Assembly: GCA_028284075.1 (NCBI GenBank)
Contig: JANQSL010000196.1
Span: 1-52,656 of the forward strand
Reading direction: 5' to 3'
Length of the DNA: 52,656 bases
Source: Candidatus Sumerlaeia bacterium
GTDB lineage: Bacteria > Sumerlaeota > Sumerlaeia > SLMS01 > JAHLLQ01
The notes beneath the pieces were generated by a model. It was not told the origin of the DNA. It saw nothing but the letters and a program-made list of their open reading frames with translations, and did no database searches. Below are positions 1-52,656 of the stretch, one piece after another. The translations under genes and the position numbers were made by a program. Within the stretch, counting starts at the first letter, position 1, and each line of letters begins with the position of its first letter.

Positions 1-114
1 CACCGATGTCGGTCGGAACAAATAACTCAGCGACTCCACCGCCATTCCCCATCCCTCGATCCTCGCCAGGTTTCGAGGTGAAAGCGGATAGTTCTCAAAC
101 GTCGTCACCGTCAT
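1..114 (-). CDS. N-terminal fragment of an unidentified protein, cut by the window edge
   Basis: A reading frame starts at an ATG and stays open for 38 codons to the window edge, so only the N-terminus is visible. The residues include NLARIEGWG, then SLSYLFRPTSV. This weakly resembles the start of FAD-linked oxidases of the aldonolactone or DprE1 type, where a short leader precedes an RPTSVEE-like FAD-binding motif, but that is a guess from one motif. The gene lies 78 bases downstream of the MATE stop on the same strand and could be co-transcribed with it. Confidence 0.4.
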   Translation of the reverse strand, partial: MTVTTFENYPLSPRNLARIEGWGMAVESLSYLFRPTSV

Positions 115-192
115 TTTACATCATCCATTTTAAGCGCCGAGGTCACCCTCGCCGTGTCTTTGTCCTGACCGCTGGCTCCCCATCCTCCGCTC

Positions 193-1632
193 CTAAACCT
201 TCGCGTCCTTCCACCGCCCGCGCCAAACGAAAATTCCCAGCAGCGCCGTCCTCATCATCCAGTCCAGCAGCGTCGCCCAATAGACTCCCGCGTATCCCAG
301 CTCCAGATGAAACGCCAGAAACCATCCCACACCGAGCCTCATGCCAATCACCCCGAACAGTTGCGTGATGACCGTGGGAAATGTGTCTCCCGCACCGCGC
401 AAACCACCCGTCATCACCATCGCCGAACCGATAAAGCACTGCTGCACTCCCAGAATCAACATCATCAGAGATCCGTACACCATCGCCTTGCCGCTGAGGT
501 CGAACCATCCCAGCAGCCACTGTGGTGCCATGCAGTACAACACCCCCAGCGCCCCCATCGCCGTCATGGCAAGCACCGTGTTCAACGAGAACATCCGCTT
601 CGCGAGCGCAATGTTTCGTGCACCAAGCGCCTGACCCACCATTGTCGCTGTCGCCATCGAGATTCCCCACCCCGTCGTGTAACTCAGCGATTCAATGCGG
701 ACAGCCGCGCCGTGCGCCGCCATCACCTCCGTTCCAAAACGCCCGAGCATTGCAAGGTACGTCAGGAACCCGATACCCACCAGCACCTCTTCCCACAGTG
801 AATTGTTCGAGACGCGCAGAATCGATGGTGTCATGTGACGGAACCAAAGCCGGAAACCCGACATGTCCAGCTGCAAAACACCATCGTTGCTCTTCCGGGA
901 GGGAACCAGCTGCAGATCGTATTCTTCACCGTCCGAGGGCGGCCCGACGGAAACCGGTGTCCCGGCATTCGCACTGATCAGTCGCCGCGGGTTGACACCG
1001 CGGAACAGGATGGTCAACGCGGCAATCAACGCGGCTGTGTAACAAAGCGCCGTTGCCAGACCCGCTCCGTCCATCAACATGCGCGGCATTCCCAGATTGC
1101 CGAAGATCAGCGTCCAGTTCAGCCCGACGTTCAATACCAGCATCAATGCAACCAGCAGAAGAGGCGTGCGCGTATCCCCCGCCGCACGCATGCAGGACGT
1201 CACGTTCAGCAGCGCCAGCCGCACCGGCAGTGCCACCAGCAAAAACCGGAAGTAACTGAACGCCGTGTCCGTAACCTGTTCATCCCCACCGCTCAGAAGG
1301 AAAAACAGCCCGCGCATCAACCCCCATACCGCAATGGCCGCAACAACGCCGATACACGATGACACCGCCAGCGCGTGAGCCAGTGCGCGTCCCGCTTCTC
1401 CGTGGCGTCCCTCCCCCCAGCGCCGCGCGACATACGCACCGGCACCGACCTGAGTACAGCCCGCAATGTTCGTCAGCCGCCAATACGCAATACCCGTCAG
1501 CGCCGTCGCCGCCAGATACACCGTGTTGTTTTCCAGACGTGCCAGCATCAGCACGTCCGTCAGCAGGATTCCGGAAACAAGCAGGTTTTCGGCAATCGAC
1601 GGCGTGCCCAGACGCGCCACCGTCTTCACCAT
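193..1632 (-). CDS. MATE family multidrug/cation efflux transporter
   Basis: A polytopic inner-membrane antiporter of the MatE family, which exports drugs or organic cations using a Na+ or H+ gradient. About 479 residues and roughly twelve hydrophobic segments arranged as two homologous halves match the family. The N-half has the typical LGTPSIAENLL entry helix and a RAAGDTRTPL loop. The C-half repeats this as GGLRGAGDTFPT. I chose the ATG preceded by GAGG. An upstream in-frame GTG at 1722 would add 30 residues. It lies 159 bases after arsC on the same strand, at the end of an arsenic operon with no ArsB or Acr3, so it may serve arsenic export, but its substrate cannot be read from sequence. 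Confidence 0.9.
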   Translation of the reverse strand: MVKTVARLGTPSIAENLLVSGILLTDVLMLARLENNTVYLAATALTGIAYWRLTNIAGCTQVGAGAYVARRWGEGRHGEAGRALAHALAVSSCIGVVAAIAVWGLMRGLFFLLSGGDEQVTDTAFSYFRFLLVALPVRLALLNVTSCMRAAGDTRTPLLLVALMLVLNVGLNWTLIFGNLGMPRMLMDGAGLATALCYTAALIAALTILFRGVNPRRLISANAGTPVSVGPPSDGEEYDLQLVPSRKSNDGVLQLDMSGFRLWFRHMTPSILRVSNNSLWEEVLVGIGFLTYLAMLGRFGTEVMAAHGAAVRIESLSYTTGWGISMATATMVGQALGARNIALAKRMFSLNTVLAMTAMGALGVLYCMAPQWLLGWFDLSGKAMVYGSLMMLILGVQQCFIGSAMVMTGGLRGAGDTFPTVITQLFGVIGMRLGVGWFLAFHLELGYAGVYWATLLDWMMRTALLGIFVWRGRWKDAKV

Positions 1633-1791
1633 GTCCCTCAGTGGCGGCGTACCGTCTTCTGTCTTCAGGGCACTTTGAATGGAGGAAACGCGAGTCAACG
1701 GACGGGCCCTTGTCCGGTCCACGACCGGCGAATGAGGCCGTCACCTCAGGGAGCATTCCACCCCGGCGCAACCCTGGTACCGTATTCAGAC

Positions 1792-2229
1792 TCAGGCTGT
1801 CGCCGGTTGCACACTCGCCCACTCCCGAATACGGATATCCAGCTCGTCCCGCACGCGTCGGAATACCGCCAGCCGTTCCTCTTCCGTTCCCGCCGCCCTT
1901 GCCGGGTCATCCACCGTCATTGGCACAAACGTCGTGTTGCCGGGAAACACCCGCGGGCACGAATCCTCCGCGTCCGCACAAACAAAGAAAACAAACCGGA
2001 ACGACCTCTTTCCCAGATACTCTGAAACATTCTTCGGTATCTGCCCCTCCATTGACTCTCCGATCTCCTCCATCACGCGAAATGCCAGAGGATGAACTGC
2101 CTCTGCAGGCCTTGTTCCCGCACTGAACACCTGATAATCACCACCCACGTGTTTCCTGAGTAGCGCCTCAGCCATTTGACTCCTGCATGAGTTTCCCGTA
2201 CAGAGAACAAGGATGTTTTGCTTTGCCAT
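1792..2229 (-). CDS. arsC: Thioredoxin-coupled arsenate reductase
   Basis: Reduces arsenate to arsenite in the cytoplasm through an intramolecular Cys cascade regenerated by thioredoxin. The 145-residue protein belongs to the low-molecular-weight phosphatase fold. The P-loop CTGNSCRSQ carries nucleophile Cys10 and Arg16. The downstream pair Cys84 and Cys91 (CADAEDSCP) matches the redox pair of the Staphylococcus-type enzyme, and VDDPA holds the general acid aspartate. It is the third gene of the arsR-arsM-arsC order. The gap before it holds a palindromic repeat, and the ribosome site upstream of the ATG is weak. The product arsenite would be handled by ArsM or an exporter. Confidence 0.95.
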   Translation of the reverse strand: MAKQNILVLCTGNSCRSQMAEALLRKHVGGDYQVFSAGTRPAEAVHPLAFRVMEEIGESMEGQIPKNVSEYLGKRSFRFVFFVCADAEDSCPRVFPGNTTFVPMTVDDPARAAGTEEERLAVFRRVRDELDIRIREWASVQPATA

Positions 2230-2270
2230 GATCGCTCACTGGAAATGGTTTCAAAACTTGTCGGAAATGC

Positions 2271-2396
2271 AGAACCTGAACTCAAAACTCGAAGATCGAG
2301 GCGCGCAAATCGAAAGGCGACAGGAGCGTACATCGGTACGTGACTGAGCCTGAGAACGAAGCGCAACGAAGAGATTTGGGTTTTGAAACAGGTTCT
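2271..2396. repeat. Palindromic repeat copy A between arsM and arsC
   Basis: A 126-base unit bounded by inverted ends, AGAACCTG..TCAAAAC on the left and GTTTTGAAACAGGTTCT on the right. Similarity to copy C continues about 25 bases further left. The interior is a loose palindrome around a GTAC-rich centre. The right end overlaps the TAG stop of arsM. It looks like a small non-autonomous (MITE- or REP-like) element. No transposase is present. Confidence 0.8.
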
Positions 2397-3252
2397 AGCC
2401 CTTCCGTGCGCTGAAGTCCGCACTCGTTATATAGTCGGAGACCTTTGCACCTTCCGGCAGTGCCGCCACGATTTTTTCATACAGCGGATCCTTCCACTGA
2501 GTCATCGCATCCACGTACTCGTCCTTGCGGTGAATCGCGATATCTGACAGCCCCGCCTCACGCATGACACGCTCCGTTTCGGAAATCAGCTCCGCCCCCG
2601 CGATGCAGCCCACCAACGCCTCCACCATCGACTGAATGCTTTCCGGTAATGGATTCACCAGCGCCAGATCCGAAACGGCAACACGCCCGCCCGGCTTCAG
2701 AACCCGCGCGATTTCCTTCCACACACGGCTTTTCTCCGGCGAAAGATTAATCACACAGTTGCTGATCACAACGTCCGCGAAGTTGTCCGGCAACGGCAGC
2801 GCTTCGATTTCGCCAAGGCGAAACTCCACGTTGTTCAAACCGGTTCGTTCGCGATACGCTTCCGCGTTGCGACGCGCCTTCGACAACATCTGAGCCGTCA
2901 TGTCGACACCCACCGCGCGGCCCCTTGCCCCAACGCGCCGCGCCGCAATGAACACATCGAAACCACCGCCGGAACCCAGATCCACAACCACTTCCCCTTC
3001 CGACAACTCCGCCAGTGCCGTCGGATTGCCGCACGACAACCCCATGTTCGAACCTTCCGGCACAACCGACAGGTCATCCTCGGCATAGCCGATCGCCTGA
3101 GCCAGCATCGATGCGTTGTCTCCCGAATCCGGGCCGCAACAGGACGAACCGCCACAGCACCCGGATGAGCTTTCCATTGGATTCTGCTCCGCAATGGCTG
3201 CATAGCCGGAGCGAACGGTCTCACGTACGTGCTCTTTGTTTGTTGCTGTCAT
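2395..3252 (-). CDS. arsM: Arsenite S-adenosylmethionine methyltransferase
   Basis: Methylates arsenite, using S-adenosylmethionine, to methylated and partly volatile arsenicals. The 285-residue protein has a class I methyltransferase core with SAM motif I at DLGSGGGFDVF. The three conserved arsenic-binding cysteines are Cys74 (MGLSCGNP), Cys166 (ISNCVIN) and Cys216 (VGCIAGA). An N-terminal Cys-rich patch with two CC pairs may add metalloid binding. The start is supported by a GGAGGA ribosome site. It is the second gene of the ars operon. Its TAG stop coincides with the terminus of repeat copy A, so the last codons abut an inserted element. Confidence 0.95.
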   Translation of the reverse strand: MTATNKEHVRETVRSGYAAIAEQNPMESSSGCCGGSSCCGPDSGDNASMLAQAIGYAEDDLSVVPEGSNMGLSCGNPTALAELSEGEVVVDLGSGGGFDVFIAARRVGARGRAVGVDMTAQMLSKARRNAEAYRERTGLNNVEFRLGEIEALPLPDNFADVVISNCVINLSPEKSRVWKEIARVLKPGGRVAVSDLALVNPLPESIQSMVEALVGCIAGAELISETERVMREAGLSDIAIHRKDEYVDAMTQWKDPLYEKIVAALPEGAKVSDYITSADFSARKG

Positions 3253-3304
3253 CGTCTTCCTCCGTTTTTTCCTGATGGTTTTTTGAAATCAAATGTTACT
3301 TGAG

Positions 3305-3432
3305 GATTTGCCTGGAATGAATAATCTGCTTTAAAACGCGCACAAGCCGAGGGGCGGCCGGAGCATACTCCCATACGTGACTCAGCATGAGCACGCTGCG
3401 CAACGAAGAGACAGGAGTTTTGAAACAGGTTC
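3305..3432. repeat. Palindromic repeat copy B between arsR and arsM
   Basis: Copy B ends in the same inverted terminus, GTTTTGAAACAGGTTCT. Its last 45 bases are identical to those of copy C, while its left half is diverged and lacks a clean AGAACCTG end. It lies immediately next to copy C in the same orientation, so the arsR-arsM gap holds two tandem copies. The left boundary is approximate. Confidence 0.7.
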
Positions 3433-3461
3433 TCGAAGCAGCTTCAAAATTCTTCAGGCTG

Positions 3462-3587
3462 AAGAACCTGGAATCAAAACCCCGAGATCGAGGCGCGCAA
3501 GTCGAGGGCGACAGGAGCGTACTCCCGTACGTGACTGAGAACGAGCACGCTGCGCAACGAAGAGACAGGAGTTTTGAAACAGGTTCT
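3462..3587. repeat. Palindromic repeat copy C, abutting the arsR stop
   Basis: This copy has the same 126-base length and ends as copy A. The left end is AGAACCTGGAATCAAAAC and the right end GTTTTGAAACAGGTTCT. The right end supplies two of the three bases of the arsR TAG stop, exactly as copy A does for arsM. All three copies share one orientation relative to transcription. Confidence 0.8.
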
Positions 3588-3963
3588 AACAACATCGCGT
3601 CCCCCTCGCCTGTCGCTGGCATAACTCTTCCGGTGTGTACGCCAGAATGCGATCCAGCCGTTTCTCATCCTCAGTGATCGCTTTCTCCTCCTCCGCATGC
3701 GTGCAAAACCAGTCCAGCACCTCCGCAACCGCCGGTTCCGCCTCCTCCGGCAGGCAGTAATAGACCCACCGTCCCTCTTTCCGTGAATCCAGCAATCCGG
3801 CCGACACCAGCAGACTCAAATGTTTCGACGTCGTCGACGGCGCCAGTCCCAGCATCTCATGAATCTGACACACACACAGTTCCTCGCAACGAGCCAGAGC
3901 ACACACAATCCGCGCACGGTTTACGTCTGAAAGAGCGTTCGTAATGGCCAGCAGAGTTTTCAT
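3586..3963 (-). CDS. arsR: ArsR/SmtB family metalloregulator
   Basis: A winged-helix repressor that leaves DNA when it binds arsenite or a similar thiophilic ion. Of its 125 residues, the N-terminal half holds the metal site ELCVCQIHEML (Cys30 and Cys32), followed by the recognition helix region APSTTSKHLSLL. The wing contains GRWVYY. A C-terminal CC pair could add ligands. The start has a GGAG site just upstream. It is the first gene of the minus-strand ars operon, and an inverted repeat lies 12 bases before its start, which suggests autorepression. Its stop codon is formed at the edge of repeat copy C. Confidence 0.93.
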   Translation of the reverse strand: MKTLLAITNALSDVNRARIVCALARCEELCVCQIHEMLGLAPSTTSKHLSLLVSAGLLDSRKEGRWVYYCLPEEAEPAVAEVLDWFCTHAEEEKAITEDEKRLDRILAYTPEELCQRQARGTRCC

Positions 3964-3974
3964 TCCATCTCCGT

Positions 3975-3996
3975 CATTTCGCCAATTAACGAAATG
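3975..3996 (-). promoter_or_regulatory. Candidate ArsR operator
   Basis: A perfect 7-base inverted repeat, CATTTCG and CGAAATG, is separated by eight AT-rich bases. It lies just upstream of the arsR ribosome site. Its size and position resemble known ArsR/SmtB operators. Binding is inferred. Confidence 0.65.
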
Positions 3997-4154
3997 TAAG
4001 CCGTGGCACGGCGCAACCCCAATCTTCCCCTGTTAAAACTTTTCCACTTCCCAACCCTGAAGTGTAACCCCGAAACCCCCTTGCCTCAACCCGCCCGCCT
4101 CCCTCTCTCTGTCTCACCACGTTCCACCCATCACTGATCACCCCCTTACTCACA

Positions 4155-4667
4155 ATGCTTCGCGTCTTCGTCTACGGCACACTCAAACACGGTTACTGGA
4201 ACCACGACTCCCGTATGAGCGGCTCCGCCGCCATGGAGCCCGCCACGATACTCGGACGGCTTCACATACGCCATACCGGCACACCAATTCTCGAGATTCC
4301 CTCTGAAAACATCCTCGCACGCGGGAGTGAGCACTACAATGCCGACGCAGAAGCACAGCGTCGCTTCGCCGGCCAGGCACCGGACCTCACGCCCAACGAC
4401 AAGTGGATCCGTGTCCACGGCGAGCTTTACACCTATAGCGACCCCGAAGTGCGCCTCCCTCGGCTCGACGAACTGGAGGAATACACCCCGGGCCGCGAAT
4501 CGCTCTATGATCGAATCCTGACCTGGTGTGGAAAAAACCGCGGTGTTGCCTGGACCTACATCGTCCCCTCGCACCGTACCGCCGCCGATTACACTCCCGC
4601 CCGCAACCCCGCCAACTGGGATCCGCGCGTCGAAGGCCTCAACCTCATGTCCGACGAACTCGAATAG
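4155..4667 (+). CDS. Gamma-glutamylcyclotransferase/AIG2-like protein
   Basis: A 170-residue cytoplasmic protein of the GGCT/AIG2 fold, whose members release 5-oxoproline from gamma-glutamyl amines or peptides. The substrate-binding signature YGTLK is at residues 7-11. The acidic stretch LDELEEYTPG is placed like the catalytic glutamate region of the family, and the barrel strand VAWTYI follows. No convincing ribosome site precedes the ATG, so it may be leaderless. It is divergent from arsR across about 190 bases and is followed by a long stretch without a gene. The exact substrate is unknown. Confidence 0.8.
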   Translation: MLRVFVYGTLKHGYWNHDSRMSGSAAMEPATILGRLHIRHTGTPILEIPSENILARGSEHYNADAEAQRRFAGQAPDLTPNDKWIRVHGELYTYSDPEVRLPRLDELEEYTPGRESLYDRILTWCGKNRGVAWTYIVPSHRTAADYTPARNPANWDPRVEGLNLMSDELE

Positions 4668-5404
4668 CTTTCGTTATCGAGACGACTCGCACGCACAGCC
4701 ACCACAATCACACTCAACCAACAACGCACGTCGAACTCCTGCAAAGTTATTCACCACAGACAACAATCGAACTCCGCCGTCTGTGGAGACTTCCCTGGCC
4801 GGCATCCGCCATAATTCACCTCCCCTTTCAAACCCTTCGCCGAAGGGCGCCTCCCCGATATGTCCGCCCCTTCGGAATCGGTATCGCCACTGCCACTCGA
4901 GTCTTCTTTGTTTCTCCATATCTTCCAAACAGCCCATCCCTTCCATATCTCCCAAAACGCACAAAATCGTTAAAGTTTCCCAAATCTCCCATTCTTCCCA
5001 TGGATTCCTGAAATCTGAAACGACCTGTGGTTTAATACTCCTCGTCAGGTTCAAACGGAAAGAAACCATGCCCCTTTCGTATCCTGACCGTCGCCGTCCT
5101 GTCTGCACCAGTCCGCCGGAGCTGCAAAGCGAACGCGGGCTTCTTCGCCAAAGTAAGAGAAAGAAAAGAAACACCACTCGCGCAAGACACCACCTCTAAC
5201 GAACAAGACAGCAAGACCTCCAGGTACGGGAAAGTCCGCAAGACCAACACGCAAGACCCCTGCACCACTCAACCGGCGAAGACGCAGATCCGGACGGAGA
5301 CGAAAACCAACAACAGAAAGAAAACAGAGCCGGCCAATAAACGAACCTCCCGCATGCCCGGCGACGTGTGCGGTCAGCTCTTCGGATTTATTCGTCAGGA
5401 AAGG
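4668..5404. other. 737-base intergenic stretch without a convincing gene
   Basis: Several frames are open here, but none shows a domain or a plausible composition. It holds an 8-base stem (CCACAGAC with GTCTGTGG, about 4756-4788), a short palindrome CCCTTCGCCGAAGGG near 4830, and a run of degenerate repeats near 4910-5010 that read on the minus strand as variants of GGGAGATATGGAA. The part after 5050 includes an AAAGTAAGAGAAAGAAAAG tract resembling decayed repeat debris. I see no RNA gene. Confidence 0.5.
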
Positions 5405-6265
5405 CTACAACTGAAACGAGAACGTCACTTCCCGGTTCGTGTACCGGCCGGGGAAGCCATCCGGCAGGGGTGACAACGGGCTCGCCGCTTTCACCGCATC
5501 CACAGCGTAACCGTCCAGTTTCGCCCCCGCGCTCCTTGAAACCTGAATCGACGTGATTGTCCCGTCCTTCTGGATGCGGAACTTCACCACGCACTCCACC
5601 GCCCGCTGCTCCTCCGGTGGCACGTGAAAATTACGGCTGAACTCCTTGAGCGCGTTCGCGACATATGAACCGGGCAGTCCATCCGTCGCATCGTTCTTCA
5701 TCGACGTGCTGCCCACCTTCTCCGTCTTCGCGCTGGTAGAGGGCTTCTGTGTCGGCCGGGCCGGCGGCCGGCCTGTACTCGAAACCTTGTATTTCTCACG
5801 CAACCGTTCCAGCTCTTCCCGCGTCATGTTCCGGTTCGGTGTCGGAGAGGGTTTTGGTGGCGCGGGCGTTTTTCGAACTTTGGGAGTCGGTTTGGGCGTT
5901 TTGGTGGGTTTGGGTGTTGGCTTTGGGGTCGATGTTGCTTTCGGAGTGGCCCTGGGCTTCGGCGTCCGGGTCGGCCTCGGAGTGGGCGTCGCCCTGGGCG
6001 TTTCCCGGGCCCGTTCGATGACTTTCTCCTGTGGCTCCGGTTTGGGAGTCGGACGTGGTGTTTCACGCCGTGGCGTCGGGTCCGGCCGCCGCGGTGTTGG
6101 CGCGGGGGTGGGCTCCGGATCCACCAGTGTCACCTGCACCGGGGGAGCCGACTTTGTTGGAAGCGCCATGGGCTTGTCCTGGATCCAGACAAGGATCAGA
6201 AGGGTGAGTACTCCCGCGTGGACAACGGCTGTTCCCGTGACCCCAATGACATCTGAGCCCCTCAT
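5405..6265 (-). CDS. TonB-family energy transducer
   Basis: A 286-residue periplasm-spanning protein. An N-terminal anchor helix at about residues 8-28 is followed by a very long Pro/Thr/Lys-rich linker (PTPKP and PTPRP units, about residues 50-145). A TonB/TolA-like C-terminal domain then covers the last 85 residues, with the usual VVKFRIQKDGTITSIQV strand and a final beta strand. Such proteins carry inner-membrane energy from the ExbB-ExbD motor to outer-membrane receptors or the Tol-Pal system. It is the last gene of the exbB-exbD-tonB set, three bases after exbD. Whether it is TonB or TolA in function cannot be decided, since no receptor, tolB or pal is in the window. Confidence 0.85.
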   Translation of the reverse strand: MRGSDVIGVTGTAVVHAGVLTLLILVWIQDKPMALPTKSAPPVQVTLVDPEPTPAPTPRRPDPTPRRETPRPTPKPEPQEKVIERARETPRATPTPRPTRTPKPRATPKATSTPKPTPKPTKTPKPTPKVRKTPAPPKPSPTPNRNMTREELERLREKYKVSSTGRPPARPTQKPSTSAKTEKVGSTSMKNDATDGLPGSYVANALKEFSRNFHVPPEEQRAVECVVKFRIQKDGTITSIQVSRSAGAKLDGYAVDAVKAASPLSPLPDGFPGRYTNREVTFSFQL

Positions 6266-6268
6266 GAG

Positions 6269-6691
6269 TCAGGACTTTGCCTCCACTTCTGTCAAGATTC
6301 CAATGTTGACAATCCCCCCAGTCCGCAGCTCGGCAATGACCTTTGTCATCAACTCCCAGTCAACCCGGCCATCGCCCTCAAGCGTCACGATCGGGTCCAG
6401 TGCCGAGTCAGAGCGATCACGGATTGAAGTCACCAGATCATCCAGCCCCACGATCCTTCCATCAACCCGGACTTCGGGACTTTCGGGGCGGTAGGGAACT
6501 GTCACGGCAATGGGCTTTTCGCTCTTCAGGGTGGGGGCGTCTTTCACTTTCGGCAGGTCGATGTCCACACCCCGCATCATCGCGGGCGCGACCACCATGA
6601 AGGAAATGAGCAACACGAACGTAATATCGAGAAGCGAGGTGATGTTGATTTGAGCCGTGGGTTTTGCCACGGAGAGATGACGCCGGCGCAT
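6269..6691 (-). CDS. ExbD/TolR family biopolymer transport protein
   Basis: A 140-residue inner-membrane protein with one N-terminal transmembrane helix and a periplasmic domain. The helix contains the essential proton-path aspartate, Asp22, in NITSLLDITFVLL. The periplasmic part has the ExbD/TolR pattern of a DGRIVGLDDL strand and a TLEGDGRVDWELM strand-helix. With the ExbB homologue immediately upstream it would form the proton-driven motor that powers the TonB-like protein downstream. It lies three bases after exbB and three bases before the transducer gene. Confidence 0.92.
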   Translation of the reverse strand: MRRRHLSVAKPTAQINITSLLDITFVLLISFMVVAPAMMRGVDIDLPKVKDAPTLKSEKPIAVTVPYRPESPEVRVDGRIVGLDDLVTSIRDRSDSALDPIVTLEGDGRVDWELMTKVIAELRTGGIVNIGILTEVEAKS

Positions 6692-6694
6692 GGC

Positions 6695-7393
6695 TCAGCC
6701 CCTCCGCAGCAGGTGTTTTTGGAAGACGTTGCTGAGCTCGTAGGCAAAGGATTCCATCTGACTGCTCAGCCGTGAAACATTTCCCGCCAGATAGTTATAC
6801 ATGGCCACCGCGGGAATGGCGACCATCAAACCAAAGATCGTCGTGAGCAGCGCTGTTGAAATACCGGGCGCCAGTGTTGCCAGTGAAGCGTTGCCCTCTC
6901 GAGCCAGGCCCTGGAAAGCCGCCAGCACTCCCCAAACCGTTCCGAAGAGCCCGATGAAGGGAGCGAGCGTTGAAACCGTCGCCAGGTGAACCAGCCGATT
7001 CTCCAACTTCCGCATCTCCGAAGCGATCGTTCGCTCCAGAGCACTTTCGACACTCGTTTTACTTAACTGAACTCGCTGCTCCAGGGGGAGCCCTGTTGCC
7101 GCATCCTGCTCGATCTCCATCTCATACTCGACATATGCTTCCCGCAGCAGGCTGGCCAGAGGGCTGTGAGGATAACCGTTTGCCGACTTGTAAATTTCCG
7201 GCAGAGACTTGGATCCTTCGAGACAATCTTCGATAAAGTCCTCTGATTGAGTGGATGCATGCTTGATTTCCCAGAACTTGGCAAACATCACGTATCCGCT
7301 GAAGACCGAAAGGATCAACAGGATGAGAATGCAGAAATAACCAACGAGATCGTTGCTTTGTAGAGCGCCGAGTAAATCGACGCCCAGCGTCAT
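6695..7393 (-). CDS. ExbB/TolQ family motor protein
   Basis: A three-helix inner-membrane protein that forms the pentameric stator around the ExbD dimer. The first helix is at about residues 15-40. A cytoplasmic loop follows, then a long second helix with the signature APFIGLFGTVWGVLAAF and the third helix TALLTTIFGLMVAIPAVAMYNYL. I chose the ATG start, giving 232 residues. A GTG at 7426 would add 11 residues, and neither has a strong ribosome site. It follows parB by about 84 bases and heads the exbB-exbD-tonB operon, which may be read from the parAB promoter. Confidence 0.92.
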   Translation of the reverse strand: MTLGVDLLGALQSNDLVGYFCILILLILSVFSGYVMFAKFWEIKHASTQSEDFIEDCLEGSKSLPEIYKSANGYPHSPLASLLREAYVEYEMEIEQDAATGLPLEQRVQLSKTSVESALERTIASEMRKLENRLVHLATVSTLAPFIGLFGTVWGVLAAFQGLAREGNASLATLAPGISTALLTTIFGLMVAIPAVAMYNYLAGNVSRLSSQMESFAYELSNVFQKHLLRRG

Positions 7394-7477
7394 GGACGAG
7401 AGAAGAGGAACGGGAAGAGACGCCACAGCCGGTGAACCCTTTGTGAATTCGGGGACCGGCCGAGGTATAGGTTCGGG

Positions 7478-8449
7478 TCAGTCCCTGTCCGGGTCGAATC
7501 CGAGCTTCTCAAAAACGCGGTCCAGATCATCCAGAGAGCGATATTGGATATCCAGTGAACCACTGGTCTTCGAACGCGGTTTGAGGCGCACTTTACAACC
7601 CAGCAGCAGCGTCAATCGGTCCTGAAGGGAAACAACGTCAAGATTTTGTTCACTCCCGGAAGTCTTTTTCCGAGAAGGCTTTGCGGTCTCGAAAGACCCT
7701 CCCGACAGAAGTTCACGGGCTTCCTTTTCCGCCTCGCGAACAGAAAGGTCCCTCTCCCCTATCAGACGCCGCAATTCCTCCTGCTGAAGAGGGTGAGGAA
7801 GCATCAGAACGGCCCGGGCATGGCCGGCGGAGAGCTTTCCATCACGCAGATCGGCAAGACAGCCTTCCGTTAACTTCAATAATCTCAGTGTGTTAGCTAC
7901 GGAAACACGAGATTTTCCAACCCGCTTCGCGACCTGATCCTGACTATAGCCAAAACCGGATATGAGCTGCTGGTAGGCCATTGCCTCCTCCACCGGATTC
8001 AAATCATCCCGCTGGACGTTCTCGATAATGGCAAACTCAAGCCTCTCTTCATCCGAGGCCTCAACGACACGAACCGGTACTTCCTTGAGCCCGGCAATCT
8101 CTGCGGCACGGAGCCGACGCTCCCCCGCCAGGAGAATCCATGAGTCTCCATCGCGAGAAATCAACAGAGGCTGGAGAATCCCATGCTCTCTGATAGAGTC
8201 TGCCAGTTCCTCAAGCTTTGCGGGATCGAACGTACTTCGTGGCTGCCGGGGATTCGGAGATATCTCAGTGAGAGAGACTGTCTGGACGGACGTCAAAGGC
8301 TGATTTTCTTCGACTTGCGTTTTTTTTCGGCTCTCAGGAGCTGGAGGCGAGGGAGCTAATGTAGAGGAGGAAAGAGCACCGGACTGCCCTCCTCCACTAA
8401 GGAGAGCACCCAAACCTCTGCCAAGAGCTTGCTTTCTGCGGCTACTCAT
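7478..8449 (-). CDS. parB: Chromosome-partitioning protein ParB (CTP-dependent clamp)
   Basis: Binds parS sites and spreads as a sliding clamp to organise the origin region for segregation. The 323-residue protein has a low-complexity N-terminus with KQALGRGLGALL, the usual ParA-contact motif. The ParB/Srx CTP-binding domain follows, with GERRLRAAEIAGL and ENVQRDDLNPVEEA. The parS-recognition helix-turn-helix contains YSQDQVAKRVGKSRVSVAN. The C-terminal dimerisation domain follows a basic linker. Its ATG overlaps the parA stop, so the two are translationally coupled. A perfect parS lies about 800 bases away inside parA. Confidence 0.96.
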   Translation of the reverse strand: MSSRRKQALGRGLGALLSGGGQSGALSSSTLAPSPPAPESRKKTQVEENQPLTSVQTVSLTEISPNPRQPRSTFDPAKLEELADSIREHGILQPLLISRDGDSWILLAGERRLRAAEIAGLKEVPVRVVEASDEERLEFAIIENVQRDDLNPVEEAMAYQQLISGFGYSQDQVAKRVGKSRVSVANTLRLLKLTEGCLADLRDGKLSAGHARAVLMLPHPLQQEELRRLIGERDLSVREAEKEARELLSGGSFETAKPSRKKTSGSEQNLDVVSLQDRLTLLLGCKVRLKPRSKTSGSLDIQYRSLDDLDRVFEKLGFDPDRD

Positions 8450-9306
8450 GCTGTGGCCTCCTTCTTCTGTTCAGCCTTGCGGGGGAGTGAAATGCGATCC
8501 AAAACCTCATCCGTGAGGGCAACATAGCTCCGTGCGCCTGCCCCCCAACGATCATATTCGAAGATCGTCTGCCCATGACTGGGGCATTCGCTCAGTCGAA
8601 CCGTACGCGGGATGATGGTGCTGAAGACACGGTCACCGAGATGAGTTCGAACATCAGCGACGACTTGTTGTGCGAGGTTCGTCCGAAGATCAGTCATAGT
8701 GACAAGACAACCCAATACCTCCAGAGAGGGATTGTGGGTTGTTGTGATTTCACCGAGAGTTTCCAGCAACATGCTAAGCCCTTCGAGGGCAAGATATTCA
8801 CCTTGGATAGGGATAACAACGGACTTTGAGGAAATCAGAATATTGAGCGTCAGAATCCCCAGGGATGGAGGAGAATCGATTATGATGAAGTCATACCGGC
8901 CTGTGTGGGGGAGCAGAGCATCTCTGAGTGCGGTGTCCCGCTTCTCTCCCAGATTCAGGAGGTCGAGATCGGCACGAATGAGTCCGACATTGCCAATCAG
9001 CAGATCGAGGCCCGATTTTTCATGGCGGATTGTCTCCAGCTTGTCCGGTTTGTTGAAGAGAAGATCATAGGAGGTCGTTTTGCCCTCTTGGTAGCGATCA
9101 GCCCCCAGGCTCGTGGCTGCATTGCCCTGTGGGTCCAGATCGATGAGGAGAGTACGGTAGTTTCGCGATGCAAGGTCAGCGGCCAGATTTACCGCCGTGG
9201 TTGTCTTGCCAACCCCGCCCTTCTGATTGATAACGGCGATGATGTGGCAACCTGATGTTTCACGTGAAACACTTCCATTTCGAGGGACAGAATCTGCTAC
9301 GGTCAT
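8446..9306 (-). CDS. parA: Chromosome-partitioning ATPase ParA/Soj
   Basis: A deviant Walker ATPase that binds DNA non-specifically and moves ParB-parS complexes. The 286-residue form starting at the ATG has Walker A KGGVGKTT near residue 30, the DLDPQGN switch, and IIDSPPSLG as Walker B. An upstream GTG at 9426 would add 40 residues of unlike composition, so I prefer the ATG. The codons for SVSRETS near the N-terminus contain a perfect parS palindrome, so the gene carries its partner's binding site. It overlaps parB by four bases. Confidence 0.95.
   Translation of the reverse strand: MTVADSVPRNGSVSRETSGCHIIAVINQKGGVGKTTTAVNLAADLASRNYRTLLIDLDPQGNAATSLGADRYQEGKTTSYDLLFNKPDKLETIRHEKSGLDLLIGNVGLIRADLDLLNLGEKRDTALRDALLPHTGRYDFIIIDSPPSLGILTLNILISSKSVVIPIQGEYLALEGLSMLLETLGEITTTHNPSLEVLGCLVTMTDLRTNLAQQVVADVRTHLGDRVFSTIIPRTVRLSECPSHGQTIFEYDRWGAGARSYVALTDEVLDRISLPRKAEQKKEATA
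9256..9271. promoter_or_regulatory. parS: parS centromere site
   Basis: The 16-base perfect palindrome TGTTTCACGTGAAACA matches the bacterial parS consensus exactly. It lies in the parA coding region, where it encodes part of SVSRETS. ParB should nucleate here. Confidence 0.97.
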
Positions 9307-9605
9307 GGGAAAGTTACTCACAGGATCAGGAGTTCGAGTGAAAAAGATGCTCTCAGACGAGCATTCGTCAAGAGGAGTTGACGGGAAAGTTGGCTCATGG
9401 AATCCACACCCAGATAGTGTATCCACCGCAAAAAGAAGTGTACATAACTGATAATAAACACCTTATGTTGTTCTATTACTCCGGAAACCTCATCTCCCTC
9501 GCCCTGTGGACACATTTCCTTTGGTGCGACAGCAAATGAAGTTTATATATGTGAATATATATTTATTATCCATCCGGCTTGACTCCGAATGGCGATCAGG
9601 CGGTC
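9307..9605. other. AT-rich gap upstream of parA with DnaA-box-like 9-mers
   Basis: About 300 bases lie between the parA start and the next, divergent gene. Four 9-mers differ from the DnaA box TTATCCACA at two positions: 9314-9322, 9419-9427, 9505-9513 (reverse strand) and 9566-9574. A strongly AT-rich run covers about 9540-9570. It probably holds the parA promoter. An origin role is only a possibility. Confidence 0.35.
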
Positions 9606-10694
9606 ATGCGAGGCATGACGCTTCGCGCCCTGTTCATCCTTGTGATGCTGATCCCGGGCGCGGCAAGGCCGCAGGAGACGGGGTCGGAGGCCGGCGGTGA
9701 ATCGCCGAAGGTCTCTCCATTAACGCTCATTGTTATGAACTGGCTCGGGGAGCCTCTGATGGGCGTGCGCTTCCAGGCGATTCAGCAGACCAGTGATACT
9801 CCCGCCATCTCTCTCGAAACCGGACCCGACGGCCGCGCAACTCTCGATCGCCCGGCGGGGGAGACGTTTCTTGTCCGGTCAGTTGACGACCGATTCATGA
9901 CGGAGGAGCCGGAGCAAACGGCCATGCCGAATGATCGGATGCAGGTGTGGCGTCTCTTTGCATCAGATACGTCGACACTTGCCGCCGAAGAACGTCGTGA
10001 ACTGGCGGTGTTCTGGCCCCGGATCCGAATGCAAACCGATTGGACAACACCGCCGGCTCTTCCGGCTGAACTCACGGATTTGCGGTTACTGCGCTTCATT
10101 GAACCTCACCGCGTCGAAGCGGAAGAGGCCATTGAACTCGAGGGCTCAAAGTTTGCCGGCGATGGCACCTTTGCATTTCGTGTTCTTGACGAACGCGGCC
10201 GCTCAGCGCCTTCTGTTCTGACCCGTTTGTATGTTCTGGATGAAGCAACCGGCAAGATTCAACCGGTGGGTGTTGCACGCTCCGCGGAAAACGGAGGTGT
10301 CGCTTTCGAAGGTTTGTCTCGTGAATACCATTTTCGCGCAAGAATTGTCGACGTTCCCGGCATTCCCGCACAGACGGGAATCGCTCTGCCAAAAGAGGCG
10401 GGAAAATCCATGGGCTCTCTGATTCTTCGTCGACAGGATGAACGTATCGCGGGTTTTGTCGTCCGCAAATCAAAACCGGCCGTGGATGCAATCGTTCGCA
10501 CTGAACTCAAGCCTGGAGCTCGTTCACTGACAACATCGACGGATGCTTCGGGATATTTCATACTGGGACCTGTCAATGAGCAGGTTGTTTCCATTGTCGT
10601 GACACTGAATACAGAGCACGGAGCGGTTAGTACAACATGGAATGCCCGCACGGGACGGGAAGAATTCATCAACCTCGACCTCTTGACCGATTAG
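9606..10694 (+). CDS. Secreted protein with carboxypeptidase-regulatory-like domains
   Basis: A 362-residue protein with an N-terminal signal peptide (hydrophobic stretch LRALFILVMLIPGAA, then a small-residue cleavage region). The mature part is beta-rich. A segment LTLIVMNWLGEPLMGVRF, followed by TGPDGRATL, and a C-terminal segment with TSTDASGYFILGPV both read like Ig-like carboxypeptidase-regulatory or SdrD-B repeats, which are structural rather than catalytic. I see no enzyme motif. I chose an ATG with the signal peptide right behind it. A TTG at 9579 or an ATG at 9615 is possible. It lies 31 bases before the ABC ATPase, so the two may share a message. Function unknown. Confidence 0.75.
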   Translation: MRGMTLRALFILVMLIPGAARPQETGSEAGGESPKVSPLTLIVMNWLGEPLMGVRFQAIQQTSDTPAISLETGPDGRATLDRPAGETFLVRSVDDRFMTEEPEQTAMPNDRMQVWRLFASDTSTLAAEERRELAVFWPRIRMQTDWTTPPALPAELTDLRLLRFIEPHRVEAEEAIELEGSKFAGDGTFAFRVLDERGRSAPSVLTRLYVLDEATGKIQPVGVARSAENGGVAFEGLSREYHFRARIVDVPGIPAQTGIALPKEAGKSMGSLILRRQDERIAGFVVRKSKPAVDAIVRTELKPGARSLTTSTDASGYFILGPVNEQVVSIVVTLNTEHGAVSTTWNARTGREEFINLDLLTD

Positions 10695-10725
10695 CAGGCC
10701 TGGATCTCGTACCGGAATCACCATC

Positions 10726-11514
10726 TTGCATATTAAAGTCGAAAACCTTCACAAGACGCTCGGTAAAAACAAAGTTCTCGACGGATTGTCTCTTGAGATT
10801 CCTCAGGGTGAATTATGCGTGATTGTCGGTGCCTCAGGAACGGGCAAGAGCGTCTTTCTCAAGCACCTTGTCGGTTTGATGAAACCGGATGAAGGACGCA
10901 TCCTCATCGATGGCGAAGACATTGTTCCAATGCCGGAGCGAGATCTTCTGGAAGTACGCAGGCGCTTCGGAATGATTTTTCAAAGTGGCGGCCTCCTTCA
11001 GTCGCTCTCTCTTGGTGACAACGTGGGCTTGTCGCTTCGCGAAGTTCATCGGAAGAAGGGGAGCGATGTTTCGACAGTTGTTGCCGAAAAACTGGAAGCC
11101 GTTGGCCTTGGCGGACGTGAAGATCAGAAACCGTCAACACTTTCCGGCGGGCAAATCAAGCGCGCCGCCATGGCGCGAGCGCTGACAACAGGTGCGGAGT
11201 GTTTGTTATTCGATGAGCCAACGGCAGGTCTCGATCCGCTGATGGCGAAAACGATCGATGAAGTGATCTCAGAGGTGAACGCAAACACCGGAGCAACGGC
11301 AGTGGTTGTCACTCACGATCTCATTTCGGTCTTCAAGATGGCTGACTGTCTGCATTTTCTGGACAGAGGCCGTGCCATTTATTCGGGAAGTGTTGATGCG
11401 TTCCGCAATTCCGAGGACGAACGGGTACGGGCGTTTCTCGATCGCGACATGCATGGACGCGAATCGCTGCGGCCGTCAACTCAGTCCGGCGTTCAGCGTC
11501 AAATCGGCAACTGA
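10726..11514 (+). CDS. ABC transporter ATPase of the MlaF/Mkl lipid-transport type
   Basis: A 262-residue ATPase. Walker A is GASGTGKS, the Q-loop is MIFQSGGLLQSLS, the signature is LSGGQIKRAAMARAL, Walker B is LLFDEPTAGLDP, and VVVTHD follows. The SGGLLQSLS context and GLDP ending fit the MlaF/Mkl branch, which powers retrograde phospholipid or sterol transport with an MlaE permease and an MlaD substrate-binding protein. Neither partner is in the window, so it must pair with subunits encoded elsewhere. The only suitable start is a TTG without a clear ribosome site. Its TGA overlaps the aminotransferase ATG by one base. Confidence 0.85.
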   Translation: MHIKVENLHKTLGKNKVLDGLSLEIPQGELCVIVGASGTGKSVFLKHLVGLMKPDEGRILIDGEDIVPMPERDLLEVRRRFGMIFQSGGLLQSLSLGDNVGLSLREVHRKKGSDVSTVVAEKLEAVGLGGREDQKPSTLSGGQIKRAAMARALTTGAECLLFDEPTAGLDPLMAKTIDEVISEVNANTGATAVVVTHDLISVFKMADCLHFLDRGRAIYSGSVDAFRNSEDERVRAFLDRDMHGRESLRPSTQSGVQRQIGN

Positions 11515-12389
11515 TGGACATTATCTGTTTGAATGGTGAATTCCTGACCCTGGAAAGTGCCAGGGTTCCGGCAACGGATGGAGGACTGTTGCGGGGTGAG
11601 GGCGTGTTTGAAACCCTGCGGGTTGAGTCAGGACAGGCCCTGTTCGCCGCGGAGCACTTTGCACGGTTGTCGCGGGGAGTCCGGCTGCTGGAAATTCCCT
11701 GGCTCCTGGACAAGGAACATCTCCTGGAGTTGTGTGAACAGGTTGTGGATGCGAACGGCCTGCATGATGCCCGGCTGCGTATTACCCTGACTCGGGGAGC
11801 TGTGCGCAGCCAGCCAATGACCTCCAGCGAAGGGGAGCCAACACTGACGATTACGGCAACCGCACTCGACGAGAGAATTGACGATGCAAGAGCCACAGGA
11901 TGGCGGGTCGTCACAGCTCCGTCGGTTCGCAACGAGCGATCATCCCTGAGTTCCGTTAAATCGACGAGCTATCTTGAATCGATTCTGGCACGACGCTATG
12001 CGACACGGAACGGCTTCGACGAAGCACTGCTGTTGAATACGCAGGGATTTTTGGCTGAGGCCTCGATGGCAAATGTTTTTATAGTTCGCGAGGGGGAAGT
12101 GTTCACGCCGCGGATTCAGGACGGCGCTCTGCCGGGTGTCATGCGAGGGCATATTCTGAACATGTGCGGCGAAGCAAACATCGAGGCTCATGAAGCGCCC
12201 GTTGCAATGGAGGACCTGTATTCGGCGACGGAAGTCTTTCTGACAAACGCAATTATTCAGGTTATGCCGGTTGTTCAGGCGGGAGAACGGATGGTGGGCG
12301 ACGGTCTGCCGGGCGAAATCACGGAGGCGTTATTCGAATCGCACCGGCGAGGGGTGGAACGGGTGGTGAATATCACGCGGGAAGGGTAA
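11514..12389 (+). CDS. Class IV PLP-dependent aminotransferase
   Basis: A 291-residue member of the fold-type IV family, which includes branched-chain aminotransferase, D-amino acid aminotransferase and aminodeoxychorismate lyase (PabC). The PLP lysine is Lys149 in SSVKSTSYLESI. The later motif GFLAEASMANVFIV carries the glutamate that contacts the pyridine nitrogen. GEGVFETLRV is the N-terminal substrate-pocket motif. Length and motifs fit PabC or D-amino acid aminotransferase about equally, and sequence alone does not separate them. Coupling to a lipid-transport ATPase gives no pathway clue. It converges on the polyketide synthase with only 23 bases between stops. Confidence 0.85.
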   Translation: MDIICLNGEFLTLESARVPATDGGLLRGEGVFETLRVESGQALFAAEHFARLSRGVRLLEIPWLLDKEHLLELCEQVVDANGLHDARLRITLTRGAVRSQPMTSSEGEPTLTITATALDERIDDARATGWRVVTAPSVRNERSSLSSVKSTSYLESILARRYATRNGFDEALLLNTQGFLAEASMANVFIVREGEVFTPRIQDGALPGVMRGHILNMCGEANIEAHEAPVAMEDLYSATEVFLTNAIIQVMPVVQAGERMVGDGLPGEITEALFESHRRGVERVVNITREG

Positions 12390-12412
12390 GGGGCGGGAAA
12401 GAGAGACACGAT

Positions 12413-13522
12413 TCAAGCCTCCGACAGTTTGTTGAAAGCAGACTCCACGAGCAGAGCGAATTCGGCGACAAGGCCCGGGCCAAAGGCGATAACGAGAGAG
12501 GGGTGATTTGTTGTGCCGGCGAGAAGGTGCAGCACGGTACATGAACTCATGTTCCCGTGGGTGCGAAGCATCTCGCGGGAAGGCTCAAGCTGGTCACTCG
12601 TCAGACCAAGTGCGTTTCCACAGGCATCGATAACACGCGGACCCCCGGGATGAATCAGCCAGTTCGCAATGTCGCTTCTCTGAAGACGGTTGCGGAGGAG
12701 AAACTCTTCGACGGGACTGAGAAGAGACGTGCGGATCACGTCGGGAACGGACGAGTCGAGAGTCATGCGAAAGCCTGTGTTGGTAATATCCCAGGTCATG
12801 AGATCCGTGGTACCGGGTATATAATGTGAAGCGCAGTCGACCAATAACAGCTTCTCGTCGTGTTGCCCATTGTTCACAACAAGAGCCGCCGCACCATCGG
12901 CGAAGAGTGAGTTTGGAAGCAATGCGTTGCGCCCGACTTCAAGCTGGAAGTGCAGCGTGCAAAGTTCGACGCTGCAAAGCAGAACATTGGCATCGGGTTG
13001 CAATGCACAGATGGATGCAGCTTCCTGAAGTCCGTTGAGGGCGCCGTGGCATCCCATGAAACCCACGATGCGCCGTGAGACGTTGTTTCGCAAACCAAGT
13101 GCATTGATCAACTCAAAGTCAAGACCGGGCGAGTAAAAGCCCGTGCAACTCACGATAACCACATGCGTGATGTCCCGCGCTTCGAGCCCAGCATTATCAA
13201 GGGCTTTGATCGAAGCCTCTTTCGCAAGGGGAGGAGCATGCTTTGCATAGGCCTGCATTCGCTCTCCTGTTGTGGGAGACCGGGGTGTGTCTTTTTCGCG
13301 GTCCTCAAACAATGGCGCATGTATCCTGCCATCGGCATTGTGCTGCACAAGAACGGAATGCCGTTTGTCCACACCGCTTTGACGAATGACCGTGCGTATC
13401 AATGCCTCTTCACGAGGAATACGTGCGCAAAGGCGAGTCGCAAGGCTGGCAAAATCATCCGCAGTCAGGCAGCCTTCCGGAAGGGCTGTTCCAATACCCG
13501 CGATAACCGCGTGATCAGACAT
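12413..13522 (-). CDS. Type III polyketide synthase (chalcone/alkylresorcinol synthase family)
   Basis: A homodimeric condensing enzyme that extends an acyl-CoA starter with malonyl-CoA and cyclises the product, typically to alkylresorcinols or alkylpyrones. The 369-residue length fits. The catalytic triad is complete: Cys158 in VGFMGCHGAL, His291 in WLIHPGGPRV and Asn324 in HGNMSS. The C-terminal AFGPGLVAE matches the family GFGPG motif. I chose the ATG at 13522. A GTG at 13546 is the alternative. It overlaps the flavoprotein stop by eight bases and is the last gene of a methyltransferase, flavoprotein and synthase operon. Confidence 0.93.
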   Translation of the reverse strand: MSDHAVIAGIGTALPEGCLTADDFASLATRLCARIPREEALIRTVIRQSGVDKRHSVLVQHNADGRIHAPLFEDREKDTPRSPTTGERMQAYAKHAPPLAKEASIKALDNAGLEARDITHVVIVSCTGFYSPGLDFELINALGLRNNVSRRIVGFMGCHGALNGLQEAASICALQPDANVLLCSVELCTLHFQLEVGRNALLPNSLFADGAAALVVNNGQHDEKLLLVDCASHYIPGTTDLMTWDITNTGFRMTLDSSVPDVIRTSLLSPVEEFLLRNRLQRSDIANWLIHPGGPRVIDACGNALGLTSDQLEPSREMLRTHGNMSSCTVLHLLAGTTNHPSLVIAFGPGLVAEFALLVESAFNKLSEA

Positions 13523-14630
13523 GGCGCGATGTCCTGTTGAGTTCACGAACGGTAAGGTTTGGAGCTGCGGGAAGAATGTGTGCGACCTGGGCGACAGCCT
13601 GTGTCAGGCGTTCATGATCAAGAACCGCGGCAAGAGAACGAAGTACAGTACGCTTTCCCTGTTGGCGCCGCCATGTTTTCTCCCACATGCGAGCCATACG
13701 AATCGACCAGCCGCAGGCGGCCAAAGGCGCGAGCGCTCCGGCCGCTTCGAGAGCCCACGCCATCCCCTCGCCGGTAAAGGGTTCGTGGTAGCCCGCTGCA
13801 TCCCCGGCGAGAAGAAGACGGTTTTTCCACGGACGACGAACCTTCCGGTGCAGAGGGGGTGTCACGGAAACCTGAGTTTCCGCAGGCAGTTCAATACCAT
13901 GAGTTTTCAAAAGCTCGCGCAGAGCATTCGTTGGAGAACGGCCGTCGAGCCGGTCGACACGAAGACATGCGGCGACATTCCAGCGCCGGTCTTCGAGACG
14001 GACAATTCCAGCATATCCTTCACGGCCGTGAAACATGGAAATGGCCCGATCCTGCAGACGGGAGAATGCACCGGACTCAAGAATCACAGACGCGCCGATC
14101 TTGCGGGGAGCCGAAACGGGCTTTGCCAAACCCGCCCAGCGCGCAAAGGGGCCGCCAAGTCCGTCGCACGCGATCACGAGAGAGGCGGAAAGGGTCTCCG
14201 TGCGCCCGCCACGCCGAACTTCGATGTAACGAAGATCGTTGTCCGTCCAGGTGCGCAGAGCCTGAGTGCCCGCAAAACTCTGAACATTCGTCCGCCGGAT
14301 GGCGAACAGAAGGGCGTTATCCAGCAGCCCGCGGGAGATCGCGATCGACCTGGGCAAGGTCACGGAAACTGCAGGAGCACCGGACGTGAAGAACTTGAAG
14401 GCTTCAAGGGGGTGGCCTGTGGGAACGTACCCGGCGAATCCCGGCAGGGACTCAAGAGCGTGAATCGCACGATGATTCAGGCAGCAACCACATACCTTCT
14501 CTCGGGGAAATTCGGCTTTGTCGATCACTGCGATCGTGATGTCCGGGCGAAGTGCTCGAAGCTGAAGCACAAGGCTTGAGCCCGCGATTCCCGCACCGAC
14601 AACAAGAACGTCAAAGGAGGCCAGGTTCAA
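13515..14630 (-). CDS. FAD-dependent oxidoreductase (geranylgeranyl reductase/hydroxylase type)
   Basis: A 371-residue flavoprotein of the PHBH-like fold. The N-terminal Rossmann motif VVGAGIAGSSLVLQL binds ADP. The mid-protein ACDGLGG is the DG motif, and LLAGDAAGYHEPFTGEGM is the GD motif that holds the FAD ribityl. A Cys-rich CGCC lies near residue 50. Family members reduce isoprenoid double bonds or hydroxylate aromatics. Next to a type III polyketide synthase, ring hydroxylation towards a quinone is the natural reading. The start is TTG and overlaps the methyltransferase TGA. It is the middle gene of the operon. Confidence 0.88.
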   Translation of the reverse strand: MNLASFDVLVVGAGIAGSSLVLQLRALRPDITIAVIDKAEFPREKVCGCCLNHRAIHALESLPGFAGYVPTGHPLEAFKFFTSGAPAVSVTLPRSIAISRGLLDNALLFAIRRTNVQSFAGTQALRTWTDNDLRYIEVRRGGRTETLSASLVIACDGLGGPFARWAGLAKPVSAPRKIGASVILESGAFSRLQDRAISMFHGREGYAGIVRLEDRRWNVAACLRVDRLDGRSPTNALRELLKTHGIELPAETQVSVTPPLHRKVRRPWKNRLLLAGDAAGYHEPFTGEGMAWALEAAGALAPLAACGWSIRMARMWEKTWRRQQGKRTVLRSLAAVLDHERLTQAVAQVAHILPAAPNLTVRELNRTSRHV

Positions 14631-15400
14631 ATTTGAGAATCCTTTGCTGTTTTATTTGCCAAGTGGATTGGCTTGGCAATCAATAGGAGCTGAAAAGGAA
14701 ACACAGAGTGAACACGAACTTCCCGGAGCCCGGCCTCGAGGGCCAGCTCTTCGAGTTCGTCGGCTTTCCAGCCGGCGGCCACGGAAAGTCCCGCGTCGAT
14801 ATGGACAACGGGCGAGCGGGTCACAACGCGGGCGGTGGCGTGGACCACCCACCAACTGAGCCAGGACCGCTCAATATCCAGCACAACAACCCGCTTGTGT
14901 GCGAGCTGCCCCATAAGACGCAAAACGTGGACGGCATCGGGCCGAGAAAGATGATGGAGAAAGACAGAGGAAACCACGATATCGGAACGCGCCGACGCAA
15001 GGGCCGCGGCGCAGGTCGCGGTCAAATCCGCTCGAAGAAACGTGGCCCCGGGAAGATTCCGGTGGGCCGCCATGAGACAGTGGGGACTGAGATCGACTCC
15101 GGTAAGAGAAACCTCATTGCGCGTGCGGAAACGAACCAGGCGCAAAAGACGGCCGCTGCCGCAACCGAGGTCGGCGAGGCTGCGGGCGCCGCGACGAAAA
15201 AGGGGGTCGAGGGCGCGCCAAACGTTCGCATCCGTGCGGCCGAAAGTGGCAATCCGGTCGAGGCCGCGCAGGGCACCGGAGTGCAATTCGGAGTCGAGAG
15301 CCGGGTCGTCCATAACCTCCGACGCAAGGTTCCGTCTGGACAGCCTTGAGGGGTGCCAGGGATATCGGGGGATCGGAAACGCGATGTGGGATGCCTTCAT
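14627..15400 (-). CDS. Class I SAM-dependent methyltransferase
   Basis: A 257-residue methyltransferase. A leader ending in MDDPALDSELH, recurrent in polyketide-associated methyltransferases, precedes the Rossmann core. SAM motif I is ADLGCGSGRLL, the acidic loop is TGVDLSPHCL, and DIVVSSVFLHHLS is the motif IV region. C-terminal hydrophobic stretches may give membrane association. I start it at the ATG at 15400, because the region ahead of MDDP looks homologous to relatives. A later ATG at 15313 is possible and would leave 85 bases for promoters. It is the first gene of the three-gene pathway operon and probably methylates the resorcinol or quinone ring. Confidence 0.8.
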   Translation of the reverse strand: MKASHIAFPIPRYPWHPSRLSRRNLASEVMDDPALDSELHSGALRGLDRIATFGRTDANVWRALDPLFRRGARSLADLGCGSGRLLRLVRFRTRNEVSLTGVDLSPHCLMAAHRNLPGATFLRADLTATCAAALASARSDIVVSSVFLHHLSRPDAVHVLRLMGQLAHKRVVVLDIERSWLSWWVVHATARVVTRSPVVHIDAGLSVAAGWKADELEELALEAGLREVRVHSVFPFQLLLIAKPIHLANKTAKDSQI

Positions 15401-16151
15401 GACGGTGATTGAGTCCACAAGGAACGGAAAAGTCAAAGCCTGGCGCGAATTGCACCGGCGCAAGGGACGGGCCGCAGCGGGTTTGTTTCTCGCGGAAGGT
15501 CCGCATTTGGTGGAGGAGGCTATTCGGTCAGGACTCCGAATCGAGGAAATCGTGCTGCAAAGGGGGGTTGATACCCCTGTCAATGCAGGGGTCTGCAAGG
15601 TAACGGCGGTAACTGAGCATGTGATGCGGGCGGTCTGCGAAAGTGAAACGCCCCAGGGAGTCGTGGCGGTGTGCCGATTGCCGGCAAAGGAGGAGTTGCC
15701 GGCGGCGCGGGGCTCCTGGCTGCTGCTGGACGGTATGCAGGATCCGGGAAACGTCGGTGCGCTGATTCGCACCGCGGATGCGGCAGGATGCACATGTGTC
15801 GTTTGTGGAACGGGTTCCGCAGACCCGTTTGGTGGCAAGGCTCTGCGTGCAAGTCAGGGTTCGGTATTTCATGTGCCGGTGATTCGAAACGGTCTTCAAC
15901 AGACAATAGCCGCTTTGAAAAAGAGCGGAATGACCGTCATGGCGACATCGATGGCGGGGGAGAGCTACAAAGGATTGGGTCCACAGAGCGACTTCGCTCT
16001 TGTAATGGGGAGTGAAGGAGGCGGTGTCTCGAGAGAGGTGGAAGCGCTCTGCGACAGGTGCGTGACGATTCCCATGCGCGGCAGGGCGGAATCGCTGAAT
16101 GTCGCAGTGGCTGCCGGGGTGTTGTTATTTTCACTGGGCAAGGACCGATGA
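15399..16151 (+). CDS. TrmH/SpoU family RNA 2'-O-methyltransferase
   Basis: A 250-residue SPOUT methyltransferase that modifies a ribose 2'-OH in rRNA or tRNA. An N-terminal L30e-like substrate-binding domain contains LFLAEGPHLVEEAI. The trefoil-knot catalytic domain has motif 1 DGMQDPGNVGALIRTADAAG, motif 2 LVMGSEGGGVS and motif 3 IPMRGRAESLNVAVAAGVLLF. This is the RlmB/TsnR-like layout, and the target nucleotide cannot be told. I chose the second of two in-frame ATGs; the other is at 15384. Its start codon shares the bases CATG with the start of the divergent methyltransferase gene. Its stop overlaps the cupin start. Confidence 0.92.
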   Translation: MTVIESTRNGKVKAWRELHRRKGRAAAGLFLAEGPHLVEEAIRSGLRIEEIVLQRGVDTPVNAGVCKVTAVTEHVMRAVCESETPQGVVAVCRLPAKEELPAARGSWLLLDGMQDPGNVGALIRTADAAGCTCVVCGTGSADPFGGKALRASQGSVFHVPVIRNGLQQTIAALKKSGMTVMATSMAGESYKGLGPQSDFALVMGSEGGGVSREVEALCDRCVTIPMRGRAESLNVAVAAGVLLFSLGKDR

Positions 16152-16489
16152 TCGAAACCGGAAACGCGGGTGAACTTGGTGAAGCACGTCACGGGTGGTT
16201 TCTCGGCCACTTTCTATCAGAGAACGATGTGCTGCATTCGCGTGATGTGGAAATCAAGTGGGCCCATCACAGGGCGGGGGAGAGGCGCGACGAATGGACG
16301 GAAAAGCCGGGTGTGCTGTCACTGAGTATCCTGGTTCGCGGGCGTTTTACTCTGATGTTTGAGGATCGCGAGGTTCCGCTGCGACGCGAGGGAGATTTCG
16401 CATACTGGGAGGGACAGGACCGTCACACGTGGCGATGCGAAGAGGATTCAGTGATCGTGACAGTGCGGTGGCCGTCGGTGGGGAAGTGA
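16148..16489 (+). CDS. Small cupin-domain protein
   Basis: A 113-residue single-domain cupin, starting at an ATG overlapping the upstream TGA. The middle has the beta-strand pattern KPGVLSLSILVRGRFTLMF, followed by LRREGDFAYWEGQDRHTWR, where Gly, Asp and His fall as in cupin motif 2. This resembles a widespread cupin group that databases often mislabel as signal peptidase I. No signal peptide or peptidase motif is present. Metal binding is plausible through His and acidic residues, but no substrate can be named. It is coupled to the RNA methyltransferase and meets the universal stress gene tail to tail with one base between. Confidence 0.75.
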   Translation: MIETGNAGELGEARHGWFLGHFLSENDVLHSRDVEIKWAHHRAGERRDEWTEKPGVLSLSILVRGRFTLMFEDREVPLRREGDFAYWEGQDRHTWRCEEDSVIVTVRWPSVGK

Positions 16490-16490
16490 A

Positions 16491-17450
16491 TCAGCCTTCC
16501 GGCGCGACGGGGGTTTTAAAATCGGCCGGCTTACAGGTCATGACGGAGCACTCCACCTGACGGAGAATGCGCTCTGCGGAGTTCCCCATGAGAAACCCTC
16601 CGAGGCCGGTCCGCGAAACCGTCCCCATAACGATGGCATCGATCTTTTCCTCCTGGGATATTTGAGGAATGAGAACTCCTTCGTCACCACGCACAAAATG
16701 AACATGTGTATCGAGATCCGTGGTATCGACGGATTCAATCAGGCGATTCAACGCGAGCCGGTGTCCGCCGCTAACCTCTCTGGCCCACTCACCGATCTCA
16801 TTTTCCGAGAAGCGAACCTTCGCGCCGCGCAATGTGGCTTCGCCAAAGACGTCCCATGCGTGAACAATATGGAGTGATGCATTTTCAATGCGCGCCAGAG
16901 AACTTGCAAGTTCAAGAATGGTGCGGTTGATGGCAGTGCGTTTTTTGGTATACATGGGATTGGGATCGACTGCGGCAAGAACCCCGTCGAACGTATCATG
17001 CGCAATGCTGTTGAGAACCCAGACGGGGCAGGGGCACTTCCGCATGAGATGCATGCTTGTGCTTCCAAAGAAGAGCCCGCGCATGCCGTGAGCGGCTTCC
17101 TCTTCCGCAGTCATGATGACAAGATCCCGTTTGTTGCAAATTACATCGCGAACGATTTCGAGAAACGGAACGCCGCTGCAAACAACAATTTCCGCATCCT
17201 TAACGTTTGCGACGGATTCCTCCCTGATCCCTTCGAGACGTTCGAGGGCTTCCGCTTCGGAGAGTTGACGAACATCGATGTCTTCTCCGCTTCGTCGAAA
17301 GAAGCGTGCGGGGCCTTCTATGTCGTGAACGACGCTGATAAAGGCAAGCCGCGCTTCGTTGCGCGTTGCGAGAGAAACGGCGCGGGCAACGGCAGCCTTG
17401 TCGCGCTCGTGATTCTCAATGAAGACAAGGATGTTTTGAAACCGCTGCAT
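16491..17450 (-). CDS. Tandem-domain universal stress protein (UspE-like)
   Basis: A 319-residue cytoplasmic protein of two UspA domains. Domain 1, about residues 1-150, ends with the nucleotide-loop HGMRGLFFGSTSMHLMRKCPCPV. Domain 2 ends with SRTGLGGFLMGNSAERIL, fitting the G-2x-G-9x-G(S/T) ATP-binding pattern. Such proteins buffer stress physiology and often bind ATP or AMP. The start has an unusually perfect ribosome site, AAGGAGGTGA, four bases from the ATG. It lies 12 bases after the antiporter gene, so it is probably co-transcribed and may regulate that transporter. Confidence 0.92.
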   Translation of the reverse strand: MQRFQNILVFIENHERDKAAVARAVSLATRNEARLAFISVVHDIEGPARFFRRSGEDIDVRQLSEAEALERLEGIREESVANVKDAEIVVCSGVPFLEIVRDVICNKRDLVIMTAEEEAAHGMRGLFFGSTSMHLMRKCPCPVWVLNSIAHDTFDGVLAAVDPNPMYTKKRTAINRTILELASSLARIENASLHIVHAWDVFGEATLRGAKVRFSENEIGEWAREVSGGHRLALNRLIESVDTTDLDTHVHFVRGDEGVLIPQISQEEKIDAIVMGTVSRTGLGGFLMGNSAERILRQVECSVMTCKPADFKTPVAPEG

Positions 17451-17462
17451 AAGTCACCTCCT

Positions 17463-19175
17463 TCAGTGATCACGTTCCGTAACACCCGCTTCCGAATTGA
17501 GGAGAGCCACAAACTCAGTTGGAGATTCCGCTTCGATCAGGCGATCGATGTTTTTTTGATTTCTCGACAATGCGGAAATCCCGGAAAGAATCTCAAGCTG
17601 CTCCTCCGGTTTGTCTTTTGCGGTGAGAAGAAGAAAAATCAAACGGGCGCGGCGTCCGTCGATGGCATCGAAATCGATTCCATCTCTTGACCGGCCAACC
17701 GCGATCACGGGGCGGGCAAGGCCTTCAATGCGGGCGTGAGGAATGGCGATCTGATTTTCCATTCCCGTGGGCATGACCAGTTCGCGGCGCCAGGCGGCAC
17801 GGCAAACCGCTTCTTCATCGAGTTTCGCATCGCGTTTGCACGCAATCTCCACAAGTTGATCGATGGCTCCGCGCCGGTCCCGGGCAGGCAGATCCCAGAT
17901 CATTCGTGCCGGAGACATGTATTCGGCGAGCTGAACGGATTTACGAATGGCAAGAACACGTTGAACCAGGGCGCCGCTGATCATGGAGGTCAAAAGGGCC
18001 ATAATCACCAGGGCGACAAAAAGCCGTTCGTCAATGAGGCCGTATTGGAGAGCGAGAAGACCGAGGATGATCTCCATCGCACCGCGGGCGTTCTTTGCAC
18101 AGCCGACGGCCCAGCTCTCGCGCTTTGAAAGTCCACCCAGCATGCCACCGATCGCACAGCCCACGATCTTGCCGAAGCAGGCGAGAACAAAAACCACAAC
18201 GACAGGCACAAGATCGAAGTTTCCAATGAAGTCGACACTCAGTCCGATGGAGGCAAAGAACAGTGGAGCAAACGTGAAGCTGATAAAATGGTCGAGGGTC
18301 GCGCGGGTGCGTTGCCGCAGATGACGCGAATCTCCGAGAGCAACACCGAAAAGAAAAGCACCGAAGATGGCGTGAATGCCGATCCACTCGGTAAATGCGG
18401 CGCAAACGAGAGCAACACTCAGTGTAAAACCGAGAACGCCGGCGGGCCAGCTGAGGCGAGCCTGAAGAACAGGCAGCAGTCGATGCACCAGCCAACGGCC
18501 GACTGTCAGAATAAAACCGACGAAAAGCAGAGTCAGAATAACAACGGTGGTGAGGTCGAAGCTGCCCTTCGCGGCACCCATCATTCCGAGAACAAGCGCG
18601 AAAATCATCCAGCCCAACAGGTCGTTCACGATGGCGGATGAGATGACAACGACGCCAACCTCCGTCTTGATGAGGTTCAGGTCCTTGAGAATTTTGACAA
18701 CAACGGGAAGCGCGGAAATGCACAGAGCGGTGGCAAAGAAGAGGGCAAAGACGAGTTTGCGATCTTCCGGCACATCCATCAGCAGCCCGGGTGCGAACCA
18801 GGCGACGGCAAAGCCGAGGATAAATGGCAGCAGCATTCCGCCACCGCCAACACCCAGGGCGGTCTTTCCCTGGCGAAAGGCAACGGAGAGATCCACCTCG
18901 AGACCCGCAACAAGAAGGAACAGAACAACCGCGAGGGCAAAGAACGCCTCGAGCGCGATTGCAACAGGCCCTTCGGGAGGAAAGAGAGCGGCTTTGAGTT
19001 CCGGGGCAACGCGGCCGAGAACGGTGGGACCAAGAAGAATGCCCGCAGTGATTTCACCAAGAACGGATGGCTGACCAAGCCAGCGGGCAACTTCTCCCAG
19101 CAATCGCGCCACGCCGAGAAGGACGGCAAGTGCCAGGAGCACCATGGTCAGGTCATGGGGGGTCAGGTGCGTCAC
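17463..19175 (-). CDS. CPA2 cation/proton antiporter fused to a PTS EIIA-type domain
   Basis: A 570-residue protein with two parts. Residues 1-400 are a CPA2 (KefB/NapA-like) antiporter of about twelve helices, with GQPSVLGEITAGILLGPTVLG, ISSAIVNDLLGW (the ND carboxylate site) and CAKNARGAMEIILGL. Residues 430-570 form a fructose/nitrogen-type EIIA domain with its phosphorylatable His480 in AIPHARIEG. The fusion suggests that ion exchange is set by PTS phosphorylation state, as in similar fusions known elsewhere. I chose the GTG whose first residues, THLTPHDL, match typical antiporter starts. No other PTS gene is in the window. Confidence 0.92.
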   Translation of the reverse strand: MTHLTPHDLTMVLLALAVLLGVARLLGEVARWLGQPSVLGEITAGILLGPTVLGRVAPELKAALFPPEGPVAIALEAFFALAVVLFLLVAGLEVDLSVAFRQGKTALGVGGGGMLLPFILGFAVAWFAPGLLMDVPEDRKLVFALFFATALCISALPVVVKILKDLNLIKTEVGVVVISSAIVNDLLGWMIFALVLGMMGAAKGSFDLTTVVILTLLFVGFILTVGRWLVHRLLPVLQARLSWPAGVLGFTLSVALVCAAFTEWIGIHAIFGAFLFGVALGDSRHLRQRTRATLDHFISFTFAPLFFASIGLSVDFIGNFDLVPVVVVFVLACFGKIVGCAIGGMLGGLSKRESWAVGCAKNARGAMEIILGLLALQYGLIDERLFVALVIMALLTSMISGALVQRVLAIRKSVQLAEYMSPARMIWDLPARDRRGAIDQLVEIACKRDAKLDEEAVCRAAWRRELVMPTGMENQIAIPHARIEGLARPVIAVGRSRDGIDFDAIDGRRARLIFLLLTAKDKPEEQLEILSGISALSRNQKNIDRLIEAESPTEFVALLNSEAGVTERDH

Positions 19176-19316
19176 GTGCGCGGCCTCGCGTGGCGTATTG
19201 AACCCCAACCGGTACAGGATTGCGCAAGAGCGAAAACCGGGCCTTGAAATCAACGGGCGATACGTGTTGCGCGAGGGACGGAAGGTTTGGACGGTCACCT
19301 GAACGGAATCGGGTGT

Positions 19317-20156
19317 ATGGAAACAGGCAAAGCAACGGCACGACGCTACGAAGAGGGTGGGTTCGAATCGTCGGAGGAAACTCTGACGGAGGAGGGACCG
19401 TTGCAGATCAAAGTGAATGGCGCACCGTTTACTGTCACCATGCGGACGCCTGGACATGATCGTGAGCTGGTGCGTGGCTTGTTGTTTACAGAGGGCGTGC
19501 TGCCGTCGGGCGTGGCGGACCTGGATCTGGTGGAACAAAAGGCACCGGAGAGCGGTCTGACGGTGTGTATGAACGTTCGAGTGGCCAAGAAGGATATCAT
19601 CGGAGATTTTGAAAACCGCCGGTCATTGCTCGCGACGTCTTCCTGCGGATTGTGTGGACGCAAAGACCTGGCTGATCTTGAAAACATGCCGCCACGCCTT
19701 CGGGAAGCCGGCCTGCAATTGAGTGCCACTCTCGTTGAACCGATCATGTCAGCGATGCGCGACCACCAGAACGCGTTCAACCGATCGGGAGGGTCCCACG
19801 CGGCGGGATTGTTTACGATGGAGGGAGACCTGATCGTCGTTTACGAGGATATCGGCCGACACAACGCGGTGGACAAGGTCATCGGGTGGATGTTGGAGAA
19901 CTCGGCGGAAAATCAGGCGAAGATCATGAGTGTCAGCGGACGAATTTCATTCGAGATTATTCTTAAGGCATGGCGTGCTCGTGTCCCGTTTCTCATGGCG
20001 GTGTCGGCGCCCTCGACACTGGCAGTCAAAATGGCGGAGGAGGCGGGCATGACCATTCTTGGTTTTTGCCGTGGCGGCCGCGCAACAGTCTACTCCCGGC
20101 CGGAGCGTGTCGTGGTCTTTCCTTCATCAAATCAGACCCCGGGGTCCCGGACATGA
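19317..20156 (+). CDS. fdhD: Formate dehydrogenase accessory sulfurtransferase
   Basis: FdhD carries sulfur from a cysteine desulfurase to the molybdenum cofactor of formate dehydrogenases. The 279-residue protein has the sulfur-relay CxxC in SSCGLCG, the GSHAAGLF cofactor-loop region and YEDIGRHNAVDKVIG, a hallmark of the family. I use the ATG at 19317. A TTG ten codons upstream is in frame. It is the first gene of a four-gene run in which each stop overlaps the next start, leading into an FdhF-like enzyme and MobA. It is divergent from the antiporter across 141 bases, where the promoter must lie. Confidence 0.95.
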   Translation: METGKATARRYEEGGFESSEETLTEEGPLQIKVNGAPFTVTMRTPGHDRELVRGLLFTEGVLPSGVADLDLVEQKAPESGLTVCMNVRVAKKDIIGDFENRRSLLATSSCGLCGRKDLADLENMPPRLREAGLQLSATLVEPIMSAMRDHQNAFNRSGGSHAAGLFTMEGDLIVVYEDIGRHNAVDKVIGWMLENSAENQAKIMSVSGRISFEIILKAWRARVPFLMAVSAPSTLAVKMAEEAGMTILGFCRGGRATVYSRPERVVVFPSSNQTPGSRT

Positions 20157-22378
20157 CAAAGATCACCAGGCGATGGACACCGGAGAACTGGGCAGGCCTG
20201 GCACCTCTGGGCATTGGTCATCAAAGACCAAACAACTTTGCCGAGGTGTTTCGCGCCGTTGGTGAAAACCGTGACGAGTTGCTGTATGCCTGGAGAATTC
20301 TGAATCAGGGCGTTTGCGACGGTTGCGCACTGGGCACGGCGGGAATCAACGACTGGACATTGAATGGTGTTCATCTGTGCAACATTCGACTGCGGCTTCT
20401 ACGGCTGAACACAATGCCGGCCCTCAACACGGATCGCCTCGCGAATGCGGATTCATTGCGAAACAAAAAAAATGAAGCTCTTCGAGAGATGGGGCGGCTG
20501 CCGTATCCGATGCGCCGTCGTGCCGGTGAAAAGGGATTTGAACGCATCACGTGGGACGAGGCACTCGACACAATTGCGAATAAACTGAAAACCACTGCTC
20601 CATCACGAATGGGATTCTATCTCACAAGCCGGGGAATGCCGAACGAATCGTACTATGCCGCACAAAAAAGCGCCCGCGCGATTGGAACCAACAACATCGA
20701 CAATGCCGCTCGCATCTGCCATTCGCCGAGCACCTTCGGCCTGAAGAGTTGTCTCGGCGTTGCCGCCACAACGTGTTCCTACAGCGACTGGATTGACAGC
20801 GATCTCGTGGTGTTCTTCGGATCGAATGTGGCAAACAATCAGCCGGTGGCGACAAAATACCTGCACTATGCGAAGAAAAACGGATGTCGTGTCGCCTGTG
20901 TTAACAACTATCGAGAGCCGGGGATGGAAAAATACTGGATTCCGTCTCTTCCGGAGAGCGCCCTGTTCGGGACGAAACTGACTGACCGGTTTTTCCTCAT
21001 CAACATCGGCGGCGACATCGCCTTCATTATCGGAACGCTGAAACACATCATTGCCAACGACATGTGCGACGAGTCGTTTGTCCGTGAACATACGACGGGT
21101 TTTGATGACCTGAAGAACTCGGTGGAGTCGCAGAACTGGGAGGACCTGGAAGATCTGTCGGGAGTGTCACGACAGGAGATGCTGGCCTTTGCGATGATGA
21201 TTCATGAGGCAAAGCGGGCGGTGTTCGTTTGGAGCATGGGCATCACACAGCACACGCACGGTGTGGACAACGTGTGTGCGATCATCAACCTGGCGCTGAC
21301 AAAGGGTTTCGTTGGGCGAAAGGGATGCGGGCTAATGCCCATTCGCGGGCATTCCGGCGTGCAGGGAGGTGCGGAAATGGGGTGCTATGCGACGAGTTTC
21401 CCCGGAGGGCTTGCCGTTACGGTGGAAAACGCCCGGCAGTTGAGCAACGAGTGGGAGTTCGATGTGCCGTCCGAGCAGGGCATGGGCGCAACGGACATGA
21501 TCGACGCTGCAAGCCGCGAAGAACTGGATGTTCTGTTCTCCGCCGGTGGAAATTTTCTTGAAGTGCTGCCGGAGCCGGATGTGGTGGAGGAGGCGTTGGA
21601 AAAAATTCCGCTTCGTGTCCATATGGACATCGTTCTGACAAATCAGATGTTTGTCGATGCGGCGGAGGAAACGATCCTGTTGCCGGCGGCAACTCGTTAC
21701 GAAACACCAGGGGGAGTAACGCAAACATCAACGGAACGGCGTGTGATTTTCAGTCCCGAGGTGCCAGGCCGCCGCATTGGCGAAGCACAGCCTGAGTGGC
21801 AGGTCTTTTCGGAACTGGCTGCACGTGTTAAGCCTGAGCTCCGGGAAAAAGTTTTGTTTTCGTCGACATCGAAAATTCGCGAGGAGATTGCGCAAGTCAT
21901 TCCCTTTTACGACGGCATTCAGTATCTCGATTCAAAAGGCGATCAGTTTCAGTACGGCGGGAAACACCTTTGCAGTGGCTGGAATTTTCCAACGAAAGAT
22001 GGCAAAGCACACTTTCAACCGGTGGAGCCGCCGCAGAACGAATCGCCGGAGGGCCGGTTCCTCGTGGCAACGCGCCGTGGCAAGCAATTCAACAGCCTGT
22101 TGCATGAGTCAAAGGACAGTATCACGGGGGCGCTCCGAGAGGCGGTGTTAATGAATGCAAAGGATGCGAAGGCACTCGGTGTGGATAACGGTGATGAAGT
22201 GCTGCTCAAAAACGAACTGGGGGAGTTGCGCGGCCATGTTCACGTGGCGCCGGTCAAACCGGGGAATCTTCAGGTGCACTGGCCGGAGGGAAATGTTCTG
22301 ATTGATCGCAGACGGCGCGAGCCGATGGCGGGTGTTCCCGACTACAACGCGGTCGTAACGGTGGAGAAAGTAACATGA
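20153..22378 (+). CDS. FdhF/YdeP-family molybdopterin oxidoreductase
   Basis: A 741-residue cytoplasmic bis-MGD enzyme, with no Tat signal, of the group called oxidoreductase alpha (molybdopterin) subunit. An unusual N-terminal cysteine cluster (Cys55, Cys58, Cys76) stands where formate dehydrogenases bind a 4Fe-4S cluster. The molybdopterin core follows, with RITWDEALDTIA, the NAARICHSPS stretch at the likely metal-ligand position, and RGHSGVQGGAEMG. The C-terminal cofactor domain begins near FLVATRRGKQFNS. Its ATG overlaps the fdhD stop, which suggests it is the FdhD client. It may oxidise formate or, like YdeP, have another role. No electron-transfer partner subunit is adjacent. Confidence 0.88.
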   Translation: MTKITRRWTPENWAGLAPLGIGHQRPNNFAEVFRAVGENRDELLYAWRILNQGVCDGCALGTAGINDWTLNGVHLCNIRLRLLRLNTMPALNTDRLANADSLRNKKNEALREMGRLPYPMRRRAGEKGFERITWDEALDTIANKLKTTAPSRMGFYLTSRGMPNESYYAAQKSARAIGTNNIDNAARICHSPSTFGLKSCLGVAATTCSYSDWIDSDLVVFFGSNVANNQPVATKYLHYAKKNGCRVACVNNYREPGMEKYWIPSLPESALFGTKLTDRFFLINIGGDIAFIIGTLKHIIANDMCDESFVREHTTGFDDLKNSVESQNWEDLEDLSGVSRQEMLAFAMMIHEAKRAVFVWSMGITQHTHGVDNVCAIINLALTKGFVGRKGCGLMPIRGHSGVQGGAEMGCYATSFPGGLAVTVENARQLSNEWEFDVPSEQGMGATDMIDAASREELDVLFSAGGNFLEVLPEPDVVEEALEKIPLRVHMDIVLTNQMFVDAAEETILLPAATRYETPGGVTQTSTERRVIFSPEVPGRRIGEAQPEWQVFSELAARVKPELREKVLFSSTSKIREEIAQVIPFYDGIQYLDSKGDQFQYGGKHLCSGWNFPTKDGKAHFQPVEPPQNESPEGRFLVATRRGKQFNSLLHESKDSITGALREAVLMNAKDAKALGVDNGDEVLLKNELGELRGHVHVAPVKPGNLQVHWPEGNVLIDRRRREPMAGVPDYNAVVTVEKVT

Positions 22379-22635
22379 AGTTGCGCATCACTCAAACCGC
22401 GGCCCTTTTCCTGACGGAATCCGGATGCGTTGAGGAGCAGGTCGAATTTCGGAATGCAGGGATGACGTACACGGTTATTGTCAGTGATTCGGGTAACGAT
22501 ATTCGCGCTTCGTTTGTGAGCAGTGCCATGGGTGTAACGCATTCGCGCGAACGAACGGCACGATGGGCGTCATCCGCGGAAGCGGGCATCAAAAGCCTTC
22601 GGGATATCCAACCCAACCCTGATACCGCGCCATGA
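22375..22635 (+). CDS. Uncharacterised 86-residue protein in the molybdoenzyme operon
   Basis: I do not recognise this protein. It overlaps the molybdoenzyme stop by ATGA at its start and the mobA start by ATGA at its end, which is good evidence that it is translated. It has no signal peptide or transmembrane segment and one cysteine, in ESGCVEEQ. The N-terminal half looks beta-rich (VEFRNAGMTYTVIVSDSG), and the C-terminal half is Ala/Ser/Arg-rich and helical. Its position between a molybdoenzyme and MobA suggests a small accessory or cofactor-insertion role, but that is inference only. Confidence 0.7.
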   Translation: MKLRITQTAALFLTESGCVEEQVEFRNAGMTYTVIVSDSGNDIRASFVSSAMGVTHSRERTARWASSAEAGIKSLRDIQPNPDTAP

Positions 22636-23195
22636 TTGCGGGCGCCATTCTGGCAGGTGGACAAAGCACTCGCATGGGACAACCAAAGGAAGGTGTCGTC
22701 TTGTCTGACGGGCGGCCAATGATCGAGCACGTTGCCGACGCGTATCGTGGTGTCTGCGAGCAAATTGTCATCGTCGGTGCATGCGAGGGCTATGACATCG
22801 CGTCGTGTAAAAACACACGGCAGGTAAAGGACAGACACAAAGGGGTTGGTCCGTTGGGTGGAGTCGAGGCACTGCTGGCAAGTGGTATTGCAAGCGCGTA
22901 CGTTGTGACGTCGTGCGACCAGCCACTTCTGACACCGGATCTGCTGCGATTGCTGGTTCAATGCGGGGAGAGTGATGGCGTGTTCCTGCGAACGGATGAT
23001 GGCGTCGAACTGGATCCGTTTCCGGGGTTCTTTCCGGCGGCGTGGCTGTGTGGTGTGGAGAATGCAATTCGAGAGAAACGGCTCGGCGTGCGGCGTTTTT
23101 TGAGAACGATGGACGTTCAATGGGTTCGCGCTCCGGCAAACGCCGCGGACCGGGTACGAAGCTTCAACAGACCGGATGAGTTGCGAAACCTGTAA
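22632..23195 (+). CDS. mobA: Molybdenum cofactor guanylyltransferase
   Basis: Transfers GMP from GTP to molybdenum-molybdopterin, producing the MGD form of the cofactor needed by formate dehydrogenase-type enzymes. The 187-residue protein is a nucleotidyltransferase fold with the N-terminal signature LAGGQSTRMGQPK, the metal-binding TSCDQPLLTP and the substrate-loop GPLGGVEALLASG. Its length is typical. The start overlaps the preceding gene's stop. The operon combines cofactor maturation (MobA), sulfuration (FdhD) and the enzyme itself. Confidence 0.93.
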   Translation: MIAGAILAGGQSTRMGQPKEGVVLSDGRPMIEHVADAYRGVCEQIVIVGACEGYDIASCKNTRQVKDRHKGVGPLGGVEALLASGIASAYVVTSCDQPLLTPDLLRLLVQCGESDGVFLRTDDGVELDPFPGFFPAAWLCGVENAIREKRLGVRRFLRTMDVQWVRAPANAADRVRSFNRPDELRNL

Positions 23196-23221
23196 GCTTG
23201 ATCGTGTGACTCAAACCGAGA

Positions 23222-23361
23222 CGGACAACCGGATGCCTGTCCGGTGCATTACAGTTCCGGCCAAAAGCCGGGAACTGGAAGGAATCTCACATAACTGTAC
23301 GGAGTCGTACAGCCCGACGGCAACGACCGGGATGATGCTCGCTCCAGAATTTCGAAGGAGC
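23222..23361 (+). promoter_or_regulatory. Hairpin-rich 5' leader of the secreted protein gene
   Basis: Four hairpins precede the gene: CGGACA with TGTCCG (23222-23243), a 10-pair stem with one bulged G (23252-23277), CTGTACG with CGTACAG around a four-base loop (23295-23312), and GCTCC with GGAGC (23341-23361). The last stem includes the likely ribosome-binding GGAG. It matches no riboswitch class I know. The role in expression is inferred. Confidence 0.45.
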
Positions 23362-23371
23362 AGGTCTCATT

Positions 23372-23986
23372 ATGAAGCAAACAACATTTGGACTCATAGC
23401 AACAGCGCTCGTCTCTTTCTCCGGTGTGGCATCGGCGCAGGACGATTTTGAAGACGGCACCACTCAGAACTGGACAACAGGCGGCAATCACCCGTCACCT
23501 CCGGTTAATGTGGCGGATGGCGGCCCGGCAGGATCGGGAGACAACTACTTAAGCGTCACCGCGAGCGGCTCGGGGCCGGGAGGCAAACTGGTGTTTTTCA
23601 AGTTCAGCGGAGAGTACGTCGGTGACTGGACGGCCGCCGGATTCGATCAGCTGAAAATGGATGTCGCGAACTTCGGGGCAACACCTCTGGAACTGCGGGC
23701 CTCCGTGAACGGTCCAGGCGGATGGATCTCCACAACAAGTTCAGTCAATGTACCGGCGGACGGTGTCTGGCGGACGATTGCTTTCGACGTAACGGAATCG
23801 GGTTTCACGTTGGTCAGCGGATCTCTGAGTATCAGCTCCACACTCGCCAGTGTTTCAGAGACGCGGCTCCTGCATTCCACGACTCCGGATTTCCGTGGAG
23901 ACAATATTGTAGCCGACGCGGGATTCGATAATATCGATCTGATGCAGACAACCTCGGATGTCGGAGACTGGTGGATGTACGAATAG
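23372..23986 (+). CDS. Secreted beta-rich protein of unknown function
   Basis: A 204-residue exported protein. A clear signal peptide, MKQTTFGLIATALVSFSGVA, ends with SAQ-DD as a typical signal peptidase I site. The mature protein opens with DDFEDGTTQNWTTG, a start seen in secreted jelly-roll or carbohydrate-binding-like domains. Repeated beta-strand patterns (LELRASVNGPGGWIS, WRTIAFDV) support such a fold. There are no cysteines, catalytic motif, anchor or sorting tail. It is monocistronic, with a hairpin-rich leader upstream and a strong terminator downstream, which suggests independent regulation. Function unknown; an extracellular binding or structural role is a guess. Confidence 0.8.
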   Translation: MKQTTFGLIATALVSFSGVASAQDDFEDGTTQNWTTGGNHPSPPVNVADGGPAGSGDNYLSVTASGSGPGGKLVFFKFSGEYVGDWTAAGFDQLKMDVANFGATPLELRASVNGPGGWISTTSSVNVPADGVWRTIAFDVTESGFTLVSGSLSISSTLASVSETRLLHSTTPDFRGDNIVADAGFDNIDLMQTTSDVGDWWMYE

Positions 23987-24015
23987 GCGCAGACTGATCA
24001 GTCCGGGAAAACGAA

Positions 24016-24051
24016 AACGGCGCGGACCTCGTTAGTCCGCGCCGTTTTTTT
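24016..24051. terminator. Bidirectional intrinsic terminator
   Basis: A perfect 12-pair stem, AACGGCGCGGAC with GTCCGCGCCGTT, surrounds a seven-base loop and is followed by a T run on the plus strand. On the minus strand the T-rich tail is interrupted. It lies between the convergent secreted-protein gene and rsmG and should serve both. Confidence 0.92.
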
Positions 24052-24069
24052 GCATCCGTGTGTGCCGGT

Positions 24070-24825
24070 TCAGCTTCTGCTGCCACGAAGAGGGCGCTTG
24101 GCGGGGATGCCTTCACGGCGAGGATAGCGATCCGGCGTCAAACCGACCTTCGGAATCCACAACGCGCTGCGGCGTGCTTCACCAGGCGCGGGGGTGTAGG
24201 GCTTCACATCGACCTTGCCGGCACCAAGCTTGCCGAGAGCAAACTCCGCATCCTTGACCTCTTCGGTGGGGTGCGGGCCCTTGAAGGTCAACATCCAGCC
24301 GTCGAGGGCGAGGTAGGGGAGGCAGAGTTCAAGGGAGATGGGCAGAGGTGCAAGAGCGCGGGAAGTCACCATGTCGAAGCGCTCACGCCACTGAAGCTCA
24401 TGAGCGTGGGTTTCGGCACGGCCTTCAAGAATCTGGCAATTGGGAAGCTCCAGGCTGTCGATGGCTTCCCGCAGGAATTCGAGACGTTTCTTGTTGGATT
24501 CGAGGAGGTAGACTTCGCATTCGGGCCAGTAGAGGGCATAGATGATGCCGGGCAGTCCGGCTCCGGTGCCAACATCGAGAAGTTCTTCCGGTCCGTCTTC
24601 GCGAATAAAATCCGGGCCTGTTTCAAGGGGAGCCAGGGCGTCCCCAACGACCTGAATGGCAAGTTCATGGGAATCGCGGAATCCGGTCAGGTTATTGTCC
24701 CGTCCGCGGTTTTTGAGCATTTCAAGAAAGACTTCGAATTTATCGAATAACTGATCCTTATTACCCTGAAAACTTTCGATGAAGGGGTCGATCACGTCTG
24801 ATAGTACGCTTTGAAGTTCTGTCAT
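24070..24825 (-). CDS. rsmG: 16S rRNA (guanine-N7) methyltransferase
   Basis: RsmG (GidB) methylates N7 of G527 in 16S rRNA. The 251-residue protein has the family opening LFDKFEVFLEMLKNRGRDNNLT, with SAM motif LLDVGTGAGLPGI, LLESNKKRLEFL and FDMVTSRALAPL. I start it at the ATG that overlaps the glycosyltransferase stop rather than the ORF start 13 codons upstream. It is longer than usual at the C-terminus, with a basic tail (REGIPAKRPLRGSRS) seen in some lineages. In many bacteria rsmG adjoins parAB and mnmG. Here it lies 15 kb from parAB behind a glycosyltransferase. Confidence 0.93.
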   Translation of the reverse strand: MTELQSVLSDVIDPFIESFQGNKDQLFDKFEVFLEMLKNRGRDNNLTGFRDSHELAIQVVGDALAPLETGPDFIREDGPEELLDVGTGAGLPGIIYALYWPECEVYLLESNKKRLEFLREAIDSLELPNCQILEGRAETHAHELQWRERFDMVTSRALAPLPISLELCLPYLALDGWMLTFKGPHPTEEVKDAEFALGKLGAGKVDVKPYTPAPGEARRSALWIPKVGLTPDRYPRREGIPAKRPLRGSRS

Positions 24826-25538
24826 AGCATCCGCACCGCCGGCCGGCTGAGGAGAAGGCGCCATGGGGCACCCAATCCCGCCAGCATGATTTTGGAATTG
24901 AATGTGGATGTGCCGGCTCTCCGTTCCTCGAATAAAATCGGAACTTCGTTAAACCGTGCACCAGCCGCTCGGGCCGTAACCAGCATCTCCTGAACAATGG
25001 CAGGACCTGTGGATCGCAACGCGTTCCAGTCGAACCGCTCGAGCGTGGACCGCCGGAAGACGCGATATCCGGAGGTGCAGTCGCGGACGGGAAGACGGAG
25101 AAGCACCCGCAGGTAAAGGTTGGCACCAAGAGTGATCAGTGTGCGCAGGAGGTTTCTCCCCTGCTCACCGCCGCCTCGAACGAGCCTCGATCCGATTACC
25201 ACGTCCGCACTCCGCGATCCTTCAAGAAGGTCACGAAGGAAACGTGGATGATGAGACCAGTCGGCATCCATCTCGACAACGAGATCCGCTCCGAGTTCAA
25301 GTGCGCGTTGAAATCCCGCAATGCCTGCCGTACCCCGGCCCCTTTCGGTTGTTCTGTGAAGAAGGTGGACGCGTCTGTCGTTCGATGCGCGTTCGGCCAC
25401 AAGCTTCCAGGTTCCGTCGGGGGAGTCGTCGTCAACAACCAGGACCTCAAGGTGGCGGGAAACGCCAAGTAACTCGTTGATGAGGGGGAGGATGTTGTCC
25501 GCTTCGTTCCAGGTTGGCAGGACTGCGACAATCTTCAT
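24822..25538 (-). CDS. DPM1-type polyprenol-phosphate mannosyltransferase (GT2)
   Basis: A 238-residue GT2 enzyme that would transfer mannose or another sugar from an NDP donor to polyprenyl phosphate on the inner membrane, making a lipid-linked sugar for membrane glycosyltransferases. Motifs include LPTWNEADNI, VVDDDSPDGT (donor-binding acid residues), VEMDADWSHHP (the DxD-like catalytic region) and GSRLVRGGG. It is the short form without transmembrane extensions, as in soluble DPM1. It is translationally coupled to rsmG. Lipid-linked sugar made here could feed GT-C enzymes such as the 36-38 kb membrane protein, but that link is inference. Confidence 0.88.
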   Translation of the reverse strand: MKIVAVLPTWNEADNILPLINELLGVSRHLEVLVVDDDSPDGTWKLVAERASNDRRVHLLHRTTERGRGTAGIAGFQRALELGADLVVEMDADWSHHPRFLRDLLEGSRSADVVIGSRLVRGGGEQGRNLLRTLITLGANLYLRVLLRLPVRDCTSGYRVFRRSTLERFDWNALRSTGPAIVQEMLVTARAAGARFNEVPILFEERRAGTSTFNSKIMLAGLGAPWRLLLSRPAVRML

Positions 25539-25849
25539 GCGCGATGGTAAATCCCTGCCTCTAGAGCGCCGGCCGTATGGTTCGCCCTACACGGCGCTGA
25601 CTTTCGTAACTGTCTTCAAATACCGGTCTCCCGGCAAGCCGAAAATTCGCTTGGCCCGGATGTGGAGGGGTCCTAGCGAAAGCGGTGGACTCAGGTGTTT
25701 CCTGAATCCGTCAACCGGAATTTTCCCTGGAAAAATTGAGCTGTGAACAATCAGGGCCGGATCCTTCTGACCCGCCGCCACTGTTATTCGGTTTGGTGGC
25801 GTGACGGCTGGACCCTGCCGGACTGAGGCGGCCCTCCGCAGAACCCGCC
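25539..25849. other. 311-base intergenic region
   Basis: No gene is visible. It holds a 7-base inverted repeat, AGCGCCG and CGGCGCT (25565-25571 and 25592-25598), just upstream of the glycosyltransferase start, a possible operator. Further along, a CGCCAC/GTGGCG stem near 25775-25800 might be a weak terminator for the regulator gene. It has no T run. Confidence 0.45.
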
Positions 25850-27244
25850 CTATTTATTAACGCGCCACTTGCGGTGAGTAATGCCGTATTTCTTGACGCG
25901 ATTGTTCATTCGATCAGTGGAGATCCCCAGAAGCCTGGCGGCTTCGGTCTGGCGCCAGTTCGACCGGCGCAGAGCTTCGATGACAAGCTTGCGTTCGAGG
26001 TCGTCGATACTGATGCCCGTGTCAGGAAAGTTGACGATCCTCTCAACGTCGGCCGTTTCTCCAATGCCGCAGTTGCGAATGTCTTCTTCGTTAATCACCG
26101 ATCCGCCGCGCGCGCGAATGACGAGCCGCTCGCAGATGTTTCTCAGTTCGCGAATGTTTCCGGGCCAGTTGTATCCGTGCAGAAGCTGCATCGCGCCTTC
26201 GTCGGGTTCCGGAACGGGACGTCCGCTCCGTGCCGCGGCGTTGCGCAAAAAAGCCCGGGCCAGCGGATCGATATCTGCGCGGCGGCGGCGCAACGGAGGA
26301 ATATCGACGGGAAACACGTTCAAACGGTAGTACAGGTCGTCGCGAAAACCGCCGACTTTCACATCCTCCATCAAGTCACTGTTTGTGGCGGCAACAATAC
26401 GGACATCGACCTCGATAGGCTTGCCACCGCCGACTCGGGTGAAAGTCATGGTTTCGAGAACACGCAGCAGTTTCGCCTGAACATCGCGGGAAACGTCACC
26501 CACTTCGTCGATGAAGAGAGTTCCCCCGTCAGCAAGCTCGAGCTTTCCCTTCCTCATTGTTTTTGCATCTGTGAATGCGCCGCGCTCGTGCCCGAAGAGC
26601 TCGCTTTGCAGCATGGTATCGTCCGGCAGCATGGCGCCGTTGATATCGACGAAATCACCGGACCGGCCCGACTCGCGGTGAATGGCTCTGGCGACCAGTT
26701 CTTTGCCAACACCGGTTTCGCCTGTAATGAGAACGGATGCGCCGGTAGGAGCCACCTCCCGGATGTCATCCTTGATGCGGCTGATCTCGACGGAATCACC
26801 GACAAGCTCTCCGAACTCGCCGGTTCGCTCGACAGCCTCACGAAGGCGGCGATTCTCGTCCGCCATGCGACGGGCGCCGAGAGCCCGGTTGAGGCGAACC
26901 ACGATCTCGGGACGACCGGCGTCCTTGGTCAGATAGTCGCTGGCGCCACGCTGCATGGCGTCGACGGCGGTTTCCACACTGGTGACGGAGGTCAGCATAA
27001 CGATGGGAAGGTCAGGATCGACCTCCCGCTCCTCGCCACGGCGGACGTGGGACAACAGATCGAGACCGCCCATACCCGGCATCTTGACGTCGCACAAAAC
27101 GGCGTCATAGCTCTTGCGGGTCAGCATCCGGAGCCCTGCTTCGGAGCCCTCCGCCACTTCCGCCATGAACCCGTCCAGACCCAGGTTGCGGGCCAGCCGG
27201 CGGGCGAAAACGGGGTCGTCCTCGATGATCAGGATCGTTGGCAT
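25850..27244 (-). CDS. NtrC-family sigma-54-dependent response regulator
   Basis: A 464-residue transcription activator. The receiver domain (residues 1-125) carries phospho-acceptor Asp52 in DAVLCDVKMPGMGG. The AAA+ domain has Walker A GETGVGKE, the sigma-54 contact loop as GAFTDA rather than GAFTGA, Walker B GGTLFIDEVGD and YYRLNVFPVDIPPLRRR. A Fis-type helix-turn-helix ends the protein (QTEAARLLGISTDRMNNRVKKYG). The start is the ATG before PTILIIEDD. The upstream open frame is unlike protein. No histidine kinase is nearby. It is divergent from the GH2 gene, a possible target. Confidence 0.94.
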   Translation of the reverse strand: MPTILIIEDDPVFARRLARNLGLDGFMAEVAEGSEAGLRMLTRKSYDAVLCDVKMPGMGGLDLLSHVRRGEEREVDPDLPIVMLTSVTSVETAVDAMQRGASDYLTKDAGRPEIVVRLNRALGARRMADENRRLREAVERTGEFGELVGDSVEISRIKDDIREVAPTGASVLITGETGVGKELVARAIHRESGRSGDFVDINGAMLPDDTMLQSELFGHERGAFTDAKTMRKGKLELADGGTLFIDEVGDVSRDVQAKLLRVLETMTFTRVGGGKPIEVDVRIVAATNSDLMEDVKVGGFRDDLYYRLNVFPVDIPPLRRRRADIDPLARAFLRNAAARSGRPVPEPDEGAMQLLHGYNWPGNIRELRNICERLVIRARGGSVINEEDIRNCGIGETADVERIVNFPDTGISIDDLERKLVIEALRRSNWRQTEAARLLGISTDRMNNRVKKYGITHRKWRVNK

Positions 27245-27396
27245 GGAGGAAGATGAACCGGGCAGGATAAGTGGCAAATCAAAAGAGTGGACTGACACGG
27301 GTGGGTTTGTGTTTGGCGTGAAGCTGCAATAAACCTTGTGCTCGGAGTCCGCTCGCCTGGACCATTTTGGGTACCTATCCCCCGGCGCAGGAGCAA

Positions 27397-30099
27397 ATGG
27401 CGGACGACGCGGTTGTACTGGACAGCGGCTGGACATTCCGCGAGGTCGAACCGTCGGAATTGACGGACTTCGCGGCGCGGTCCCTGCCCAATCCTCTCTC
27501 GAACGAGGGATGGATACCGGCTTGTGTGCCAGGCCATGTCCATCTGGACCTCGCCCAGGCGGGGGAGTTGCCGGATCTGAATGCCGGAGCCAACGAACGC
27601 CGCGCCTGGGGACCGGAGAAAACGGACTTTCTCTACCGGACCACATTCCCGCTTCCGGAGCAGTGGCAGAAAAGCGCCAACGGCGAGGAACGGCGTGTGA
27701 TGCTCGCCTTCGATTCGCTCGACACGTACGCGTCGATCTATCTGAACGGTGAATGCATTCACGACTCGATGAACTGGTTTCTGCCAGTCCGAATGGATGT
27801 GACGGACCACCTGAGGCCGGGGGAGAACGCTCTCCTCGTGCATTTCGATTCAGCAGTGCGGCGTGCCGGGGTTCGCGAGTCGGAATACGGGCGCCTTGAG
27901 GCGGACTGGGATCGCAGCCGTGTGTACAACCGCCGGCCACAGTATCTGACGGGTTCGCCCGTCAGTCCGCGCATTTCCGGATGCGGCTTTCCAGGCAAGG
28001 TCACACTGCGGCTTCTGGACCGCCTGAGGCTTCGCCATCTTAATGTTCCCGTTGTCGAACTTACGAGCAATTCCGCCCGGGTGAACATCGAATCGGACAT
28101 CGAGGCCTTTATTCCGAACGAGGTGGATATTCATTGCACGATCGAGCGTCTGGAACCGGTGGGATCGGGAACGAATTACCGCTCCGCTCTGATCGATGAA
28201 AAGCGAAAGGTCTTCAGCGTCAAAGCGGGAACCTTCCGATTCGCCCACAAAGCAAACATTGAGAGCGCAGTGCTCTGGTGGCCGTTGGGGCACGGGCCGG
28301 AGGGTCTGAACCGCCGCACACTCTATCGCGCTCGAGTCGTTGCCCGCATCGAGGGTGAAATCGTCGACGATCAGGAATGTCTGTTTGGACTGCGCTCCGT
28401 GCAGCTGGTTTCGGAAGGGGTAATCGAAGGCTTTCATTTCCGAATCAACGGTCAGCCGATTTACGTGCGCGGAGCGACATGGCTGCCGCCGTCCATGTAT
28501 CCGGGAAGTACGTCAGACGACGACATTCGCCGGATGCTGGATATGGCGGCGGCGGCAAACATCAATCTGCTGCGAGTCTGGGGCGGCGGCATCTACGAAC
28601 GTGACGCGTTCTATCGCCGATGCGATGAACTGGGCATTATGGTGTGGCAGGAGTTCCCTTTCACGCGGGGGGATTACCCCGACTACCAGGCATTCTGGCA
28701 GAACGTGCAGCGGGAAGCGGCTTCTCATATCCGCCGCCTTCGGACCCATCCGAGTCTTGTATTGCTGTGCGGCAACGACGAAAAAACCTGGTGGGATGAA
28801 GGAAAACCGGCGGGCGACCATCACAACTCGGGGCAGCGGCTCTTTACGCGGTTGTTGCCGCGTCTCGCGGAGGAGTACGCACCCGCTGTTCCCTATCTGC
28901 CCTCGACTCCTTCCGGTCCCGTAAAGGCAAACGATCCGCGGGATGGTGACTATCATTCCGATGTCTGGGATGCATGGGATCCGCCCGAACGATATCGTGA
29001 AATCGAGGCGCGGTTTGTATCGCGGTTCGGCTTTCAGGCGTTGCCGGATCTGCGAACCATTCGCAAGTGGACGAATGCTGACGACGTGTCCTTGAATCAT
29101 CCTGAACTGGATGCGCACCAAAAGCAGCCGGAAGGCAATGCGCGCATTCTTCGTCATGTCTTTGCGAAACTGCGGCCGCCGGAGACACTGGATGAGCTGG
29201 TCTACATGAGTCAGTGGATCCAGGCGCGGGCCATCACAACGGCGGTGGACGTCTGGCGCGCACGGCGTCCGGCGACGATGGGCTCAATCCTCTGGCATTT
29301 CAACGACTGCTGGCCGGGTATTACATGGTCGATTGTCGATCATTCCCTGAGACCCAAACTGGCGTACTGGGCGCTTCGGCAGGCCTACGCACCGGTCAGT
29401 ATCGTCTTTCTTCCCGAAGGCGATGATGCCGTTCGTGCCATTGTTGTAAACGATGGACGGCGCTGGGACGGAAATCGCGGTCTCGTGTTTCGTGTGAAGG
29501 CTTACCGCCATTCGGGTGAACTGATTGACTGGCGGGATGTGGAACTGGACGTGCCGGTGGACGGCCGTGCGGATGCGGGAATCTTCAGCTACGCATCCCT
29601 GGGAATAGACAATCCGGCGGACGGTGTGATTGCGGGTGAATTGTGCAGCGGACAAACCGTTGTCGCTTCCGGATTGCATCTGCCGGTGGAACCCCGCCGC
29701 GCAAAGTTTGCGGAACCGCAACTGGAAGCGCGGCTCGACTGTATTGTGGCGAAGCGCCGTGCGGTGATTGTGGTCCGTTCAAAGAACATTGTTTGCGGTG
29801 TCGAGATCGGCTTTCGCGATCTCGACGGTGCACACGTCCGCTTCGACAATGCTTTCGATATCTGGCCAAGCCGTGAAGTGTGGGTGAACGCGACGGTTCC
29901 GGGAGATGTTCCGGAACAGGTTCTGATGAGATCGCTGCAGTTTCGCTGTCTTAACGATTCCGCGCCCGGCCGTCGTATCGAATGGCGTCCGCTTCCGCTT
30001 GAAAAGGGTGAAGGCCGTGCGGAAACACACAGCAATGAGCAGATTAATGTGTCACCTCAACTGCGCATGACGGACGTTGTGCGAAAATTGCAGGAATAG
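27397..30099 (+). CDS. GH2 family beta-mannosidase-like protein lacking the nucleophile
   Basis: A 900-residue protein with GH2 layout: sugar-binding jelly roll (1-190), immunoglobulin-like domain, TIM barrel with WGGGIYERDAFYRRCDELGI, and C-terminal beta domains. It reads along its length like beta-mannosidases. The acid/base glutamate is kept at Glu462 (CGNDEKTW). The nucleophile motif, normally FVSEFGFQ, reads FVSRFGFQ, with Arg543 (codon CGG). The usual WDWGP pocket motif near residue 185 is replaced by TGSPVSP. No signal peptide is seen. A ribosome site, AGGAG, supports the ATG. Hydrolysis by the normal retaining mechanism is doubtful. It could be a binding protein or use altered chemistry. 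Confidence 0.9.
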   Translation: MADDAVVLDSGWTFREVEPSELTDFAARSLPNPLSNEGWIPACVPGHVHLDLAQAGELPDLNAGANERRAWGPEKTDFLYRTTFPLPEQWQKSANGEERRVMLAFDSLDTYASIYLNGECIHDSMNWFLPVRMDVTDHLRPGENALLVHFDSAVRRAGVRESEYGRLEADWDRSRVYNRRPQYLTGSPVSPRISGCGFPGKVTLRLLDRLRLRHLNVPVVELTSNSARVNIESDIEAFIPNEVDIHCTIERLEPVGSGTNYRSALIDEKRKVFSVKAGTFRFAHKANIESAVLWWPLGHGPEGLNRRTLYRARVVARIEGEIVDDQECLFGLRSVQLVSEGVIEGFHFRINGQPIYVRGATWLPPSMYPGSTSDDDIRRMLDMAAAANINLLRVWGGGIYERDAFYRRCDELGIMVWQEFPFTRGDYPDYQAFWQNVQREAASHIRRLRTHPSLVLLCGNDEKTWWDEGKPAGDHHNSGQRLFTRLLPRLAEEYAPAVPYLPSTPSGPVKANDPRDGDYHSDVWDAWDPPERYREIEARFVSRFGFQALPDLRTIRKWTNADDVSLNHPELDAHQKQPEGNARILRHVFAKLRPPETLDELVYMSQWIQARAITTAVDVWRARRPATMGSILWHFNDCWPGITWSIVDHSLRPKLAYWALRQAYAPVSIVFLPEGDDAVRAIVVNDGRRWDGNRGLVFRVKAYRHSGELIDWRDVELDVPVDGRADAGIFSYASLGIDNPADGVIAGELCSGQTVVASGLHLPVEPRRAKFAEPQLEARLDCIVAKRRAVIVVRSKNIVCGVEIGFRDLDGAHVRFDNAFDIWPSREVWVNATVPGDVPEQVLMRSLQFRCLNDSAPGRRIEWRPLPLEKGEGRAETHSNEQINVSPQLRMTDVVRKLQE

Positions 30100-30150
30100 A
30101 GCGGAACCCGATCAGCCAACCGCCGTTTCACCTTTTTCGGCGCTTCGTCA

Positions 30151-31683
30151 TCAGGATTCTTCAGGGTCTGTTTTCTTCTTACGCCTCTTCCTCGGTGGAG
30201 GATCATTGAGCGTCGTCTTGCCGGTGCGGGAACGCCAGGAATCCTCGCGGCGATCCCAGTAAAACTCTTTTGCCATGACACGCACAATACACGCGGCGGG
30301 AACGGCGACAATCATTCCAACAAGGCCAAACTGCGCACCGAGTGCCAGTGCAACCATAACGGCAACGGGGTGAAGCTGTGCGCTCTTGCCGACGATTTTC
30401 GGCTGGAAAACAAATCCGTCGATGGTTTGAATGAGTGCGAAAAGACCAATCACAAGCCCGCTGTAAAGAAGTTTTGCCTGTGCGCCGTCGTGAGCGTCGC
30501 TCAACAGCATGTATAAAATCGCGGGAGTGGCACCGACAACCGGTCCCAGATAGGGCACCAGGTTTCCGATGCCCGCAATGCACCCGATCAGCAATGCGTA
30601 CTGCTTCATGCCAAGAGCGAAGAGTCCCAGGAACGTCAGCAGGCCAACGAGTATGGCGGACGTAACCTGTCCACGAATGAAACCACCGACGGCCACATCG
30701 GTTTTGTGCAGAACGTCGAACGCTCGCGGCTGATGTTTTTCCGGAATCATGACTTCCGCGACGCCGCGGAAGCTTCCAAAGTCAATGAGCAGGTAGAAGC
30801 TGACGAGAACCACGAAGACCAGAAAGACAACCGAACTGAAAAGGGCGCCGATAAAACCGGCAACCCAGGCAACGGCGCGCCCGACAAAACCCGCGCCTTC
30901 GGAAGCGGCGGAAGTCGCGGCACTGCGAACGCTCGAACTGGAAAGAGCCTTCTGGCCGATCTGTTCGACGTTCACACCATGGGAACGAAGATAAGAGTCC
31001 GCACGGGCTATTAGTATTTCGACGCTCAACCCTCCCCGCGAATCGGCCTGCCACCCCAGTACGAGCCTGCTGATATCGATGGAACGAATCGGTTCTTTCC
31101 GTTCCGAAAGCCACGATTCGAGGCGCTCAAGAGCTCTCTCTTTTTCCTCCTCTGAAACATCCGAAGCCTCTTCACTCCAGGTTCTGAATATCAGCCGGAC
31201 TTGATCGGGAGCAACCTCATCGAGCGGACGCAGTTTGGAAGTCCATTGAACCAGGCTGTCGGCGGTTTCAAGCCTCAGGAGCTCCTTGTCCATGATACTT
31301 TCATTTATCCACGGAATGACCTTTTCCTCGGCGGTATCACGAATGCCATTATAAGCTGTCTTGATCTGTGTCGTGAGGATTGGAACGATGATGGCCACAA
31401 AGACGCCCACAATCAGAAGCATCAGCAGATTGACGATGAAGACTCCACCAACGCGCGTGAGACGAAAGCGCCGTTCAGCAACGTTCACAATGGGATTGAA
31501 AAGATAAGCAATGACAAGCGCCACAATGAAGGGCGCAAGAACCCTCATGACGGTTTGGACAACGGGCCAGACAAGAACCAGTGCGGCAATGAAGCCGGCG
31601 GCCACGATCATCCATCCGATCAGGAGCGCAAGACGGCGCAGTTGCGGATCGAGTTGAAACACTGGTCTCTGGTCGTCATTCAT
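30151..31683 (-). CDS. AI-2E family (PerM-like) permease
   Basis: A 510-residue inner-membrane protein of the AI-2 exporter/PerM family, with about eight helices. The N-terminal pair LIGWMIVAAGFIAALVLVWPV and APFIVALVIAYLFNPIV is typical, followed by a large soluble insertion (residues 110-260). The C-terminal core has RGQVTSAILVGLLTFLGLFALGM and IPYLGP-like NLVPYLGPVVGATPAILY. Members are broadly annotated as permeases, export autoinducer-2 or exchange Na+ and H+, and the substrate here is unknown. A basic Lys/Arg-rich tail ends the protein. It meets the GH2 gene tail to tail and follows the foldase gene by 55 bases. Confidence 0.88.
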   Translation of the reverse strand: MNDDQRPVFQLDPQLRRLALLIGWMIVAAGFIAALVLVWPVVQTVMRVLAPFIVALVIAYLFNPIVNVAERRFRLTRVGGVFIVNLLMLLIVGVFVAIIVPILTTQIKTAYNGIRDTAEEKVIPWINESIMDKELLRLETADSLVQWTSKLRPLDEVAPDQVRLIFRTWSEEASDVSEEEKERALERLESWLSERKEPIRSIDISRLVLGWQADSRGGLSVEILIARADSYLRSHGVNVEQIGQKALSSSSVRSAATSAASEGAGFVGRAVAWVAGFIGALFSSVVFLVFVVLVSFYLLIDFGSFRGVAEVMIPEKHQPRAFDVLHKTDVAVGGFIRGQVTSAILVGLLTFLGLFALGMKQYALLIGCIAGIGNLVPYLGPVVGATPAILYMLLSDAHDGAQAKLLYSGLVIGLFALIQTIDGFVFQPKIVGKSAQLHPVAVMVALALGAQFGLVGMIVAVPAACIVRVMAKEFYWDRREDSWRSRTGKTTLNDPPPRKRRKKKTDPEES

Positions 31684-31738
31684 GAAACGAAGTGTCCCCG
31701 CCTCACGTTACGAATCATGGCGTATGATATTCAGACCG

Positions 31739-33529
31739 TCAGAATTTCCAGCGCAGGCGTCCGTCGGATTCCATGTCGTGAATCCGCTGACGGGCGCGGG
31801 TGCGAAGGAGGTTGTCGACATAGGACTGCGCGGCAAGCTCCAGAAGAATCTCTTCCGGCAGCTGCTCGCGAGGGAGTTGCTCGCCGACATAGTACGTTAC
31901 CACCGTGCCGTTTCCAATGGAGCGGGGGTCAGAAAACGATCCCGGTGTCATGCGTGTAAAATCAAGACCGAGGCTTTCGCGCGCTTCCGAGGCTGAATAA
32001 ACGCCCTCAACCTGGAAAAGAAAATTCAGCTCCGGTGCCGTGTCGCGAATCAAGCGACGAACGATCTGCTCCGGAAAGGCATAGGCGTTTTCCCCGGTGA
32101 GTTCGGCACGCTCGGCAAGTTCACCGGCCCCTTCGCGGGCGATTGTGCGATGCACGACAACATCGCCGCGAGCGGCATCGAGAAGCTCATCCGCCGTCAT
32201 CGAGGCGGGGTTGCGCGGCGAGGTGGAGAGGCGCCACACGGTGCGGTCGTAGCTGGGAGCGATTTCCTCGCGGTTGTTTTCGAGCCAGGTCCGCACATCC
32301 GCTTCACCCGGTTCAATGGATGCACGGACATGGCGCTGTGCGAATTCCGCTCGAATCAGTGCCTCCGAAAGGTCCAGCGCATCGAGATAAAAGTCGTTTC
32401 GCGCTCCGGCACCATACTGGATGACGAGCTGTCCGCGCAGAATCTCGCGCGCCGTACGCTGCATGGCGCGGGGAACTTTGCGAGTGCTGACACTGCGATA
32501 CTCGGGATAAAGGGCCAGAAACTCGCCCTTGGTCAACTCGAAGTCGCCAACACCCAGATACTCCATGTCATCGCTCAGCAGGTGATAATAATCCGTGCGA
32601 TCCCTTGCAAACTTCTCCCGCAGACGTTCACGCACGATCACATCAAATTGTTCCGCGTAATGAGAGGGAAAAAGAATCTCACGGATTTCCCGGGCAACGG
32701 TATGCACGGGGATTTCGGTGGAAGGACGACGTTCCAGCACTTCCATGAGATAGACACCGGTTGTTTCGGCAAGCGGTGTTCCAATTTGTGTTACTTCCAG
32801 GCGAAACGCCTGGTCCTCCAGTGTCTCTGTCACATCGCCGCGGCCCCTGCGGACCACAGTTGTTTCTCCTGGCGAATCGGTGCGATACTGCTCGTTGTCT
32901 CGAAGGAGCGACTGTAATCCGCCGCGGAGAACCGCTTCACGCCGCACACGAGCGGCTTCTTCAAGAGCGGCGTCTCGCGCTTCGAGAGAGGGGTTCGCGT
33001 ACGGAACCCGCAGCATCCGAAGAACGACAGTCTCGGGCTCCCCGTACCGTTCGGGATGTTCTCGATAGAACCGGGCAATGTCGATGGGCGTAACCTGAAC
33101 CCGTGTTCGTACCGTGCGTTCCGCAAAGGCGTGAAACGCGGCGGGTGCGGAGACAATGCGGCGGGCCTTTTCGGCATCGATGCCAGGCTGATACTCGTCC
33201 GCCTCCGGCATCTCGGCAATGACACGGGTCTCGAGAAGATCGTAAATGGCTCGTTCGACCTGTGAGGCGGTGTTGGCGCCGTCGTCGGGGTTTTCCCGGT
33301 CACGAACTGTCAGAGGGTCACCGCCCTTGAGAAGAAGCCAGATGTAGACTTCCTGCTCGTCGATCAGGTCGCCACGGACGACGGCAAGACCGCGATAGGG
33401 GTCGGGGGTCCAGTCATCACGGAAAACGGGCAGGGGGGGCGCGGCTCCAAGGCGGCCGGCCAGCAGAAAAAAAACGGGAGCGAGAACCGCGGCGGCGCGG
33501 AAAATGGAGCGACGTGTCGGAGTATTCAT
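31739..33529 (-). CDS. SurA/PpiD-like periplasmic peptidyl-prolyl isomerase
   Basis: A 596-residue exported protein. The N-terminus has a signal peptide (RRSIFRAAAVLAPVFFLLAG ending GAA). A SurA_N/PpiD-like helical chaperone region is followed by a parvulin-like domain at about residues 170-290, seen in YGEPETVVLRMLRVPY and LAETTGVYLMEVLER. A second, weaker parvulin-like segment may lie at about 430-530. Such proteins escort unfolded outer-membrane proteins. Catalytic residues are not clear enough to claim isomerase activity. It lies upstream of the AI-2E permease on the same strand. Confidence 0.75.
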   Translation of the reverse strand: MNTPTRRSIFRAAAVLAPVFFLLAGRLGAAPPLPVFRDDWTPDPYRGLAVVRGDLIDEQEVYIWLLLKGGDPLTVRDRENPDDGANTASQVERAIYDLLETRVIAEMPEADEYQPGIDAEKARRIVSAPAAFHAFAERTVRTRVQVTPIDIARFYREHPERYGEPETVVLRMLRVPYANPSLEARDAALEEAARVRREAVLRGGLQSLLRDNEQYRTDSPGETTVVRRGRGDVTETLEDQAFRLEVTQIGTPLAETTGVYLMEVLERRPSTEIPVHTVAREIREILFPSHYAEQFDVIVRERLREKFARDRTDYYHLLSDDMEYLGVGDFELTKGEFLALYPEYRSVSTRKVPRAMQRTAREILRGQLVIQYGAGARNDFYLDALDLSEALIRAEFAQRHVRASIEPGEADVRTWLENNREEIAPSYDRTVWRLSTSPRNPASMTADELLDAARGDVVVHRTIAREGAGELAERAELTGENAYAFPEQIVRRLIRDTAPELNFLFQVEGVYSASEARESLGLDFTRMTPGSFSDPRSIGNGTVVTYYVGEQLPREQLPEEILLELAAQSYVDNLLRTRARQRIHDMESDGRLRWKF

Positions 33530-33645
33530 GCCGGTTGGTTTGCCTGGGCCAGGTTTGGGAATCGACGGAATTCAGGATGCGTTCGGCCCGACGTGGCGCA
33601 AGCATGGCTTCATCGAGATTGGAAATTCACGCCAGGAGGCGAGTT

Positions 33646-34311
33646 ATGATCCGACGAACGGTTTTGGCCACGGCAGCCGCGGGGCTGCTGGCAACAGGGG
33701 TTCAGGCGGGAGAGAAAGAGAATATCCTGGCGGTTATTCTGCCGGCACAGGGTCTCGATCGGTTCGAGGAGGTGGAGGAACTGCGCTTTACTTTCGTGGT
33801 GGAACGGCCCGATTCGCGGACAGCCCGTCACTGGGAATGGCGCCCGAAGGATGGACGGGTCACCCTGACCCAGGGAGAGAGCCGTATAACCTGGAATCAG
33901 TGGGACATGGCAGACGCTTCGGAGGAGATCGTCTCGGCGGACCGAAAATTCATCAACGACTCCTTCTGGCTCCTGTGGCCCCTCCATGCATCCTGGTCGG
34001 AGGACGCAAAGCTTGAGAGAGTCGACGAGGATACCATCAAGCTCGTTTATCCGGCGGAGGGGGGAGGATACACGCCCGGTGATACGTACGTCATCGATCA
34101 CGACGCAAGGGGGCTGACAACCCGATGGGCCTTCCATCGCGGCGGCGCCGAGGAACCATCACTGGTCAACACTTTCGAAAACTACCGGGAAACCGGCCCG
34201 TTGCTGGTCGCGACGGATCATCGAAACGAAGGCGGGTTTCGTTTGCTGTTTGAGGATATCGGTATCAAGACAGCCGATGATCCGGTCTGGAGTTTTGCGG
34301 GACAGGAATGA
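33646..34311 (+). CDS. Secreted protein of unknown function
   Basis: A 221-residue exported protein that I do not recognise. The start is well supported by AGGAGG seven bases before the ATG and by a signal peptide right behind it (MIRRTVLATAAAGLLATGVQ, cleavage near QAG). The mature part has many aromatic and acidic residues, with HWEWRPKDGRVTL and FWLLWPLHASW, and beta-strand alternation as in outer-membrane lipoprotein-like folds. There are no cysteines, lipobox or catalytic motif. Its stop overlaps the start of the YiiX-like enzyme, so the two are coupled and may act together at the cell envelope. Confidence 0.75.
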   Translation: MIRRTVLATAAAGLLATGVQAGEKENILAVILPAQGLDRFEEVEELRFTFVVERPDSRTARHWEWRPKDGRVTLTQGESRITWNQWDMADASEEIVSADRKFINDSFWLLWPLHASWSEDAKLERVDEDTIKLVYPAEGGGYTPGDTYVIDHDARGLTTRWAFHRGGAEEPSLVNTFENYRETGPLLVATDHRNEGGFRLLFEDIGIKTADDPVWSFAGQE

Positions 34312-35990
34312 CACCGCTCACTCACCAACGTTCAACCCTTGTTAAATTCCTTCGCGGGAGATGGCGATTGATTTGGTTACTGGCTTTGCTGCTGGTGGCG
34401 ATCGGGCTCGGAATCGGTTATCTTGTCGCTCGTGCCGGATCGTCCCGCCACCTGACGCCGGAAGAATGGGAGCGGCTCTGGCGGGAGGATGCACAGAACC
34501 TGCGTGTGTGGTCAGAACAATTCAATGGCGCGGTGGACGATCTCATTGCCATTGTTGAATCGAGTTCACAGGACCCGATGGTTGTTCCAACCCCCGAGGA
34601 ACGGGCAGCGGCTCATGGTGCGTGGTGTCGTATTGCCGATGTGGGAATCGGTATCCATCGCCGGACAGCGGCTCACCGGGATTTCATTCTGCTTTGGTCC
34701 GGCGGCTCACGCCGGCGAGACCGCATTCGAGGCTTTCTGTTTTGTGACGCCGCGGATCTCATGATTCAGGATGCGGCACTGCGTGTGTCTGATGCCGTCG
34801 CGGGAAATCCGAAATGGGCGAAAATTCTTAACGAGCCCGAGCCTTCCCTTGGCCTCGAGAAAAACAGCTATGACTATCTGCGGGACCAGGTTCACAATCC
34901 CGAGCGCTTCGCCCGCCAGTTTGCCGCCGCGGGTTATCTTGCGTTTCTGGGAACGCTCAAGGACTTTGACATTACGGATCAGGATCCGGATGCAGGCTGG
35001 CTGCTGGCGGAATGCGACCGGTTGCATGCACAGGTTACAGAGAGCTATCGTCGCGACGGTATCACGTATGCCATTCGCCAAACAAAGGACTTTTCCGGCG
35101 GCATTGCCTTTCGCGCGTGGTTTCCCGTGCAAAAAGGTGTGGCCAACACCATGGGCAATATTCGTCTGCGGCGCGAGGGCCACTATCTGATTGAGCCGGA
35201 TCAGGCGCGTGAACTGCGCCAGAAACTTCAGCCCGGCGACATCGGCGTGACGCGCAAGAGCTGGTATCTCTCCAACGCGGGTATTCCGGGTTTCTGGCCT
35301 CACGCGATTCTGCATCTTGGAACACGCGAAGAACTCGAAGCTTTTTTTGATGATGAGGAAGTCATCGCGTGGTGCAGATTGGTGGACAGCGAAGCGGACT
35401 CACTGACGAAACTCCTCGCGCGACGACACCCTGAAGCATGGTCGCGGTATGTGACGGGCATCAAGGTACACGAGGCGGATGCAAACGGTATAAAATCCGA
35501 AGTGGGAAACGATGAGGCGCTGTTTGAAAAAACGTTTATCGAAGCGATCGCCCCGGGCGTTGTCTTTCGCCTGACGGAGGAAACGCTGGCAGCGGATTTC
35601 TGTGCGTTTTTGCGACCGAGACTTCCAAAACGCGACCTGGCGGTTGCCATCGAACGCGCCTTTTCTCACGCTGGCAAACCTTATGACTATAACTTCGACT
35701 TTACAACGAGCAGTTCCCTTGTATGCAGCGAGCTGGTTTACAAGTCCTATCAGGGAGATGATGAGCAATCAGGGCTTCATCTGCCGCTGGACTCAACTCT
35801 GGGGCGGCCGGTTTTGCCTCCGACAAACATTGTCAGGCTGTTCGACGAGCAGTTTGACTCACCCGACAGACAACTGGACTTTGTGTTGTTCATGGATGCA
35901 CGCGAGTCGGAGTTGCGTGCCTTTGAGGAAGACATTGAAACCTTTCGCGAATCATGGAAGCGTCCCAAGTGGTATGCGTTTGCCAACTAG
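34308..35990 (+). CDS. Membrane-anchored YiiX/YaeF-type permuted papain-like hydrolase
   Basis: A 560-residue protein with one N-terminal transmembrane anchor (LIWLLALLLVAIGLGIGYLV), so the rest is probably periplasmic. The C-terminal half has circularly permuted NlpC/P60 (YiiX) signatures. PGDIGVTRKS and FWPHAILHLG carry the catalytic His332. LVCSELVYKSY carries the Cys473 nucleophile, which comes after the histidine as expected of a permuted fold. Family members are thought to hydrolyse amide or ester bonds in lipids or peptidoglycan. About 190 residues between the His and Cys motifs include an insertion. It is coupled to the secreted gene upstream. Confidence 0.82.
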   Translation: MTPLTHQRSTLVKFLRGRWRLIWLLALLLVAIGLGIGYLVARAGSSRHLTPEEWERLWREDAQNLRVWSEQFNGAVDDLIAIVESSSQDPMVVPTPEERAAAHGAWCRIADVGIGIHRRTAAHRDFILLWSGGSRRRDRIRGFLFCDAADLMIQDAALRVSDAVAGNPKWAKILNEPEPSLGLEKNSYDYLRDQVHNPERFARQFAAAGYLAFLGTLKDFDITDQDPDAGWLLAECDRLHAQVTESYRRDGITYAIRQTKDFSGGIAFRAWFPVQKGVANTMGNIRLRREGHYLIEPDQARELRQKLQPGDIGVTRKSWYLSNAGIPGFWPHAILHLGTREELEAFFDDEEVIAWCRLVDSEADSLTKLLARRHPEAWSRYVTGIKVHEADANGIKSEVGNDEALFEKTFIEAIAPGVVFRLTEETLAADFCAFLRPRLPKRDLAVAIERAFSHAGKPYDYNFDFTTSSSLVCSELVYKSYQGDDEQSGLHLPLDSTLGRPVLPPTNIVRLFDEQFDSPDRQLDFVLFMDARESELRAFEEDIETFRESWKRPKWYAFAN

Positions 35991-35999
35991 ACCGACGTG

Positions 36000-37820
36000 T
36001 CAGTCAGATGCGCGGACATCGTGAAAGCGCAACCCGAGCATGGAAAAATCCTCAAACGCAGGTTCACCGTAACGCGAACCGATATGAAGTGCCAGTTCAT
36101 TGCCGCCGTACTTCAGGTTTTTGCGGGGGATGGAAATTCGTGTGTATTTGCGTTCCGGTGAAAGTGAATATGTTCCGACGGGCTCGCCGTTGAGGACGAA
36201 CTCCACAGGTATCGGTTCGGTCACGCCCCCGGTGGATGATTCAACGTAGAGTGTGGACAGCCGTGGAAAGTCGGCGTTGAAAACCAGATAGGCGTGACGA
36301 TCGACAACAGCGTGTCCGTCGTCCGTTGTTGCCTGCTGCCATCCGCTTCGCTCGAAGCCGTGGCAGAGTTTCACAAGACCGGCCAGGGGTGCATTTGTCC
36401 CTTTGAGTATTGTCGGACGCGCAAACATTCCAGCTCCGATGAGTACAAACAGCAGGGTGACGAAAAACACGAAGATGCCTGTACGAAGCCAGCGAACAAA
36501 ATGTCGAGGAAGGCCTTCCAGGGCAATGCGCTCGTTCATGGTCGCGGCGGGACCTGCAAAAGCCAGTAAAACCAGAGAAGGAACGAAGATGTAGTAATAG
36601 GGTATCATGGCGAATGCGCCGAAGGCCATGAGGTTGAGTGCCATTGCGCGAACAACATCCCGCTCGGTGCGCACACGTAGCGCGGCGATAATAAAAAGTG
36701 ATGCCTGCAGGAAAAGAGCGGCGGTCATGGCGACGTCTGCGATGCGCAGTTTGTGCAGCAGGCCGGTGAAGCCAAAGCCCTGGACAATTTCGGGATTCTC
36801 GGCAATCTTGATGGGTTGATAAAGTGAGTACGATTTGACCGTGTTATGAATGAAGACTTCGAAGTCGAAGAGCAGAAACGGCAATCCAATGAGAAGGCCT
36901 GTAACGGTCAATGCTCCCCAAAAACGCGCAATCCCCCAACGCATTCGATCACGGTTCGCAACAGTGTAAACAAGCAGTGGTGGAACGGCAAAAAGAAACC
37001 AGGCACGGCTAACGATGCAAAGAGCGAGAAGAACTCCCGCAATGAGCCAGGACCGTGTGCGAATCGCGAGTGCAAGCATCGCGCACATCATCCAGACTCC
37101 GCCGGTTTGTACAACAAAGAGAACATCGCGAAATTTCGGCAGAAAAAAAAGTGCGAAGGGAATCAGAACCGGAACAATCAATCCGATGCGTGCATGACGC
37201 GATGAAGACGCGGCTGCACAGACTCCCGCGTGCAGAAACAAACAGGCTGACAATGTCGCAAGACAGGCCGCCTGGTAGATCCGCGGATCGACACCGAACC
37301 ACCAGGGCAGCGTGAACTGCAGCAGCATAAAGGGAGGATAGACGCTGGCCTGGTACCAGTGGGCGATTTCGTACTTGTGATAGGGGAATCGGCTGTCGCG
37401 CCAAAAATCGCGCAACGCCATCTCAATGAAGGGCATTTGATCGGATTGAACTGAACACATCGGTCGAAAAAACAGGTCGCGGAAGTAGCCCGCGACTATT
37501 GGTACAAGCAATGCCGCGACCGCGAATGCCGCAATACCCCACAGCACGAGGCGGGCGGGCTCGCGCCCCGGAAGCACAAGACCTTCGATGGGTGCCGGTT
37601 CCCGCGCAGGCCGGCCTGGTCGAAGAACGAGAAGCAACAGCGCGGCAAGAACGGGAAAACACGAAAGCGTGAAGAGCGGCCAGAGCCGCGACTCATGTCC
37701 CGACCACCGCCACTGCTCCTGCATTTCCAGAAGAAGCCACGGCACAAACGCCGCTATCAGGTAGAGCAGAAGCTCCGCCCAGGGAGAGGACCAAAAGGAA
37801 TCGCGGGTTTCGGAGATCAT
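36000..37820 (-). CDS. Polytopic membrane protein, probable GT-C-type glycosyltransferase
   Basis: A 606-residue protein with about a dozen transmembrane helices and a C-terminal soluble beta domain (about residues 490-606). The first periplasmic loop after helix 3 has SVQSDQMPFIEMALRDFW, with an acidic residue placed like the catalytic aspartate of GT-C polyprenyl-phosphate-sugar transferases, and HWYQASVYPPFMLL follows. I infer a GT-C role without a precise family. The C-terminal domain, with VEFVLNGEPVGTYSLSPERK, resembles carbohydrate-binding jelly rolls. It is coupled by ATGA to the lipoprotein gene, at the end of the ClC operon. Confidence 0.6.
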   Translation of the reverse strand: MISETRDSFWSSPWAELLLYLIAAFVPWLLLEMQEQWRWSGHESRLWPLFTLSCFPVLAALLLLVLRPGRPAREPAPIEGLVLPGREPARLVLWGIAAFAVAALLVPIVAGYFRDLFFRPMCSVQSDQMPFIEMALRDFWRDSRFPYHKYEIAHWYQASVYPPFMLLQFTLPWWFGVDPRIYQAACLATLSACLFLHAGVCAAASSSRHARIGLIVPVLIPFALFFLPKFRDVLFVVQTGGVWMMCAMLALAIRTRSWLIAGVLLALCIVSRAWFLFAVPPLLVYTVANRDRMRWGIARFWGALTVTGLLIGLPFLLFDFEVFIHNTVKSYSLYQPIKIAENPEIVQGFGFTGLLHKLRIADVAMTAALFLQASLFIIAALRVRTERDVVRAMALNLMAFGAFAMIPYYYIFVPSLVLLAFAGPAATMNERIALEGLPRHFVRWLRTGIFVFFVTLLFVLIGAGMFARPTILKGTNAPLAGLVKLCHGFERSGWQQATTDDGHAVVDRHAYLVFNADFPRLSTLYVESSTGGVTEPIPVEFVLNGEPVGTYSLSPERKYTRISIPRKNLKYGGNELALHIGSRYGEPAFEDFSMLGLRFHDVRASD

Positions 37821-38605
37821 GGTTTGGCGGCGAGAACGTGTTTCGCACGGGATTCGAGTGCTGACATCAGCAGGCGATCACGCTCATCTTCCGGCAAGGC
37901 GCGGGTTTCAATCAGTGCTTCGCGGTATCTGAACGTCCGCACCGGTGTGTCGAGGAGCCTCAAGCTGCCGATACCTGTTTTCAGAACTTCGCCGTACCGC
38001 GGATGCAACCACTGCTGCTGCTCGATAACAACGATCAGCCCGAAGGGAAGTTCGATACGGAAGACGGCGTCAATTCGCATGGTGTCTTCAAAACGGCGCA
38101 TCGGGGTGTCGGCGCTGTCCGCTCCGGCGAACCAGACAGTGGCCTCGATCGCACCATTGTAGCGCCGCGCTCCACGCGTTGCCGTGAACTGACTCGTTGC
38201 AACAAATCGTTCGCCAACGGGCATGATTTCATGACCGATACGCAATGGAGGCTCGAGAAAAAGACTGCTCTGATACTTCTCGTTCCGTGCCGCCTCCACA
38301 ACAAGGTCACCGGCTTTGTTGAATCGGAATTGAAACCAGCTGCCGTTCCGATCGAGCCCGAACCAATGGTCCTCCCCGGGCTCGGCACGAAGAAGAATCC
38401 GGCGCGACTGTTCTCGCAGCTCATCGCTAATGAAACGGGCGGCGACGGTTTCCGCACCCTCACCCCAGGAGAAGGACTCACGAGCGTTGAGAACACGAAC
38501 ATCATTTTCGACCGAAGGGGCCTTGGGCGCTCCGGTTGTGTGTGCACAACCGGCTGAAACCAGGAAGACAACGAGAAACACCGGCCGGAGAGCGGGATGC
38601 ATCAC
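37817..38605 (-). CDS. Predicted outer-membrane lipoprotein of unknown function
   Basis: A 262-residue protein with a type II signal peptide and lipobox VSAGC, which puts acylated Cys20 at the mature N-terminus followed by AHTTGAP. Position +2 is Ala rather than Asp, so outer-membrane sorting is expected. The mature part is beta-rich and ends in a charged helix (EDERDRLLMSALESRAKH). I do not recognise a domain. Both ends overlap neighbours by ATGA, upstream with the ClC channel and downstream with the GT-C-like protein. It is certainly expressed with them, though the functional link is obscure. Confidence 0.8.
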   Translation of the reverse strand: MMHPALRPVFLVVFLVSAGCAHTTGAPKAPSVENDVRVLNARESFSWGEGAETVAARFISDELREQSRRILLRAEPGEDHWFGLDRNGSWFQFRFNKAGDLVVEAARNEKYQSSLFLEPPLRIGHEIMPVGERFVATSQFTATRGARRYNGAIEATVWFAGADSADTPMRRFEDTMRIDAVFRIELPFGLIVVIEQQQWLHPRYGEVLKTGIGSLRLLDTPVRTFRYREALIETRALPEDERDRLLMSALESRAKHVLAAKP

Positions 38606-40437
38606 TCGTGTTCCGCGGCAACGCGATGATATGCGTGCAGTACGGCTCCGCGGGAAACCACGCCAATCACCCGACGGCTCACCTCGCTTTCGACGATCGG
38701 AATGCCCTCGATATCCGAAGAGGTAAAAATCTCAAGGGCGCGTGCGGCGGTGGATTCCGGATACAAAACGGGGGGATTGGTGTCGGCGATATCCTGCGCG
38801 ATGAAAGCCACCGCACCGATTTCCCCGAGATTGACAACGGCACGCAAATCGTTTGTCGAAATGATTCCCTGCAGGTGCCCCTCCGCATTTTGCACGACGA
38901 AAGCGTTGTCTTCCGTTTCGCCGAGCAGTTCAAGAATGTGGCTGAGATTGTCGTCCGGTTTTAACGCCACATAGCTTTCCGACATGATGTCGCGGATCTT
39001 GATATCGAGGAGCGGGTCACGTGGTGCCGCGGACTTCTCGACGTCGAAGCCGTCCCGCAGCAGAGAGACCGTGTAGACGCTGCCTTTCTTCATGCGCGCC
39101 GTGAGAAGCGTGCTGACGGCAACGGTGATCATGAGCGGCAGCATAAGCTCGTATTCATTTCCCGCAATTTCAAAGATAATCAGAGTCGCGGCGAGAGGAA
39201 TACCAAGGGCGCTGGCAACGACTCCGGCCATACCCGCCATCGTAAAGATGTGAAAGTGCGGAGCGGTTCCGGGCATAAGCTCTTCCATGAGAACGCCAAG
39301 AGACGCGCCGGCAAAGGCACCCGTCATGAGTGAGGGAGCAAAGACGCCACCGGTACCGCCCGTGCCGAGCGTGAAGCTGGTGGCAACAATCTTGAGAAGA
39401 CAGATGAAGAGAAACGTGAGAGAAAGTGTCCAGGCGGCCTCGGTAAAAACGGACTCCCGCAGAAGTTGCTCGTTTACGAATTCGTTGCCCTCACCAAGCA
39501 CTTCCGGACGAAGCAGGGCGAGAAGCCCCACCAGCAAGCCACCAATGGCTGGCTTGATCCAGAGCGGCAGTTTGATTCCGTTAATGAAATCGCCAATCCG
39601 ATAAAGCGCCGAAACAAGCCCCGCGGCGACGACACCGCACAAAAGTCCAAGGAGCACGAACTGGCCCAGCATGAAACCGGTGGGCTGAATGGTTCCCAGA
39701 ATCTCCGGCGAGATTTGATCGAAAGCCGGACTGTTGGGCAACAGCGTGGCGGATGTGACGGAAGCAATTACGGCGGAAACAACAACGGGCGCGAACTTGC
39801 GAACCTGAAGGTCTCGCATGATCAGCTCCAGCGCGAACACAACGCCTCCCAGAGGAGCATTAAAGACGGCGGCAATACCCGCCGCGGCGCCGCAACCAAT
39901 CAATGTGCCGACCTGATCTTTCCGCACATGAGCCTTCGCGCCAATTAACGAGCCGATTACCGCACCGATTTCCACGATGGGACCTTCCGGCCCGGCGGAA
40001 CCTCCGGAAGTAATCGTGATCGGCGAAGAGGCGGACTTGATGGCCATCGAAGGCGGCAGGTTCACTTTACCGGTGGCCACGGCCTTCATCACGCTGGGAA
40101 CGCCATGGCCGCCCCGCAGATTAAGCAGCTTGTAAATCAAAAGACCAATCACAAGCCCTCCCAAAGCGGGGGAGAGGACCTGAAAGCCTCTGCCGAAATC
40201 TCCCGGGAGTATTTGAGAAATGGAGACGGGACTGGCGCTGTGGGGACTGAAAAAATCATGGCTTCGCAGCACCATCCAGCGGAACGCCGTGGAAACGAGC
40301 CCCATGGCGAGGCCGACAACACAGGCCATCAAAAAAAGAAAGGAACCTTCGGCATCCCGCTCGCGCAGATACGCCAGAAGCCGGGCGAGAAACGGCAGCG
40401 ACCGGGGATGGCTTTTCTGTATTTGAGTGGAATTCAT
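38602..40437 (-). CDS. ClC-family chloride channel or antiporter with CBS domains
   Basis: A 611-residue inner-membrane protein. Residues 30-430 hold the ClC fold with its selectivity motifs: GGHGVPSVMKA, GSAGPEGPIVEIG with the gating glutamate kept, GCGAAAGIAAVFNAPLGG and GTGGTGGVFAPSLMTGAFAG. Residues 480-605 are a CBS pair (DIMSESYVALKPDDNLS and DIADTNPPVLYPESTA) that usually senses adenine nucleotides. I chose the ATG at 40437. The open frame further upstream runs into the TauE gene and has an unlikely composition. It heads an overlapping operon with a lipoprotein and a GT-C-like protein. Confidence 0.93.
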   Translation of the reverse strand: MNSTQIQKSHPRSLPFLARLLAYLRERDAEGSFLFLMACVVGLAMGLVSTAFRWMVLRSHDFFSPHSASPVSISQILPGDFGRGFQVLSPALGGLVIGLLIYKLLNLRGGHGVPSVMKAVATGKVNLPPSMAIKSASSPITITSGGSAGPEGPIVEIGAVIGSLIGAKAHVRKDQVGTLIGCGAAAGIAAVFNAPLGGVVFALELIMRDLQVRKFAPVVVSAVIASVTSATLLPNSPAFDQISPEILGTIQPTGFMLGQFVLLGLLCGVVAAGLVSALYRIGDFINGIKLPLWIKPAIGGLLVGLLALLRPEVLGEGNEFVNEQLLRESVFTEAAWTLSLTFLFICLLKIVATSFTLGTGGTGGVFAPSLMTGAFAGASLGVLMEELMPGTAPHFHIFTMAGMAGVVASALGIPLAATLIIFEIAGNEYELMLPLMITVAVSTLLTARMKKGSVYTVSLLRDGFDVEKSAAPRDPLLDIKIRDIMSESYVALKPDDNLSHILELLGETEDNAFVVQNAEGHLQGIISTNDLRAVVNLGEIGAVAFIAQDIADTNPPVLYPESTAARALEIFTSSDIEGIPIVESEVSRRVIGVVSRGAVLHAYHRVAAEHE

Positions 40438-40549
40438 GAGCGGCGGCTGGAATTTCCGGCATGCGCGTGAGGGTAAATCATCATTTGCCGGTCCCTTCAC
40501 GGTTACAACGGGTTTTCCGGGAGCATGGCTCCGCGAAACGTCAAGGGCT

Positions 40550-41350
40550 TCACAGGCCTCGCAGCAGATCCAGCAGACCGAGGAGCTTCGCACTACTCCC
40601 GATGATAGAGATGACAAGGATCCACTTGATCCAGACTTCCCCTTTTCTGATGGCAACCCAGGAACCGGCAACGGCACCGATCATCTGACCGACGCCGATC
40701 ACCAGCCCGGCAATCCATGCCACGGCAACCCCGCTGATCAGAAACGTGCCGAGGGAAACGATCACAGTCCCAAGGACGACGTTCAGTTTGACGTAGTTTC
40801 CCTTCACCAGGTCGAGACGCACCAGCCACCCGAGCGTTGTCAAAATCATCACGCCAACGCCCGCCTGCAGAAATCCGGCATAAACTCCGAGAAAAAAGAA
40901 CGAAACAACAACTCCCGCTTTGCTTCCGCCGGAAAGAATCGACCATGCGTCGTTTGGCGCGTCCTCCTTCAACAGCCGCGGCTTCGGTTTTTTCAGAATC
41001 AGCACCAGCAGAAAAAGCAACAGAACGCCAAGGAGCTGTTCAAACTTTTCATCGGGAATGTGGGCAGCCAGCAACGCACCTCCGATTGATCCGAAAATGG
41101 CGGCAACAACCACGCGCCAGGTCAGGTGATCCTCTCGCACACCGCCTTTGCGAAAGCGCGAGATGGCGGTGACATTCTGTAAAATCACGCCGATACGATT
41201 GGTCGCGTTGGCAACGGTACCCGGCAAACCGGCAAAAATGAGCGCGGGAAGAGTCAGTGCACTGCCACCCCCCGCAACCGTGTTGATCACGCCGGAGACA
41301 ACGCCTGCGGCAAAAAGAACAACGTAGTGAACAAGGGTCAGTTCAGGCAA
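40550..41350 (-). CDS. TauE/SafE family sulfite or organosulfonate exporter
   Basis: A 266-residue inner-membrane protein with about eight helices in two homologous halves, fitting the TauE/SafE (DUF81) family that exports sulfite, sulfoacetate or related anions. Signature stretches are AAGVVSGVINTVAGGGSALTLPAL at the N-terminus and VYAGFLQAGVGVMIL in the second half. Substrate cannot be assigned, since no sulfur metabolism gene lies nearby. The only good start is a TTG with a weak ribosome site, and the left arm of the GxxExxY cassette lies just 11 bases upstream, so the cassette has landed in its promoter region. The ClC gene follows after 112 bases. Confidence 0.88.
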   Translation of the reverse strand: MPELTLVHYVVLFAAGVVSGVINTVAGGGSALTLPALIFAGLPGTVANATNRIGVILQNVTAISRFRKGGVREDHLTWRVVVAAIFGSIGGALLAAHIPDEKFEQLLGVLLLFLLVLILKKPKPRLLKEDAPNDAWSILSGGSKAGVVVSFFFLGVYAGFLQAGVGVMILTTLGWLVRLDLVKGNYVKLNVVLGTVIVSLGTFLISGVAVAWIAGLVIGVGQMIGAVAGSWVAIRKGEVWIKWILVISIIGSSAKLLGLLDLLRGL

Positions 41351-41360
41351 GAAAATCTAT

Positions 41361-41379
41361 TCAACGCGGAGACACAGAG
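41361..41379 (+). repeat. Left inverted-repeat arm of the GxxExxY cassette
   Basis: TCAACGCGGAGACACAGAG. It matches the reverse complement of the right arm at 18 of 19 positions. Confidence 0.85.
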
Positions 41380-41385
41380 TGTTTT

Positions 41386-41763
41386 TCAAAGATCGTTCAC
41401 GATACGATGCACGCCATCCTTCATAAGAGGCACATGAAAATTGAGGAGAAGAACCACATGAAGGCGTGTCAGACGAAGACAGGACAAGAGTTGAGCTTTG
41501 TGAACGGGAAGCACCTTATCGACAACCTTCAGTTCAAGAATGACTGATTTATTGACAAGGAGATCAACACGGAACGCTTCTTCCAGTTTCACTTCATCGT
41601 AAACAAGAGGAATGGAGACCTGACGTTTGACCTTCAGGTTTCGTTTCTTCAGTTCTTGTTCCAGACATGCCTCATAGACGCTTTCAATCAATCCCGGTCC
41701 CATTTTCCGATGCACCGTGACGCCACAGTCAACAATCGGACCGGTCAGGTTATTGACTTCCAT
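41386..41763 (-). CDS. GxxExxY family protein (PD-(D/E)XK-like fold)
   Basis: A 125-residue protein named after its conserved motif, here GPGLIESVYE near residues 22-31. The following segments, FRVDLLVNKSVILELKVVDKV, give an acidic residue and an ELK triad in the PD-(D/E)XK nuclease-like arrangement. Family members are widespread, often patchily distributed, and have no settled function. The near-perfect inverted repeats on both sides make this the cargo of a compact unit. The start ATG lacks a strong ribosome site. Composition, with more Leu and Val and fewer Ala, differs from neighbours, consistent with transfer. Confidence 0.85.
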   Translation of the reverse strand: MEVNNLTGPIVDCGVTVHRKMGPGLIESVYEACLEQELKKRNLKVKRQVSIPLVYDEVKLEEAFRVDLLVNKSVILELKVVDKVLPVHKAQLLSCLRLTRLHVVLLLNFHVPLMKDGVHRIVNDL

Positions 41764-41777
41764 TTCAGTCTCCGCGC

Positions 41778-41796
41778 CTCTGTGCCTCCGCGTTGA
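41778..41796 (-). repeat. Right inverted-repeat arm of the GxxExxY cassette
   Basis: CTCTGTGCCTCCGCGTTGA on the plus strand, the inverse of the left arm. A second, related CCGCGCCTCTGTG unit overlaps its inner side, giving a short internal repetition. Confidence 0.85.
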
Positions 41797-41837
41797 GAAG
41801 CTCTTTTGATCTTCGTCTCCATGGCTTCCTTTACCTG

Positions 41838-43997
41838 CTAGAACCGGATTTCCTTTTCCGCGTTGATGCGTTCGCGGAACTCGTCAACGGTGAGAACGCC
41901 AAGTTCGCCTTCGCTGCGGCTGCGAACGGCAACACTCTTCGCATCCCGTTCCTTTTCGCCGACAATAAGCATATACGGCACCTTCTGCAGCTGTGCGTCG
42001 CGGATTTTGGCGCCGATTTTGTCGTCGCCCAGATCCGCTTCGGCGCGAACGCCGTCCCCCAACAGTGTGTCGCGAACCTCAACGGCATAGTCCACGTACT
42101 TCTCGCTGATGGAAAGGACGCGCACCTGTTCCGGAGCGAGCCACGTTGGAAACGCACCGGCAAACTGCTCGATCACGATGGCGATGAAGCGCTCGAAGGA
42201 ACCGTACAGCGCGCGATGCACGACAACAGGCATTTGCTCACTGCCGTCCGGCGCTGTATACTTCAGGCCGAATCGCGCGGGGAGCTGATAGTCCAGCTGA
42301 ATCGTGGCGACCTGCCATTCCCGCTTCAAAACGTCCCGCACAATGAAGTCGATCTTCGGTCCGTAGAACGCACCATCGCCCTCGCTGACCGTGTAATCCA
42401 TTCTGTTGGCCTCGATGGCCTGACGCAACGCCGCCTCCGCCGTGTTCCACTGCTCCCTCGTGCCCATCGCCTTTTCGGGCCGTGTGGAGAGAAACACCTC
42501 GGAGAATTCCATGCCGAGAGCGGTGTAGACGCGGCGCACCATGCCGATTACCCGGGTGATTTCCTCCGCGATCATGTTCTCGGCGAGAAAGATATGTGCA
42601 TCGTCCTGGCAGAACTGGCGTACGCGCGTCAGTCCGCCGAGAGTCCCGGTGGCTTCGTTGCGGTGCAGAACACCCTGATCGCTGATGCGAAGAGGAAGCT
42701 CGCGGTAGCTGCGGCGCCGGTCGCGGAAAATCAGCATGTGAGACGGACAGTTCATCGGCTTGAGTCCGTACACTTCACGATCCGCACCCGTCATGAGCAC
42801 AAACTCACCGGGTTTCTTCTCGAACAGATTCCAGTAACGTGTGTTGAACGTTTCGCCCTGCAGCAACGCCGCCAGGCGTTCTTTTGGGTCCGTCTTCCCC
42901 TCCAAAGACTCATTCAGGCGCTTCTGTTCGTGTTCGGGAAGACCGGCAACCTCGGCGGAAAGACGCTGCTCCCATTCCGTAATGCCATCATCCTCCAGAG
43001 TCGTTGCTTCCTGACCCGGAATAATGAACATGTCGTCGCGGTAGTGTTTCCAGTGGCCGGATGTTTCAAACAGATCCTTCTTGAACAGCATCGGCGTGAA
43101 GACTTCCTGGTAGCCTTCGGCCCGATGCAGATCGGTGCTCATCCGGCGCAGTGTATCGTAAAGAGTTTTGCCCCTGCCCAGCCAGATGAACGTTCCCGGT
43201 GCCCACTCGTGTGTCATGAACAGGCCCAGTTCCTTTCCAAGGCGGCGGTGATCGCGTTTCTTCGCCTCTTCCAGGAAATTGAGATACTCTTTGAGTTCCT
43301 TCTTGTCGCCAAACGCCGTGCCGCGAACGCGTGTCAGTTGATCCTTCGACGGATCGCCCTGCCAGTACGCCCCGGCAACGCTCAGAAGTTTGAACGCCTT
43401 GATCGCGCCGGTGTGGGGAACGTGCGGTCCGCGGCAGAGATCCGTAAATTCTCCCTGTGTGTAAGTGCTGATGACCGCATCGTCCGGCAGCTTCTCAATG
43501 ATATGCAGTTTGTACTTTTCACTGCGCTGCTTGAAAAACTCGATGGCTTCCTCGCGGGACAGTTCGGCTCGCGAGATCGGCAGCTTCTCGCCGGCGATCT
43601 TTTGCATTTCCTTTTCAATCTTCGGTAGATCTTCCGCGGCAATCGGCGGCTCGGTCCGAATATCGTACCAGAACCCGTCTTCTGTCGGCGGACCGTCTTC
43701 CAGCATCGCGCCGGGCCAGAGGCGTTTCACCGCCTGGGCCATCAAGTGCGTGCAGGAGTGCCGCAACACTTCCAGCCCGCCCGGCTGGCGCGCTGTCAGA
43801 ATGGTGACCTCGGCGTCTTCCGTGATAGGTGCCGAGGCGTCGAGGGTCTGGCCATTAACGGTCACGGCCAGAGCGGCGCGGGCGAGGCCTTCGCTGATGG
43901 AGGAGGCGACTTCCAGACCTGTGACGGGTCCTTCAAACTCTTTCTTTGATCCGTCGGGAAGAGTAATGACAACGGGGGAAAGGGCGGGTGCGGACAT
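41838..43997 (-). CDS. thrS: Threonyl-tRNA synthetase
   Basis: Charges tRNA-Thr with threonine. The 719-residue protein has the full bacterial layout. An N-terminal TGS domain (VITLPDGSKKEFEGPV) is followed by the editing domain, with HSCTHLMAQAV and FTDLCRGPHVPHTG as its zinc or catalytic His/Cys sites. The class II core has motif 2 around RNEATGTLGGLTRVRQF and MNCPSHMLIF. The C-terminal anticodon-binding domain begins near VRVLSISEKYVDYA. The central region has a modest insertion. I use the ATG preceded by GGGAG. The longer frame adds 12 residues. No T-box leader was found upstream. Confidence 0.96.
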   Translation of the reverse strand: MSAPALSPVVITLPDGSKKEFEGPVTGLEVASSISEGLARAALAVTVNGQTLDASAPITEDAEVTILTARQPGGLEVLRHSCTHLMAQAVKRLWPGAMLEDGPPTEDGFWYDIRTEPPIAAEDLPKIEKEMQKIAGEKLPISRAELSREEAIEFFKQRSEKYKLHIIEKLPDDAVISTYTQGEFTDLCRGPHVPHTGAIKAFKLLSVAGAYWQGDPSKDQLTRVRGTAFGDKKELKEYLNFLEEAKKRDHRRLGKELGLFMTHEWAPGTFIWLGRGKTLYDTLRRMSTDLHRAEGYQEVFTPMLFKKDLFETSGHWKHYRDDMFIIPGQEATTLEDDGITEWEQRLSAEVAGLPEHEQKRLNESLEGKTDPKERLAALLQGETFNTRYWNLFEKKPGEFVLMTGADREVYGLKPMNCPSHMLIFRDRRRSYRELPLRISDQGVLHRNEATGTLGGLTRVRQFCQDDAHIFLAENMIAEEITRVIGMVRRVYTALGMEFSEVFLSTRPEKAMGTREQWNTAEAALRQAIEANRMDYTVSEGDGAFYGPKIDFIVRDVLKREWQVATIQLDYQLPARFGLKYTAPDGSEQMPVVVHRALYGSFERFIAIVIEQFAGAFPTWLAPEQVRVLSISEKYVDYAVEVRDTLLGDGVRAEADLGDDKIGAKIRDAQLQKVPYMLIVGEKERDAKSVAVRSRSEGELGVLTVDEFRERINAEKEIRF

Positions 43998-44119
43998 ACG
44001 ATTGCGCTCCCAGTTTGGAGTCACGGGAACCACGACATCCCGTGCGGACGGGGGTTGTCCCTGGAGGAAGCAGGCACGTCAAGCGCTGGGTTGCGGGGCC
44101 CATACCGCATTCACCTGCT

Positions 44120-44689
44120 CTACCGCCCGTAAACCCAGGTTTGAAATTCCGTATCCACCGACACCTGCGGAGTATAGCGTCGGCGCGCTTCATTGACCGT
44201 CATGATCATGTGTTTTTTGCCGCGCTTGGCGGTCGTCTCCATGACATAGCGCTTCCCCGACTTGCGTTCAAAGATCACCCATGCGTGATGTCCGTGAGCA
44301 CGCGGATCGGCATTTTCTGAAACGCCAACGACAAGCTCGGCGTAAAGACCAAGGTCCGCGAACTTGCGCCACGCCCACAGCGCGTGGTCTTCGCAGTCGC
44401 CCTTCCGCATGGTTTCAAACGTGACGGGATGCTGCCAGAAATCATCCTCCAGAAAGAGCAGCTTGTCGTAGGCGTACTTGCACCGCCGCAGCCACCGGCA
44501 AATGTCCTCCACACGGCGGACATGCACATTGCTGATACCGTCGAAGTACCATGGCCACGGCTTGCGGCAGCCCGCGCTGAAGCGCGACGGATGAACCGTC
44601 GCAGCACGTTTGCTCCATGGATCGACCGGCTCGGCAGGCGCCACGAGCCTGTCGAAGAGCGAAGAGAGAAAGCCGGATTTGGTTGTCAC
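44120..44689 (-). CDS. Transglutaminase-like cysteine protease-fold protein
   Basis: A 189-residue protein of the bacterial transglutaminase-like superfamily. The triad is recognisable: Cys99 in RKGDCEDHALW, His135 in GHHAWVIF, and the acidic residue in YVMETT near residue 151. It has no evident signal peptide, though the N-terminus is Ser/Leu-rich. Members act as proteases, amidases or cross-linkers. The Asp next to Cys (GDCEDHA) is typical of the protease-like BTLCP group. No partner is adjacent. It lies 92 bases after the superoxide dismutase gene, separated by a strong hairpin. Confidence 0.78.
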   Translation of the reverse strand: MTTKSGFLSSLFDRLVAPAEPVDPWSKRAATVHPSRFSAGCRKPWPWYFDGISNVHVRRVEDICRWLRRCKYAYDKLLFLEDDFWQHPVTFETMRKGDCEDHALWAWRKFADLGLYAELVVGVSENADPRAHGHHAWVIFERKSGKRYVMETTAKRGKKHMIMTVNEARRRYTPQVSVDTEFQTWVYGR

Positions 44690-44729
44690 TGAACCGAACC
44701 CAAATGCTGACGATTGTGGACACAGAGAA

Positions 44730-44754
44730 GCCGGCTCAATATGATCGAGCCGGC
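44730..44754 (-). terminator. Hairpin after the superoxide dismutase gene
   Basis: A perfect 8-pair stem, GCCGGCTC with GAGCCGGC, has a nine-base loop. It lies between the superoxide dismutase stop and the transglutaminase-like gene. The tail on the minus strand (TTCTCTGTG) is only weakly T-rich, so it may attenuate rather than terminate. Confidence 0.55.
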
Positions 44755-44780
44755 AATAATTCCCGAAAGCACTTCGCCGG

Positions 44781-45389
44781 TTACTTCGCTGCGGCGTAAC
44801 GTTTCGCCACTTCGTCCCAGTTCACGACGTTCCAGAAAGCCGTGATGTAGTCCGGGCGGCGGTTCTGATAGTTGAGATAGTAAGCGTGTTCCCACACATC
44901 CAGTCCCAGGATGGGCGTGTTGCCGTCCATCAGGGGGGAATCCTGATTTGGCGTTGAGGTGACCTCAAGCTTGCCGTCCTTTGTCACAATCAGCCAGGCC
45001 CATCCGCTGCCAAAACGGGTCGCCCCGGCCGCCGCAAATTTCTCCTTGAATGCGTCGAGACTGCCAAAGGTGGAGTCGATCGCTGCACCGAGGTCGCCGG
45101 AGGGGCCGCCTCCTCCGTTTGGCGAAAGAACCGTCCAGAACAGTGAGTGGTTGGCATGGTCGCCGCCATTGTTGCGAACGGCGGTGCGTTTCGCCTCGGG
45201 AACTTTGTCGAGGTTGGCCACCAGTTCCTCTATGGGAAGATTCTCCAAATCGGTTCCGGCAATGGCGTCATTCACTTTCGTGATGTAGGCATTGTGGTGC
45301 TTGCCGTGATGGATCTCCATCGTCTTCGCATCGATGTGAGGTTCGAGTGCGTTGTGAGGGTATGGCAAATCGGGCAGTGTGTAAGCCAT
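44781..45389 (-). CDS. sodA: Fe/Mn superoxide dismutase
   Basis: Dismutates superoxide. The 202-residue length is typical. The four metal ligands are recognisable: His in [12 protein letters not shown], His in [11 protein letters not shown], and Asp and His in [27 protein letters not shown] together with the WAWLIV context favours the manganese or cambialistic type over strict iron. There is no signal peptide, so it is cytoplasmic. The ATG has a clear AAGGAG ribosome site. It appears to be its own transcription unit, with 98 bases upstream of it before lpxI. Confidence 0.95.
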
Positions 45390-45487
45390 GGGTTACTCCT
45401 TGTTGTACGAGGTTTGGGGCGATCTGAATCGCCGGAGTCCTTGCGCGCCGGTATAGTGAGCAAACTCCACGCCGCCACTCGATGGAA

Positions 45488-46363
45488 CTAGTGAAGAGGA
45501 TCGACGTAGGGTGTTTCCGTTCCCGTTTCCTTGTAGGAGAGAACCGCGATGCGATGCTGCTCCGCCATGGTAATGGATTCCTCGTTGTCCAGAAAGATGG
45601 TCTGGCCGGCGGTCACAATAAGGCCCGCGGCCTTGACCTGGACGAGATTGCGGAAAGTCTGGATGCCGATGACCGGCACATCGAAGCGCATGTCCTGACG
45701 GGGTTTGGAAACCTTGACGATAACCACGCCGGGACCTGCCAGTTCTCCGGACCGCTTGATGAGCTGATCCGTGCCCTCGATTCCCTCCACCGCCACAACA
45801 ATCTGGTTCTTGACCGCGATCGTCTGGCCCACATCGAGCCGGGCGATTTCCTTGGCGATCGGATAGCCGAAGTGCATGTCCTTCAGGACATCGTCACTGG
45901 GAGGACATTTCGGAGTCAGAATTCCCGGCCGGGGCATGCAGGACCGCAGGAAGATTGTTGAATCCAGAACCTGAATGCCTTCCTTTTCGATCTCCAGCGT
46001 CGCTGCACGGAGGAGAGAGTCGGCTTTCTTGTTCCGCAGCTTGCCAAGAACACCCACAATGCGTGGATCCAGGGTAATCTGCTGTAGCAGAACCTTGTGA
46101 GGAACACGCCCTGCCATGGTGACATGACGCACATCGTGCTGGCGGCAAAGCTCGAAAAGACGTGTAAAGTCTGTGAGCTTGAGACTGTAAACGGCGTCAG
46201 CGTACTCTGTCAGACGATCGCTGGCGAGACCGTGAACGCCGAATACAATCAGGCGCACGCCCGCCCCCCGCGCGCCCTGGGCCAGCAGGATCGGAAAATC
46301 GCCTTCTCCGGCAATCAGCCCGATAGTCTCGGGGGCGTTGGCGAGTTGTTCGGCTTCACTCAT
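45488..46363 (-). CDS. lpxI: UDP-2,3-diacylglucosamine pyrophosphatase, LpxI type
   Basis: Hydrolyses UDP-2,3-diacylglucosamine to lipid X in lipid A synthesis and replaces the unrelated LpxH in many bacteria. The 291-residue protein has the LpxI/DUF1009 opening IGLIAGEGDFPILLAQGARGAG. The C-domain has VKNQIVVAVEGIEGTDQLI, the acidic active-site region, followed by VVIVKVSKPRQDMRFDVPVIG. It lies 18 bases after fabZ at the end of the skp-lpxC-fabZ-lpxI operon, which strengthens the assignment. LpxI instead of LpxH suggests a lineage outside the gamma- and betaproteobacteria. Confidence 0.93.
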   Translation of the reverse strand: MSEAEQLANAPETIGLIAGEGDFPILLAQGARGAGVRLIVFGVHGLASDRLTEYADAVYSLKLTDFTRLFELCRQHDVRHVTMAGRVPHKVLLQQITLDPRIVGVLGKLRNKKADSLLRAATLEIEKEGIQVLDSTIFLRSCMPRPGILTPKCPPSDDVLKDMHFGYPIAKEIARLDVGQTIAVKNQIVVAVEGIEGTDQLIKRSGELAGPGVVIVKVSKPRQDMRFDVPVIGIQTFRNLVQVKAAGLIVTAGQTIFLDNEESITMAEQHRIAVLSYKETGTETPYVDPLH

Positions 46364-46381
46364 CCATGAACAGCTTTCGGC

Positions 46382-46834
46382 TTAGGCCTTTTGGAAGGCA
46401 AAGAGGATCGTGGCTTCAGACGCAACCTGATCACCAACCTTGATAATGCCTGAGAGACGACCCGTGCGAGACTTGACACTTGTGATCTTCCCATAAACGT
46501 CGGCCCGGTCACCAGGACGAAGAGGGCGGCGAAATTTGGCGGACTCGACGGTCATCAGGTAGGCCGTCTTGCCGACATTCTGCTCCAGAGAAAGAATCCA
46601 GCACGCACCGATCTGGGCAATCAGCTCGATCTGAAGAACGCCCGGGTAGACCGGCTCCTCCGGAAAATGCCCCTCAAAAACCGGGTCACTGATAGAGATG
46701 TTTTTGAAGCCTTCCACCGTATCTTCTCCCATGGCGGTAATGCCGTCGGGCAGGAGAAAGGGATGCCGGTGGGGGATGATCTGCTTAATCGTCTGAACCC
46801 CGTAGGGAGGTTCATGAACAAATTTGAAGGTCAC
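46382..46834 (-). CDS. fabZ: 3-hydroxyacyl-ACP dehydratase
   Basis: FabZ dehydrates 3-hydroxyacyl-ACP in fatty acid elongation. In lipid A bacteria it competes with LpxA for 3-hydroxyacyl chains. The 150-residue hot-dog protein carries PHRHPFLLPDG, the catalytic His56 in FEGHFPEEPVYPG and Glu70 in LQIELIAQIGACWIL. I use the GTG start overlapping the lpxC TGA, since the upstream frame is shadow of lpxC. In several phyla lpxC and fabZ are fused. Here they are separate but overlap by GTGA, which keeps the balance of the two activities at translation. Confidence 0.95.
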   Translation of the reverse strand: MTFKFVHEPPYGVQTIKQIIPHRHPFLLPDGITAMGEDTVEGFKNISISDPVFEGHFPEEPVYPGVLQIELIAQIGACWILSLEQNVGKTAYLMTVESAKFRRPLRPGDRADVYGKITSVKSRTGRLSGIIKVGDQVASEATILFAFQKA

Positions 46835-47688
46835 GATCCGTATTCCTCGGCGAGCATTCGTGCGAAACGAACGTGGCTTTGGTGGCCGGCGCGCCATGCC
46901 CAAAAGTGTCCCCGGAGCGGGCGGCCTACGAGGGCCAGGTCACCGAGCAGATCAATGATCTTGTGACGGACAACCTCATCCTCGAAGAAGAGCTGCTGAT
47001 TTAAGTATCCGTTGGCATTGAACACAACCGCATTTTCCAGCGTGCCTCCCTTGGCCAGGCCAGCCTTCCAAAGGGCTTCGATATCCGATTCCAGGGCAAA
47101 GGTTCTGGCAGGTGCGGCCTCCTGAAGAAAAGCCTCCGGTGTGATTTCGAGGCTGAAACCGGCGGAGCCGACAATGGTGCCTGGAAATTCGACAAAAACG
47201 CTCAAGCGCAGGCCCTCGTGAGGTGTGGCGACCAGCTCCGCCTCTCCATCGTTGGCGTGAACAGGCCGATCAATCACGAGTGGCACAACGGTCTGTGGAA
47301 GATCCAGAAACCCCGCAGCCATCAGCCCTTCGGTGTATTCCTTCGAACCACCGCCCAGGAAGGGAGGTTCCGGACCCGATTGAGTCAGCCTGGCGTCCGT
47401 TACACCGCAGGCCGCAAGAGCCGCCATAATGTGCTCGAGTTGTTCGAAGCGTTCACCGTTCTCGCCCTGCATGACGGTACGACGGACGCTCTCCATGGGA
47501 TTGGCGTTGTCAGTAGCCAGGAGAAGCGGCCCGTGGGCGGAACCTTCCATTACGGCGGTGAGGCCACTGCCGCCTTCGGCCGGTTCCACCAGCAGCCGCG
47601 CCTCCAGGTTGCCGTGAATACCGTGTCCCTCAAACAGAGCGGCCTTGCTGAGTGTCCGGCGGCGAACCGGCTCGGAAAAATGAGTCAT
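46831..47688 (-). CDS. lpxC: UDP-3-O-acyl-N-acetylglucosamine deacetylase
   Basis: Zinc deacetylase for the committed step of lipid A synthesis. The 285-residue protein matches the two-domain family. Zinc ligands are His86 in LEHIMAAL, and His242 and Asp246 in RHKIIDLLGDL. His269 in RAGHQSH is placed like the catalytic base near the C-terminus, and GPEPPFLGGGSKEY is the substrate loop. It starts at an ATG overlapping the skp stop and ends overlapping fabZ. Its presence is strong evidence for a lipopolysaccharide outer membrane. Confidence 0.95.
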   Translation of the reverse strand: MTHFSEPVRRRTLSKAALFEGHGIHGNLEARLLVEPAEGGSGLTAVMEGSAHGPLLLATDNANPMESVRRTVMQGENGERFEQLEHIMAALAACGVTDARLTQSGPEPPFLGGGSKEYTEGLMAAGFLDLPQTVVPLVIDRPVHANDGEAELVATPHEGLRLSVFVEFPGTIVGSAGFSLEITPEAFLQEAAPARTFALESDIEALWKAGLAKGGTLENAVVFNANGYLNQQLFFEDEVVRHKIIDLLGDLALVGRPLRGHFWAWRAGHQSHVRFARMLAEEYGS

Positions 47689-48353
47689 GGAATCAGGGGA
47701 AGAGGAGCTTCGCCGGAGTCTTCCCGGCGGGGAACAGGATTCTGGCCTGTGCCGATGCGTTCGACAGGGCCTGTAGTGACGGAATCGCCTGCTTCAGCGT
47801 CCCGCCTGAAAAGTTCCACCACTTCATCGGCACGTGCGTCAAGTTCCTCGACCACCGACGGGGTCATATCGGAGGCGGTGTTGCCCCAGATCACCACCTC
47901 GCCGCGGAGGACGATGTCGACTCCCTCCCGCTCGGCGACGTCCGCGATGATGTTGTAAATGCGCTCCAGCATGGGCTCGATCTGCCGCTCCCGGGCCTTC
48001 AGGTCCATTTCGAACTCAAACTTCAGGCGGTCGATATCCTCCTGCAGTGTGCCAAGCTCCTCGTAACGGCGCTGACTCTCCTCTTGAGAGATGACTCGCA
48101 ACTGGCGGTCGAGCTCAAACCGAAGACGGCGAAACTCCCGCTCCTTCTCGTCGATTTCCCGTGCGCGGGTGGCGAGCTCGGAGTCCATGCCCTCCATGGC
48201 GCGACGAACGGCACTGCTGTCCTCGATGATCCGTTCGATGTCGATAAAGGCGATGCGCTGAACTTCCGGGACGGTGTCCTGGGCTGGCGCGGTTGCCGTC
48301 AGCGACACGAGGAGGGCGGCGAAAAACGCGGAATGAAGAATTCGGGGGAGCAT
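47685..48353 (-). CDS. skp: OmpH/Skp-family periplasmic chaperone
   Basis: A 222-residue exported coiled-coil protein. The N-terminal signal peptide (LPRILHSAFFAALLVSLTATA, cleaved near APAQ) is followed by the strand RIAFIDIERII. A long charged coiled coil follows, with EKEREFRRLRFELDRQLRV, and then strand VDIVLRGEVVIWGN with DMTPSVVEEL. This is the tentacled Skp trimer layout, which holds unfolded outer-membrane proteins. The tail is longer than usual and Pro/Glu-rich. In many bacteria skp follows bamA and precedes lpxD. Here it heads the operon directly before lpxC, without either. Confidence 0.92.
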   Translation of the reverse strand: MLPRILHSAFFAALLVSLTATAPAQDTVPEVQRIAFIDIERIIEDSSAVRRAMEGMDSELATRAREIDEKEREFRRLRFELDRQLRVISQEESQRRYEELGTLQEDIDRLKFEFEMDLKARERQIEPMLERIYNIIADVAEREGVDIVLRGEVVIWGNTASDMTPSVVEELDARADEVVELFRRDAEAGDSVTTGPVERIGTGQNPVPRREDSGEAPLPLIP

Positions 48354-48502
48354 GGCAGGCCTCCACAGGGAATGGGCAGATGAAGGGGACACAGCGTAAC
48401 CGTGGCAAGGGAGGAGGGTCTTTGCTGGACACTGGTCCGCCTGTTGCCTCAGGGAGGGGCGAAGCACGGGCGACGGTGCCCGGCGTGAATCTGGAGTTTC
48501 CC

Positions 48503-49675
48503 ATGGCAGTTCAGCGGCGAAAGACCCGTCCGGTTTTTGTGAAGAACGTGCAGATCGGCGGAGGTGCGCCCGTCAGCGTGCAGACAATGACGAAAACCGA
48601 CACCCGCAACGTCGAGGCAACGCTCGCGCAGTTGCACGACCTGGCGAAAGCGGGTGCCGACATCGTGCGCCTCGCCTGTCCCGATGAGCGCGCGGCAAAA
48701 GCCTTTGGTCCCATCATGAAGGACGCGCCTGTTCCCATCATCGCGGACATTCACTTCGATTACCGCATGGCGTTGATGGTGCTCGATGCGGGAGTGGACG
48801 GCATTCGCCTGAATCCCGGGAACCTCGCCCGGCGTGACAAGCTGCCGGAGATTGTGGCGCGATGCCGCGAACGCAATGTCTCGATCCGCATTGGCGTAAA
48901 CAACGGGTCGTTGTCGATGCCACTGCGGAAAAAAGTCTTTGCCGGCGAGATGGAAACCCACGTGGCTATGGCGGAAAGCGCTCTGGAGCACATTGGCCTG
49001 TTGGAGGATCTGGACTACAACGAAATCAAGATTTCACTGAAGGCCAGCGATGTCGACACAACGGTGAAGGCCTATCGCGAACTGGCGGGCCGCTGCGAGT
49101 ATCCTTTCCATGTCGGTCTGACGGAAGCGGGCACGGTGCGGACGGGGACCATCAAGTCGTCCATCGCCATCGGCATGCTCGCACCCGAGGGACTGTGTGA
49201 CACGATCCGCGTTTCGTTGACGGGGGACTCGAAGGAGGAGGTGTTCGTCGGTCAGAAGATTTTGCAGTTTGTCGGGCTCAAGGACGCCGGACCGAATTTG
49301 ATATCGTGTCCGAGTTGTGGTCGCGTGGAGATTCAACTGGAGCGATGGGCCCACGCGGTGGAGGACCGGCTGCGGGACTACAAGGATGAGAATATCAGCG
49401 TCAGCGTCATGGGGTGTGCGGTGAACGGCCCCGGCGAGGGACAGATCGCCGACTTCGGCATCGCGGGAGGGCGCGGACAGGGAGCGATTTATCGACTCGG
49501 CAAGGTTCTGAAGAAATGCAAAGAGGAAGAGATGGTGGATGAACTGTTCAAGGCCGTCGACCAGTGGATTGCAGCGGGCCGTCCCCGCGGCGAGGTGGAT
49601 CCGGAGATCTATGAGAAGGTCATGAACGCGCGACCGGGATTCGAGGACGCGAGTGTCGAAGCACCAATCGGGTGA
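48503..49675 (+). CDS. ispG: 4-hydroxy-3-methylbut-2-enyl diphosphate synthase
   Basis: Converts methylerythritol cyclodiphosphate to HMBPP in the MEP isoprenoid pathway, using a 4Fe-4S cluster. The 390-residue bacterial-type protein has the barrel start VQTMTKTDTRNVEATLAQL, IIADIHFDYRMAL and GIRLNPGNL. The C-terminal cluster domain has SCPSCGR and MGCAVNGPGEG, giving the three Cys and one Glu ligands. The ATG has a GGAG site ten bases upstream. It diverges from the skp operon. Its isoprenoid product could feed the polyprenol pathway used by the DPM-like enzyme. Confidence 0.96.
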   Translation: MAVQRRKTRPVFVKNVQIGGGAPVSVQTMTKTDTRNVEATLAQLHDLAKAGADIVRLACPDERAAKAFGPIMKDAPVPIIADIHFDYRMALMVLDAGVDGIRLNPGNLARRDKLPEIVARCRERNVSIRIGVNNGSLSMPLRKKVFAGEMETHVAMAESALEHIGLLEDLDYNEIKISLKASDVDTTVKAYRELAGRCEYPFHVGLTEAGTVRTGTIKSSIAIGMLAPEGLCDTIRVSLTGDSKEEVFVGQKILQFVGLKDAGPNLISCPSCGRVEIQLERWAHAVEDRLRDYKDENISVSVMGCAVNGPGEGQIADFGIAGGRGQGAIYRLGKVLKKCKEEEMVDELFKAVDQWIAAGRPRGEVDPEIYEKVMNARPGFEDASVEAPIG

Positions 49676-49693
49676 GCAGGATCTTTCCATTTC

Positions 49694-50641
49694 ATGAAGG
49701 TCGTTATTCCCGGTGGAACAGGACAGGTCGGTGCGATTCTGACGCGCGCGTTTGTACGGGAAGACCATGAGGTTGTTCTTCTTTCACGCAGCCAAACCAC
49801 ACGGAAAGACGCTCGCGTCGTTCTGTGGGACGGCAGTTCCGCGGGTGACTGGGCCGCTGAAGTCGACGGCGCCGACGTACTGATCAATCTTGCCGGTTAT
49901 ACCGTCAATTGCCGCTACAACAAAGAAAATCGCGAGCGCATCATGAGTTCCCGCGTGAACTCAACGCGTGCGCTGGGAGAGGCCGTCGCCGCGGCAGCCA
50001 ATCCGCCTCCGGTCTGGCTAAACGCAAGTACCGCGACAATCTATCGCCATGCACTCGACCGGCCCATGGATGAAATTGACGGAGAGTTGGGCGGCAATGA
50101 ACCAGACGCTCCGGAGAAGTGGAACTTCAGTATCGATGTTGCGAAGGCATGGGAGGATACGTTCTTTGCGATCGATACTCCCCGCACGCGCAAGGTGGCG
50201 ATGCGGTCCGCCATGACGATGAGCCCTGACAGGGGCGGTGTCTTCGATGTGATGCTTGGTCTTGTGAGGGTCGGGCTCGGTGGAAGAAACGGCAGCGGCG
50301 ATCAGTTTGTGTCCTGGGTGCACGAACAGGACTTCGTTCGTGCCGTGAATTTTCTGATCGAACACGACGACATCGATGGCACTGTGAATATCTGCTCGCC
50401 GAACCCGATGCGGAACCGCGAGTTCATGCATCAAATCCGCAAGGCGTGGGGAATGCCTTTCGGACCGCCTGCATTTGAATGGATGTTGGAAATCGGCGCC
50501 GTTTTTTTGCGAACGGAGACGGAGCTGATTTTGAAAAGCCGTCGTGTTGTGCCGCGCCGGTTGCAGGAGGCTGGTTTCGAGTTTCAGTACCCAGGATGGC
50601 CGGAAGCAGTTGGAGAACTGGTCAGTCGCATGAAGCGTTGA
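49694..50641 (+). CDS. TIGR01777 family NAD-dependent epimerase-like protein
   Basis: A 315-residue member of the SDR-type epimerase group TIGR01777 (YfcH-like). The Rossmann glycine motif VVIPGGTGQVGAIL is at residue 3, DGADVLINLAGYTVNCRYN is characteristic of the group, and SVSRVNSTRAL-like helix residues follow. The C-terminal DUF1731 region contains FGPPAFEWMLEIGAVFLRTE and VVPRRLQEAGFEFQYP. Members lack a proven substrate and are seldom essential. It begins 18 bases after ispG, so it is probably in the same transcript. It overlaps the convergent membrane-protein gene by 20 bases at the stop. Confidence 0.9.
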   Translation: MKVVIPGGTGQVGAILTRAFVREDHEVVLLSRSQTTRKDARVVLWDGSSAGDWAAEVDGADVLINLAGYTVNCRYNKENRERIMSSRVNSTRALGEAVAAAANPPPVWLNASTATIYRHALDRPMDEIDGELGGNEPDAPEKWNFSIDVAKAWEDTFFAIDTPRTRKVAMRSAMTMSPDRGGVFDVMLGLVRVGLGGRNGSGDQFVSWVHEQDFVRAVNFLIEHDDIDGTVNICSPNPMRNREFMHQIRKAWGMPFGPPAFEWMLEIGAVFLRTETELILKSRRVVPRRLQEAGFEFQYPGWPEAVGELVSRMKR

Positions 50642-50966
50642 GAAACACGCCACGCCATGTTTTTGCACGCCATGAGCGCCATGCAAGATATCCCAGCGGA
50701 ACAACGTTTCCCAGTAACGGAATCGCGACAACCATGGCGAGGGCGGCGCCTCTGCGTTTTTCAACGGCAAGTATCCATCCGCCGGCAATGATGAAACCCA
50801 GGTAGAGATCAACAAGGCCCACGAATCCCCACGGTTCATCGGCCACGCGTGCAAAACCCTCAATCACGCTCCCCGTGGTTGATGCCCAGCCGATCATTGC
50901 AATGAACGCTGTGGTTATGACGAGAACCAGGAAAGCAAAGATGCGCTGGGGAGACATGGGAATCAT
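50622..50966 (-). CDS. Small membrane protein, DUF1475-like
   Basis: A 114-residue polytopic protein with about three hydrophobic helices: IFAFLVLVITTAFIAMIGWA, GLVDLYLGFIIAGGWIL and LAMVVAIPLLGNVVPLGYLAW. The spacing and the DLYLGFI and GNVVPLGYL stretches resemble DUF1475, whose function is unknown. The ATG at 50957 is an equally likely start. Its gene tail overlaps the epimerase gene by 20 bases in convergent orientation. It follows the GNAT gene by only nine bases on the same strand, so it is probably co-transcribed with it. Confidence 0.7.
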   Translation of the reverse strand: MIPMSPQRIFAFLVLVITTAFIAMIGWASTTGSVIEGFARVADEPWGFVGLVDLYLGFIIAGGWILAVEKRRGAALAMVVAIPLLGNVVPLGYLAWRSWRAKTWRGVFLNASCD

Positions 50967-50974
50967 TCAGCGGT

Positions 50975-51400
50975 TCATGTGTCTTCGACCAGGCCGCCTT
51001 TGATCGCTCCTTCCTGATTGTGAAAGATGGCCATTGCGGTGAGCATGGGAAGAAAACCGAGCGATTTGTAAAACCCTTCTTTTCCGGGCCGGGCGTACAG
51101 AATGATTTTCCGGTGTCCCGACGACAGCTCCTTCAGTTTCCCGATGATTGCTTTGCCAAGTCCGCGGCCCTGAAAGTCCGGATGAACCGCGACATCGCAA
51201 ATGTAAGAGCAGTCAACACCATCAGCCAGTGCACGTCCTGTGCCGATTAACAGGCCATCGTTTAATACAAAACATTTGAACATGCTGTTGGTGAATGCGC
51301 GCTTCAGGTCTTCCGGTTTTTTGTCACCAAGAGGCGCAATCCGATAGAGATTCGACAGTTCGGTCCAGTCGATGGGCTCATCCGTGTAGATCCATTGCAT
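50975..51400 (-). CDS. GNAT family N-acetyltransferase
   Basis: A 141-residue acetyl-CoA-dependent acetyltransferase. The single GNAT fold is complete: LLIGTGRALADGVDCSYICDVAV forms strands 3-4, and HPDFQGRGLGKAIIGKL is the pyrophosphate-binding motif A (Q-x-x-G-x-G/A). ILYARPGKEGFYKSLGFLPM is the motif B region, with Tyr in the usual general-acid position. The substrate cannot be inferred; relatives acetylate amines, proteins or antibiotics. The ATG has an AAAGGAG site. It is encoded between asnS and a small membrane protein. Confidence 0.87.
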   Translation of the reverse strand: MQWIYTDEPIDWTELSNLYRIAPLGDKKPEDLKRAFTNSMFKCFVLNDGLLIGTGRALADGVDCSYICDVAVHPDFQGRGLGKAIIGKLKELSSGHRKIILYARPGKEGFYKSLGFLPMLTAMAIFHNQEGAIKGGLVEDT

Positions 51401-51424
51401 GGGAAACTCCTTTGAGAGCCGGAG

Positions 51425-52656
51425 TCAGAATTCAGCGGACTTCGGGGCTCGCGGGAACGGAATAACGTCGCGGATGTTACCCATGCCGGTCACGAACTGC
51501 ACGGCGCGTTCAAATCCGAGTCCGAATCCCGCATGAGGTACGGTGCCGTAACGCCGAAGATCAAGATACCACCAGTAGGTTTCCGGATCGAGCCCGAGTT
51601 CCCTCATGCGCTGTTCGAGAACATCGCGCCGTTCCTCGCGCTGACTGCCGCCGATGATTTCGCCGATGCGAGGAACCAGCACGTCCATTGCCGCAACGGT
51701 TTTTCCATCGTCATTCCGGCGCATGTAGAACGCCTTGATGTCCGTCGGATAGTCGCGAAGAATGACGGGTCGTTTGATGTGTTTCTCCGTCAGCCACCGT
51801 TCGTGTTCGCTCTGCAGATCCGCGCCCCACTTGACGGGATACTCGAAGGACTCGCCGCTGTTCTTCAAAAGCTCGACAGCTTCCGTGTAAGTCAGAATTT
51901 CGAACGGTGAATCGACAATGTGCGTCAGCGTTTCGATGACCGTCTTGTCGATCCACTGGTTAAAGAAGGCCATGTCCTCCGGGCAGTCCGCCAGCACGGT
52001 TCGGAAGAGGTGTTTGATGTAGTCTTCCGCGAGCGCCATGTCTCCTTCGATGTCGCAAAAGGCCATCTCCGGTTCGATCATCCAGAACTCGGCAAGATGA
52101 CGCGACGTGTTGCTGTTTTCCGCGCGAAACGTCGGTCCGAAGGTATAGATGTTCGTCAGTGCACAGGCGTATGTTTCACCTTCGAGCTGACCGCTGACGG
52201 TCAGACTCGTTTCCCGTCCGAAGAAGTCGTCGCGAAAGGCCGGTGCGCCGTCTTCACCACGGGGCACGTTCAGCAGGTCGAAGGTGGTGACGCGAAACAT
52301 CTCGCCCGCGCCTTCGCAGTCGCTGGCGGTGATAATGGGCGTGTGGAGGTAAAGGAAGTCGCGGGACTGGAAAAAATCGTGCGTTGCCCGTGCCAGGGAG
52401 TTACGAACCCGCGCAACGGCGCCAAAGGTGTTCGTGCGGGGACGAAGATGAGCGACTTCCCGAAGGTACTCCATCGAGTGCCGCTTCTTTTGCATTGGAT
52501 AACTGTCAGGGTTCTCCACGGCTCCAAGAACATCGAGCTTCTTCGCGAGCACTTCAACGGCCTGACCCTTTCCCGGAGACTCTCGCAATTCGCCTTCGAT
52601 ACGCACCGCAGCGCCGGTTGTCAGATGCGGCACATCGGTGCCGTAGTTCGGGAGCG
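51425..52656 (-). CDS. asnS: Asparaginyl-tRNA synthetase, N-terminus outside the window
   Basis: Charges tRNA-Asn. About 410 codons are visible, and the frame stays open to the window edge, so the first part of the OB-fold domain is missing. Visible are [13 protein letters not shown] and [12 protein letters not shown] of the anticodon-binding domain, then the class II core: [41 protein letters not shown] (motif 2) and [27 protein letters not shown] (motif 3). The aspartyl enzyme also shares motifs 2 and 3, but [10 protein letters not shown] and the C-terminal [11 protein letters not shown] favour AsnS. The stop lies 25 bases before the GNAT gene. Confidence 0.94.

Follow-up and report, generated by a model that had tools for sequence, protein, structure and literature searches.

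The window that we analysed, a 52,656-nucleotide contig of a Candidatus Sumerlaeia genome, carries on its forward strand a GH2 β-mannosidase-like gene (27397–30099, stop codon included; 900 amino acids) whose product is probably a cytoplasmic pseudo-β-mannosidase. Judging from sequence comparison and structure modelling, the protein would descend from a GH2 exo-β-mannosidase and have its scaffold maintained by selection for a non-catalytic task. The nucleophile and much of the sugar pocket are lost, the scaffold is conserved, and selection acts on something other than catalysis by the barrel. From the residues, the fold and the selection pattern together we infer that the protein lacks glycosidase activity and has a binding or scaffolding role.

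Residues and predicted fold of the window protein

The gene is identified by its open frame, homology and predicted fold, and a ribosome-binding site, AGGAG (27389–27393, + strand), lies upstream of its ATG. The intact 900-residue frame reported in a preliminary description of this DNA, made from the letters alone, is real. The protein (P0001) belongs to the GH2 family by sequence (phmmer E = 1.7e-117 to 5n6u), and solved β-mannosidases match it along most of its length. The AlphaFold2 model (pLDDT 88.9, pTM 0.92) has the exo-β-mannosidase XacMan2A as its top Foldseek match (6byi, TM 0.85/0.89); the Dictyoglomus enzyme and BtMan2A follow closely. The same description had held that the overall fold remains and had called for structure prediction, and the predicted mannosidase fold is indeed complete. 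By eye, we saw no signal peptide at the N-terminus, which disfavours the suggestion that the protein is a lectin, if a secreted one is meant.

The nucleophile position is occupied by Arg543 (29023–29025, + strand), read from the alignment and the codon; as originally described, the codon is CGG, at least two base changes from GAA or GAG. The WDWGP motif, correctly reported as lost, is replaced by SPVSP (residues 187–191; 27955–27969, + strand), where outside the clade the W, D and W are present in 39/39, 39/39 and 38/39 homologues. The acid/base Glu462 (GAA; 28780–28782, + strand) is kept here, again as first described, and lost in the sister genus. The damage to the pocket is wider than had been noticed. 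The Asn of the NE motif is replaced by Asp461 (28777–28779, + strand), which is Asp in all five orthologues and Asn in 39 of 40 outside homologues, and deletions following residues 468 and 520 have removed two pocket positions that hold Trp in 34/37 and 40/40 homologues outside the clade. Among 115 columns conserved in the 40-member outside set, 113 are covered by the window protein and 90 of these are retained. Many of the losses fall at sugar-pocket positions, namely W187, D188, W189, N461, E543, the two deleted Trp, C424 and W457. Arg393 (28573–28575, + strand) is kept, being invariant in the clade and present in 39/40 outside homologues; it aligns with a GH2 Arg that assists the nucleophile (PMC12243196). 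Trp395 and Trp644 are likewise retained.

Against the features expected of an active GH2 β-mannosidase, the protein thus lacks the Glu nucleophile, the WDW motif and the pocket Trp residues, and in the NE motif the Glu is kept but preceded by Asp. Compared with XacMan2A (6BYC), BtMan2A (2JE8) and the Dictyoglomus enzyme (5N6U), the window protein shows homology over most of its length, shares the multidomain fold (TM 0.83–0.85 by query length) and conserves the positions of Arg393 and Trp395, but it differs from all three in the nucleophile, the WDW motif, the Asn-to-Asp change of the NE motif, the two deleted pocket Trp and an extra C-terminal tail.

Orthologues, order of the losses and selection

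Our family sample comprises five genomes, most if not all of them draft MAGs: G000 (the window's genome), G001 of the same genus, G003 and G004 of the sister genus, and G002. Each contains one orthologue of the window gene and a second GH2 mannosidase homologue, which has canonical motifs in every case (L027–L031); 40 other aligned GH2 mannosidase homologues served as the outside set. The G001 orthologue is 84% identical to the window protein, and the Arg-bearing orthologue of G003 is 51% identical. The nucleophile column reads Arg CGG in G000, Arg CGC in G001 and G003, His CAC in G004 and Glu GAG in G002, the earliest-branching member and the only one of the five with a Glu nucleophile. The acid/base column reads Glu in G000, G001 and G002, Ala in G003 and Gly in G004. 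Both columns are Glu in 40/40 of the outside set.

Because Glu is universal in the outside set and Arg is common to three independent MAGs of two genera, Arg543 is not a chance substitution. The preliminary description had named Glu in all close relatives as the result that would overturn its reading, and 4/5 orthologues lack Glu; its proposal to look for a clade fixing Arg was borne out in so far as Arg occurs in three MAGs of two genera, but G004 has His. What is fixed across the clade is the loss itself. The chance that Arg543 stems from a private mutation, or from an error in sequencing or assembly, is negligible. Such an explanation gains something from the draft state of the genome, but independent orthologues share Arg through different codons, which refutes both possibilities, and the rest of the pocket has changed as well.

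The four Glu-less proteins form one clade with G002 outside it (support 100/98), and the same grouping persists with the pocket columns removed. The support in that case is 89/90, so a single loss of the nucleophile Glu, on the lineage to these four proteins, is likely but not certain from the sequences. By the same comparison, the loss of the acid/base Glu in G003 and G004 is the later event, coming after the nucleophile loss. A tree of the neighbouring response regulator does not settle the branching order of the three genera. The orthologue of G003, which has lost both Glu residues, is also predicted to have the full fold (AlphaFold2, pLDDT 90.4, pTM 0.92), and the mannosidase fold is thus complete in the models of both states, with one Glu lost and with both lost.

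The gene is under purifying selection. Between G000 and G001 the orthologues have a dN/dS of 0.027 and a dN of 0.087. In the same two genomes the canonical GH2 paralogue has values of 0.030 and 0.114, and the neighbouring response regulator has a dN/dS of 0.017. Since dS is saturated, these ratios are rough and the comparison of dN carries more weight. It is very unlikely that we are looking at a gene decaying under relaxed selection, its function gone once a canonical paralogue had taken over. The presence of another canonical-motif GH2 in every genome and the loss of catalytic residues would fit such a history, but the reading frames are free of stop codons in all five genomes, dN does not exceed that of the canonical paralogue, and conservation is about 0.84 in all domains alike. 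A pseudogene is ruled out by the open frames and the low dN/dS.

The distribution of constraint within the protein is unlike that of canonical enzymes. In 12/12 canonical pairs conservation is higher in the catalytic barrel than elsewhere in the protein (odds 1.5–4.2), an excess that is absent from the two within-genus pairs of Glu-less proteins (odds 0.93 and 1.16). Between the two Glu-less genera a small barrel excess persists (odds 1.4–1.6), part of which may predate the loss. The low dN/dS combined with the missing barrel excess indicates that the protein is maintained while the type of constraint imposed by catalysis has gone or become much weaker.

The protein could still be an enzyme with an altered mechanism, which we consider improbable: Glu462 would be the general acid, Asp461 or an external nucleophile (water or phosphate, for example) would stand in for Glu543, and Arg543 and Arg393 would hold the substrate, some other sugar that may be anionic. 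Consistent with this, Glu462 and Asp461 occur together in both genomes of the window's genus; Arg393, Trp395 and Trp644 have also survived. However, the orthologues of the sister genus also lack Glu462 and Trp644, the barrel is without excess constraint inside either genus, and several more pocket residues are lost. Because the sister genus has lost the acid/base Glu (to Ala and Gly), a surviving or phosphorylase-type mechanism, which the preliminary description had suggested, is disfavoured; that genus also lacks the loop-8 Trp, and we found no shared replacement acid in its orthologues. Survival of enzyme activity through another mechanism is conceivable chiefly in the window's own genus. 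The broader proposal of a repurposed protein fares better, given the loss fixed in two genera, the purifying selection, the retained fold and the lack of barrel-specific constraint.

We therefore return to the pseudo-β-mannosidase as the preferred reading, which is also favoured by the canonical-motif GH2 remaining in every genome and by the response regulator that adjoins the gene in 4/5. Counted against it are the Glu462 kept in this genus, the saturated dS, the sample of five genomes, the barrel excess between genera and the broken regulator linkage in G003. The ancestral GH2 exo-β-mannosidase would have exchanged its Glu nucleophile for Arg, and had its mannose-binding pocket dismantled, on the lineage that gave rise to two genera within a single family of Sumerlaeota; the acid/base Glu would have disappeared later, in the sister genus, and selection for binding, scaffolding or regulation would have kept the multidomain scaffold throughout.

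The neighbouring response regulator and the C-terminal tail

Upstream of the window gene and divergent from it lies an NtrC-type response-regulator gene (25850–27244, − strand) with receiver, sigma-54 interaction and Fis-type HTH domains (Pfam). The GH2-like gene adjoins this same regulator in 4/5 genomes, in one of two orientations: it is divergent from it in G000 and G001, with 152 bp between the two in G000, and directly upstream of it in G002 and G004. In G003 the two are on different contigs. The regulator is class-wide. Neither the compared flanks nor its surroundings in other families yielded another shared neighbour, which makes it unlikely that the adjacency is a remnant of synteny, but it does not prove a joint function of the two proteins. 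A polysaccharide-utilisation locus was rejected: the genes on either side have housekeeping or unrelated functions, the one exception being an amylase-type gene close to the G002 copy.

The shared 152-bp intergenic region (27245–27396) contains blocks that align with the same-genus relative (L113, about 3096–3250), GTTTGGCG and GCAATAAACCTTGTGCTC among them. These blocks match no known promoter type, and a search for a sigma-54 site between the divergent genes gave nothing above chance; a GG-N9-GC element in the intergenic region of G000 and G001 was rejected as a sigma-54 promoter, its spacing being wrong. Antisense to the regulator runs a 460-residue open frame (25874–27256, + strand) that is open in relatives too; since it is conserved less than the sense gene, codon bias most probably accounts for it.

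The clade-specific C-terminal tail (residues 856–900; 29962–30096, + strand) is common to the five orthologues, and its end is predicted to be disordered. A search for the tail in a second protein of the five genomes gave no convincing match (one match at E = 0.67), and we rejected the idea of a general targeting tag for want of a convincing second carrier.

A cytoplasmic binding or regulatory role (the preliminary description had named a regulator among its options) has one support from context, the linked response-regulator gene. That the pseudo-β-mannosidase is a ligand-responsive binding or scaffold protein tied to the adjacent NtrC-type regulator, perhaps through its tail, we offer as a tentative proposal with odds somewhat against it. 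The more specific version, in which the scaffold would be a cytoplasmic ligand sensor or co-regulator of that regulator, the Arg543/Arg393 pocket would bind an anionic metabolite and the tail would signal, is unlikely as it stands.

Relation to other glycosidase families

GH2-like proteins without a catalytic Glu also occur in unrelated phyla. Six sequences from Kiritimatiellae, Verrucomicrobia and Lentisphaerae MAGs (L073, L074, L076, L084, L087 and L090) form a separate GH2-mannosidase-like group with Gly or Asp in the acid/base column, a motif of WCCGDGGGRG type (WCGGDGGGRG in L084) and no alignable nucleophile motif. A Bacteroidota MAG carries a tandem GH2-like pair (L049: 7483–9900 and 9890–12493), one copy lacking both catalytic Glu residues and the other having Lys at the acid/base and Glu at the nucleophile position. 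In Acutalibacter sp. 1XD8-33, a GH2 homologue (L082: 10785–12197) has Ala in the nucleophile column and Gln in the acid/base column.

Exo-β-mannosidases of GH2 belong to subfamily GH2_13, and in the 2025 division of GH2 into subfamilies the nucleophile is called an invariant Glu, while acid/base substitutions are reported in several subfamilies, GH2_16, GH2_19 and GH2_21 (PMC12243196). These three resemble the window protein as natural losses or changes of a catalytic residue inside GH2, but they keep the nucleophile that the window protein has lost. Non-catalytic relatives of glycosidases include Klotho (GH1), the chitinase-like lectins (GH18) and heparanase-2. Like the window protein, these keep a glycosidase fold and have lost catalytic acids; they come from animals and from other GH families, whereas the window protein is bacterial, belongs to GH2, is apparently cytoplasmic and is encoded beside a response regulator. 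A limited literature search found no bacterial GH2 pseudoenzyme clade with an ordered loss.

A nucleophile described as invariant across GH2 is thus lost here in a whole clade. The orthologues provide a small natural series, from a relative with both Glu residues through loss of the nucleophile to loss of the acid/base, in which to study how a large enzyme may become a non-enzyme. In predictions of carbohydrate use by Sumerlaeota, the automatic label of β-mannosidase for this gene is probably wrong.
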